IMG/VR virus record: IMGVR_UViG_3300009128_002071 | Span: 1 to 39,103 of that record | Reading direction: 5' to 3' (one strand) | Origin: a virus | DNA: 39,103 nt | Part shown: positions 1-39,103 of the stretch, piece after piece | Position numbering within the stretch: position 1 is the first letter of the stretch | How the letters are laid out: each line of letters begins with the position of its first letter | The notes under the pieces: generated by a model | What the model saw: the letters and a program-made list of their open reading frames with translations, nothing else | The model's database searches: none | Told to the model about the DNA's origin: nothing | Position numbers and translations under genes: made by a program

Positions 1-414
1 ATGCTCAAATGGCGGTATCTCTGGCTGGCCCTCTGGGTGATCGGAATCCTGTTCCCCATGGCCTGGATCGGGAAACATTCGACAAAATTCCTCCAGGTAT
101 TCGATGCGATCTTCGCTCCAGAATGGATGCATTGGGTCATGCATGCCTTCTTAATCGCTGGACTGGCGGTTTTCGTGTTGAAGGCAATTGACCGTCCAGT
201 GACTATTTGCTCTTTAGGATTGGTCCTAGGGATTACCCTGGTTGTCGCTGGCCTTCAAGAGGGCTGGCAGGTGATCTCAGGCGTCCAAATCCTGGGTTGG
301 AACTCGCTGTTTGACTTGGGGGTGGATATGGTCGGAGCCGTGATAGGTTTTGGAATTGTGATAGTATCCCGGAAACTCCAAGCCTTCAAAGAAGGCCGTT
401 TCCGGGATACTTGA
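1..414 (+). CDS. VanZ-like membrane protein
   Basis: Small hydrophobic protein of 137 residues with about four membrane helices (roughly residues 7-22, 45-62, 68-84 and 105-122). The spacing of helices and the His-Ala-Phe motif near residue 48 suggest the VanZ-like family, small integral membrane proteins of mostly unknown function. The first ATG is at base 1, so the ribosome-binding site lies outside the window and a longer protein cannot be excluded. The last 15 codons are written by one arm-loop-arm palindrome (364-410), so the C-terminus may have been reshaped by a terminator or repeat. It converges with the peptidase gene, the two stop codons being one base apart. Probably host chromosome. 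Confidence 0.6.
   Translation: MLKWRYLWLALWVIGILFPMAWIGKHSTKFLQVFDAIFAPEWMHWVMHAFLIAGLAVFVLKAIDRPVTICSLGLVLGITLVVAGLQEGWQVISGVQILGWNSLFDLGVDMVGAVIGFGIVIVSRKLQAFKEGRFRDT
364..410. terminator. Nested perfect palindrome, likely bidirectional terminator
   Basis: A 13-bp perfect stem (364-376 with 398-410) encloses a second 6-bp hairpin with a 3-nt loop (382-387 with 391-396). It sits at the junction of two convergent genes, as expected for a bidirectional terminator, but it lies inside the coding 3' end of the VanZ-like gene and has no long T-run. Confidence 0.55.
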
Positions 415-415
415 A

Positions 416-1678
416 TCACTCATTAAGCACATAATCCAAGGCGTACTGCGCATCGGAATAGAAACGATTGGCCTCCAACGCCGCATTGAAATCAGCCACC
501 GCACCATTGATATTCCCCTGACGATAGAGCCCCCAGCCATGCCACAAGAGTGCTTCTTCTGAGTTGGGTGTGCGTTGTAGAGCATAACCCGTCAGAGTAA
601 GCAAATCATCATTGCGACCACTATGAAAATAGGCGAAGAATGGTCCAAACTGGTAGCGCAGCATCCGTTGGGGGAGACCGTGTGTGCGGGCATTATCATA
701 GGCCTGAGCAGCTTCCTCGTAACGTTCGAAAAACAACAAATTTGTTCCCAGGTTGAACCAGGCAAAGGCGTCTTCGTGGTTGGCATCGATCTCGGCCTGA
801 GCGGCTTCCAGGGCAAGTTGACGGTTATGATCCTCCTCCCACGCTGAACCCAGGATGGCTTTGACCGTCTCCTCCTGGTAGGGCAGGTAGATCAACATAT
901 ACAAGCGATTGAACGGCTGCCAATATTCATCCACCGTAGCGAAATCCAATGTACGGTTCGGGCCGCGGTAGGTATCCTGCACGGTGAAGGTCCCCCGGGC
1001 TTCATCATAGCCAGTGATCAACAGGTAGTGTGCCGCCCAAAGATCATCATTAGGCCAGTACTCTCCATCGAAGAAGAAACTGGCCTCGATCAACACCGGT
1101 ATTTCTGCTGCCACGAACTGTTTGAGCAATGCCAGATCGCCGCCCACGCGATATTGGGTGTTCAACCAGCCAGCGTAATTGCGGGCGAAGTGCGCCATCT
1201 CTTCCATATTAACATTGCGGTCTTGTCGCACAGGCTTGATTAGAGTGGAGATATCGAATTGATCGCCCTCCCAGCCATAAAAATGCAGATACCCTGAAAG
1301 GGCCGCCGGTCCGCAGTTATTCCAATCCTGCTGCTCCCAGCCCTTGGCTTCCAACTCAACCTTCTCGGGAAGTGGGGTCGCCGAGGCGGTAGGGGTAACC
1401 ATCGGAGTTGGAATATCTGTGCTGGCATTGGTGGGGATTGCCGTAGCGGTGAGGGGCGCTGTGGGTAAAGGTGTGGCTGTATTAGCGAGGGCCCGCGTTT
1501 CCACTTTCGGGGTGGGCAGTGCTTCAACAGGGTTGATCACGCCCCTGAGGTAGGTCATGGCAATATCCAACCTCCACGAGAGCCTTTGGTTGATGGATGG
1601 GACCTGGTATAACAGCAAACCAGCAATGACCAGTGAAACCCCGAAAAGCACAATTCTACCGATAAGTTTTTTCAACAT
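416..1678 (-). CDS. Membrane-anchored C39-like cysteine peptidase with TPR tail
   Basis: About 420 residues. A signal anchor (residues 7-26) is followed by a Thr/Pro-rich stalk (about 55-105), so the catalytic part should lie outside the membrane. The peptidase shows the papain-like C39 pattern: NNCGPAA with Cys122, His217 in WAAHYLLITGYD and Asp235 in FTVQDTYRG. The C-terminal 130 residues look like tetratricopeptide repeats (AWFNLGTNLLFFERYEEAA, EALLWHGWGLYRQG). The substrate is unknown; in this family the domain cuts peptides or acts as a bacteriocin-type processing enzyme. The open frame runs back to 1870, but ATG 1678 directly before the signal anchor is preferred because the upstream part is written by a repeat. 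Host gene, outside the prophage. Confidence 0.75.
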   Translation of the reverse strand: MLKKLIGRIVLFGVSLVIAGLLLYQVPSINQRLSWRLDIAMTYLRGVINPVEALPTPKVETRALANTATPLPTAPLTATAIPTNASTDIPTPMVTPTASATPLPEKVELEAKGWEQQDWNNCGPAALSGYLHFYGWEGDQFDISTLIKPVRQDRNVNMEEMAHFARNYAGWLNTQYRVGGDLALLKQFVAAEIPVLIEASFFFDGEYWPNDDLWAAHYLLITGYDEARGTFTVQDTYRGPNRTLDFATVDEYWQPFNRLYMLIYLPYQEETVKAILGSAWEEDHNRQLALEAAQAEIDANHEDAFAWFNLGTNLLFFERYEEAAQAYDNARTHGLPQRMLRYQFGPFFAYFHSGRNDDLLTLTGYALQRTPNSEEALLWHGWGLYRQGNINGAVADFNAALEANRFYSDAQYALDYVLNE

Positions 1679-1710
1679 GCACCGAATTGTATCCATCAAT
1701 TCTAAATATG

Positions 1711-1766
1711 TCATCGCGAGGAACCGCCGAAGTGTAGCAATCTCCCAGGTTATAGGAGATTGCTGC
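1711..1766. repeat. Dispersed hairpin repeat upstream of the C39 gene
   Basis: A motif TCATCGCGAGGAACCG is followed by a hairpin with arms AGCAATCTCC (1736-1745) and GGAGATTGCT (1755-1764), extended by two more pairs. From memory this resembles an intergenic repeat common in many environmental bacterial genomes. It reads through in the frame upstream of the C39 start, which is why the open frame is artificially long there. Confidence 0.55.
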
Positions 1767-1878
1767 ACGCCCGACATCGGTGCGCTGCTTTTAGAACTAT
1801 AGAATTGAACCTCCTCGTTGACGCTGCTATACCCGCATGGTAGAATTTTTCCCGCTCGATTTCGAAGCATTCGAAATC

Positions 1879-1951
1879 GCCCCCATCGTCTAGTGGCCTA
1901 GGACATAGCCCTCTCAAGGCTAAAACCGGGGTTCGAGTCCCCGTGGGGGCA
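1879..1951 (+). tRNA. tRNA-Glu (anticodon CTC)
   Basis: A full cloverleaf can be drawn. The acceptor arm pairs GCCCCCA with TGGGGGC. The anticodon stem TAGCC/GGCTA closes the loop CTCTCAA with anticodon CTC. The T-arm carries GTTCGAGTCC. The discriminator base is A and the 3' CCA is not encoded (ACCT follows). It decodes GAG. It lies at the boundary between host-like genes and the phage late operon, so it is the probable integration site. Confidence 0.95.
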
Positions 1952-1953
1952 CC
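1930..1953. other. Putative prophage attachment core (attL) in tRNA-Glu 3' end
   Basis: Phages with tyrosine integrases often recombine at the 3' end of a tRNA gene and restore it. Here the T-arm and acceptor 3' half of tRNA-Glu mark the exact switch from host-like genes to phage genes. The matching direct repeat (attR) is not seen in the window, so this is inferred from position only. Confidence 0.4.
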
Positions 1954-2002
1954 TTTCTATAGACACAGTATCACCGTCTCTCTAAGGACCGCCCAGATTC
2001 GC

Positions 2003-2030
2003 AAATACTCCCGCTAAGGGAGTATTTTGC
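2003..2030 (+). terminator. Terminator downstream of tRNA-Glu
   Basis: A 10-bp stem AAATACTCCC/GGGAGTATTT with a 5-nt loop (2003-2027) ends in TTTTGC on the plus strand, so it probably terminates the tRNA transcript. Its core is an inverted version of the next hairpin. Confidence 0.65.
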
Positions 2031-2067
2031 TGTGCATGATCATAAACTCAAAGCCTTCACCACCACA

Positions 2068-2092
2068 AAACGCTCCCTTAGCGGGAGCGTTT
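2068..2092 (-). terminator. Terminator of the phage late operon
   Basis: A 10-bp stem AAACGCTCCC/GGGAGCGTTT with loop TTAGC. Read on the minus strand it is followed by T residues (TTTTGTGG). It lies just after the last phage gene (stop at 2113) and fits a rho-independent terminator of the whole late operon. Confidence 0.75.
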
Positions 2093-2112
2093 CTCTTTCC
2101 ATTGGTTTCTTG

Positions 2113-2328
2113 TTATTTTATCTTCCCCTGCTCATCCAGCCACCCCATTTCTTCAGCAACCGCCTTGAAGAACAACTTCAAATCATTCCCTGAAAGGTTT
2201 TCAGGTTTTTTCCCGGCCAATGCTGCCAGCGCGGTATCGCTTTCTTTGGAAAGTTTCAACTTGCCATTCTGCAATCGCTCGATCTTCGTCTTTTTAGCCT
2301 TTCTACTCACATTCAGTGTTACCATCAT
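2113..2328 (-). CDS. Small phage protein at the end of the tail operon
   Basis: 71 residues, basic N-terminus (VSRKAKKTKIERLQNGKLKL) and an acidic C-terminal half ending in EEMGWLDEQGKIK. No domain recognised. The start overlaps the stop of the preceding gene (AATGATG), indicating translational coupling. It is the last gene before the operon terminator. Tail accessory or host-interaction protein by position only. Confidence 0.6.
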   Translation of the reverse strand: MMVTLNVSRKAKKTKIERLQNGKLKLSKESDTALAALAGKKPENLSGNDLKLFFKAVAEEMGWLDEQGKIK

Positions 2329-2720
2329 TCCACCGCCTTTACAACAGCCACTTGCTGTGCCAGTTTCCCTGTTTTACCAGTGACCACATATTCACCGGCG
2401 CTGGCAACTTCGAAGGTAATCGTTCCTAATCCATCATCACTAATTGCTGCTGACTGTTCAATACCGTCGATCAACAATATTACATTCCCAGGTGCAGCTT
2501 TGATGTTTACCAATACAACGCCGCCGACCTTGACGAGTGGCATTTGTGGTGAGAGTCCATATTCCCAAGGGTCATGTACTGCAAGTACCGCAACAACGTC
2601 TGGACGACGCTGAATTTCTGTCTCACCATCAACATCCCAAACCTTTCCGCTTGAATCGCACCCGCTTATCGAAATACCTGCGGCCCTTAACTCGGCGTCT
2701 AAATTATTAGTGTTGAACAT
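2325..2720 (-). CDS. Tail-associated protein, Ig-like features
   Basis: 131 residues with a good ribosome-binding site (GGAGAGAGTT before ATG). The C-terminal half is rich in short beta strands (VVLVNIKAAPGNVILLID, ITFEVASAGEYVVTG), a pattern seen in Ig-like or carbohydrate-binding decoration domains of tail fibres. The N-terminal part (VDGETEIQRRPDVVAVLAVH) has no recognised domain. It follows the putative receptor-binding protein and is coupled to the next small gene, so a role in the adhesion apparatus is plausible but not shown. Confidence 0.6.
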   Translation of the reverse strand: MFNTNNLDAELRAAGISISGCDSSGKVWDVDGETEIQRRPDVVAVLAVHDPWEYGLSPQMPLVKVGGVVLVNIKAAPGNVILLIDGIEQSAAISDDGLGTITFEVASAGEYVVTGKTGKLAQQVAVVKAVE

Positions 2721-2729
2721 AACTCTCTC

Positions 2730-4130
2730 CTACGCAAAATGCTCTGTGATCATTCCAGTCACGGTGTACACTGTGGTCCCGTACCATGTGGTTGATCCAC
2801 CAGTTTGGCTGATTTCAAGGCGTTGAATGTAATGATAACCTGCTCCGGGGTAACCTCTATACAATGCCAGTGTCAGTTTCACACCATCTGTGTCTGATCG
2901 ACCTCCGTGAATGAGTGCGCTGTTTGATGATGTCGAATTTATCCCTATACCAATTGACGACCAGTTTCCCATCGATGAGTTATTCGTTTGCGTGTGGTTG
3001 ATTGCTCTTACCAAAACGTCATCAAATCCTAAGACCACCTCGACCCTTGCGACCCCAACAGCTGTATTGGCACGAGCAGCCCTCCAGGTGGCGGTTGTGT
3101 ATGTCCAACTCGATGTGGAATCTTGACAATTCGTCCACCTGTTCACTCGATTGAACATGTTCCACAACAATCGACGTTCTTCGCTATCTTCAGTTTGTGC
3201 TACTGTGCTCGTCGTTTTGAAAGTCCCCAAATAAAGACCCTTCTGGGCATCGACTGTATATGTGTTCGCTCCATTCCGAACGGTCATCGAGACTTTGTTC
3301 ACCTGGTAACCATTCAGCCACTCTAGCTCAGTCGTTCCGGCTCCAGTTCCTCTCGATGATGTTCCAGCCCCAGAATTGCTCCAAGCCGGGCCAGTCCCGA
3401 TGCGCTTTGTTCCACTGTCATCGAAATAGAAAACATCATATAGTGTATTGGCAGCATGGTTCGGATTGTTCAGCGACAAAGTCAGTGCCGTTTGCTCGAT
3501 CACCGACCAATCGGACCCATCATATATAGGCAGTTGATCTCCCTTGAAGGGATTCCAATATATGGCGGTTGCGGCAGTGACATCACTCGATGTAATCGGT
3601 GTCCCATTCGTCAAAGTCAGTCGTCCACATGCGCGCCGGGTAGTATCACCTCCGGCACTCACAAACTCCCGCTCATCCGTCACGTCACCCGCCGCAATCG
3701 TGACCACCGCTGCATCCACAGCCACTTGCGCCAGGCTGATCTCCCAGATCGCTGTATCCGTGGTCAATGTCGGCGGGACCGGTGAAGCCCCAGGCGTGCC
3801 CGTAAGCACCACCAGGTCGATCTCACCGGCAGCCCAATCCAATTGCGCCACCACCCGATCGATGCGGTCATTGGTTGGGTCTGCATCTGCGATGGCGAGC
3901 ACCTCTTCTGACGTCTTTCCCCAGAACAGGTGCCCCTTGATGTAGGCCTTGCCTGTCTTCACCTTGACCTGCATCCCGGTGCTGTCGGCATAGACTTCCA
4001 ACTTATTCAAGTCTACCGTCGCGTCGCCGGTATCGATCACCCCGGTCGCTAAGAATAGTTCAGCCCATTTCGACAACTGCTCCGTCGTCAAAATCGGTGT
4101 GCCTACAAATGGATATGATGATTTTTCCAT
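2730..4130 (-). CDS. Putative tail appendage / receptor-binding protein
   Basis: 466 residues. The N-terminal 150 residues resemble baseplate-appendage proteins of siphophages (AYIKGHLFWGKTSEEVLAI, NDRIDRVVAQLDWAAGEIDL), a segment that usually attaches the appendage to the tail tip. The rest is Thr-, Ser- and Gly-rich and strand-prone, as in receptor-binding tips. The start is directly after the stop of the Gp37-like gene (one base between). In this position, last large gene of the tail module, such proteins usually recognise the host surface. The receptor is unknown. Confidence 0.65.
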   Translation of the reverse strand: MEKSSYPFVGTPILTTEQLSKWAELFLATGVIDTGDATVDLNKLEVYADSTGMQVKVKTGKAYIKGHLFWGKTSEEVLAIADADPTNDRIDRVVAQLDWAAGEIDLVVLTGTPGASPVPPTLTTDTAIWEISLAQVAVDAAVVTIAAGDVTDEREFVSAGGDTTRRACGRLTLTNGTPITSSDVTAATAIYWNPFKGDQLPIYDGSDWSVIEQTALTLSLNNPNHAANTLYDVFYFDDSGTKRIGTGPAWSNSGAGTSSRGTGAGTTELEWLNGYQVNKVSMTVRNGANTYTVDAQKGLYLGTFKTTSTVAQTEDSEERRLLWNMFNRVNRWTNCQDSTSSWTYTTATWRAARANTAVGVARVEVVLGFDDVLVRAINHTQTNNSSMGNWSSIGIGINSTSSNSALIHGGRSDTDGVKLTLALYRGYPGAGYHYIQRLEISQTGGSTTWYGTTVYTVTGMITEHFA

Positions 4131-4131
4131 G

Positions 4132-5247
4132 TCAGATCCTCTCCAAATTGCTGATCCTGCGGGCCAACTGCCTCTTTACCTCGAATAGGGCAGCCAGCTC
4201 CTCGTACATTCGAACCCCTTCAGAACCGATGAACGGCGTGATACTCACGTTTTCCGAGGTCAAAGTGAGGTGCGCTTCTCGGATGGTTTCAGTCACAGCT
4301 TCCCCGTCCACCATCACCTTGACCTGGTCGCCCAAGTCGTAATCCTCGTAGAACTCCATATTGGGGATGACTATCGGGACCAGGGTCAGCCCCATCTTCT
4401 CGGCGTTCTTCTCAAGCTCCTCGGCGACAGCCTGCTGCAGCTCGTCACTGTCAGCGGTGCTGCGTTGGTCGATGAACGTCTCGATGCGACCATAGCGCAC
4501 GATGCTCTCACTGTCACCACCCTCTTCGAAGGCCCGTGACACTCCCTCTCCGTCACCCCCACAAATCCCATAATTCCCTGTGGCTGCCTGGAGGTGGTAA
4601 TAGTGTTCCTTCAGGTTGCCCAATTCCTTCGATAAAACGATGCTGCCTGTCTTGTCTTCGGGCTGGTATACCTGGAACTCGAGATCCACTATCCTGAGCC
4701 CCAACCCCCCGCCCTGGATGGCCAACTTCTGCAATAGCTCCAGAAGCGTCTGAAAACGCGCCCTCCCTGTAATGCTGCTGCCCAGCCCGGCGTCCGTCTG
4801 CAGCGTCAACCCGCTCACCCGCCTCTCGGTATTGGCATTCGGACCGGCGTTGTAGTCCACATACTGCTTCATGATTGTTTCCGCTGCCCCGGTGCGCACA
4901 TCATACGCCTGGCTGGTATACGGCGGCCCGCCTGGCACGGGGTAGGCCAGCCGGTCGTTCAGGTAGATCTCGTCGCTGAACCCCGATGCAATCAATACAT
5001 TCTCATTGGCGTTCCAGCGCCGCTCCATCTTGCGCACAGGTCCAGAGAACTTGGCCACCCCATCTCGATGCAGAACAATCCCGCCACCCCAACTCAACAG
5101 GTTGGCAGGCGTTGTCCCCGCCTCCATCGTCAAGGTCCAGGTGCCCACATCGTTGAAGCGCAGCACCGCCTGCAGATTGGCGTAGTTGTCCACTTCTGCC
5201 ACTCGCTTCCGCTGCTTGTCTCGGATGTAGATCTTATACTCAGCCAT
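4132..5247 (-). CDS. Siphovirus ReqiPepy6 Gp37-like tail protein
   Basis: 371 residues. The opening (YKIYIRDKQRKRVAEVDNY, LQAVLRFNDVGTWTLTMEA, GIVLHRDGVAKFSGPV) matches what I know of the Gp37-like family that forms part of the tail tip, often with the distal tail protein as neighbour. Later motifs fit the same family (AETIMKQYVDYNAGP, YDLGDQVKVMVDGEAVTETI). It ends in a short coiled segment (YEELAALFEVKRQLARRISN). It lies between the distal tail gene and the appendage gene, the usual order. Likely role: hub that connects tube and receptor-binding proteins. Confidence 0.8.
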   Translation of the reverse strand: MAEYKIYIRDKQRKRVAEVDNYANLQAVLRFNDVGTWTLTMEAGTTPANLLSWGGGIVLHRDGVAKFSGPVRKMERRWNANENVLIASGFSDEIYLNDRLAYPVPGGPPYTSQAYDVRTGAAETIMKQYVDYNAGPNANTERRVSGLTLQTDAGLGSSITGRARFQTLLELLQKLAIQGGGLGLRIVDLEFQVYQPEDKTGSIVLSKELGNLKEHYYHLQAATGNYGICGGDGEGVSRAFEEGGDSESIVRYGRIETFIDQRSTADSDELQQAVAEELEKNAEKMGLTLVPIVIPNMEFYEDYDLGDQVKVMVDGEAVTETIREAHLTLTSENVSITPFIGSEGVRMYEELAALFEVKRQLARRISNLERI

Positions 5248-5250
5248 CGC

Positions 5251-6099
5251 TCACACACTCAAATACCTGGGGTAATAATTCAAAGCCACGCTGGAATTCG
5301 CATCCGCGCCGTTCATCGTTACCCGCACGCTGTTGTTGCCCTTCTGCAACGGCCACAACGCAGATTCATCCGTCAAGGATGAGAACAGGTTCGTGCCGTC
5401 GTTCTTGGTCACAGTCTTCGCATCGTGGCGGGTATCGATGGCCACACTCTCTCCAGTCGAAAGCGTCACCGGCAGGTCGATCTTCTTGTCAGTGGTCAGA
5501 TTCTCGATCACAATCACCGAACCAGGCCCTGAGATCGTCCACACTGGCCAGGCTTCGACATCTCCGCCATTCGAGACAGTTATATCGGCGAAAATAGCGC
5601 TGCTGGTCACCCGCAGAGGTGGCATAGGCAGGAAATACCCCGTCGGCGTCGAAAGCGTCCAGGTATCCACCACTGGGGAGATCGCATACCAGTACGGCAC
5701 GAACGCCTTGAGTCCCAAAACCAGCCTCGCCAGCCCGCCGGTGATCACCACCGCTTCGAAGCCCCCTCTATAGCGGCAGTGCAGCTCTCGGGTGTTGCTA
5801 CCTCGAGTCACTCGTAGCTTTCCATCTCCGTTGGATGGGTCGAACTTCGCCGCCAAGTCGCTGAGCCTGTCCTCCAATGCTGCCAGGTTGTCATCCACCA
5901 CCGCCATGGGGATATCCACATTTCTCGCCTGCGTAACTACGGAATTCAAACGCGTCCCCGGCTTTTCCGGCACCGCTGTTTCGTTGAAGGTGTACGAAGG
6001 CAGCCAGATCCCCATCTTGTTAGCCAGGTCAAAGGTGTTCACCTCGTCATCCAGGTCGATGATCTCGTTATCCGGCGTGACCCATTTAAGCTGGTCCAT
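5251..6099 (-). CDS. Distal tail (Dit-like) protein
   Basis: 282 residues, beginning MDQLKWVTPDNEIIDLDDE, with a long strand-rich C-terminal half (LPVTLSTGESVAIDTRHDAK, LWPLQKGNNSVRVTMNGAD) typical of siphovirus distal tail proteins that form the ring at the tube tip. It overlaps the end of the tape-measure gene by 14 nt and precedes the Gp37-like gene, the expected order. Assignment rests on position and general sequence character. Confidence 0.75.
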   Translation of the reverse strand: MDQLKWVTPDNEIIDLDDEVNTFDLANKMGIWLPSYTFNETAVPEKPGTRLNSVVTQARNVDIPMAVVDDNLAALEDRLSDLAAKFDPSNGDGKLRVTRGSNTRELHCRYRGGFEAVVITGGLARLVLGLKAFVPYWYAISPVVDTWTLSTPTGYFLPMPPLRVTSSAIFADITVSNGGDVEAWPVWTISGPGSVIVIENLTTDKKIDLPVTLSTGESVAIDTRHDAKTVTKNDGTNLFSSLTDESALWPLQKGNNSVRVTMNGADANSSVALNYYPRYLSV

Positions 6100-9000
6100 A
6101 CAGCGTTCTCCAGTTGTTCATCACCCGCATCATCTCGCCCTCGTCCAGTGTTGTGTCCCTGTAGTTATTATGCTGTACCACCGTGACCCGCTCCTCTACT
6201 CGCCCTGAGCCAGATGAATGGCTCCCCTCGCCCGGAGCCAACACCGGGGCATTCAGTTCGCTCAACCTGCGCTGCAGATCTGGCAGCCTGCTGCGTGATA
6301 GCTGCTTCATCAGGTCCGCCGTTCTTTTCAAGCTCAACTCGAATGGGCTGGGTGAACCTGGCATCCATGCTGCTGATATTTGCAGGTTCGACATAGCTTC
6401 TGCTAAGGCTTCCAACGCTTCGACGACCGCGTATATCGCATCAGCCACACCGTAGAAGCTCCTTTCGATCGATCGCAAGTATCCCTTCAACCACACCAGG
6501 GCCTGCTTCAACGGACCTGAGATATACTCCTTCAACCTGGTCAGCACGGGGAGCAATTGCTCCTTGATGAACAACCACACCAGCGTCATCGCTTCCAGCA
6601 GGTTGACGCTCCACAGTTCTGCCAGCAGCACCAGCGAATTTCCCAGGCCTACCTCTAACAATTCGATGAACGCCTCGAGAAACGGCACCAGCACTTCGCT
6701 CATCCAGGCCCACACTTCCATCATCGCGGGCAGCAAGGTGTTCAACCAAACTTCAGACAATATCTGCACGGCCAGTGGAATCTGCACTTGCAGCCAGGTC
6801 CACAGCATGTTGAGCATCGGGAAGAAATACGACTGCATCCACAGCCAGAAGTTCGTCAGCGCGGGCACCAACATCGTCTGCCAGATATTTGTCAGCCACT
6901 GGATCGCCTGCGGGATCCGCATCTGTAGCCAGTTCCAGACTCTCTCCAACACCGGCCATACCACTCCCCAGGCCGCCGTCATTTTTCCCGAAAGCTGACT
7001 TAATTGTTCTGCCGTTCCCATCAGGCTTTGCTCTATTTCAGAAGGCGAACTCCGCTGCAGCCATTCAGGCATTTCCAAATTATCCAAGTTATCAGCCAGA
7101 TCATTGATCCATCCTGTAACCTCCTCGATCCAGCCTGCCACTGCCTCCAATGTACTGGCAATGGTGTTCAAAAATCCATCCAGCCACTCCAAAGCGGTCT
7201 TCAAAGCCCCATCGATGAATTCCTGCAAACTTTCCCACGCCGGTTGTAGATCTTCTGATAGTACCTTCCACACATCCTCGAGCGCAGGCTGCAGTACGTT
7301 CTCCCAGAATCCGGCCAGCGCTTCGATCGCTTTTCCAACCACCACTTCCAGTAAATTTGCCAGAGATTCCCAAAATGGAAATACCACCTCGGTCATCCAA
7401 CTCCACACGGCCTCGATCGCGGGCCTGAGTGTATTTGTCCAGAAATCTGCTAACGTCTGGATGGCCAGGGGTATGTTTGTCGCCAGCCAGTTCCACAATG
7501 TTGTAAACATTGGGAAAAGATTTGTCTGCAGCCACAGCCAGAAATTCATTAGTGCCGGGAGCAGCACCGTCAGCCAGGCATTTTTCAACCACTGGAGAGC
7601 GACTGGAAGTTTCTCATGTAACCAGCTCCATAGCTGCTGCAAGGCAGGCTGCAAACTTCCCCACACTTCCATCATTTTGTCACGGATCCCCAGCCAGTTG
7701 TTCTCCCAGGCGTTTCGCATTAGCGCCACCACTGCCACCATCGCCGCTACTGCCGCGATCACGGCCAGGATCGGTGCCAGAGCTCCCCAGATCACCGGGA
7801 TCAGGATCGCCCCAATCGCCAGCGCTGCCCCAATCACCACGTCTTTCATGCTTACGAACTGCGTGATGAACTCCCACACCGGTGCCAGGATCTCGCTCAA
7901 CGATGCCCACAATTCCTGCACCCAACGTGCAAAATCGTTGATCGCTCTGCCGATCGCATAGGCCTTCTCCTCTCCCACACCAAATAACTGGATCAGCTCA
8001 CCTAGGTAGTTGCTGCCATAGTAGAGATCCTCGAAAAGCGCTCCAAATCCCCCCTGCTGCATGACCTCGAACATCTTGCCGATCGTCTCACCCACTGCGG
8101 CAATCCAGTTGCCAATCCGTTCCAGAATAGGCTGCAGCGCCGTCAACATATTGTTCAGAATAGGGATGATGAAATCGGCGATCGTGAACCCTACATCCCG
8201 CAGCGAGTTCTTGAATTTCTGGATCTTGCTTTCTGTGGTGGCATACCTTTGGGCTGCCTCTGCTGCCAAAGCCACATTCTCTTTCCAGGCTTCGCTGGAC
8301 ATATCGATGCTGTCACCCAGCAGCTCTCCCGCTCCCGCCAATGACAGGAATGAGCGGATCAGCCGCTGGTCCTCGAGCCCCAGGTCGCTCAGGATATTGA
8401 TCGCTTCGTCACCTGATTCCCCCAACTGCTCCACGAACTGCGTGAACAAACTCGCCGGGCCGCCCTCCGTCGCCCACTGGTCTGCAAATTCCTGGGCGCT
8501 CATCCCTGCTGCCTGGGCGAACTTCTCCAGCTCTCCGCCCCCACTGGCCACTGCCTCGGTCATCGCCAGCAGCACTTTCTGCACCGCTGTTCCACCAGCT
8601 TCGGCCTGGATGCCCACCGATGAGAAGGCTGCCCCAATCCCAAATACCTCTGCTTCTGATAACCCCGCAATCTCCCCCGCTCCGGCGATGCGCTGGGCAA
8701 AGTTCAGGATATCCGCCTCCGTGGTTGCCATATTGTTGCCCAGCTCCACCACCGCTGAACCCATGCGCTCGATCTCTTCCTGCGAAGTTCCCATGATATT
8801 GGCGATCTGCGCAAATCCCTCCGCTGCTGCTTCTGTGGTCAGGTTGGTCGCCACCCCCATCGCCGCAATCGTCTCGCTGAAATCCAGCAAATTCTCCCTG
8901 GCGATGCCTAACTGCCCGCCCAGCTCACCGATGGCCATCAGCTCTTCGACAGCGATCGGCACATCTTTGGCCAGATCTCGATAGCCTTGCAGCATCAGTT

Positions 9001-9295
9001 TCCCCGCTTCCGTCAGGTTGCCGAATTCATCTCGCAGCCCCTCCGTTGTTTTCGTCACCCCCGCGAAAGCACTTTCCAGGCTAATGCCCCCCTTCACCGC
9101 CAGCACGCTCAGTCCGGCCAGCGCTGCACCACCAGCCACGGCCACCATCTTCATCGCCCCGGCCATCTTCTGCCCGGCGTCATTGAACGTGCTCTTCAGC
9201 GAGTTCATCTGCGCCTTCGCTGACATAACCGAGCTCCGCACCCCTCGGGTATCGATGACGACCTTTCCGTATGCGTTTCCTAACTGGATAGCCAT
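6086..9295 (-). CDS. Tail tape measure protein
   Basis: 1069 residues, the longest tail protein, as expected for the ruler that sets tail length. Residues about 70-360 match the TP901-type tape-measure core (GVATNLTTEAAAEGFAQIAN, FGIGAAFSSVGIQAEAGGTA). Around 490-535 is a hydrophobic stretch (IGAALAIGAILIPVIWGALA). From Trp545 the protein is made of Trp-rich helices in two diverged copies of about 231 residues (545-775 and 776-1006), each ending in a SSPSEIE or GSPSPFE element. The spacer before the start holds short TTAGG and TTGCA repeats. It ends inside the start of the distal tail gene. Confidence 0.9.
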   Translation of the reverse strand: MAIQLGNAYGKVVIDTRGVRSSVMSAKAQMNSLKSTFNDAGQKMAGAMKMVAVAGGAALAGLSVLAVKGGISLESAFAGVTKTTEGLRDEFGNLTEAGKLMLQGYRDLAKDVPIAVEELMAIGELGGQLGIARENLLDFSETIAAMGVATNLTTEAAAEGFAQIANIMGTSQEEIERMGSAVVELGNNMATTEADILNFAQRIAGAGEIAGLSEAEVFGIGAAFSSVGIQAEAGGTAVQKVLLAMTEAVASGGGELEKFAQAAGMSAQEFADQWATEGGPASLFTQFVEQLGESGDEAINILSDLGLEDQRLIRSFLSLAGAGELLGDSIDMSSEAWKENVALAAEAAQRYATTESKIQKFKNSLRDVGFTIADFIIPILNNMLTALQPILERIGNWIAAVGETIGKMFEVMQQGGFGALFEDLYYGSNYLGELIQLFGVGEEKAYAIGRAINDFARWVQELWASLSEILAPVWEFITQFVSMKDVVIGAALAIGAILIPVIWGALAPILAVIAAVAAMVAVVALMRNAWENNWLGIRDKMMEVWGSLQPALQQLWSWLHEKLPVALQWLKNAWLTVLLPALMNFWLWLQTNLFPMFTTLWNWLATNIPLAIQTLADFWTNTLRPAIEAVWSWMTEVVFPFWESLANLLEVVVGKAIEALAGFWENVLQPALEDVWKVLSEDLQPAWESLQEFIDGALKTALEWLDGFLNTIASTLEAVAGWIEEVTGWINDLADNLDNLEMPEWLQRSSPSEIEQSLMGTAEQLSQLSGKMTAAWGVVWPVLERVWNWLQMRIPQAIQWLTNIWQTMLVPALTNFWLWMQSYFFPMLNMLWTWLQVQIPLAVQILSEVWLNTLLPAMMEVWAWMSEVLVPFLEAFIELLEVGLGNSLVLLAELWSVNLLEAMTLVWLFIKEQLLPVLTRLKEYISGPLKQALVWLKGYLRSIERSFYGVADAIYAVVEALEALAEAMSNLQISAAWMPGSPSPFELSLKRTADLMKQLSRSRLPDLQRRLSELNAPVLAPGEGSHSSGSGRVEERVTVVQHNNYRDTTLDEGEMMRVMNNWRTLYGPA

Positions 9296-9302
9296 GGTTA
9301 AG

Positions 9303-9364
9303 ACCTAATACCTAATCACTAATATGCGAGACATGCAAACCTGCCAACGTGCAAACTTGCAACG
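9303..9364. repeat. Short-repeat spacer before the tape-measure gene
   Basis: Made of CCTAAT-type and TGCAAAC/TGCCAAC heptamer-like units. Read on the coding strand these are TTAGG and GTTGCA units. The same units fill several other spacers in this operon. Confidence 0.6.
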
Positions 9365-9367
9365 CCC

Positions 9368-9628
9368 TCACCACACACCATCCGGCGCATTAACCTTCTT
9401 CAACGCCCTTCCTCGCGCTGAAACATAATCCCGCTTCCCGGATCTTTGCTTTGGAGCCTTTCGTTTTGGATCCATTGCCTGAGCCTCGGCCTCTTTTCCT
9501 ACTACCAGCGTGACCACATCCAACTGGTACGCCGCCCACTCATCCCTGATCCCTAGCAGGCTGCTCGGTCTCTGATGGTACGCCGTTCCCAGATAGTGCA
9601 GCATCTCCAGGTTCTCCCGCTTCTTCAC
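9368..9628 (-). CDS. Tail assembly chaperone, frameshift extension (gpT-like)
   Basis: 86-codon frame in the position of lambda gpT, overlapping the end of the upstream chaperone gene by 89 nt. It opens at a GTG with no ribosome-binding site in front. In its own frame a TGA lies only a few codons upstream, so it is most likely reached by a ribosome that changes frame at the CCC-TTT-C site (9629-9635). The product would be the upstream chaperone (about 124 residues) plus this basic tail (DPKRKAPKQRSGKRDY). Known tail chaperones of this type bind the tape measure during tail assembly. The shift needed is +1 (or -2), not the usual -1. Confidence 0.75.
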   Translation of the reverse strand: MKKRENLEMLHYLGTAYHQRPSSLLGIRDEWAAYQLDVVTLVVGKEAEAQAMDPKRKAPKQRSGKRDYVSARGRALKKVNAPDGVW

Positions 9629-9998
9629 GAAAGGGCTTCAGCTCGGCTGCCCCCTGGTTTGCCCACTGGAAGATGAAGAGCTTATCCTCAGCCGGGATCT
9701 CATCGATCCCCAGGGCATTCGCACTGGCTTTGGCCTTCACCGGCGGAGCGATTACGCACCTCAGCACCATCTCGTTGAATACACCCGAAAACTTAGGGAA
9801 CTCAGCCATATCGATGCTCATCGACATTTGCTCTTCCCCTTCCTTCCCGGTCAGCTCGTCCACCAGGCCCAGTAAAGGCGTAGGGATCTCCCCACCCATC
9901 ACCAGATCCAACAGCGAAACCCTGCGCAGGCGCACTTCCAGCCCGCTGGGCAGCTCCACTTGTTCTTCACGCTGCTCGCGCCACTCTTTGAGTTGCAT
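9540..9998 (-). CDS. Tail assembly chaperone (gpG-like)
   Basis: 152 residues, starting MQLKEWREQREEQVELPSG with a good ribosome-binding site (GGAGATTGT). It contains the LRRVSLLDLVMGGEIPTPLL segment typical of proteins between the tail tube and tape-measure genes, where lambda G or gp26-like chaperones lie. The C-terminal 28 residues after PF are read only when no frameshift occurs. See the extension gene and slippery site. Confidence 0.8.
   Translation of the reverse strand: MQLKEWREQREEQVELPSGLEVRLRRVSLLDLVMGGEIPTPLLGLVDELTGKEGEEQMSMSIDMAEFPKFSGVFNEMVLRCVIAPPVKAKASANALGIDEIPAEDKLFIFQWANQGAAELKPFREEAGEPGDAALSGNGVPSETEQPARDQG
9629..9635 (-). other. Programmed frameshift site CCC-TTT-C
   Basis: In the frame of the first chaperone the codons are AAG CCC TTT CGT. 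Moving one base forward lets Phe-tRNA pair again on TTC and then read GTG AAG AAG. The second frame has a TGA three codons before this point, so the switch must happen within about nine bases, which contain this run. Confidence 0.65.
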
Positions 9999-10012
9999 AC
10001 AATCTCCTATCC

Positions 10013-10050
10013 CCTAACTCCTAACCATTTCAACTCGGTCAGGAGTTAGG
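10013..10050. repeat. Palindromic TTAGGAGTTAGG repeat in spacer
   Basis: Arms CCTAACTCCT (10013-10022) and AGGAGTTAGG (10041-10050) could form a 10-bp stem with an 18-nt loop. The coding-strand version carries Shine-Dalgarno-like AGGAG. It lies in the 140-bp spacer between the tail tube and chaperone genes, otherwise without a gene. Confidence 0.5.
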
Positions 10051-10138
10051 ACACATTTATTCGACTATTCGACGATCAGACATCGCGCTGGAGTCGCATC
10101 CTCTGCAACCCAAGCGCATGTCACATCAGGAGATGTGA

Positions 10139-10657
10139 CTAAGTACTTGGCAAATCCGCCGCTGTCTCGTTCTGCACGAACTCGAAGATCCCGTTTGTGC
10201 CGTCATCGACGCCGATGCCTGAGCACTTGGTGACGAAGAATCCGCCGTCACCAAACTCACCTTCCAGCTCAGTGACCTTGCATTTGAACAGCTTGCAGTG
10301 GACGTCGTCGTCGCCTTCGCCCAGGCTCTTGCCGTACACCTTGATGTATGGGAATGTGTCACCAGCCGAACCAGCCATTGTTTTGGTTTCATTCGGCGTC
10401 AGGCCAGAAGTCATCACGGTGCGACCCGTCATCAGCGCATAGGCTTCCAGGCTGATCCCACCGGCCTCCAGCTCCCACTCAACAGCATCGCCAAACGTCA
10501 CCACTGCCTTGATCACATCATCGCCGCGCAGCTCGTTGCTCGAAAGCTGTTCGCTGAAGCTGAACTTCTGGCTGGCGGGCAAATCCACCTGGGATGATCC
10601 AGCGATATTTGTTAGCTTCACATCCCGCAAACCATAGGGTTTATCTCCGTACGTCAT
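10139..10657 (-). CDS. Major tail (tube) protein
   Basis: 172 residues, starting MTYGDKPYGLRDVKLTNIAG. It has the size and strand-rich make-up of siphovirus tail tube subunits, with a core DVIKAVVTFGDAVEWELEA and the segment GKSLGEGDDDVHCKLFKCKV that such proteins often carry. It lies between the tail terminator region and the tail chaperones, the canonical place for the tube gene. Ribosome-binding site GAAGGAG eight bases before ATG, located right beside a double-hairpin element. Confidence 0.85.
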   Translation of the reverse strand: MTYGDKPYGLRDVKLTNIAGSSQVDLPASQKFSFSEQLSSNELRGDDVIKAVVTFGDAVEWELEAGGISLEAYALMTGRTVMTSGLTPNETKTMAGSAGDTFPYIKVYGKSLGEGDDDVHCKLFKCKVTELEGEFGDGGFFVTKCSGIGVDDGTNGIFEFVQNETAADLPST

Positions 10658-10670
10658 AATTCACTCCTTC

Positions 10671-10726
10671 GCGCAAGGGAGCCTCCCCTGCGACCATTGC
10701 GCACGTCAACTCTCATGAGTTGACGC
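10671..10726 (-). repeat. Double-hairpin element, intergenic copy F
   Basis: Plus-strand order: stem GCGCAA/TTGCGC enclosing a small GGGA-TCCC hairpin and the conserved box CTGCGACCA, then hairpin CGTCAACTC/GAGTTGACG with 4-nt loop TCAT. It fills the spacer just before the tail tube gene; the ribosome-binding site follows on the coding strand. Confidence 0.75.
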
Positions 10727-10736
10727 ACATTACTGA

Positions 10737-11060
10737 TTACTGGCCACCTTCATCATGGTTGGCAGCCTCCTCTGCAGCCTCCCCAGCAGCCTCCTCTGCA
10801 GCCTCCCCAGCAGCCTCTTCTTCGACCTCATCAGCAGCCAACATCGCTTCGATCGTTGCTACCGGCACATCTAGTTTTGCCGCCAGCTTTTTGATCTCAG
10901 TCTTATTGGCCTTCACCAACCCGAACTGATTCGTCGGATATGTCACCAGCGTCGCAGCCAGATTCACATCCTTCACTTCAGCCACATATTCGTTCCCAGC
11001 ATTCCAAACAATCTGCCCCACCCGCCGAGCGCCGCTTTTTGGAATATATAAAAATTTCAT
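10737..11060 (-). CDS. Hypothetical tail protein with Ala/Glu repeat tail
   Basis: About 107 residues from MKFLYIPKSGARRVGQIVWN. The middle (KTEIKKLAAKLDVPVATIEA) resembles a helical or LysM-free binding segment and no family is recognised. The C-terminus is a tandem low-complexity stretch of EEAAGEAA units coded by about 30-bp repeats at 10755-10830. The longer open frame begins in TTGCA spacer repeats, so ATG 11060 with AGGAGTTACG in front is preferred. It lies between the tail terminator and tube genes. Confidence 0.6.
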   Translation of the reverse strand: MKFLYIPKSGARRVGQIVWNAGNEYVAEVKDVNLAATLVTYPTNQFGLVKANKTEIKKLAAKLDVPVATIEAMLAADEVEEEAAGEAAEEAAGEAAEEAANHDEGGQ

Positions 11061-11063
11061 CGT

Positions 11064-11103
11064 AACTCCTAACTTGCAACCTGCAACCTGCAACTTGCAA
11101 CTA
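11064..11103. repeat. GTTGCA-type short tandem repeat spacer
   Basis: Five near-identical heptamer-like units (CTTGCAA, CCTGCAA) next to CTAACTCC. On the coding strand this gives TTGCAGG units followed by TTAGGAG, which provides the ribosome-binding site of the next gene. Confidence 0.6.
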
Positions 11104-11520
11104 ACCTCGATTCCTCACAAACTGATACCTGCTCACCTGCAGCGAGCACTCTAGAGCAGGGTCCTCCTGGTCCAGCACATCCCCGGCATGCCTCACCTCC
11201 CACACCTTGTCACTGGCCTCCCCAACCTTCTGCCGGTGCAGCAACGCATAAACCCGATCCCTGGCCTGGTCGATCACGTCATAGCCGCTGCGCTGGTAAA
11301 AATACACCGCCACGAACCCCCGGCTGCCATCCTCGTGCGGTCCGTACTCTCCATCCGTGCTCAACTTCACCAGAGCACACGGCTGGATCTCTTTGAACTC
11401 ATCGAACACCGTTGGCGTTCCCGTTCGCGAGATCTCCCCAACCGTATACTCCACCCCACCGGTCAGCAGAGTTCCCAACGTCGAGTCGTTTGCCAACAAA
11501 GTTCCTATGATCGTGCGCAA
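11101..11520 (-). CDS. Tail terminator / head-tail joining protein
   Basis: 139 residues starting at a TTG codon (LRTIIGTLLANDSTLGTLLT) behind TTAGGAGTTAGG, a clear ribosome-binding site. The pattern of an N-terminal helix, then GFVAVYFYQRSGYDVIDQAR and a final ECSLQVSRYQFVR strand fits small tail-terminator proteins that cap the tail tube and join it to the head. It follows the gp7-like gene and precedes the tube genes. Family assignment is from shape and position. Confidence 0.6.
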   Translation of the reverse strand: MRTIIGTLLANDSTLGTLLTGGVEYTVGEISRTGTPTVFDEFKEIQPCALVKLSTDGEYGPHEDGSRGFVAVYFYQRSGYDVIDQARDRVYALLHRQKVGEASDKVWEVRHAGDVLDQEDPALECSLQVSRYQFVRNRG

Positions 11521-11566
11521 CGCCTAACTCCTAACCTGCAACGTGCAACCTGCACACTTGCTAACC
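11521..11566. repeat. Short-repeat spacer after the gp7-like gene
   Basis: Units CCTAACT, ACCTGCA and ACGTGCA in tandem, between the gp7-like stop and the next start. Same repeat class as at 11064 and 14141. Confidence 0.55.
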
Positions 11567-12741
11567 TACAAGCCAATCGCATCTTCCAGCTCCTCTTCCT
11601 TCCCCCACAGCCAAACCCCCAGCAGCACCGCACCCGCCATGTCCAGCAAACTAACGCTCACATCCCCGCCGATCATCTCCTGGTACTCGTCCATCGCTGG
11701 CCAGCCTTGCCCTTGGCGCATCCACGTCCCCAACTGGCTGGTGAAATCATCCGCCTTCATCAGCACCGCTGTCTTGTAGCACATACACTGGATATGGATC
11801 GGCAGAATGATCTCGCCTTTTGGATACTCCTTTCCAGCAATACTTTCGCACTCGCAGCCAATCGGCGGGTGTGCATCCGAAAGGTGGATCTTTTCCTTCT
11901 CGATCCAGGGGATCTTCGCCCAAATGGCATCGTTGGCCATCTGGTGCGCTACCTGGATCTCGTTTCTGGCCAGCCTCAACGCATTCCACGCCACCCCCTG
12001 CTCGGCGCAGTCGTCGCCACGCTTCAAGCCGGTCTGATCACCAGCAGCGATTTCGCCTTTTGTCCGCCCAAATAACCGGGTGCTCGTCCAGCGTGGGCAA
12101 TCCTGGCCAGCCCCCAAATACTGCTCCAATTCCTTCGCCAGATCCCAGGCGCTTTGCCCCTGGCTCAGCGCATTCAGATACACCTGTTTGATCCTCTCCT
12201 GCGCCTCCTGGTCGACTCGCCAGATCCGGTCGCTGAGCTGCATCCCCTCGATCACTCGTGTCTCCCCTGCATCCAATATCGCCTGCAACTGCGGCTCGAA
12301 CAACGATTCCTGCACAGCAGATCGTTGTTCGCTCCACGAGCCACCGTCTCGCGGCGTAGCCGCCTCGGTGAGCGAGTAGGAGCCCACCTGATCCTTCAGC
12401 CACTCCTGCCGCACCGCCAGTCCACCAAACGCAAGCCACGCAGCCTCCCGCCTGGCAGCTTCCAAAATAACTTGATACTCTTCGAAGAACTCACCCCACG
12501 CATTCAGCGTCACCTCTTGCGCCAGGTAGGCTGACAACCCATCTGCGGCGAGCGGGGTTTCCTTGCCCGCATCGCCCACATCTGCAACAGGGGTTGCAGA
12601 TGCCAATGCCCTCCTCCCCATCTCCACCACATCATTCAAACCTCGGTGCAGCTCCCCAGTCACAAACAGCAACAAACGCACCAACGCCACCTGCATTGCT
12701 GATTCGACACCTTTCTGCTTGAGATCTGTGACCTGCGGCAT
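11566..12741 (-). CDS. SPP1 gp7-like head morphogenesis protein
   Basis: About 391 residues. The C-terminal third shows the gp7/MuF signature: ARNEIQVAHQMANDAIWAK, then LSDAHPPIGCECESIAGKEY and ILPIHIQCMCY with paired Cys, His and Cys. Such minor head proteins bind the portal and are sometimes ejected with DNA. It begins right after the portal gene (4-5 nt apart), typical for this pair. Residues about 46-66 (LASATPVADVGDAGKETPLAA) are written by double-hairpin element copy A, which looks inserted in frame in a helical N-terminal region. ATG 12741 is chosen over the GTG just before it. Confidence 0.85.
   Translation of the reverse strand: MPQVTDLKQKGVESAMQVALVRLLLFVTGELHRGLNDVVEMGRRALASATPVADVGDAGKETPLAADGLSAYLAQEVTLNAWGEFFEEYQVILEAARREAAWLAFGGLAVRQEWLKDQVGSYSLTEAATPRDGGSWSEQRSAVQESLFEPQLQAILDAGETRVIEGMQLSDRIWRVDQEAQERIKQVYLNALSQGQSAWDLAKELEQYLGAGQDCPRWTSTRLFGRTKGEIAAGDQTGLKRGDDCAEQGVAWNALRLARNEIQVAHQMANDAIWAKIPWIEKEKIHLSDAHPPIGCECESIAGKEYPKGEIILPIHIQCMCYKTAVLMKADDFTSQLGTWMRQGQGWPAMDEYQEMIGGDVSVSLLDMAGAVLLGVWLWGKEEELEDAIGL
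12545..12603 (-). repeat. Double-hairpin element, in-frame copy A
   Basis: 59 nt inside the gp7-like gene. Plus strand: stem GGCGA-GCGGG with CCCGC-A-TCGCC, spacer CA, then hairpin CATCTGCAAC/GTTGCAGATG with loop AGGG. Coding-strand peptide: ASATPVADVGDAGKETPLAA. Confidence 0.85.
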
Positions 12742-12745
12742 CACC

Positions 12746-14134
12746 CTACTCCCTACTCTCTAATCCCTGAAGAATCTCACCCAACCGCCCCGCATCTCCG
12801 CCTTGCCCTGAGCCCTGTCGAAGGGCCCCCTGCCCCCCATCACCTGTCAGCGTCAGCATCTCCATATCCACCCCCGGCAGGAACTGCATCAGCACTGCAA
12901 CCACCACCTCCTCAGGCACACCTATCAATCGTAGCCGCATCGCCGCTTCAGCAATATCCTTCACATCAGCCGCTGTCACCTGTCGTTTCTGCTTCCACTC
13001 GATCTTATAATCCAACCCCTCTGGCAAGATCCCCGCCAAAAGCCACTGGCGCTCCAGAAGCGGTTGGATCAACTGATCAGAAACCCATTCCCGCTGCTGC
13101 TCCAGCATCTCGTCATACTGTTCTTTTTTCTCCCCCAGGATATCTCGGTTCAAGCCTTCACCGTAAGCAATCAGCTCCATCGGCACATCCCCCGCTGTGA
13201 ACCATGTGGCGATCATATGCTGCACATCTTTGATCTCACCCAGGTGCATATCCCCCTCCACAGACTTGATTTCCACTGTCCCAAAGAAGTCCGCCAGAGC
13301 CGCAAATTTCTCGTCAAGCGCCGGTTTATTGCGCTCCATATATTCCAGGATCGCAGATTCGTCCGTTCCCTCCGGGAATTTATGCACATACCGCTTCCCC
13401 GCTCGCGTCTTCCTTCGAATGGCAACATCCAGCTCTCCCTCTGTCACTTTTTTCCAGTGTCCCGTCCCGCTGGCCAGCATCGGCTCCCCATACCGGCTGC
13501 CCTCGTCGTGGTCCCAGCGCGCATGGATAATCTGCCACTCGGGGAACCAGATCGCATCCCGCGGCGGATCCTGGCCGATGAACATCTGGTCCGCCCACCA
13601 AAAAGCCTTATCAGGATCTTCGAACAGGTCATACTTATTCGAATTCCTGCTCATCTCCAACGTCGGCTTCCGGCTCACATCCACAATTTCTAAGTTTTGG
13701 TTGATCACCGTCTCCAAAAAGCTGTCCCCATCCCTGGCACTCAATCGCACCCAGTCGTCCAGCCTCTTATCCAGCTTCAGCCGCTCTCTCAAAGCCTCCG
13801 CCACATCAAAAGCTCTTGCGGCGAGCGGGGCATCCTTGCCCGCATCGCCCACATCTGACACGGGAGTGGCAGATGCCCCCTCCCCCATACGCAACACATA
13901 CCCCCCCTTGACAAGGTCCCTCGCCAGCGAGCGGATCATCTTCTTCGCCCTTGGATCGCTGGCATACATCTTCCTGCAGGTTCGCACAATTCCCGCCCGC
14001 GACGTCTCCGCCGTGAACTTCTGCGCCAGCTCGCTCGGCCTTTCTGGCTCCCTATCCAATGCCAGCGTCGTCTGCTCCACATCTGGCTTCCGCTTTCCGA
14101 ATATTCCCGTTATCCTGTCACGCAATCGTGCCAT
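12746..14134 (-). CDS. Portal protein
   Basis: 462 residues. The portal forms the dodecameric DNA gate at one head vertex. Supporting features are the N-terminal MARLRDRITGIFGKRK, the clip-like segment DPPRDAIWFPEWQIIHARWD, the EPMLASGTGHWKKVTEGELD motif and DVPMELIAYGEGLNRDILGE, all in the order seen in phage portals of the DUF935/SPP1 type. Two repeats have entered the gene: double-hairpin copy B (peptide ASATPVSDVGDAGKDAPLAA, about residues 87-106) and a CCTGAGC-GTCGAAGG repeat near the C-terminus (ALRQGSGQGG). The gene lies after the capsid genes rather than right after the terminase. Confidence 0.85.
   Translation of the reverse strand: MARLRDRITGIFGKRKPDVEQTTLALDREPERPSELAQKFTAETSRAGIVRTCRKMYASDPRAKKMIRSLARDLVKGGYVLRMGEGASATPVSDVGDAGKDAPLAARAFDVAEALRERLKLDKRLDDWVRLSARDGDSFLETVINQNLEIVDVSRKPTLEMSRNSNKYDLFEDPDKAFWWADQMFIGQDPPRDAIWFPEWQIIHARWDHDEGSRYGEPMLASGTGHWKKVTEGELDVAIRRKTRAGKRYVHKFPEGTDESAILEYMERNKPALDEKFAALADFFGTVEIKSVEGDMHLGEIKDVQHMIATWFTAGDVPMELIAYGEGLNRDILGEKKEQYDEMLEQQREWVSDQLIQPLLERQWLLAGILPEGLDYKIEWKQKRQVTAADVKDIAEAAMRLRLIGVPEEVVVAVLMQFLPGVDMEMLTLTGDGGQGALRQGSGQGGDAGRLGEILQGLESRE
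12807..12825. repeat. CCTGAGC...GTCGAAGG dispersed repeat, portal copy
   Basis: CCTGAGCCCTGTCGAAGGG inside the portal gene; coding-strand peptide ALRQGSGQG. The same core occurs at 24818 and 37673. Confidence 0.7.
13818..13876 (-). repeat. Double-hairpin element, in-frame copy B
   Basis: 59 nt in the portal gene. First stem as in copy A. Second hairpin CATCTGACAC/GTGGCAGATG has one mismatch and loop GGGA. Coding-strand peptide ASATPVSDVGDAGKDAPLAA, same frame as copy A. Confidence 0.85.
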
Positions 14135-14140
14135 TTTAGT

Positions 14141-14178
14141 TACCTAACTTGCAACTTGCCACCTGCAACTTGCAACTA
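14141..14178. repeat. GTTGCA-type spacer repeat before the portal gene
   Basis: Four CTTGCAA/CCTGCAA units plus CCTAA. On the coding strand they end in TTAGGTAACT ahead of the portal ATG. Confidence 0.55.
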
Positions 14179-14541
14179 ATCCCGAAACAAGTCATCCAAC
14201 ATCTTCTCCAACGTCGCCAAATTCCGCTCGATAGTCGGCATGATAATGGCGTACTTTCCGCCCCTCGAGAATTCCAGCAAACTGCCGTAATCCACCGTGT
14301 GCCCATGGCTCAAGTAGATCTCCACCACATCGCTCGCCGCCCGTTCCGCCTGGCTAAACAACCCGCTCCTGGCGTTTCCCGTCCGGTCCGTCCACGGTGC
14401 ATTCTGGCGCATCTCGTTCTGCACCAACTGCGCAAAGAACTCCGCCACCAAATAAACCGCCGTCAGCACTCGCTCCCCATACTTCACTATATTCTCAGCC
14501 AACTTATCCGGCGGTTCGATCCAATAAATTCCCGTACTCAT
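14176..14541 (-). CDS. HK97 gp10-like head-tail completion protein
   Basis: 121 residues. The pattern LAENIVKYGERVLTAVYLVA, then NAPWTDRTGNARSGLFSQAE and VDYGSLLEFSRGGKYAIIMP is the signature of the HK97 gp10 family, small proteins that link head connector and tail. ATG 14541 follows GTAGGAGAGTTTG; an adjoining TTG is also possible. The downstream portal gene is separated by a TTGCA repeat spacer. Confidence 0.85.
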   Translation of the reverse strand: MSTGIYWIEPPDKLAENIVKYGERVLTAVYLVAEFFAQLVQNEMRQNAPWTDRTGNARSGLFSQAERAASDVVEIYLSHGHTVDYGSLLEFSRGGKYAIIMPTIERNLATLEKMLDDLFRD

Positions 14542-14572
14542 CAAACTCTCCTACTCAATCGCCACCGCCTTC

Positions 14573-14628
14573 GCGGAAGGGAGCATCCCCTGCGACCATT
14601 CCGCACTCCGATCCATGGGGATCGGAGC
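14573..14628 (-). repeat. Double-hairpin element, intergenic copy G
   Basis: Stem GCGGAA/TTCCGC around a GGGA-TCCC mini-hairpin and box CTGCGACCA, then hairpin CTCCGATC/GATCGGAG. Compared with copy F the first stem changes on both sides (GCGCAA/TTGCGC to GCGGAA/TTCCGC), keeping it paired. Confidence 0.8.
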
Positions 14629-14640
14629 AAGCAACATCTG

Positions 14641-14961
14641 CTATTCAATGGCCACCGCCTCAGCAACTTTCGCTACCGTCTGATTTGGCCGAATGAACGT
14701 CACTCGGTAAAGGATCTCATTCACTGTAAACCGGTCCGCTACTTGAACATCGAAGTCCGTATCCCCCACCACCACCACATCCGCCCGCTGCTCCTCGCCT
14801 CCCTCACTGTCGAAGGAGCGCCCTCTCAGTAACCTGGCAATCCGCACACTCTGCGGGTCCAGCGTTTCATTCTCCCTCCGAATCGTGATCGACACATCAT
14901 TGTCGTCCCTGATGTTCATCAAATCACTATTCATCTGAGTGAGATCATCTGTTGATAACAT
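14641..14961 (-). CDS. Head-tail joining protein, small adaptor
   Basis: 106 residues starting MLSTDDLTQMNSDLMNIRDD (ATG 14961 behind AGGAATTGATT). The acidic, strand-rich pattern (VSITIRRENETLDPQSVRIA, FDVQVADRFTVNEILYRVTF) fits the small head-closure or stopper proteins found between the connector and gp10-like genes. It ends VAKVAEAVAIE. A degenerate relative of the GTCGAAGG repeat lies at 14806-14820 in the RGRSFDSEGGEE segment. Confidence 0.65.
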   Translation of the reverse strand: MLSTDDLTQMNSDLMNIRDDNDVSITIRRENETLDPQSVRIARLLRGRSFDSEGGEEQRADVVVVGDTDFDVQVADRFTVNEILYRVTFIRPNQTVAKVAEAVAIE

Positions 14962-14974
14962 AATCAATTCCTGC

Positions 14975-15030
14975 GCGAGCGAACGTGTTCCACTCGTTTG
15001 CTCGCCACGTCATTGCATAGGCAATGACGC
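14975..15030 (-). repeat. Double-hairpin element, intergenic copy I
   Basis: First stem GCGAGCGAACG/CGTTTGCTCGC (11 pairs, one G-T), spacer CA, second hairpin CGTCATTGC/GCAATGACG with loop ATAG. In the spacer before the head-tail joining gene. Confidence 0.8.
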
Positions 15031-15035
15031 AGCTG

Positions 15036-15710
15036 CTAATACCTAACTCCCGAACCCGTCGAAGACAACACACTCCTCGTCCCCTGCACACCCACAAACG
15101 CCTGTACCCCGTCCCGGTATTCCTTATCCTTCTCTTTCTTATCCTCCCGGAACGAACCCGCCAGCTTTTCCTTGTTCACCTTCTCGTCGCCGATCGCATA
15201 CTGCCACGCTTGCTGGCTCGCTTTCGATGACTGTTTCCCCAGGCAGATCGCCGCCGCCTTCAGTACCACCAGCGCCGCCTCGTCATCACCCATCTCAGCA
15301 AACGCCTGGTCCTCCTCCTCCCCAGTCAGCACGTGCCCAGCAGCGTATTTCAGATCCCGGCTCAAGTTATACGTCGGCGTCGGGTAGAACGTGATCTGCC
15401 CGTTTGTGATCGTCCATACCTCGTCCCAGGTCGCACTTACAGGGATCAACCCATCTCCGGAGATGATCACCCCATCCGGCGTGGTAAACGCTTCCAACTG
15501 GATCAGGCTGATGAAATCAGCGGGCAGGCTGTAGGTCGCCGTCCCACTCACAATGCTCAGCGTGGTGATTTTCGTCCGCTTCGACCTGCGATTGAAATCC
15601 GCCACTGCATCCTTCACCGCCTGCGAATACTGTGTAGAACTCGGCACGCTGTTCCATGCCGGTACATCCGCCGTCACCCTGGCCACCAAATTACTCAACG
15701 TTTGTGACAC
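15036..15710 (-). CDS. Head-tail connector protein (adaptor)
   Basis: 224 residues starting at GTG (SQTLSNLVARVTADVPAWNS) behind AGGAGGTAGGAG. The segment YSQAVKDAVADFNRRSKRTK followed by VSGTATYSLPADFISLIQLE is typical of phage head-tail adaptors that sit under the portal. The tail of the protein is charged (EDKKEKDKEYRDGVQAF). It lies directly downstream of the glycosyltransferase cassette and 6 nt from its last gene. Confidence 0.75.
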   Translation of the reverse strand: MSQTLSNLVARVTADVPAWNSVPSSTQYSQAVKDAVADFNRRSKRTKITTLSIVSGTATYSLPADFISLIQLEAFTTPDGVIISGDGLIPVSATWDEVWTITNGQITFYPTPTYNLSRDLKYAAGHVLTGEEEDQAFAEMGDDEAALVVLKAAAICLGKQSSKASQQAWQYAIGDEKVNKEKLAGSFREDKKEKDKEYRDGVQAFVGVQGTRSVLSSTGSGVRY

Positions 15711-15716
15711 TGACTC

Positions 15717-16652
15717 CTACCTCCTAATTCCCATATACCGTCCAATAATCTCCCGCACCCGGTCCCCATTGAAAGGCTCCCCAATCATCCGTTCCCGCCA
15801 TTCCACAACATCAGTGTTGTGCTCAATCGCATTCTGCAACATCCCCAGGGTATCTCTCTCCTGCAGGATATCGATCGGGTAAACCATCATCTCGGCATAA
15901 TCACCCCAATGCTCAGCATAAAGCGGCTCTTTCCCCAGCGGCACCAGATGTATCGGGATATCTGTGCCCATCGCCAGAGCTGGAATCCCACGCGCAACTG
16001 CAAGGTACAGGAAGGTTCCATGAGCTACCACCACATCCGCATCGTCGATCTGCTCGTAGCAAGGTTCCAAAGTGCCTGGGATATAGTCGATATTCTCGTG
16101 CTCCACGAACTCCAGGCCGCTCCCCTTCAGCTCCCCGATATGGCGCACCGTCAACAGGATCTTGTTATTCACCGCCAGCTCCCGCAATTGCTCGAAGGCC
16201 AGGGCATTCGCCTGCTGGTCCACCGAAGCGCACCGGGGGTGGATCGGCGCAAAAAGGATCTTCCTCGCCTCCTCCCTCTCCTGGAATTCTCGCAGTGGGC
16301 ACAAGCTCCAACCCACCGCATGAGTTGGCTTTGGATACCCAAATTTCTCGAAGATCTTCCTCTGCCCTTCGCTCGCCACCAGGTTCGCCGTCGTGTGCTC
16401 CCAGGCTGGCACAATATCGTTCACCACGTTGGGCCTGCCTGCATGCGGGTATATGAAAATCCACTTCGCCCCAGCTTTTCGCAGCTTCTCTAAGTGCGTC
16501 GCCCGCCCCCACAAGTCGTGGTCCGTCATCACGAAATCCACCTCCGGGATGCTATGCTGCCCGTGCACGATCTCCACTCCCTCGTGCTCTACATCCAACG
16601 CATCGATGTACACTAGCGCCTTGCTCTGGTGGTTGTAGATCGCGTACCTCAT
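15717..16652 (-). CDS. GT-B type glycosyltransferase-like protein
   Basis: About 311 residues from MRYAIYNHQSKALVYIDALD. The layout of two Rossmann-like halves is suggested by WIFIYPHAGRPNVVNDIVPA, IFEKFGYPKPTHAVGWSLCP, KILFAPIHPRCASVDQQANA and ADVVVAHGTFLYLAVARGIP. The last one resembles the donor-binding loop of CDP-glycerol or UDP-sugar glycosyltransferases. The start overlaps the stop of the preceding gene (ATGA). The 18 extra codons upstream are inside that gene and unlikely. Placed between capsid and connector genes, it may glycosylate a virion protein; this is inference. Confidence 0.65.
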   Translation of the reverse strand: MRYAIYNHQSKALVYIDALDVEHEGVEIVHGQHSIPEVDFVMTDHDLWGRATHLEKLRKAGAKWIFIYPHAGRPNVVNDIVPAWEHTTANLVASEGQRKIFEKFGYPKPTHAVGWSLCPLREFQEREEARKILFAPIHPRCASVDQQANALAFEQLRELAVNNKILLTVRHIGELKGSGLEFVEHENIDYIPGTLEPCYEQIDDADVVVAHGTFLYLAVARGIPALAMGTDIPIHLVPLGKEPLYAEHWGDYAEMMVYPIDILQERDTLGMLQNAIEHNTDVVEWRERMIGEPFNGDRVREIIGRYMGIRR

Positions 16653-17413
16653 ACTGTGCACCATACCCCTTCCAGCTTCAGCAATCCATCGCTGTGATCT
16701 CGCCATTCCAGGTCATCCCGCTCGAACACATCCTGCAGACTCTTCAAATAATTGGCTGTTTCCACCCACCAGGCCTGTGTATCCACACCTTTATGCTTGA
16801 TGAACATCTTTTTCGTTCTAAAACGTCCATCAGTATAGGTAGGGTGGTCATACCAGTGATGTTTATTTTTATCCCTGAACATCAGATCCCAGCCGATCGT
16901 GTGCACTTCTTTGCATCCCAGGATCCCCGCCAGGTGCAGCAACTGCAGTCCTACCGTCCCTTTGCGCACTGTCACCCCCGGTTCCCAGGCCTCATCCGCC
17001 TCGGACATCTCACCATTCAGAAATCCCTCCCCATACTCCCGAAAGCTGAAATTATTCAGGTCAGCGTATCCCGTTCGACGGATGCTGATGCAGTCCTCTT
17101 CATCGATGCCGTACAGGGGTAGCAAATTCCAATTGCGGTGATTCACCAATTTGAACTCCGCGGTATTCTCAGGGTCAAGAACGTGCATAAAATCCATCAA
17201 CCGCTTATCGCCCTGCATTCCCCGGATGTGGCAGAAATTCATATTCTCAGCCAGCAACCAGTAATCAGCGCCAGGTAACTTCGTCATCCCGTTCATCGTC
17301 ATGATCACATCCGGCTGGGTCTCATCCCGCAGCTTCATCCAGTCCATACCCGAATCCCCTCCCAACACAACCAAAGCCACACCGCCATAAAAACGGTCGG
17401 CATGCGCCATCAT
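16649..17413 (-). CDS. DUF115 / MptE-like domain protein, possible glycosyltransferase partner
   Basis: About 255 residues. The nucleotide-binding-like opening (GGVALVVLGGDSGMDWMKLR), then IMTMNGMTKLPGADYWLLAE and LGCKEVHTIGWDLMFRDKNK match the DUF115/MptE-like fold known from Maf flagellin glycosyltransferases and from phage genes beside glycosyltransferases. The start is uncertain: ATG 17413 or 17410 with AAAGG close by, or GTG 17446 overlapping the small gene before it. It is coupled by ATGA to the GT-B gene and follows a second protein of the same type. Confidence 0.65.
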   Translation of the reverse strand: MMAHADRFYGGVALVVLGGDSGMDWMKLRDETQPDVIMTMNGMTKLPGADYWLLAENMNFCHIRGMQGDKRLMDFMHVLDPENTAEFKLVNHRNWNLLPLYGIDEEDCISIRRTGYADLNNFSFREYGEGFLNGEMSEADEAWEPGVTVRKGTVGLQLLHLAGILGCKEVHTIGWDLMFRDKNKHHWYDHPTYTDGRFRTKKMFIKHKGVDTQAWWVETANYLKSLQDVFERDDLEWRDHSDGLLKLEGVWCTV

Positions 17414-17435
17414 TGCCTTTGGGTTGTCAGATCGA

Positions 17436-17552
17436 TTAGGATCCACAGTACACCTTTTCCACGGGGGTTGGCATCCCGTCACCTAGATCTTCGTTCACCC
17501 AATCGTCTCCGCTCATATCTACAGGCGGGCGTGGACCAGGCGGGTTACTCAT
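17436..17552 (-). CDS. Small acidic Pro-rich protein
   Basis: 38 codons from MSNPPGPRPPVDMSGDDWVN, with a strong ribosome-binding site (CAGGAGAAAGTGGT) directly downstream of double-hairpin copy J. No family recognised. Short Pro-rich proteins of this form occur between phage head genes. It may be a decoration or linker peptide, but the function is open. Confidence 0.5.
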   Translation of the reverse strand: MSNPPGPRPPVDMSGDDWVNEDLGDGMPTPVEKVYCGS

Positions 17553-17567
17553 ACCACTTTCTCCTGT

Positions 17568-17623
17568 GCGAGCGAACGTATTCCGCTCGTTCGCTCGCCA
17601 CGTCAATGCAAGGGCATTGACGC
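17568..17623 (-). repeat. Double-hairpin element, intergenic copy J
   Basis: Perfect 11-bp first stem GCGAGCGAACG/CGTTCGCTCGC, spacer CA, hairpin CGTCAATGC/GCATTGACG with loop AAGG. Differs from copy I at paired positions (CGTCATTGC versus CGTCAATGC with matching changes). Confidence 0.85.
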
Positions 17624-17626
17624 AAA

Positions 17627-18301
17627 TCACTTGCACTCATACCACTTTCTCCAATCATCCTTCGGCAGCGATTTCTCCTGCGTCCCCGGTGTGATATTGA
17701 CCATTTCTACGCCATGATGGATGAACCCCCGGTACAGCTCCATATGCCCTTCCTCCCAGGTATCGTATAGCCTCCTCGGGTCAGAGCGCTCCGGCATCCC
17801 CTCATCCACACCCCAGGCATGTTCTTTATAGTCCTCCGAATGGTCCATCCCCACGATCAGGATCGTCGTGAAGCCCATAAAATAGGCCAGTTGCATCATC
17901 ACATGCGGGCAGCAGCTCCACGTGATCCCCCTCTTGCTCAGCATATCCGAAGGCCACAGCTCCTGCTTTGCATACGGCCAAAGCGCTCCAGGACGATGGA
18001 ACCAGCGGTAAAACAGCGGTCCTTCCCATTTATCCAGGTTCGGGGTTGGTATGAATTTGGGGATCCCGCTGAATCTCTCCAGTACCTGATCCCCAAATTC
18101 ACGCATCACTCTATGGTCAACAGCCACGTAATACCAGGGCTCGAACGCCTCCCACTCGCAGATCGTATTGCACCCAAAACTTGGGTACATTTTCAGAAAG
18201 TCCAGTGGTAGTTCGTTCAAACTCAGGCCATTGCAAATCACCAGGCACGTCTCGCCCTGGTGAAGGTTGTGAAAGCCCTCCAGCTTTTCAGGGTAATTCA
18301 T
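17627..18301 (-). CDS. DUF115 / MptE-like domain protein (second)
   Basis: 224 residues. N-terminal GETCLVICNGLSLNELPLDF is the phage-type DUF115 motif (an NGxSLN nucleotide-binding loop), followed by FGCNTICEWEAFEPWYYVAV DHR and GFTTILIVGMDHSEDYKEHA. Proteins with this fold are found in Maf-type glycosyl transfer. It lies first in the cassette, directly after the fibre gene, separated by two tandem hairpin units. Ribosome-binding site GGTGACGA before ATG. Confidence 0.65.
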   Translation of the reverse strand: MNYPEKLEGFHNLHQGETCLVICNGLSLNELPLDFLKMYPSFGCNTICEWEAFEPWYYVAVDHRVMREFGDQVLERFSGIPKFIPTPNLDKWEGPLFYRWFHRPGALWPYAKQELWPSDMLSKRGITWSCCPHVMMQLAYFMGFTTILIVGMDHSEDYKEHAWGVDEGMPERSDPRRLYDTWEEGHMELYRGFIHHGVEMVNITPGTQEKSLPKDDWRKWYECK

Positions 18302-18313
18302 TCGTCACCATCT

Positions 18314-18416
18314 CAGTTGCGCAGCAACTGCCAAGCTGAACGGTTCTTTCCCGTTCAGCCATCACCAACACAGTTGCGCAGCAACTGTTAAGCTGAATGG
18401 TTCTTTTCCATTCAGC
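18314..18416 (-). repeat. Two tandem 57-nt double-hairpin units after the fibre gene
   Basis: Each unit has CAGTTGC-GCA-GCAACTG followed by a 9-bp hairpin: GCTGAACGG/CCGTTCAGC at 18335-18359, GCTGAATGG/CCATTCAGC at 18392-18416. The C-to-T change in one arm is matched by G-to-A in the other. The second stem begins two bases after the fibre stop codon. No T-run, so not a typical terminator. Confidence 0.8.
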
Positions 18417-18417
18417 C

Positions 18418-19005
18418 CTAGTCATTGACCACATACTCCAAAACGACCTTGAACTTACCGACCTGAGTGGCTGCAATACCAGTGAGACGTGCCCATACAT
18501 TGCCGTTCGCAGGCACATCATCCACGCCAGATCCCAGCGTCAGGGCAGTTTTGGAACCTACCGCCTTCGCGTTTTCTAAGTTGGTTGCCGCCACAATGTT
18601 GGATCCGCCTTTGGTTGTTCCGAGTTGGATGGTCGCACCCGAAGCATCACCCGAATCGGTCTGCTCTGTATAAGTTACCTGGGCTGCAATTGGCGTAATA
18701 GGCACAGTCGTGTGCAGCATCAGGTCATCGACATTGACACCTGCGCCAGCATCGATATTAAATTCTTGCGACATAATGTAGCGTCTCTTCGCATTCGTCG
18801 CCTGCTTCGCTGGCGTCACAGCTCCAGAACCGATCTTGGCCGCAGTCACCGCACCGCTGCCTATCTTGGCTGCAGTCACCGCACCGCTGCCTATCTTGGT
18901 CGCTGTCACCGCACCGCTGCCTATCTTGGTCGCTGTCACCTTCTCGTCATTGATCGTTCCATCCGTCGATCCATGCGGCACATGTACATCTGCTTTGTTA
19001 CTCAT
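18418..19005 (-). CDS. Repeat-containing head fibre / decoration protein
   Basis: About 195 residues. The N-terminus (MSNKADVHVPHGSTDGTIND) is followed by about five units of KIGSGAVTAA, a pseudo-repeat of the kind found in phage fibres, and a globular C-terminus (ARLTGIAATQVGKFKVVLEY). It lies right after the capsid gene, where head decoration or head-fibre genes are found. The start at 19005 has AAAGGAATG upstream; the longer frame begins in a hairpin spacer. Possible target of the adjacent glycosyltransferase cassette. Confidence 0.65.
   Translation of the reverse strand: MSNKADVHVPHGSTDGTINDEKVTATKIGSGAVTATKIGSGAVTAAKIGSGAVTAAKIGSGAVTPAKQATNAKRRYIMSQEFNIDAGAGVNVDDLMLHTTVPITPIAAQVTYTEQTDSGDASGATIQLGTTKGGSNIVAATNLENAKAVGSKTALTLGSGVDDVPANGNVWARLTGIAATQVGKFKVVLEYVVND
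18813..18940. repeat. 30-bp tandem repeat coding KIGSGAVTAA units
   Basis: About four and a half copies of a 30-bp unit (GCACCGCTGCCTATCTTGG core on the plus strand) inside the fibre gene. Later copies are nearly identical, suggesting recent expansion. Confidence 0.85.
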
Positions 19006-19027
19006 AGAAACATTCCTTTCTATTAAT

Positions 19028-19057
19028 CCCCCTTTCTCCACGTGTGGGGAAAGGGGG
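19028..19057 (-). terminator. Strong hairpin between capsid and fibre genes
   Basis: A 14-bp stem (outer arms CCCCCTTTC/GAAAGGGGG, one G-T pair) with a 2-nt loop. It has no T-run on the coding strand (ATTAATAG follows), so it may be an attenuator or RNA-stability element. It lies in an AGGGGGATA-type repeat spacer. Confidence 0.5.
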
Positions 19058-19085
19058 ATACCCTGCTAAGGGTGGGGGATAGGGG

Positions 19086-21740
19086 TTACCCGATCACCAC
19101 ATACGCGCCCTTCTCAGGCACTGGGCTCTCGGTCAGGTTGTACTCCTCCGCGTAGTACTGCTCAGCAGCCACCAGCTTGCTGGTCCCACCAGAGACGTCA
19201 TACGTGGGGTACGGGCCTTTGATATTCATTGCCTTGAAAATGCGGTGCATCACCAGCTCCCGGTTGCCCGTCAGGCCCCAACCATCGGCCATCTCGGTGC
19301 TCTCGAACACCGGCAACCCTTTCACCCGGCCCACGAAACCATTCGCCTTCAGGTCGCTGTCCGGGCGCTTACCTGCAGCAGTGAACCCATCCCAGTTCGC
19401 CAGCACATCGCTGTTCGTCATTGAGAGCAGATAGAAGGTCGGGGTATAGTAGCGGTTGGCAACCTTCACCTTCGCCACACCCAGCTTCTCCACTAGCTCA
19501 CTGACCGGGTCAGTCGCTGCGGTCCAGGTTCCACCGCTGTTGCTGGCAACCTGCAGAGCAGAAGCCAAAGCCAAGCGGATCAAACCTTCATCAATGCGCC
19601 GACGCATCTGGCGTATCAAACTGGCCAGCGTCTTCGTGGTCGCATCCCAACCTAATTGAGAGCGGGAGAACACCACCGCCTCGTCGCTGATCTGCTGCGC
19701 CAGCCGGTCGGCTGCCGCTTCCACGGTGACGTAGCTCAGCGTCTCCTTGCCGCGCTCGATCACGCCCATCTCGCCTTTGCGGATCGCGAAATAGTCGTAA
19801 TCTACCAGCAGGTCATCCTCATCAGAGATATCGCCTGTGGAGAGACACATGATCTCGCCATTGGCGTAGTCGATCACATAGTCGTCGCCCTCATCATAGG
19901 TAGTTCCTGCAGGATCCGTGGTCACCACCACCGAACCTGGCTCCAGGCGCTTATAGTCCAGCGCAACCCAGGCGTCCTCGTCGGCCACAACCTCCTCATC
20001 CGTTACGCTCACCTCGTAGCCGGTCTCGCCAGAGAAGGCCTCGAAGTATAGCCGGGTCGGGCTGGACTCGATCAGACCCACATCGAAGATGCTGGTTGCA
20101 ACCAATTCGGGGAACGCCTCCGCGATGATCGCCCTCGAGACGCTGTAAGGCAGGTTCAGGTCGCTGGTCTGCTCCGCCTCAGCGAACAGCTTCGCTTCCT
20201 GGATCAACTGGGCGCGGTACTGCTCGTCGAACTTCGCCAGGTACAGCGCAGTGAACTCCTCATTGATCGTCTTCGGCTGTCGGAAATCCCTGCGCTCGCG
20301 CAGCTCGCTCTGCCGGATGCTCTCCGTCAGCATAAAAGCAGCTTCAGCAAATTGGGGGATCCCTAATTCCTTCTCGATCACCGGCCCGCGGACCTGCACG
20401 TTCGCCCCGCCGAACCCCATCTCATTGAGCCGGGTCCGCGAAACGATGGCATCATACTCGGTCCGCTTGGCCTCAGCCAATTCCTGGACCGCTTCTGCGC
20501 TCTCCGGCTTAGCTGTCTTCAGCGCTTCCTCGAAGCTCTCGTTCAGCTCGTCGTAAGGCAGATCCTTGCAAGCATCCTCGATCGCCTCATCGATCTTCTG
20601 CTGCTGCTCCTGCGCAGCCATTTTTTCTTGTGCAGCCTTCATCTCCTGCAACGCGGCAGGGATATCAGCTTCTTCACCCAGGCCCAGCGTTTCTCTCACG
20701 GTGGCCTCCACCGCCTCGAGCTGGGCTTCCGTCATCTCCTCGACCTTGCCTTTGATCAGGCTTTCGAAGAGCTCAGGGTTATCTTTGATCAGTTTTGCTA
20801 ATTCTTTGGGGTCCATCTCTTCCTCCAATTCATCGACAGACTCGAACATTGTCACACCGGCTCCCGGCGCACTTTGCTGGTTGGGTGCAGTCAGATCAAA
20901 ACCAGTGATCTTCACCCAATCCACCTCCAGGAACCGATTGCCATTTTCAGTGATCATTTTTCCGTCGCCATACGCGCGTTGACTGATCCCCGGCTTTACG
21001 CCGCCTAACATCTGGGCGCGGATGTCCTTGCCTTTGCTGGTCCCCAGTAGTAAACCTTCTAACAGGATCTGGCTGCCATCGAAGGCAACATTCTCCCAGT
21101 TCACTACGGTTTCCAACAATTCAGGATGCCGATTACCCTTTGATGCAGGATGATCCGGTTCTCCCAACACCATCATGCGACCTTGCCCGGCGCTTTCATG
21201 CAGATGATTCCCTAACTCCCGAACCGCTGCTGCCAGCACAGGGGCTGAATAACGCCGTTTGTTGCCATTCACAACACCGGCGACATTTCCAATACCTTTG
21301 ATGCGCCACGGTCCATCCGCATTGTCTTCTTCACTCTCCATCAATTCAAGACGCGCATCCTCGATCGTCTCCACAAACCGTTTCCCCTTATTCCTTCCTA
21401 GCTTTTTGGGGGAGTCAGGGGGGGATTCCTCCAATACCTTCACCTCTTCCAAACTCACCGGCTTATAAGTCAGTTCCACAACATCCCAAGCATTCCGCTC
21501 AGCGAACACATAATTGCCGTTCTCATAGCTGTATGCCACCCGGTAATACTCATCCGTTTTCAGCTCGCGGCTGTGGCTGACAATCACATGATCAGCGAAG
21601 ATCTCATGCACATAGAACCCCAGTTCGTAATCCGGATCGAATTTCTGCCTGAACACCTGTCGGATCTGGTACATCGTATAGTTCAACGATCCCTTCACCA
21701 ATTCCGTCAGCGGTTTCCCTTTCTTCAGTTTTTTAGCCAT
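19086..21740 (-). CDS. Fused prohead protease, scaffold and major capsid protein
   Basis: About 884 residues from MAKKLKKGKPLTELVKGS (ATG 21740 with GGAGGATGCT). Residues 20-100 form an extra N-terminal domain. Residues about 150-270 look like a T4 gp21-type prohead protease: NGNKRRYSAPVL, GEPDHPAS with His197 and VKPGISQRAYG with Ser253. Residues about 310-440 are highly charged and helical (EEMTEAQLEAVEATVRETLG, QEKMAAQEQQQKIDEAIEDA), as a scaffold should be. From about 450 to the end the sequence fits a capsid shell protein. The protease would be expected to free capsid and scaffold after assembly. Such three-part fusions exist in phages but separate genes are more common. Confidence 0.8.
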   Translation of the reverse strand: MAKKLKKGKPLTELVKGSLNYTMYQIRQVFRQKFDPDYELGFYVHEIFADHVIVSHSRELKTDEYYRVAYSYENGNYVFAERNAWDVVELTYKPVSLEEVKVLEESPPDSPKKLGRNKGKRFVETIEDARLELMESEEDNADGPWRIKGIGNVAGVVNGNKRRYSAPVLAAAVRELGNHLHESAGQGRMMVLGEPDHPASKGNRHPELLETVVNWENVAFDGSQILLEGLLLGTSKGKDIRAQMLGGVKPGISQRAYGDGKMITENGNRFLEVDWVKITGFDLTAPNQQSAPGAGVTMFESVDELEEEMDPKELAKLIKDNPELFESLIKGKVEEMTEAQLEAVEATVRETLGLGEEADIPAALQEMKAAQEKMAAQEQQQKIDEAIEDACKDLPYDELNESFEEALKTAKPESAEAVQELAEAKRTEYDAIVSRTRLNEMGFGGANVQVRGPVIEKELGIPQFAEAAFMLTESIRQSELRERRDFRQPKTINEEFTALYLAKFDEQYRAQLIQEAKLFAEAEQTSDLNLPYSVSRAIIAEAFPELVATSIFDVGLIESSPTRLYFEAFSGETGYEVSVTDEEVVADEDAWVALDYKRLEPGSVVVTTDPAGTTYDEGDDYVIDYANGEIMCLSTGDISDEDDLLVDYDYFAIRKGEMGVIERGKETLSYVTVEAAADRLAQQISDEAVVFSRSQLGWDATTKTLASLIRQMRRRIDEGLIRLALASALQVASNSGGTWTAATDPVSELVEKLGVAKVKVANRYYTPTFYLLSMTNSDVLANWDGFTAAGKRPDSDLKANGFVGRVKGLPVFESTEMADGWGLTGNRELVMHRIFKAMNIKGPYPTYDVSGGTSKLVAAEQYYAEEYNLTESPVPEKGAYVVIG

Positions 21741-21765
21741 AGCATCCTCCAAACTAACAAAATAG

Positions 21766-21802
21766 CCAACGTTCAACCTGCAACGTGCCAACCTGCAACC
21801 GA
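21766..21802. repeat. GTTGCA-type repeat forming the 3' end of the terminase gene
   Basis: Units CCTGCAA, CGTGCCAA and CCTGCAACC. The last ten codons and stop of the large terminase (VSVAGWHVAG) are written by this repeat. Confidence 0.6.
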
Positions 21803-23275
21803 CACCACATCCCCAAAAACCATCTCCGCCTGCACAACCTGCGGAGCTGCTACCACCACCTTCTTCACCGCCGCCTTCGGAGCACCCACGATCGCCAGCG
21901 CATAGCTGTCTGCCCGGTCATCCAGCATCCCGCTTGGAGCTCGCAGCGTCGCCCCTTCGATGCTCGCCAGTTGCACATACGTCTCGAATGAGTGCAGCGT
22001 TGTCGTCCCATCACGGAAGGCATCCGCGCACTCCGTGTACAGCAAAGTTTTCCCCAGGCTGTTGCTCAGCCACCCCAACTTCTCATCCGGACCTTCCAGG
22101 ATCTCCAGATTCGAGAAATCCTCCAGCCATCCGATCACCGCATGACCATGGTTATTCCGCTCCACCATCACCCCTGCTTGGTTGTAAAAGATCCCGATTG
22201 TGTCGATATATGATCCAAACACCTTCGGCTGGATCTTCGCCGAAAGCACCGCCACTTCCTCCAGCGTGATCGCATCCAGCACCGTCAGGCTGCTGTCATC
22301 GCTGCTTGGATTCCCCTCAGCAGGATCAGCCCCTATCACATACCGCCGTCCGGACTCAGGAAATTTATAGATCTCCAACCCAGGTATCGAAGGAATTTCG
22401 CTATCTGCTTCTAGCTCCCTGCTAACCGCTTCCAGCTCTATGTAGTTTCTCTCCAGCCATTCCGCCGGGATCCGCTTGTCCTGACTTCTCGGAGCCAGTG
22501 CCTCCGTATCCGTCGCCGGATACTGCTCATGCAAATAATCCAGGCTCCCCGTTCGGCTCAAACTGTCACGTATTTGCGCCTCGTACCAATCCACATCCCG
22601 CTCCGGCCTGGCGCTCCACGGCAGGAACATCGCCTCCCAGTCACTTTCGCCCTTCTTCGCCGCCCGGTAGATCTGTTTGAATTCGCTGTTTGGCTCCTTC
22701 TTATTGCTGCGGCTGATCAAAGCCAGTTTCCCCCCCGCATCCGTCGCCGGTTTCACTGACCCAATCAACTCACTCAGCTCCGGAGCCAGGTCCGCCTCAT
22801 CCACCAACGCGAACGAGAAGGTGTAGCTGTCTCCACCCTTTGTCGAGAAGGCCCGGCACCAGCTCCCATTGGAGAGCACCCAATTCGTTGTGCTGTCTTT
22901 CTCGATCTCCCGGCACTGCATCCATTCCGGCAGTCGCTGGTACATCCCCTTCAAACGCTTATCCAACAGGTCCCTGGCCTCCTCTTCACGCTTCGAGAAC
23001 ACCGCCACCGCCGCAGCAGGTTTGAACAGCATCAGCCACAGGATATAAGCCAGCAACAGCCAGGTCAGCCCCAATTGTCTCGCTTTGAGCAATACAAAAA
23101 ATTGGTTTGCATCGACCCTAAGCAGAACATCCGCTTGTGCTGGCCACAACCGTAAGCGGATCCAGCCGCCTTCGTTGGCGTTTTCGATCCACACATACGT
23201 ATCGACGAAATACAAAAAACTCTCGCTGCAAGCCAGCCATTCCACGCGGGCTTCTTTCGTATCCATGCTAGCCAT
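21773..23275 (-). CDS. terL: Terminase large subunit (TerL)
   Basis: About 500 residues. The ATPase half has a Walker A variant LLKARQLGLTWLLL and Walker B SFALVDEADLAPEL. The nuclease half has VIGADPAEGNPSSDDSSLTV and the late acidic site MLDDRADSYALAIVGAP. It cuts and packages phage DNA into proheads. It overlaps the small subunit by a few bases. The start could be ATG 23275, 23266, or GTG 23293; ribosome-binding GGAGG lies only a few bases ahead of 23275. The C-terminal 10 residues come from the short-repeat spacer. Confidence 0.9.
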   Translation of the reverse strand: MASMDTKEARVEWLACSESFLYFVDTYVWIENANEGGWIRLRLWPAQADVLLRVDANQFFVLLKARQLGLTWLLLAYILWLMLFKPAAAVAVFSKREEEARDLLDKRLKGMYQRLPEWMQCREIEKDSTTNWVLSNGSWCRAFSTKGGDSYTFSFALVDEADLAPELSELIGSVKPATDAGGKLALISRSNKKEPNSEFKQIYRAAKKGESDWEAMFLPWSARPERDVDWYEAQIRDSLSRTGSLDYLHEQYPATDTEALAPRSQDKRIPAEWLERNYIELEAVSRELEADSEIPSIPGLEIYKFPESGRRYVIGADPAEGNPSSDDSSLTVLDAITLEEVAVLSAKIQPKVFGSYIDTIGIFYNQAGVMVERNNHGHAVIGWLEDFSNLEILEGPDEKLGWLSNSLGKTLLYTECADAFRDGTTTLHSFETYVQLASIEGATLRAPSGMLDDRADSYALAIVGAPKAAVKKVVVAAPQVVQAEMVFGDVVSVAGWHVAG

Positions 23276-24005
23276 CAGCCTCCGAAGATCCACTCACAGC
23301 TTCTGCGGCGAGCGGGGGTTCCTTGCCCGCATCGTCAACATCTGATACTCCTGTATCAGATGCAGCCTCAGTAAACCGCTTTTGAACTTCATCCGCTTTT
23401 TGTTTTGCCTTCGCCATTTCATCCGCAGTGAAATTCATCGCTCCAATCACCGGAGCCTGGTCACTCTTGTCCCCTACCAAGGTGTAATACAGCTCTCTGT
23501 CAGGCTTATTTTTATAATCTGGCTTCGATGCGCTTTCGATCAGCGCCGCATCTACCCTTGAACGGTGTTCGAAAAGTGCCCGGCTGCGCATCAACGTGAT
23601 ACTTGCATCGATGTCGAAACCATCCTTCTGCATGCGCTTCTTCAGCTTATGCAGTTGCCTGGCGCTCGTCCAGCCAATGACATCCTGACACAATTTCTCA
23701 AGAGTTACGGGATATCGGTCAACTCTCGCAGATGTGGACCAGGCGATATACACCGCCAGCCAGTGTGGCCAGTGCTTCTCCTCCACCATAAAGGCATAAT
23801 CCTCATACCACCCAAATCTTTCTTTAGCCTTTGGCTTCAGTTTCAGGAAATTCTCCCTGGCAAGATCCAGCCGTTTCCTGGCCTGCTCCGGCGTCTCCCC
23901 ACCCACTTCGTCAACATCCGGAAGCAGCTTCTCCAGGAAGCTGTACTGCTGGTCTACACCCAGCGGGAAGATCAACTCATCAGGATTCGGTTTCTTTACA
24001 CTCAT
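23268..24005 (-). CDS. Terminase small subunit-like DNA-binding protein
   Basis: 245 residues, directly upstream of and overlapping TerL, as small terminase subunits do. It starts MSVKKPNPDELIFPLGVDQQ. Its middle has a helix-turn-helix-like segment (YPVTLEKLCQDVIGWTSARQ followed by LHKLKKRMQKDGFDID). The C-terminal 35 residues include the peptide of double-hairpin copy C (SDTGVSDVDDAGKEPPLAA), which therefore lies in a tolerant tail. It recognises DNA and regulates TerL in known systems; here the assignment depends on synteny. Confidence 0.75.
   Translation of the reverse strand: MSVKKPNPDELIFPLGVDQQYSFLEKLLPDVDEVGGETPEQARKRLDLARENFLKLKPKAKERFGWYEDYAFMVEEKHWPHWLAVYIAWSTSARVDRYPVTLEKLCQDVIGWTSARQLHKLKKRMQKDGFDIDASITLMRSRALFEHRSRVDAALIESASKPDYKNKPDRELYYTLVGDKSDQAPVIGAMNFTADEMAKAKQKADEVQKRFTEAASDTGVSDVDDAGKEPPLAAEAVSGSSEADG
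23305..23363 (-). repeat. Double-hairpin element, in-frame copy C
   Basis: 59 nt at the 3' end of the small terminase gene. First stem GGCGA-GCGGG with CCCGC-A-TCGTC, second hairpin CATCTGATAC/GTATCAGATG with loop TCCT. Four of ten pairs differ from copy A, all still paired. Confidence 0.85.
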
Positions 24006-24228
24006 AGCCCATAAAACCTTCGTGCTGCTCGTCCACTATTGAGATACCGTTTTGCTTCGAGCACACAAGCCCTACAACATCACGTGACCCGTCTTCGAAA
24101 TCAACCAGCGCCCATCCGACGAGCGGGATTTCCACTCCCGCATCATCGACATCTGACGCATGAGCGTCAGATGCCATGTCAAACCTCGCCACCCACCCCG
24201 GCGCTGGCATGATTTGCAGAATTCTCAT
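23980..24228 (-). CDS. Small phage protein split by a double-hairpin insertion
   Basis: 82 residues: MRILQIMPAPGWVARFD, then the element peptide MASDAHASDVDDAGVEIPL, then GWALVDFEDGSRDVVGLVC. If the element is removed the two halves join as one compact beta-rich domain, so the element appears to have entered a surface loop. It overlaps the small terminase start by 26 nt and the holin-like gene by 4 nt, so it is part of the operon. Function unknown. Confidence 0.65.
   Translation of the reverse strand: MRILQIMPAPGWVARFDMASDAHASDVDDAGVEIPLVGWALVDFEDGSRDVVGLVCSKQNGISIVDEQHEGFMGYECKETES
24116..24174 (-). repeat. Double-hairpin element, in-frame copy D
   Basis: 59 nt. First stem keeps GCGGG/CCCGC but outer pairs are partly lost. 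Second hairpin CATCTGACGC/GCGTCAGATG is perfect, loop ATGA. Confidence 0.8.
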
Positions 24229-24443
24229 TTCTTCCCTTCTAGAGCATCATCCAGGCGCTTCATGATCCGATCCGTCATCTCTTCGAACTGTCGTTCATAC
24301 ACCTCTAGGATGCGGTCCAGGATCGTTTTCGAAATGATCTTGCCTTGGTAAAACGCTAGCATAAAGAAGATCAGCACGGCCACAACCCCAAAGGTATTGA
24401 CAGCCTGCAGCAAAGTCGTATACGTGATCGGATCTCCACCCAT
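24225..24443 (-). CDS. Holin-like small membrane protein
   Basis: 72 residues with one clear membrane helix (LLQAVNTFGVVAVLIFFMLA, residues 11-30) and a charged helical tail (RQFEEMTDRIMKRLDDALEG). Size and position fit the small holin or spanin-associated proteins of phages. It is coupled to the next gene (overlap of 4 nt) and lies beside another hydrophobic protein just upstream of the terminase. No endolysin is seen nearby, so the lysis role is tentative. Confidence 0.6.
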   Translation of the reverse strand: MGGDPITYTTLLQAVNTFGVVAVLIFFMLAFYQGKIISKTILDRILEVYERQFEEMTDRIMKRLDDALEGKK

Positions 24444-24452
24444 GGTTAGATC

Positions 24453-24902
24453 CTATCCTTCGGTGCCGATCACATTACCGATCAGACCCTTCAGCACCTT
24501 GCTGACCAGGTCCTTGACATAGTTGTGCAGCAAAGAGGCAATCAAGCCCATCAGAAGTGCATACACAACCAGCCAGAACCATGCTGTAAACTCAACAGGC
24601 ATGCCATTTTCCGCCACATGCAGTCCGCCGCCAAAGAACAAACCAAAGATCAATGCAAAAGCCATTTGGATTTTGCCCTGCGCACCGAACTGGCCTGCCA
24701 CATACGTTGCCAGGATGATCAGCACTAGCACAATTGGAGCTCGTTCAGCACCAGCAAGGAAGAAATCGAGAACATCGAATTCCAGTACCTGCTGCGCTTC
24801 TTGTGTGATCGGCTTGTCCTGAGCACCGTCGAAGGGCGCAAAGGCCACCGTAAACAACCCCAACAACAAAACAACAACCAAAACCAAACGCAAGATCTTC
24901 AT
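24453..24902 (-). CDS. Membrane protein, candidate holin
   Basis: 149 residues with an N-terminal signal or anchor (KILRLVLVVVLLLGLFTVAF) and three more hydrophobic segments (APIVLVLIILATYVAGQFGA, MAFALIFGLFFGGGLHVA, FTAWFWLVVYALLMGLIASL). A positively charged region before VIGTEG ends it. Just after the anchor the peptide APFDGAQDKP is written by a GTCGAAGG dispersed repeat. The gene follows a hairpin terminator and has a strong ribosome-binding site (GAAGGAGG). Role in lysis or membrane insertion is suggested by context only. Confidence 0.6.
   Translation of the reverse strand: MKILRLVLVVVLLLGLFTVAFAPFDGAQDKPITQEAQQVLEFDVLDFFLAGAERAPIVLVLIILATYVAGQFGAQGKIQMAFALIFGLFFGGGLHVAENGMPVEFTAWFWLVVYALLMGLIASLLHNYVKDLVSKVLKGLIGNVIGTEG
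24818..24836. repeat. CCTGAGC...GTCGAAGG dispersed repeat, holin-gene copy
   Basis: CCTGAGCACCGTCGAAGGG inside the candidate holin; coding-strand peptide APFDGAQDK in a different frame from the portal copy. Confidence 0.7.
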
Positions 24903-24940
24903 TTCGAGCCTCCTTCAGGCAAGTAAGTTGTTAAACCAAA

Positions 24941-24974
24941 AGCACCTGACAGTCTAAATAGACTATCAGGTGCT
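24941..24974 (-). terminator. Rho-independent terminator before the lysis/terminase genes
   Basis: Stem AGCACCTGA-C-AGTC/GACT-A-TCAGGTGCT (13 pairs, one mismatch) with a 6-nt loop. On the minus strand it is followed by TTTTGGTTTAAC. It separates the early/middle transcript from the gene starting at 24902 and may be bypassed by antitermination. Confidence 0.7.
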
Positions 24975-25016
24975 CAAGCTGATAAATGCCCTGCCGTGTT
25001 CCGCTGGGCTGCTGAA

Positions 25017-25073
25017 TGCGAGCAAGCATTCATTGCTTGCATCGCCCACTCCGATCACCAATGTGATCGGAGC
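25017..25073 (-). repeat. Double-hairpin element, intergenic copy K
   Basis: First stem TGCGA-GCAAGC with GCTTGC-A-TCGC, spacer CA, second hairpin CTCCGATCAC/GTGATCGGAG with loop CAAT. It keeps the bulged A and CA spacer of copies A-E and so ties the intergenic and coding forms together. Confidence 0.8.
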
Positions 25074-25096
25074 ATTATATTATTTTCGCCAATGCC

Positions 25097-25168
25097 GGGG
25101 TGGTGGTGGATGACCCAAGGCGAGTGGGGGTAACACTCGTTAATCCCTCAGGTGGGGGACACCACCCC
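25097..25168. other. Structured intergenic segment
   Basis: Outer arms GGGGTGGTG and CACCACCCC close a region with an inner hairpin CGAGTG/CACTCG (7-nt loop). Part of a 390-bp gap (24903-25294) that holds only a terminator, element K and this; no gene seen. Confidence 0.4.
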
Positions 25169-25294
25169 AAACATCAGCTATCTATACTCTACAACCGCGT
25201 ACAAAGAATGTCAATAGCCAAAAATCCAATCGCAGAATGCTCTTCGGTTACTCCTAGAGCCATCCATCGCCATGAGCGGAGCCCTGAGCCTTTC

Positions 25295-25738
25295 TTACAA
25301 ACCATCGAATAAAGGCAAGTCATCATAAGTAGCCTCGTCTTTGATTGTTTTTGGCGTCTTTCTTAGGATGCGTGCTGTCTCATCCAGCCGCTTCTTGGCT
25401 ACTTGAAAATATTCGTCATCTATTTCGTAGCCCACGAACTCGCGCAATTCGATGAGTGCAGCTTCACCCGTTGATCCACTTCCCATAAATGGATCCAAGA
25501 TCCTTTCACCAACATTGGAATAGGTACAAACTAACCACCGCCACCAGCCCCCCTTCTCTTTACACTCATAACACGGCTCAGTCTCATCCGGGTCGTACCA
25601 CAGTGGATCCATCTCGTGTAAATCTTCATGGAACCCTTCACCGCCGCAATTCCAGCACGGCAGCCAATCCGTTGCGTCCCCGCACTCCGGGCACGGCGGA
25701 CCCATTCCAATCGCATCCAAATCATCTAAATCAATCAA
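25295..25738 (-). CDS. Zinc-ribbon fused to a truncated DNA methyltransferase
   Basis: 147 residues from a TTG start behind GGAGGCAGGATC. Residues 16-60 hold CPECG, CWNCGGEG and CYECK, a small zinc-ribbon protein of a type common in phages. From about residue 70 the sequence becomes CTYSNVGERILDPFMGSGST, the motif I end of an N6-adenine/N4-cytosine methyltransferase, followed by VGYEIDDEYFQVAKKRLDE. The catalytic (D/N/S)PP(Y/W) motif and the first half of the enzyme are missing. This looks like a deletion that joined two genes. Methylation is therefore unlikely. Confidence 0.75.
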   Translation of the reverse strand: MIDLDDLDAIGMGPPCPECGDATDWLPCWNCGGEGFHEDLHEMDPLWYDPDETEPCYECKEKGGWWRWLVCTYSNVGERILDPFMGSGSTGEAALIELREFVGYEIDDEYFQVAKKRLDETARILRKTPKTIKDEATYDDLPLFDGL

Positions 25739-26115
25739 GATCCTGCCTCCATTACCCTTTTTGCATCACTCAACGCCCCACTTAAATGCGCCACCAGCTT
25801 CGCCGTCTCGCTATCATCCTCGAAATAATCATCCCCAAAAAACTCAAACGCATCCTGGCAAGCTGCGAATAACCGATTCACTACACTAAACGTCCCCTCC
25901 ATGCGCTTGAGCAGTTTCATCTCCGGTCTCTTCGAACAAATCAAAACATGCTCCAACATCGCCTCCGGCGTCCTCTCCCCCTCCTCACCGCAATAAGAAC
26001 AAATTACAATTGCTATCAACCGCTCGATATACTTAGCCAAAATATGTGATGGAAAACAGGGATCCATCGTCAAGGCCAACTCATAAGTATTCTTCTCTTC
26101 AGACGTCATCTGCAT
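25735..26115 (-). CDS. Phage zinc-binding protein
   Basis: 126 residues with a possible C2HC zinc site (CSYCGEEGERTPEAMLEHV LIC, two Cys, His, Cys). The remainder is helical and acidic (FFGDDYFEDDSETAKLVAHL). ATG 26115 follows GGAGATTATAAA. It overlaps the TTG of the next gene by four bases, so the two are coupled. Function unknown; probably an accessory nucleic acid-binding or regulatory protein. Confidence 0.55.
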   Translation of the reverse strand: MQMTSEEKNTYELALTMDPCFPSHILAKYIERLIAIVICSYCGEEGERTPEAMLEHVLICSKRPEMKLLKRMEGTFSVVNRLFAACQDAFEFFGDDYFEDDSETAKLVAHLSGALSDAKRVMEAGS

Positions 26116-26229
26116 TTTATAATCTCCAATCGCTAATATCCAACATCGAACCCCCTCCCCTTCCTACCCTCCTATCCCAATTCCAGCGTGTGCAGCCGCA
26201 TACATACGCATACACACCTGCCCACACCT

Positions 26230-27219
26230 TCAGAAATCGCCATTTGCATATCCCTTCAGCACCGGCTCGCCCCCATCCGCCACCAGGATCCTCGAATTCG
26301 GTTCTTCCGGATTCGATCGGGTCAGCACGCCCGTCTTGAACCAGAACGCCAGGAACTGTCCATAATTTCCAGCCCCATCCCGCACGAACGGTTTCCCATC
26401 ACCTGTCCAGGCGTTTATGCCCAATCTGCCCCCCGTAAGCGCCACCTGTGACCACAACCGCAGCACTCTCCGTTCCACCGGCCAGGGATACCGGTAGGTT
26501 GTGGGCCCCCTTTTCACCTCAATTTGCACCAATTCACTCTCGCTAACTTCCCCCACGGCCACACCTGGCCCATCTTCATACTCGGCTTCATAGGAGAGAT
26601 CTTCGATCTCGTCCCGGATATGCGCTACGATCAGGAATGCCCCGGCCATCAATACCACGAACAGCGGCACGATCCCCGCCAGCCCACACCACAACACAAG
26701 TTGTCGCTGCACACTCAAAATTTGAGCATGATGCTCCCGTTCGACCTTTGCTGCTTCCAAAGTGATCTGCAATAAGGCTACATCGTCTGGCGTCCTTGTT
26801 GGCTCGTGATTTGGCGTGGGCATGGTAGCATTCTCCTGTGCCCCTTGCCCATCCCAATCCGTGGGGATTGGGGAAGACGTTTTCGTGGGCAATGGGCTCC
26901 ATGTTGGTGTGGGAGTATTCGTCAACCCTGATAGGGTTGAAGTCGCAGATGGCCAAGCAGTACTCGTTGGGCTGTTTACAACAAAAACCACCACTGTCGG
27001 TTCCTTTGTCGGCTCCACAGTCACTGGCGTGACAAGAGTAGATGTCAGCGTCACCGAAGGCTTCAGCGTGCGACGCCAAAGCGGGGCATCTCCTTCACTA
27101 CCCCACACCCACGCACCCAAGCCCCCCAGCACTAACACCAAAATCCCTACCAACACCCACGGCGCAAATATCCTCGCCAACTTCCCCAATATACTTTTCG
27201 CAAATCCACGAGCTATCAT
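26230..27219 (-). CDS. Two-TM membrane protein with external Thr/Pro stalk and cytoplasmic C-terminal domain
   Basis: About 329 residues. TM1 (APWVLVGILVLVLGGLGAWV) is followed by about 100 Thr/Ser/Pro-rich residues, then a coiled stretch and TM2 (LAGIVPLFVVLMAGAFLIVA). The C-terminal 110 residues should be cytoplasmic; they end in a compact segment (RRVLRLWSQVALTGGRLGIN, FLAFWFKTGVLTRSNPEEP) that may be a winged-helix-like domain. ATG 27219 has a perfect GAAGGAG in front. The stalk is typical of Chloroflexota surface proteins. Together with the neighbouring TM-HTH protein it may sense the envelope; inference. Confidence 0.6.
   Translation of the reverse strand: MIARGFAKSILGKLARIFAPWVLVGILVLVLGGLGAWVWGSEGDAPLWRRTLKPSVTLTSTLVTPVTVEPTKEPTVVVFVVNSPTSTAWPSATSTLSGLTNTPTPTWSPLPTKTSSPIPTDWDGQGAQENATMPTPNHEPTRTPDDVALLQITLEAAKVEREHHAQILSVQRQLVLWCGLAGIVPLFVVLMAGAFLIVAHIRDEIEDLSYEAEYEDGPGVAVGEVSESELVQIEVKRGPTTYRYPWPVERRVLRLWSQVALTGGRLGINAWTGDGKPFVRDGAGNYGQFLAFWFKTGVLTRSNPEEPNSRILVADGGEPVLKGYANGDF
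26853..26872. repeat. Possible degraded double-hairpin copy in the stalk-protein gene
   Basis: Hairpin CCCAATCC/GGATTGGG with loop GTGG and a weak TGGGCA/TGCCCA pairing upstream. Resembles the second hairpin of the family, but the first stem is poor. Confidence 0.35.
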
Positions 27220-27231
27220 AGTTTCTCCTTC

Positions 27232-27288
27232 ACGCAAGGGAGCAATCCCATGCGACCATTGCGCACGCCAATTCAAGGGAATTGGTGC
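27232..27288 (-). repeat. Double-hairpin element, intergenic copy H
   Basis: CGCAA/TTGCG around a GGGA-TCCC mini-hairpin and box ATGCGACCA, then hairpin CCAATTC/GAATTGG extended by G-T and C-G. It lies between the two membrane-protein genes, just ahead of the ribosome-binding site of the second. Confidence 0.75.
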
Positions 27289-27294
27289 TATTTC

Positions 27295-27996
27295 CTAACT
27301 CCCATCCAACCTGTGCCCCATATCCTTCAAGCGTTGTTGATACCGTCCCACAAGCTGACGTGAGATCTCCAGCGTTTCAGCGATTTCTTTTTGCGTTGCC
27401 TTTGGGTTGCGCCGCGTTTCCTCGTAAACCCGTTGGAGTGTCCCCGATATTTCAGGCAACTCGGCAGGATTCTTGGGTGTTGCGTTCGTGTTTCCCTTGG
27501 TTTCACCCCGCGTTTCTTCGCGTTTCGCGCGTTTCTCTCGATACTCCGCCTGGATCTCTTCCACCCTGTAATTCAGCGCCATTAGCCATGTTCCAGGCAG
27601 CGAGAGCAGTGCAAAACAAACGCTCACCCATACTCTTGGCCACCCCAACTCCAAACCAACAGAAATGAAGATCACCAGCACCAGGTACAACGCATACACC
27701 ACCACCGTCGGCCACGTCTGCACCTGCGCTTTCTCCGCTTTATAGGTTTTATTGTGTCGCTGGATCTTCTGTCGCATCACCATCGCCAGCAGCCCGATGA
27801 ACTCCACCGCCGCGGCGCTCATCCCCGCCTGCCACCAGTAGAACCCCAGCAAATCGTGAGTCTTCGTCAGCACCAGCATCGCCGGTGGCGTGCTCGTCAT
27901 CAGCGGAGCCAGGTTGATCATCCCATTTACAACTTGAACCATCGTCAACCTTTTCTTGCGCAGCTTCTTTGCATTCGTCTGTTTCTCACTCATCAT
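27295..27996 (-). CDS. Membrane-anchored helix-turn-helix protein
   Basis: 233 residues. Three or four hydrophobic segments (residues about 48-70, 95-115, 122-140) are followed by a charged linker and a C-terminal helix-turn-helix (ATQKEIAETLEISRQLVGRY). Membrane proteins with a cytoplasmic HTH of the DUF2637/SpdB kind are known from plasmids and phages. DNA target unknown. Two adjacent ATG codons; ribosome-binding GGTGA. Probably couples membrane state to transcription or DNA placement. Confidence 0.65.
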   Translation of the reverse strand: MMSEKQTNAKKLRKKRLTMVQVVNGMINLAPLMTSTPPAMLVLTKTHDLLGFYWWQAGMSAAAVEFIGLLAMVMRQKIQRHNKTYKAEKAQVQTWPTVVVYALYLVLVIFISVGLELGWPRVWVSVCFALLSLPGTWLMALNYRVEEIQAEYREKRAKREETRGETKGNTNATPKNPAELPEISGTLQRVYEETRRNPKATQKEIAETLEISRQLVGRYQQRLKDMGHRLDGS

Positions 27997-28372
27997 TCAC
28001 CGCCCTGCGGTGAGCGGGCTGATCCTTGCCCGCATCGCCCACATCTGCCACATGAGTGGCAGATGCACGCTCCATCCCCCTCACGAACCGCCGCATCTCA
28101 TATTCCCCCGGCACCCAAGTCCGGATATAAGAACTCTCACCTTCATCCCTGCAAGCATCACACTCCACCGGCATCTCCCCCAACCCCCAAAAAATCGACA
28201 GTGCCTGCGCTTCCGCCAGATCATCAGGGACCACTGCATGCCGAAACAACAGCAATCCTCGCCCTTTCCCATTTTCTTGCACCACCAACCCCAGCACGTG
28301 CCGCTTATTCGGACACTGCCAGCGCACTTCCGTCTCTTCCTGGTATGCCTTAAAATCGACCTTCTCACTCAT
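27986..28372 (-). CDS. Small phage protein with double-hairpin peptide at its C-terminus
   Basis: 128 residues starting MSEKVDFKAYQEETEVRWQC behind GGAGGTCGGCGG. It has Cys/His residues that may bind zinc (CPNKRH, CDAC). The C-terminal 25 residues contain the copy E peptide (ASATHVADVGDAGKDQ), with the frame shifting after one extra base in the hairpin loop so that the protein ends AHRRAVNDE. Overlaps its neighbours on both sides. Function unknown. Confidence 0.6.
   Translation of the reverse strand: MSEKVDFKAYQEETEVRWQCPNKRHVLGLVVQENGKGRGLLLFRHAVVPDDLAEAQALSIFWGLGEMPVECDACRDEGESSYIRTWVPGEYEMRRFVRGMERASATHVADVGDAGKDQPAHRRAVNDE
28007..28066 (-). repeat. Double-hairpin element, in-frame copy E
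   Basis: 60 nt (one extra loop base). First stem GGTGA-GCGGG with CCCGC-A-TCGCC, second hairpin CATCTGCCAC/GTGGCAGATG, loop ATGA. Confidence 0.85.
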
Positions 28373-28721
28373 CCGCCGACCTCCACACTAAATACGCATA
28401 AAACATCAACGCCTCGGCCTCTTTAGGCTTCTCCGGCTCCTCGATTGGCCATACTTCTCCATCATTCCAGACCCATGTAGAGAACAAGATTTCCTTACCG
28501 ATGATATTCACTATCAATCTCTTCAACTCATCCACATCAACATCTTCCCCAAATCTGGCCACCTTCAGCCTACAGACCCCATTGCTCAACCGCTCATTCT
28601 CTACCACCCGCAGACCCATCAACAATAGCAACCCCTCATCCACTGCTTCGTCGACCACTGTCGACAATCGCAACGGTTCTTCCACATACATATCACCATA
28701 AAGCACCTTATAATCAGTCAT
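28365..28721 (-). CDS. Hypothetical phage protein
   Basis: 118 residues from MTDYKVLYGDMYVEEPLRLS (ATG 28721, GGAGTACTCA in front). A longer frame extends upstream but runs inside the methylase gene. Mixed alpha/beta composition with an acidic C-terminus (EEPEKPKEAEALMFYAYLVW). No family recognised. Overlaps the methylase stop by 8 nt and the next start by 8 nt. Confidence 0.55.
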   Translation of the reverse strand: MTDYKVLYGDMYVEEPLRLSTVVDEAVDEGLLLLMGLRVVENERLSNGVCRLKVARFGEDVDVDELKRLIVNIIGKEILFSTWVWNDGEVWPIEEPEKPKEAEALMFYAYLVWRSADE

Positions 28722-29556
28722 TGAGTACTCCAAACAAAGGCAGGTTTGCCTCTTCACCCTTCGGAGAAATCCATAAACTTTCTGTACGTCTGATACCACC
28801 ATTTTGACCGCTTGCAATTGTGTTTTTTGAGACACAAGCCCAATCAGAATACAAATCATCATATAAATCACAACGATACCCGCTGAGTAGAACCATTCCA
28901 TCTAGTTTGTTCAGCAAATGTGCTAGTTCAATATGGTCACAGTCTAATAATTCGGTCGAATAACGTATTCCCCGATCACTCCGAGTTGAATGAACGTATG
29001 GTGGGTCCACATAAAAAAGGGTGCCCACAGAATCATTTTGTTTGATTACATCCAATGCGGGCCTATTCTCCAACGTTACTCCCTGCAAACGCCTGGCAAA
29101 TCCGTCCAACAAATCAGGATACTCCTTCCATTGTTGGGGTGCACTTAGACCCCTATCTCTACGATCGCCAGCTCTAAATCCGGTGCTTTTTCTTGTCGTA
29201 CCTGTATTTCCAAATCCTTGGAATGAGCGGACAATCATCCTTCTCGCTTTTTCAATTGGATCCTCGCACTCTTCATATGCTCTTTCATATTCTTCGCGTG
29301 AATAGGGCGTGAATCGCAACATCTCTTTCAATTTTTCTACTGCAACCCTGTCTCTAATTACCCTAAATACATTCACTACATCAGAGTCGATATCGTTATA
29401 AATCTCTAGATGAGATCTTCTCTTTCGGAGCAAAACACTTGCTCCACCACCAAACGGCTCAACATAGAATTGGTGCGGTGGAAAATGAGAAATAATCCAA
29501 GGCGCAATTTTCCATTTCCCCCCAGGATATCTCAACATCGGCCTCATCAAATTCAT
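28714..29556 (-). CDS. Dam-type (D12 class) adenine-N6 DNA methyltransferase
   Basis: About 280 residues. Motif I EPFGGGAS (residues 33-40) binds S-adenosylmethionine; the catalytic motif is VDPPYV (184-187). MLRYPGGKWKIAPWIISHFP at the N-terminus is typical of the D12 class. It would methylate adenine in short DNA sites, for example to protect phage DNA from host restriction. The recognition sequence cannot be predicted. ATG 29556 is preceded by GGAGGTTTGACG. No partner endonuclease is present, so it is an orphan methylase. Confidence 0.9.
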   Translation of the reverse strand: MNLMRPMLRYPGGKWKIAPWIISHFPPHQFYVEPFGGGASVLLRKRRSHLEIYNDIDSDVVNVFRVIRDRVAVEKLKEMLRFTPYSREEYERAYEECEDPIEKARRMIVRSFQGFGNTGTTRKSTGFRAGDRRDRGLSAPQQWKEYPDLLDGFARRLQGVTLENRPALDVIKQNDSVGTLFYVDPPYVHSTRSDRGIRYSTELLDCDHIELAHLLNKLDGMVLLSGYRCDLYDDLYSDWACVSKNTIASGQNGGIRRTESLWISPKGEEANLPLFGVLND

Positions 29557-29558
29557 CG

Positions 29559-29984
29559 TCAAACCTCCAACTCCCCCCTCACCACTTCCGGATCCAACTC
29601 CACAACGAAGCACAGCACATCGAACCACTCACTCCGGAAGAACATGATCAACTCATACCGGTCCTTGAACCGCCTATTCTTCCAGTCCCTTACCGCCTTG
29701 TGCAGCACCGCCGCTGCCAACTGCCGCCAGGGATCCTCATATCCTAATGCCGCTTCCTGCAACCCGATCGCATCTTTTTCCCGCTTCCTCCTCCGTCTGT
29801 TATTCTCGATCTGGCACGCCTTACAGATCGTATCCAGCCCATCATAGGCTTTCGTTTTGCGGTAAAACTCATCAATTCGCTTCTTTTCACCGCATTTATT
29901 GCAGATCCTGAATTCTTGCTCATTCAGATCTACAGGAGTAGAAGTATCAAGATATGGTGGTTGGTTAGAACTCACCGCTACCAT
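29559..29984 (-). CDS. Zinc-finger protein, HNH-associated type
   Basis: 141 residues. Two Cys pairs (C28-x2-C31 in RICNKCGEKK and C54-x2-C57 in DTICKACQIE) are of the kind seen in phage zinc-ribbon and HNH-endonuclease-like recruiting proteins. A highly basic stretch follows (NNRRRRKREK), and the rest is helical. No complete HNH triad is visible, so nuclease activity is doubtful. First gene after the putative origin, upstream of the methylase. Confidence 0.55.
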   Translation of the reverse strand: MVAVSSNQPPYLDTSTPVDLNEQEFRICNKCGEKKRIDEFYRKTKAYDGLDTICKACQIENNRRRRKREKDAIGLQEAALGYEDPWRQLAAAVLHKAVRDWKNRRFKDRYELIMFFRSEWFDVLCFVVELDPEVVRGELEV

Positions 29985-29999
29985 ACCGCCCTCTTTGTG

Positions 30000-30318
30000 A
30001 AATAATTCCCAATAAAGTGTACGCCGGGTGAACTGCCCTCACTCAACGTACACTTTCGTATATAGGGATTATCAAAAAAGTTCCTTCCCCTCTTATATAA
30101 TAAGTAATAGATACACAAGAGCACCAAAAAACCATGATTTTGCCCCTGTTTTGAGCCTTCACACCCCAAAAATGAGCTTGAAAGTGTATTCGTGTTCCTA
30201 AGTGAACCCCTGGAAGGGGTTCGAATTTGATTTGCACGACAAAACAAATTCAATAGCCGCAGATAGGTACACTTGCGAACACTAATACACTTTCGGGGGG
30301 AATTCCATTCAAAATTCA
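30000..30318. other. Candidate phage replication origin / regulatory region
   Basis: Noncoding gap of about 330 bp after the primase-helicase gene. It holds five copies of a TACACTTTC-type motif: 30014-30022 and 30180-30189 (minus orientation), 30048-30058, 30267-30277 and 30285-30295 (plus). Between them lies an AT-rich stretch at 30059-30118 (TTATATAATAAGTAATAGAT). A 7-bp hairpin GAACCCC/GGGGTTC is at 30204-30222. Confidence 0.5.
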
Positions 30319-33300
30319 TCATTCCGCCGGTGGCTCCCAATCCAATGGCAGCACCCCAAACTTCTTCCCCAAACTCACCATCTTGATCTCATCCCAATAC
30401 ACCGGTATCCCCGTCCCCTGGCGATTCCCCACCCGGATCTGCAAATTGTTTCGGATGATTTTCCCAACGCCCGGCGCGGTTAGCTCCTTGCCTTTCTTCT
30501 TCGCTGGGGGGAGTGGTTCCCCATTTTTGTTATACATCGTCGGCACAGGCTCCGGCGCACTTCCCCCTTGGTTGATCTCGTCAGTGATCCGGTTGGCCTC
30601 CTTACGGATATCCGCCATCCACAAATACTGTTCGCCCTCACGGCTGCGCTGTAAATATGCCCCCCCGGCATCGTTATAGAGATTCCACATCGCTTCCACA
30701 ATGTAGGCATCCATCGTCATGCTGCGAGTTCCAATGATCTCCAAGTTATAAGCCCTTAGAAACCGCTCGATCTCCTCATACAGCTCTGTATCCTTGATAT
30801 TCCCCTCGCCGTCCAAAGTCAGCGCTTTGATGGGCATCGTCACCTGGTTCATACGGGCAGGCAGGTTCACATCCATCAACTCGTCCGTCAGCTCAATCTC
30901 AGGCACCCAGTTCTCCAGCCGCCAGCGAAGCAGCATATTCCGCAACCGCAGTGCATGCTCCCTGAATTCACGGTTGATATGCAGCGGAATTCCCGCCATC
31001 TTCAGTTCCATGCTCTCCCTGGCCATCAGCTTCACCGTTAGTGCCCTGGATCCCACCGCCTTGTCCTTGAAATCCTCTCGCATCGCAATCAGCTTGGGGC
31101 AGAACGTATCGAACGCCATCGGCTCGTATGTGCGATCACCATTCCAATTGGTCACTTCTACCAAGCGGCTGATCACATTACCCTTCATCGCCCCCAGGTT
31201 CAAGAACTTCACCAGGTCGTTGGCCATATCGCCCCCATCGTTCAGGTCCGCTTCATCAATGAACACCGTCCCCTTATACATCTCCACCGTCCGGAAGAAT
31301 GTCGCACTGGTATTGGCACCGCTGGCCATCGTCAACCTGTAGCAGAGGTATCCCACCCGCTTCATCAATTCGCTCTTCCCTGCGCCAGCATCGCCCGTCG
31401 CTCTCAGATAAGTCAGCGCCTCAAAGCTGTCGTAGATCCACGTCAGCAACACATAATAAGCCATGATCTTTGCCAGATACTTATCCGGCAAGAGATAATA
31501 TCGATGAATAAACCCTTCCAACAGCACAATCAGGTCCTTCATCGCCTTACGTTTCCCCACCGCCGATGGAAACAAAACCGCACCCCGCCGCACAAAATCA
31601 CTTGGCGGTTTCGGCACCAGCTTCAGTCCATCGACCACCAGGTCTTCCCCCTCTTCAACCTGCGCAGTGGGATCCGTATAATCACGCCAGGCCAACCGGG
31701 CTTCATCCTTCGCCGCATCATACAAATACTCAACCAGGTAGTTTCCAAACACACCGCCCAGTGTTTCTTCGATATCCCCCGCATTCCCCTTGTCGGTTTT
31801 GACGTGCTTTTTCAGGATGTTGTCATACTCTCGCACAGAGTAATCCATGGATCCTGCCAACTGTTTGCGATATTGAGCCCGGTCGTCCACATCCATTTTG
31901 CCGATCAGCTCGAACGCCGTTTTTGCTGCATCTCGTTTATCAGCGCCTCGCTGTTTCCCGGCCCATTCCGCCACAATCACCGCCATAGGTTTCACTGTAC
32001 CTAGGCGTTGTTCCCACTTCCGCATCTGACCATCGAAATCCACCTCTTCGCCGATCATATGCATCAGCCAATCGTTGGCATCGCCCACCCCCTCGATCTG
32101 TGGCCACCGCAGCAGCCAGGCCATCGGTCCTAAAGCCTTCGCCACTTCCCATTCCCCATAGCCTTGTCCAACTCCAGTAGCAGCAGCCCCCGACAGTGAT
32201 TCCCAGGCCGGGGCTCCGCTCTCCAGCGCAAAATACACCCGCTTGTGCCGGTTGCGCAGGTCCTCCAACAGCCGCAGCATATCATCACCCTTCAATCCCA
32301 TAGTAGCAGCAGCAGCCTGCCCCCATTGTCCCAGCGTGATCGCATCTGCAGGCCCCTCCACGATCACCACACTTTTTTCCCCGCGGTTGTACTCAAAATT
32401 GAAGAATGGTTTCCTGGGACCTACCAACGCTTTTGCCAGGTTATGACTCTTCGGTTTTTCCTGGCCTATCAGCTCGCCTTTTTTCCAGGCAAGGTTCCGG
32501 GCCGAGAAATACCCTACCCTTCCCCCAAAAATGTGCGGGTACAGCAACCGGGGGAAATCCAGCATCCCATAGATGCGCCCCTTCTCGATCCAGTTGGACC
32601 GCAGCTCCACACCCCACTTCTTTCCCCAGGCTAATATGTCATCCTTCCCACCTGGTGGGGCATACCCTACTATGGCCACCGCAACCGGGCACTCCGGGTC
32701 ATGGCCATACATTTGCAGGTCTCCAATCAGATCCTTGCGCTCTTCAGGTGTACCACGGCCAGAGAACCCCAGCCTGGCCTTCTGTATCGACCCTGGCCAA
32801 TCCTTCCCCTGTTCATCCTTGTGGACCGTACTCCATCCCCGGCCCAGGGCGTAGGCCATGGCTGCCTGGTTCTCCTTCTTGGCCAGTTGCGTCTCGAACC
32901 AGCGGCAGGCAATCTCGAACAGTTCCACGCGCTGCTTATACGCCGTGATCCTCTCCCGGTCGGTATCATCCATCTGGCGCAGCTCGCTGGGGATGGGGTG
33001 GTTGTACTTCCCTGCCAAGTACTCCACCGCTGGCCAGAACTCCATATTCCTATAGCGCTGCATCCAGTGGAAGATATCCCCGCTCTCCCCCCCTTTTCTC
33101 CACCATTTGTAGATCCCCCAGTCAAGACGCACTTCCAGGCTATCGCCCGGCCCACCAGACCCCTTACGGATCCCCGAAACCACGCCACCCACAGCTCGAT
33201 CCTGCATCCCGTAACCAGGCCCAGTCGCTTCAATCTCCGCCACGAAGTCAACCTTGGCCTTCAGCTCGTCGATATATTCTCTAAAACTGTCGTTGCTCAT
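30319..33300 (-). CDS. Primase-helicase with altered primase motifs
   Basis: 993 residues. The N-terminus (KVDFVAEIEATGPGYGMQDR, RKGGESGDIFHWMQRYRNME) aligns by eye with DnaG-type CHC2 primase zinc domains but has no zinc-binding cysteines. A TOPRIM domain begins VVIVEGPADAITLGQWG with catalytic Glu315. The second acidic motif, normally DxDxAG, is replaced at residue 360 by ESGAPAWESLSGAA. The C-terminal half has an ATPase with Walker A TGDAGAGKS (Lys642), Walker B TVFIDEAD and an arginine-finger segment (AVGSRALTVKLM). ACAAGGTGATCA precedes ATG. It probably unwinds DNA at the phage origin; primer synthesis is uncertain. Confidence 0.8.
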   Translation of the reverse strand: MSNDSFREYIDELKAKVDFVAEIEATGPGYGMQDRAVGGVVSGIRKGSGGPGDSLEVRLDWGIYKWWRKGGESGDIFHWMQRYRNMEFWPAVEYLAGKYNHPIPSELRQMDDTDRERITAYKQRVELFEIACRWFETQLAKKENQAAMAYALGRGWSTVHKDEQGKDWPGSIQKARLGFSGRGTPEERKDLIGDLQMYGHDPECPVAVAIVGYAPPGGKDDILAWGKKWGVELRSNWIEKGRIYGMLDFPRLLYPHIFGGRVGYFSARNLAWKKGELIGQEKPKSHNLAKALVGPRKPFFNFEYNRGEKSVVIVEGPADAITLGQWGQAAAATMGLKGDDMLRLLEDLRNRHKRVYFALESGAPAWESLSGAAATGVGQGYGEWEVAKALGPMAWLLRWPQIEGVGDANDWLMHMIGEEVDFDGQMRKWEQRLGTVKPMAVIVAEWAGKQRGADKRDAAKTAFELIGKMDVDDRAQYRKQLAGSMDYSVREYDNILKKHVKTDKGNAGDIEETLGGVFGNYLVEYLYDAAKDEARLAWRDYTDPTAQVEEGEDLVVDGLKLVPKPPSDFVRRGAVLFPSAVGKRKAMKDLIVLLEGFIHRYYLLPDKYLAKIMAYYVLLTWIYDSFEALTYLRATGDAGAGKSELMKRVGYLCYRLTMASGANTSATFFRTVEMYKGTVFIDEADLNDGGDMANDLVKFLNLGAMKGNVISRLVEVTNWNGDRTYEPMAFDTFCPKLIAMREDFKDKAVGSRALTVKLMARESMELKMAGIPLHINREFREHALRLRNMLLRWRLENWVPEIELTDELMDVNLPARMNQVTMPIKALTLDGEGNIKDTELYEEIERFLRAYNLEIIGTRSMTMDAYIVEAMWNLYNDAGGAYLQRSREGEQYLWMADIRKEANRITDEINQGGSAPEPVPTMYNKNGEPLPPAKKKGKELTAPGVGKIIRNNLQIRVGNRQGTGIPVYWDEIKMVSLGKKFGVLPLDWEPPAE

Positions 33301-33322
33301 TGATCACCTTGTAGTCGTCTTG

Positions 33323-33420
33323 TGTTATGTGACATAAATATGGGTAGATAAACCATCGAAAACCTAATGAATTCACGCTCTCAGGGGCTGAAAATGACGC
33401 ATAATACCTGTTATGTGACA
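33323..33420. promoter_or_regulatory. Two direct copies of TGTTATGTGACA upstream of the primase gene
   Basis: Copies at 33323-33334 and 33409-33420, 23 and 109 bases before the primase start. The core is nearly palindromic. Possibly an operator for a phage repressor; no repressor is seen in the window. Confidence 0.4.
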
Positions 33421-33528
33421 GAAACCAGGCTCATCGAAGAGCGAAAAAGTTTTTGTGGGCGAGGCACAGGCCAGGCATTTGCACGGTGTAAAAGTGAACT
33501 TGGCGTTTTTCTTCGCTGCTGATTTCAT
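33373..33528 (-). CDS. Possible small zinc-binding peptide
   Basis: 51-codon frame MKSAAKKNAKFTFTPCKCLA with Cys-rich segment CKCLACAS and a later CHI. The composition is plausible for a phage zinc peptide. No clear ribosome-binding site, and another frame overlaps it, so this is weak. Confidence 0.3.
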   Translation of the reverse strand: MKSAAKKNAKFTFTPCKCLACASPTKTFSLFDEPGFCHITGIMRHFQPLRA

Positions 33529-33566
33529 AGATACATGCGGCGGGGGGGAGTGGGGGGCAAAGCAGT

Positions 33567-34190
33567 TCACGCTCTCTCTGAACGGCGCTTGCGTGCGTAC
33601 CTGGCTTTTCTTGGGGTCGTTGGACCATGACCATCACCTTGATGCTGTGTCCAGAATTCATCGATCTTGTAGAGCACACCTATCCAGTCAGATGTTGTAT
33701 GTAGAGCATCACCACAGGCACAGTAGAGCCTGACTGTTACCGAATGAACATGATCAGAGAAGTGCAAACGGCATTCAGTAAAAGGCTTCTCTGGAAAGAT
33801 TAGTGGAATGTCTGCGCGGATTTCTCTTGGCTCAAGCACAATCTCGATTACATCAATAGATGGATCCACGTCATCAGCGTCATAATCGACCAATGCAGCA
33901 TGTAGCCAACCTAAATCCGGACCTTGCAGAACTACTGGATCACATGAAATCGCATGGTCGACCAGGCGAGTAGCTGGCCTGCATAACATCTGGAGAACCT
34001 GCAATAGGCGCGTTTTGCCAGTACCAGGCTCGCCGTTGATCACCAATACTGCATGATTTCGATGACCATGGAATTCGTACCAGGTACGTTCAACAAAATC
34101 GACGACCTGGCTTTCAATATCATCTGGTAAATCCACGTACTTATGGATAATTCTTTTCGCAGTTCTTCTTATCAAACGATCATCGCTCAT
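33567..34190 (-). CDS. Truncated P-loop ATPase fused to a small zinc-type domain
   Basis: 207 residues from MSDDRLIRRTAKRIIHKYVD (ATG 34190, GAGGTGAG in front). The N-terminal 75 residues repeat the pattern of the primase ATPase (LPDDIESQVVDFVERTWYEF, INGEPGTGKTRLLQVLQMLC, Walker A 53-60). No Walker B or arginine finger follows. From about residue 120 the protein changes to a tail with CACGDALHTTSDWIGVLYKI and FWTQHQGDGHGP, like a separate small phage protein. The last residues are basic. It may bind nucleotide but is unlikely to hydrolyse it as a motor. It lies upstream of the primase gene in the same operon. Confidence 0.6.
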   Translation of the reverse strand: MSDDRLIRRTAKRIIHKYVDLPDDIESQVVDFVERTWYEFHGHRNHAVLVINGEPGTGKTRLLQVLQMLCRPATRLVDHAISCDPVVLQGPDLGWLHAALVDYDADDVDPSIDVIEIVLEPREIRADIPLIFPEKPFTECRLHFSDHVHSVTVRLYCACGDALHTTSDWIGVLYKIDEFWTQHQGDGHGPTTPRKARYARKRRSERA

Positions 34191-34362
34191 CTTGCTCACC
34201 TCTCTCAACATTCGGGTCAACAACATCTGCCCACCGACGCAGCTTCTCAGCGATGTAATCACGATCTTGTTTGGAGATCTTAGAAACATCACCTATCAAT
34301 AGTGCGATCTCAATAAGCAAACAATTAGCGTCCTGGCTACCTGTATGAACTTTCTCACTCAT
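34180..34362 (-). CDS. Small hypothetical phage protein
   Basis: 60 residues from MSEKVHTGSQDANCLLIEIA (ATG 34362, GGAGGGTGTGAG in front). Predicted helices with acidic end (VVDPNVERGEQDER). Overlaps the next ATPase start by 11 nt. No domain recognised. Confidence 0.55.
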   Translation of the reverse strand: MSEKVHTGSQDANCLLIEIALLIGDVSKISKQDRDYIAEKLRRWADVVDPNVERGEQDER

Positions 34363-34363
34363 C

Positions 34364-34630
34364 TCACACCCTCCCAGCCCATGCATAGGGACCACCCAGC
34401 GCATCGATGCCCACTGGCTCGATCTTGATCTGCTCACAGATCTCAACCAGTTCCGGATCCTCGAGCGCCGCATCGAAAGCAGACTGCGGCATATAGCAGA
34501 CATTCGGCTCTTGCCTGAAATGCCGCTGGTATGCTGCTACTGCTTCTCTAATTGTCTTTGGCCAGGTACCAGACTTCGTTTTCAAAGCCTTATTCCCGGC
34601 GAACGCAAACGGGATCTGAGCTTCAGACAT
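34364..34630 (-). CDS. Small hypothetical phage protein
   Basis: 88 residues from MSEAQIPFAFAGNKALKTKS (ATG 34630, AAGGTGAGTGAA in front). It contains a helical segment WPKTIREAVAAYQRHFRQEP and an acidic middle. The start overlaps the region just after the small gene before it. Function unknown; typical short early phage gene. Confidence 0.5.
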   Translation of the reverse strand: MSEAQIPFAFAGNKALKTKSGTWPKTIREAVAAYQRHFRQEPNVCYMPQSAFDAALEDPELVEICEQIKIEPVGIDALGGPYAWAGRV

Positions 34631-34631
34631 T

Positions 34632-34718
34632 TCACTCACCTTCAATCCCTCTGGCCTCAGTCAACTTCATTACCGCATTGTTGACTTCTACCAAAGCTAG
34701 CGCCGTTCGTTGGGTCAC
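34632..34718 (-). CDS. Very small ORF between early genes
   Basis: 28 codons from a GTG (VTQRTALALVEVNNAVMKLT) with AAGGCGAT seven bases before. Amphipathic helix-like. Its stop lies two bases before the next start, consistent with coupling. Short; low confidence. Confidence 0.35.
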   Translation of the reverse strand: MTQRTALALVEVNNAVMKLTEARGIEGE

Positions 34719-34801
34719 ATCGCCTTCATCTTTGATCGGCTTGCGTCAGTTGCTCGGCGGGTTATGCCTGAGAGACTGACGATAATAAGATTTTGACAGG
34801 G

Positions 34802-35059
34802 CTACTCACCCGTTTTTGCAGGCGCATTAGCCGAGTCAACTGCACGTTTTGTTAGGCGTGTTCTATCAACATAGCGAACTCGCCTGATATGTTCCTTGCC
34901 TTTCCAGTACCTATCGCCAAAAACCAAGATTTTGACACGATAACCATCAGGCATATTCTTCAGAACGTGGCAGCGCATTGTGTAATCGTAACCATGCAAG
35001 CCTATCGCGTGCCTACATGATAAAAAGTGAGTTGCATTTTCATACGTTTTCTCTTCCAT
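34802..35059 (-). CDS. Small hypothetical phage protein
   Basis: 85 residues from MEEKTYENATHFLSCRHAIG, ATG 35059 with TTTTGGAGAAAATT before it. Basic C-terminal half (VRYVDRTRLTKRAVDS). Two Cys and several His near the N-terminus could bind metal. No family recognised. Overlaps the end of the membrane protein upstream. Confidence 0.5.
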   Translation of the reverse strand: MEEKTYENATHFLSCRHAIGLHGYDYTMRCHVLKNMPDGYRVKILVFGDRYWKGKEHIRRVRYVDRTRLTKRAVDSANAPAKTGE

Positions 35060-35492
35060 AATTTTCTCCAAAACAAACGCCTAACAGTGCCTTCATTTCA
35101 CGTTGAGCCTCGCTTAGGGCGATCAGCGCATCGTCGATCAAGCCTGCTGCTGCATAAGGTAGAGGTTTGCGCCTGGGCGCTTTCTTCTTGGCATCTTTCT
35201 TTCTCTTGGTCAAACTGCGCCGGATATCGCCAAAGATCATGAACAGACCATCCGCAAAGTACAGAGCCACGCCCAAAACCGCCGCCCGCCATGAAATCAC
35301 AGCCACGCCTAACTGGGTCACCACTACGCCCAGGGCAACCAATAAGGCCGTGTATCCGTCTTTATCTTCCCCCAGGTCATCCATCCACTTGTTATAGCGC
35401 CATCCAAAGATGGCCAGAGCCACCACCACCGATGCGATCGCAGTCCAGAAGTTCTGCGGATCTTGCACAAATCCATTCAAAAAATCGCCCAT
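35040..35492 (-). CDS. Small membrane protein
   Basis: 150 residues from MGDFLNGFVQDPQNFWTAIA (ATG 35492). Three hydrophobic segments: FWTAIASVVVALAIFGWRYN, TALLVALGVVVTQLGVAVIS and WRAAVLGVALYFADGLFMIF. A very basic tail follows (KRKKDAKKKAPRRKPLPYAA). It sits just after the integrase gene in transcription order and overlaps the next gene by 20 nt. The basic cytoplasmic tail could touch DNA, but no function is assigned. Confidence 0.55.
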   Translation of the reverse strand: MGDFLNGFVQDPQNFWTAIASVVVALAIFGWRYNKWMDDLGEDKDGYTALLVALGVVVTQLGVAVISWRAAVLGVALYFADGLFMIFGDIRRSLTKRKKDAKKKAPRRKPLPYAAAGLIDDALIALSEAQREMKALLGVCFGENYGRENV

Positions 35493-35611
35493 ATTCACAC
35501 CGCCAATCCAAATTCCGCTATATTCAACCCAGGGACAGCGCACGCGCCAGTCCCCGGTACCTTAACAAATCAATAGCAGTAGATGAAAGAGTGACACCCC
35601 CACACGTTCAC

Positions 35612-36589
35612 CTACTGCCGCTCGACCGCCTCCTGCAGATCTTCCATGTGGGGCAGGGTGTAGCGCCTGGTCGTGTTGATATCCAACTGACGCAATTGCG
35701 ACCCAACCTCTTCGATCGATGCCCCCTCACGCATCAGCGTGTACGCACAGGTATGGCGTAGCTTGTGCGCTGAGACGCCCTCCAGGCCGCACTGCTGCGC
35801 CAGTTGCTCCACATCCCGCTGCAGGGTCCTTTTGCTTGAACCAAACAGAGATCCAGCTTCCGGTCCACGTCTGGCCAGCCAATCACCTAATGCAGATCTG
35901 GCTTCTTTGTTGACCGCCACGGTGCCTTCGGCGATCCCCTTACTGTTGTGGATCTGGATAGTCCCCTTGCGCTCGCTCAGATGTAGATCTCTGATCTGCA
36001 AATTGGCCACTTCCTGAGCGCGCAGTCCCACATTGACCATCAAGTTGACCGCTGCCCTGGTCCGGAGCGCCTTTTCATACTGTTTACCTGATCCTGTTTT
36101 CTCGAGGCGAACGTATGCCGCCTCGACGTTGGCATTGGCCTGGCGCAGAACACGGCCCCGTTCCCCTCGAGCCAGGCTCTGCGGAGCCAGCTTCTGCTTC
36201 TTAGCCCCCTTGACATCCTTCAACGGGTCGCTCTCCGGGCGCAGATGGCCGTACGCCTTGGCAAACAGCACAAAGCTACGCAGCGCAGCCAGGCGCGCCA
36301 GCCAGGTATTGGCCTTGATCACTCCAGCATCCAGCGTCTCCCGCCGCCAGCGGTTGACGTCCGGACCATACAGCAGCCCCGGTCTGAAATCTTCCCGCAT
36401 CGATGCCCGGAACCACTTGGCATACATCCGCACCCCACGCACGTACTGTTCAACAGTATTTGGATTATCCCCCCGTCCTCCCAGCCACCCCTCGAAATCG
36501 GTCAAAAAATCTCCCTCACTAACCACCCAGTCCACACGGCGCACATCGCACACCGCACCCCTCACATCCACCTGGTCCATGAGAATCAT
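35612..36589 (-). CDS. int: Tyrosine recombinase (integrase), unusual active site
   Basis: 325 residues. An N-terminal SAM-like DNA-binding part (NPNTVEQYVRGVRMYAKWFR) precedes the catalytic domain: Arg190 in VNVGLRAQEVANLQ, a Lys in HNSKGIAEGTV, HKLRH at 275-279 and nucleophile Tyr310 in TTRRYT. The usual LGH/W motif before the tyrosine reads QLRQ-LDINTT, so the second histidine (about residue 301) is replaced by glutamine. It should catalyse integration at the tRNA-Glu site. The start overlaps the stop of the ATPase gene as ATGA. It lies 34 kb from the attachment site, with more phage genes beyond. Confidence 0.85.
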   Translation of the reverse strand: MILMDQVDVRGAVCDVRRVDWVVSEGDFLTDFEGWLGGRGDNPNTVEQYVRGVRMYAKWFRASMREDFRPGLLYGPDVNRWRRETLDAGVIKANTWLARLAALRSFVLFAKAYGHLRPESDPLKDVKGAKKQKLAPQSLARGERGRVLRQANANVEAAYVRLEKTGSGKQYEKALRTRAAVNLMVNVGLRAQEVANLQIRDLHLSERKGTIQIHNSKGIAEGTVAVNKEARSALGDWLARRGPEAGSLFGSSKRTLQRDVEQLAQQCGLEGVSAHKLRHTCAYTLMREGASIEEVGSQLRQLDINTTRRYTLPHMEDLQEAVERQ

Positions 36590-37230
36590 TTCACTGCTCC
36601 CTGTAATAGATCGTGATAAAACGTATCAAAATCAGCCCGTCCTTCTGAAAAGGAAAATGAGTGTGCCCACTCTGCCAGCCAAGGCATCACATCCTGAGCC
36701 ATTGTCGCAAAACTAAACCCGGCAAAGGCATACAAATCGAATGGACTTCGGATTTTCATCTCAATGAATTTGCAGCGACTGTTCAAAGAATTATCTTTGA
36801 AGCGCTCTCTCCCCACGTAGATCTTCGGTCCAAAAACGTTGAAAGCCTTTACTTCAAAGCCTTCATCTTCCCCTTCGATTGCTCTCACAACATCTTTGGT
36901 ACCTACTATGGCATTTCTGTCCCACTCGGAAAGCACATATTCTTCGATGATCACCGTTCTTCCACCAGCTAATTCCATCATGGCACTGAGGCTCATTTTG
37001 TGAGCAAAGATCGATTCATAACAAACGTGTGAAAGGACTTTAGATAAATGGCTCTTGCCAATCCCAGGCTCCCATCCTATGATCGCCAGCACAGGCACAA
37101 CATTCATCTGCTGGTGTACCCAGGTCATCATCACCCAGGCTGCTGCCAGCTCATACTGCTCTCTATCCAACATTACGCTAGTCTTCAAATACTCCTTCAA
37201 TTTCGTAAAAACGACATTAGTTTCAATCAT
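36586..37230 (-). CDS. ATPase coupled to the integrase, relative of the primase ATPase
   Basis: 214 residues. Walker A is IGWEPGIGKS (52-60, Lys59), Walker B TVIIEEY (92-98) and a likely arginine finger lies in LNSRCKFIEMK near residue 155. By eye it aligns with the primase C-terminal ATPase: LAAAWVMMTWVHQQMNVVPV versus IMAYYVLLTWIYDSFEALTY and FGPKIYVGRERFKDNSLNSR versus FCPKLIAMREDFKDKAVGSR. It has no primase part. Coupled by 4-nt overlaps to both the gene before it and the integrase. May assist integration or act as an accessory helicase; inference. Confidence 0.7.
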   Translation of the reverse strand: MIETNVVFTKLKEYLKTSVMLDREQYELAAAWVMMTWVHQQMNVVPVLAIIGWEPGIGKSHLSKVLSHVCYESIFAHKMSLSAMMELAGGRTVIIEEYVLSEWDRNAIVGTKDVVRAIEGEDEGFEVKAFNVFGPKIYVGRERFKDNSLNSRCKFIEMKIRSPFDLYAFAGFSFATMAQDVMPWLAEWAHSFSFSEGRADFDTFYHDLLQGAVK

Positions 37231-37508
37231 TTCTCACCCCCGCTTCTGGTTATTCGAGTATCTAAATCGATTAATGCTTGGCCTATTTGCCCCAAAAGGC
37301 CACGACGCATCCGGTCGGGCGGTGTGGGTGTTGGGTGGGTTGTGGCTTTTGAAAGCTCTCGAAGAAATGTTTCAAAAGTTGGGTTGCTTATTCCTCCAAC
37401 ATTCATGCCCCATAGCACTGTATCGGGATATATTCGGCATTCTTTACGACCAAGGCTTTTGTCGTACGCGATTGTTTTCTTGTCCCAAGTTACGACTGTT
37501 TTTAACAT
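37227..37508 (-). CDS. Small protein at the head of the ATPase-integrase cassette
   Basis: 93 residues from MLKTVVTWDKKTIAYDKSLG (ATG 37508, AAAGGAAACT in front). Basic strand-rich N-terminus, then a flexible Thr/Pro stretch (KATTHPTPTPPDRM) and a C-terminal helix (GLLGQIGQALIDLDTRITRS). The stop overlaps the ATPase start by 4 nt. No domain recognised; may be a DNA-binding partner. Confidence 0.55.
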   Translation of the reverse strand: MLKTVVTWDKKTIAYDKSLGRKECRIYPDTVLWGMNVGGISNPTFETFLRELSKATTHPTPTPPDRMRRGLLGQIGQALIDLDTRITRSGGEK

Positions 37509-37545
37509 AATAGTTTCCTTTTTTTGTGTAGTAAGAATGCATCGA

Positions 37546-37752
37546 TTAACCAGCATCCACACGACCGAGCTCGTCATTCTCGCTGAAGCGCCACTCAGAC
37601 CATAGGAACAGGCCCAGGACCAGGAGCACCCCAAACATCCCCACCAAAACCCAGGCCTCGATCTGCGCTTGGCCTGAGCCCAGTCGAAGGACTCCCCATC
37701 CTATCCCCAGCAGGCTGATCAGCACATGCAGCACTATCACCCGGTTGGCCAT
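37546..37752 (-). CDS. Small two-TM membrane protein containing a dispersed repeat
   Basis: About 68 residues from MANRVIVLHVLISLLGIGWG. TM1 and TM2 (AWVLVGMFGVLLVLGLFLWS) are separated by LRLGSGQAQ, written by a CCTGAGC-GTCGAAGG repeat. A longer frame from 37896 exists but its N-terminus is coded by a palindromic element. Start chosen at 37752; the palindrome arm provides GGAAAGCG as a weak ribosome-binding site. Overlaps the gene before it in another frame. Confidence 0.5.
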   Translation of the reverse strand: MANRVIVLHVLISLLGIGWGVLRLGSGQAQIEAWVLVGMFGVLLVLGLFLWSEWRFSENDELGRVDAG

Positions 37753-38023
37753 CCACGCTTTCCGACGCGGTTTTGCCGTCGGAAAGCGCCCCTGGAGCAT
37801 CTCGCTCGCCCTGGGGCGCGAAAAGCGACGTAGGGGCTCCCAATATTTTTTCTTCACGTTCTTTCTCCTTTCGATCCATTTCTTGACAATCGTCAACAGA
37901 TAGTTGCGGCTCCATCAACCCCCACAGCCAGAGTGCAGCCTCTCGCCAGGCTGCCCGTTGCTCCTCGGTCTCGATGGGCACATACTCCACTTCGAAGCGG
38001 ATTGGGGGCTTCCTAATAGACAT
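37595..38023 (-). CDS. Hypothetical phage protein with low-complexity C-terminal half
   Basis: About 142 codons from MSIRKPPIRFEVEYVPIETE. The first 60 residues are well formed (a strand, then QRAAWREAALWLWGLMEPQL). The following part (GAPTSLFAPQGERDAPGALS, ASESVDGQPGDSAACADQPA) is written by the palindrome at 37756-37819 and then by sequence that reads better in the frame of the membrane protein. It is likely that the original protein ended earlier and was extended by an insertion. Confidence 0.5.
   Translation of the reverse strand: MSIRKPPIRFEVEYVPIETEEQRAAWREAALWLWGLMEPQLSVDDCQEMDRKEKEREEKILGAPTSLFAPQGERDAPGALSDGKTASESVDGQPGDSAACADQPAGDRMGSPSTGLRPSADRGLGFGGDVWGAPGPGPVPMV
37673..37690. 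repeat. CCTGAGC...GTCGAAGG dispersed repeat, membrane-protein copy
   Basis: CCTGAGCCCAGTCGAAGG; coding-strand peptide LRLGSGQA, same frame as the portal copy (LRQGSGQG). Confidence 0.7.
37756..37819. repeat. Palindromic double-hairpin element (divergent type)
   Basis: 12-bp stem CGCTTTCCGACG/CGTCGGAAAGCG (37756-37788) followed by GCGCCCC/GGGGCGC (37786-37819). Two hairpins as in the other family but with different core sequences and loop sizes; relationship uncertain. Confidence 0.55.
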
Positions 38024-38228
38024 CCGCCATATACTCTGCAAACGGGGTGACCACAATCGGTTGCGCCTGCAGCAAATCGAGCACCGTGCCTGGCTTGTAG
38101 TATCCGGCCCCTTCGGTGTATTCCAGGCAGTCCTCCACCGACGACTCGAACCACCCCACCGGATCGCCCCATTTCTTCAAGTCATCGGGGTGCGCTCGAT
38201 AGCGTTTGTAGATCTTCAGATCTGACAT
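38013..38228 (-). CDS. Small hypothetical phage protein
   Basis: 71 residues, MSDLKIYKRYRAHPDDLKKW and GWFESSVEDCLEYTEGAGYY. Mixed helical character, no domain recognised. Overlaps both neighbours (16 nt with the gene before it, 11 nt with the gene after), so it belongs to the early operon. Confidence 0.5.
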   Translation of the reverse strand: MSDLKIYKRYRAHPDDLKKWGDPVGWFESSVEDCLEYTEGAGYYKPGTVLDLLQAQPIVVTPFAEYMADVY

Positions 38229-38575
38229 TGGTCGTAATAGGCTTTCAAGATCTCCAATTGCTCATCCCCCCAAATGACAATGAAGCCATAGTTGCGGCGG
38301 ATCTTCTCGAGGCCCAGGTTCTTCGTCGCAAACCCAATTTGACCGTTGGAAACTGCAAAGCCCCTATCCTGAAGTTTCCTTGAAAGATCCGCAATCGACA
38401 CTCGCCAGAATACCCGCTTATCCACACTGAGTTCCTGGTTCTCTTCTGTAGAAAGTTCCGCCATCAACTTCACCAGTTCGGGAACAAAATCGATCTTTCG
38501 TCCCGTCACCAGTGGACGGTTTGCAATCACCGCTTCCGTCGTCTTCTGATCAACAATCAAGTACATATCATCCAC
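38216..38575 (-). CDS. Putative winged-helix protein
   Basis: 119 residues. The middle (LSVDKRVFWRVSIADLSRKL followed by QDRGFAVSNGQIGFATKNLG) has a helix-turn-helix-like arrangement, and RRNYGFIVIWGDEQLEILKA forms a C-terminal strand and helix. It resembles DNA-binding C-terminal domains of phage primases and accessory proteins. DNA target unknown. Early gene, possible regulator. Confidence 0.45.
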   Translation of the reverse strand: MDDMYLIVDQKTTEAVIANRPLVTGRKIDFVPELVKLMAELSTEENQELSVDKRVFWRVSIADLSRKLQDRGFAVSNGQIGFATKNLGLEKIRRNYGFIVIWGDEQLEILKAYYDQCQI

Positions 38576-38587
38576 CTTTTCCCTTTC

Positions 38588-38830
38588 CTATGAATTACTA
38601 TTCACTCCTAGCCATAAGTGATTGGGCAGCAACGATTTGCTCCCCCTCACTTCGACCCCAGCTACTTCACACTTGGCACCCTTGACCATCTTGGGGTGCA
38701 CAAAGCACAAATTCGGCCTTCCCCCATATTTTTTCGCGTAATACGCGGCTGCCCTTTCCACCTTGGTATCCAGGTCAGCATCCTTGTCGTTATCGAACCA
38801 AAGCATCCCGATATCCACACAACCCTCCAA
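38588..38830 (-). CDS. Small conserved-type hypothetical protein
   Basis: 80 residues: MLWFDNDKDADLDTKVERAA, AAYYAKKYGGRPNLCFVHPK and SKSLLPNHLWLGVNSNS. The MLWFDND...KVERAA...YYAKKYG...PNLCFVHP pattern recalls small proteins I associate with Chloroflexota genomes. Function not known. It sits between two early phage genes. Confidence 0.5.
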   Translation of the reverse strand: MEGCVDIGMLWFDNDKDADLDTKVERAAAYYAKKYGGRPNLCFVHPKMVKGAKCEVAGVEVRGSKSLLPNHLWLGVNSNS

Positions 38831-38836
38831 TCACAT

Positions 38837-39103
38837 TCAATTGACAATCTCTTCAATGGCCCCCATAACCATCCCCCTGGCCGCCGATCGCTCAGCATCG
38901 ATCCACTCACAGATCTGCTTCACCAGCCAGGCTTCGAAGCGGTTCCCCGGCAGCGGTGTGTGGTACTTCAACGCATCTAACCGCTCGACATACAACCGCA
39001 GATCCTTGCTGATTTCTTCCGCCTGTTGGACCGGCGTCTGCCCCTTGCGCAGCCACACCGAGGCCGCCATCACCCAAATTGGAAATCCCAAGAAGTATTT
39101 CAT
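38837..39103 (-). CDS. Hypothetical phage protein reaching the window edge
   Basis: 88 codons from an ATG whose first base is the last base of the window (KYFLGFPIWVMAASVWLRKG). The N-terminus is hydrophobic, and the C-terminal half helical (KQICEWIDAERSAARGMVMG). It is impossible to see whether the true start lies upstream. Function unknown. Confidence 0.45.
   Translation of the reverse strand: MKYFLGFPIWVMAASVWLRKGQTPVQQAEEISKDLRLYVERLDALKYHTPLPGNRFEAWLVKQICEWIDAERSAARGMVMGAIEEIVN

Follow-up and report, generated by a model that had tools for sequence, protein, structure and literature searches.

Phage tyrosine integrases are textbook ATP-independent recombinases. In the DDE transposons, the AAA+ matchmakers MuB, TnsC and IstB provide the example of a small ATPase that is encoded beside a recombinase and regulates it. 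A tyrosine recombinase under the control of an ATP-driven DNA motor is found in the XerCD–FtsK system (PMC5357621), and in SCCmec the cch and cch2 operons, which form a replication system, lie directly before the ccr recombinase genes (PMC7581432). The pre-sensor-1 hairpin of the MCM and SF3 helicases has been implicated in DNA translocation (PMC3859580). In this work, we describe a temperate phage whose tightly packed integrase operon also encodes a small stand-alone ATPase akin to the motor of the phage's primase.

The window that we analyzed is the whole of an IMG/VR virus record of 39,103 bases (IMGVR_UViG_3300009128_002071). Three ORFs on its minus strand are linked by two 4-nt overlaps, as the initial annotation had claimed, and both overlaps read ATGA. 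A 93-aa ORF with an ATG start (37227–37508) overlaps the start of a gene for a 214-aa stand-alone AAA+ ATPase (36586–37230), whose stop in turn overlaps the gene for a 325-aa tyrosine integrase (35612–36589). The interval originally assigned to the trio, 36586–37508, covers the ATPase and the 93-aa ORF but leaves the integrase outside. Purine-rich, plausible ribosome-binding sites are present upstream at both junctions. Overlaps of 4 nt are commonplace in phage operons, so by themselves they indicate co-transcription and nothing more. The 93-aa ORF had no match in Pfam, PHROG, NCBIfam or PADLOC, and no homologue of it was found in any of the fetched loci; the trio is therefore not conserved, and of the three-gene arrangement for which a search had been proposed, only the ATPase–integrase pair recurs, in the related record G004.

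Three further minus-strand genes of the window bear on the ATPase. The DnaG-type primase-helicase (993 aa, 30319–33300) ends in an AAA+ domain (approximately residues 574–798) that belongs to the same family as the ATPase. Directly upstream of the primase lies a third P-loop protein (241 aa, 33567–34292), in which only the N-terminal half, as far as Walker A, is a match to the ATPase family (hhalign, 95.7%). Upstream of the 93-aa ORF, the ATPase and the integrase is a 119-aa gene (38216–38575), homologues of which precede the integrase immediately or at a short distance in records G006 and G009, with no ATPase in between.

When aligned with 28 relatives, the ATPase displays a Walker A motif (GWEPGIGKS), a Walker B motif (TVIIEE) and an arginine finger (S151–R152), and R152 is invariant across the resulting 29-row alignment. 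Searches with the protein returned no match in Pfam, NCBIfam or PADLOC and no significant match in PHROG, in which the best family, PHROG 3277 (DnaC-like loader), was weak (E 0.27) and aligned over the P-loop region only. The AlphaFold model derived from the 29-row alignment (mean pLDDT 84, pTM 0.83) has an AAA+ core with a pre-sensor-1 hairpin at residues 113–131 (strands 113–119 and 125–131), placed between the Walker B and sensor-1 strands. In a Foldseek search with this model, MCM, papilloma E1, AAV Rep, D5 and SaPI5 Rep ranked high (E ~1e-5 to 1e-6), and VIA-align matched it to MCM with a Z of 13.4 and an rmsd of 3.5 over 201 aligned residues; the DnaC, MuB and IstB folds were absent among the fold-search matches listed. 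With the Walker A and B motifs, the hairpin, the fold and the arginine finger all present, the predicted structure marks the protein as a minimal ATPase of the MCM/SF3-like (pre-sensor-1 hairpin) AAA+ type.

The same model consists of the AAA+ core and terminal helices only, with no N-terminal origin-binding or collar domain and no C-terminal winged-helix domain. The hairpin segment comprises 21 residues in the ATPases of the window and G004, compared with 27–29 in the complete primases. The tip of the hairpin in the window ATPase (EGEDEGFE) is acidic and has no basic residue; the primase copies have K or R at this position in nearly all cases, the least clear being L028 (KGNEE), and the G004 ATPase retains one lysine near the tip. 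Two features of the replicative SF3/MCM helicases, the basic hairpin-tip residue and an extra N- or C-terminal domain, are thus missing from the window ATPase. The shortened hairpin without a basic tip, together with the lack of an added DNA-binding domain, argues against a second replicative helicase. We infer that the capacity to hydrolyze ATP as an oligomer looks preserved, and that processive unwinding is doubtful.

The ATPase had originally been aligned with the C-terminus of the primase over Walker A, Walker B and the SR finger, and this kinship was borne out. The motifs align as described, and the ATPase is 32% identical to the AAA+ domain of the window primase over residues 21–167 in tblastn (E 1.7e-10), with an E of 2.7e-14 in blastp. 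Judged by sequence, the ATPase is homologous to the motor of the window primase, far beyond chance, yet distinct from it.

The window, G004 and phage Rctr41k belong to one virus group that has portal, head and capsid genes in common (the capsids being 47–51% identical to that of the window), and their stand-alone ATPases cluster together. In a first tree, the window ATPase grouped with that of G004 (97/89) and both with that of Rctr41k (90/83); in a second tree, the corresponding values were 98/83 and 79/94. The ATPases of the window and G004 also have a common Walker B signature, IIEE[YF]V[LF]SE, and each of the two phages has, in addition, a complete primase that includes a motor of its own. 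Both trees place the ATPases on long branches, and a topology with the window ATPase as sister of the window primase was not rejected (AU p 0.138), so that a recent origin by duplication of that primase's motor is disfavored only. The integrase phylogeny does not track that of the ATPase: the G004 integrase is sister to the xerC product of Rctr41k (100/99), and the window integrase falls into the same clade at an unsettled position.

Does the ATPase accompany a recombinase in other phages? We surveyed 24 IMG/VR records and phage Rctr41k for stand-alone copies, using an alignment-based scan and full-record profile searches, and found them, besides the window, in G004, G016, G006 and Rctr41k. 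In G004, the record of which is essentially complete because it has a 344-bp near-exact terminal repeat, the ATPase (1295–2005) precedes the integrase (2002–2976) in the order of the window and with the same ATGA overlap. The G004 ATPase is the nearest relative of the window ATPase (30% identity), and the two integrases are 27% identical. In G016, a longer stand-alone ATPase heads an overlapping operon in which a 97-aa gene, a 74-aa gene and the integrase follow. In Rctr41k, the ATPase adjoins and follows, across a 69-nt gap, a second tyrosine recombinase, an integron-type integrase (L004:4680–5678; TIGR02249, 383 bits against a cut-off of 265), and xerC, the orthologue of the window integrase gene, is not adjacent to it. 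A related second recombinase, syntenic with this integron-type integrase, is present in G004 (L074:898–2271). In G006, the stand-alone copy lies directly after the primase gene and not by the integrase. The notion that Rctr41k has no primase was dropped, as its record is partial and, to judge by gene order, lacks the region where the primase lies in G004.

No stand-alone copy was present in 16 of the 19 integrase-bearing IMG/VR records. G021 has the same capsid gene as the window and an integrase, and no stand-alone ATPase; G015, whose integrase is the sister of the G016 integrase and which has a gene similar to the 97-aa gene of the G016 operon, likewise has no ATPase. In other relatives, differing small genes occupy the slot immediately before the integrase. 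Since most related integrases occur without a stand-alone ATPase, the integrase has no general need of one, and the ATPase is optional. Several other scans added little: single-sequence scans in which the ATPase or the integrase was run against the viral and genome collections, as well as a two-row scan, gave no match because the patterns were too specific, and so do not speak for absence; the scan of genome contigs with the primase and the search of the plasmid collection gave none either; and a scan with the motif A[FY][NS]VFGPK returned mostly chance matches, together with G016 once more and another helicase.

By a rough estimate, recombinase adjacency in G004 and Rctr41k together with near-adjacency in G016 would have a chance of ~5e-4 if the genes were placed at random genome-wide, but only of ~0.01 if they were confined to the early region, so the pairing evidence is supportive, not overwhelming. 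From the sequence comparisons, the pairing of ATPase and integrase looks real, and at least one further, divergent phage of the group has kept it. The idea of an integrase coupled to an ATPase thus fits the G004 pair, the G016 operon and the recombinase neighbor in Rctr41k, but not the majority of relatives, whose integrases stand without it. The accompanying idea of a helper motor needed by the integrase is not established, considering the 16 records without a copy, the separate xerC of Rctr41k and the G006 copy beside the primase. To its premise, that tyrosine integrases normally need no ATPase, XerCD with FtsK is an exception already known.

The window integrase itself matches PF00589 (E 5.7e-24) and has the catalytic residues R190, K217, H275, R278 and Y310, with Q301 at the usual H/W position. 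This glutamine is unique among 17 aligned integrases, the other 16 of which keep H. No exact repeats of 14–30 bases were found between the left end (1800–2700, which holds a tRNA-Glu) and 33000–39103, so no attR was identified within the window. An ORF start falls at each end of the record (1 and 39103), and the tRNA-Glu (1879–1953) lies near the left end beside host-like genes; the window is probably a provirus that was cut at gene boundaries. In G004, the non-coding stretch upstream of the ATPase–integrase pair (L044:991–1295) contains a T-arm-like sequence, GAAGG-TTCGAAC-CCTTC, and is a candidate attP; neither ARAGORN nor Rfam supported the tRNA-like T-arm.

Elsewhere in the window, five dispersed repeats of ~72 nt were observed (12538–12609, 13811–13882, 23298–23369, 24109–24180 and 28001–28072). 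All are read in the same frame, each falls within a different predicted protein, and the encoded peptide is close to ASATPVADVGDAGKExPLAA. They hold an inverted repeat, the arms of which vary between copies yet stay complementary (for example, CATCTGATAC/GTATCAGATG and CATCTGACGC/GCGTCAGATG). The repeats look like an in-frame palindromic element in the style of the Rickettsia palindromic elements, and their core motif was absent from the other fetched loci. In addition, four or five 30-bp tandem repeats at 18805–18954, in the ORF 18418–19041, encode the peptide TATKIGSGAV.

Could the ATPase serve as an ATP-driven regulator of the integrase? We tentatively favor this reading, at somewhat less than an even chance: as an optional regulator, the ATPase may cooperate with the integrase at the attachment sites, or it may link excision with replication. 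It would assemble into a ring or arc via its arginine finger and, in an ATP-dependent manner, act at attachment-site DNA jointly with the enzyme encoded in its operon. There, it might control integration versus excision, remodel the recombination complex, or hold the excised circular phage DNA until replication. All the AAA+ catalytic parts are present in a confident model, and the short hairpin without a basic tip in the window copy, combined with the lack of any other DNA-binding domain, suggests a switch or matchmaker and not a processive helicase. On the other hand, genes of early operons are co-transcribed for many reasons, the G004 ATPase keeps its hairpin lysine, most of the integrase-bearing records (16 of 19) do without a copy, and the G006 copy sits by the primase. 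That the ATPase is a dedicated ATP-driven helper, a primase-derived MCM/SF3-like ring recruited to control integration or excision as the tyrosine-recombinase counterpart of MuB or TnsC, seems rather unlikely.

Nearly as likely as a regulator of the integrase is a pure replication accessory, merely co-expressed with the integrase as part of the early operon, which would modulate, load or join the primase-helicase ring or open the origin after excision. Such a role would suit a homologue of the primase motor with the fold of replicative helicases and the place of the G006 copy directly after the primase gene, and the closest known arrangement, SCCmec cch/cch2 before ccr, is biochemically a replication system (PMC7581432). 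However, the window and G004 already own a complete primase-helicase, and in both phages, the conserved place of the ATPase is beside the recombinase, not the primase; the protein is, moreover, a minimal ATPase without an origin-binding or oligomerization domain and, in the window copy, without a basic hairpin tip. The variable content of the slot upstream of the integrase, where homologues of the 119-aa gene occur without an ATPase in G006 and G009, and the patchy distribution of the ATPase would accord with an accessory cargo gene, for example, for superinfection exclusion or interference with the replication motors of other phages. This is improbable, as the absence of a PADLOC match lends no support to a defense role and the pairing with the integrase recurs in G004 with an identical overlap. 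Even less probable is a functionless, decaying remnant of a duplicated primase motor. The short hairpin, the fast evolution seen in the long branches and the third, half-matching P-loop copy in the window could be read in that way, but the frame is open, all catalytic motifs and the invariant arginine finger are in place, the start overlaps the preceding gene behind a good ribosome-binding site, and a related copy is retained in G004 and Rctr41k.

If the integrase does have a conserved AAA+ partner, an energy-dependent layer would be added to the control of phage integration, and a route would become visible by which a replication motor is recruited into recombination; the pay-off would rise with the demonstration of an ATP-dependent integrase. 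Should the ATPase act in replication, its operon with the integrase would still be SCCmec-like and would suggest excision–replication coupling in this phage group.

How does the locus compare with the known systems? The matchmakers MuB, TnsC and IstB serve DDE transposases and belong to a different AAA+ branch, and no significant profile match was found for the window ATPase. XerC/XerD–FtsK resembles it in combining a tyrosine recombinase with an ATP-driven motor, which for the window ATPase is a proposal. FtsK itself belongs to another ATPase family, being a large translocase anchored in the membrane; it is not encoded beside xerC or xerD and is not known to be related to the window ATPase. 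With the phage primase-helicases of the SF3/MCM/D5 type, including the window primase and the DUF3631-linked ATPases, the window ATPase has in common the AAA+ core, the pre-sensor-1 hairpin and the SR finger; it differs in standing alone, with no primase part or C-terminal domain, and in its shorter hairpin without a basic tip. The SCC recombinases are serine recombinases, whereas the enzyme here is a tyrosine recombinase (PF00589) and not a large serine recombinase. SCCmec cch/cch2–ccr and the loci of the window, G004 and G016 are alike in that a mobile element carries, upstream of its site-specific recombinase, a gene of the AAA+ helicase type, and Cch is MCM-like (PMC7581432), as is the fold of the window ATPase. 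Cch and Cch2, however, are full helicases in replication operons, whereas the phage combines a bare AAA+ core with a separate primase-helicase.
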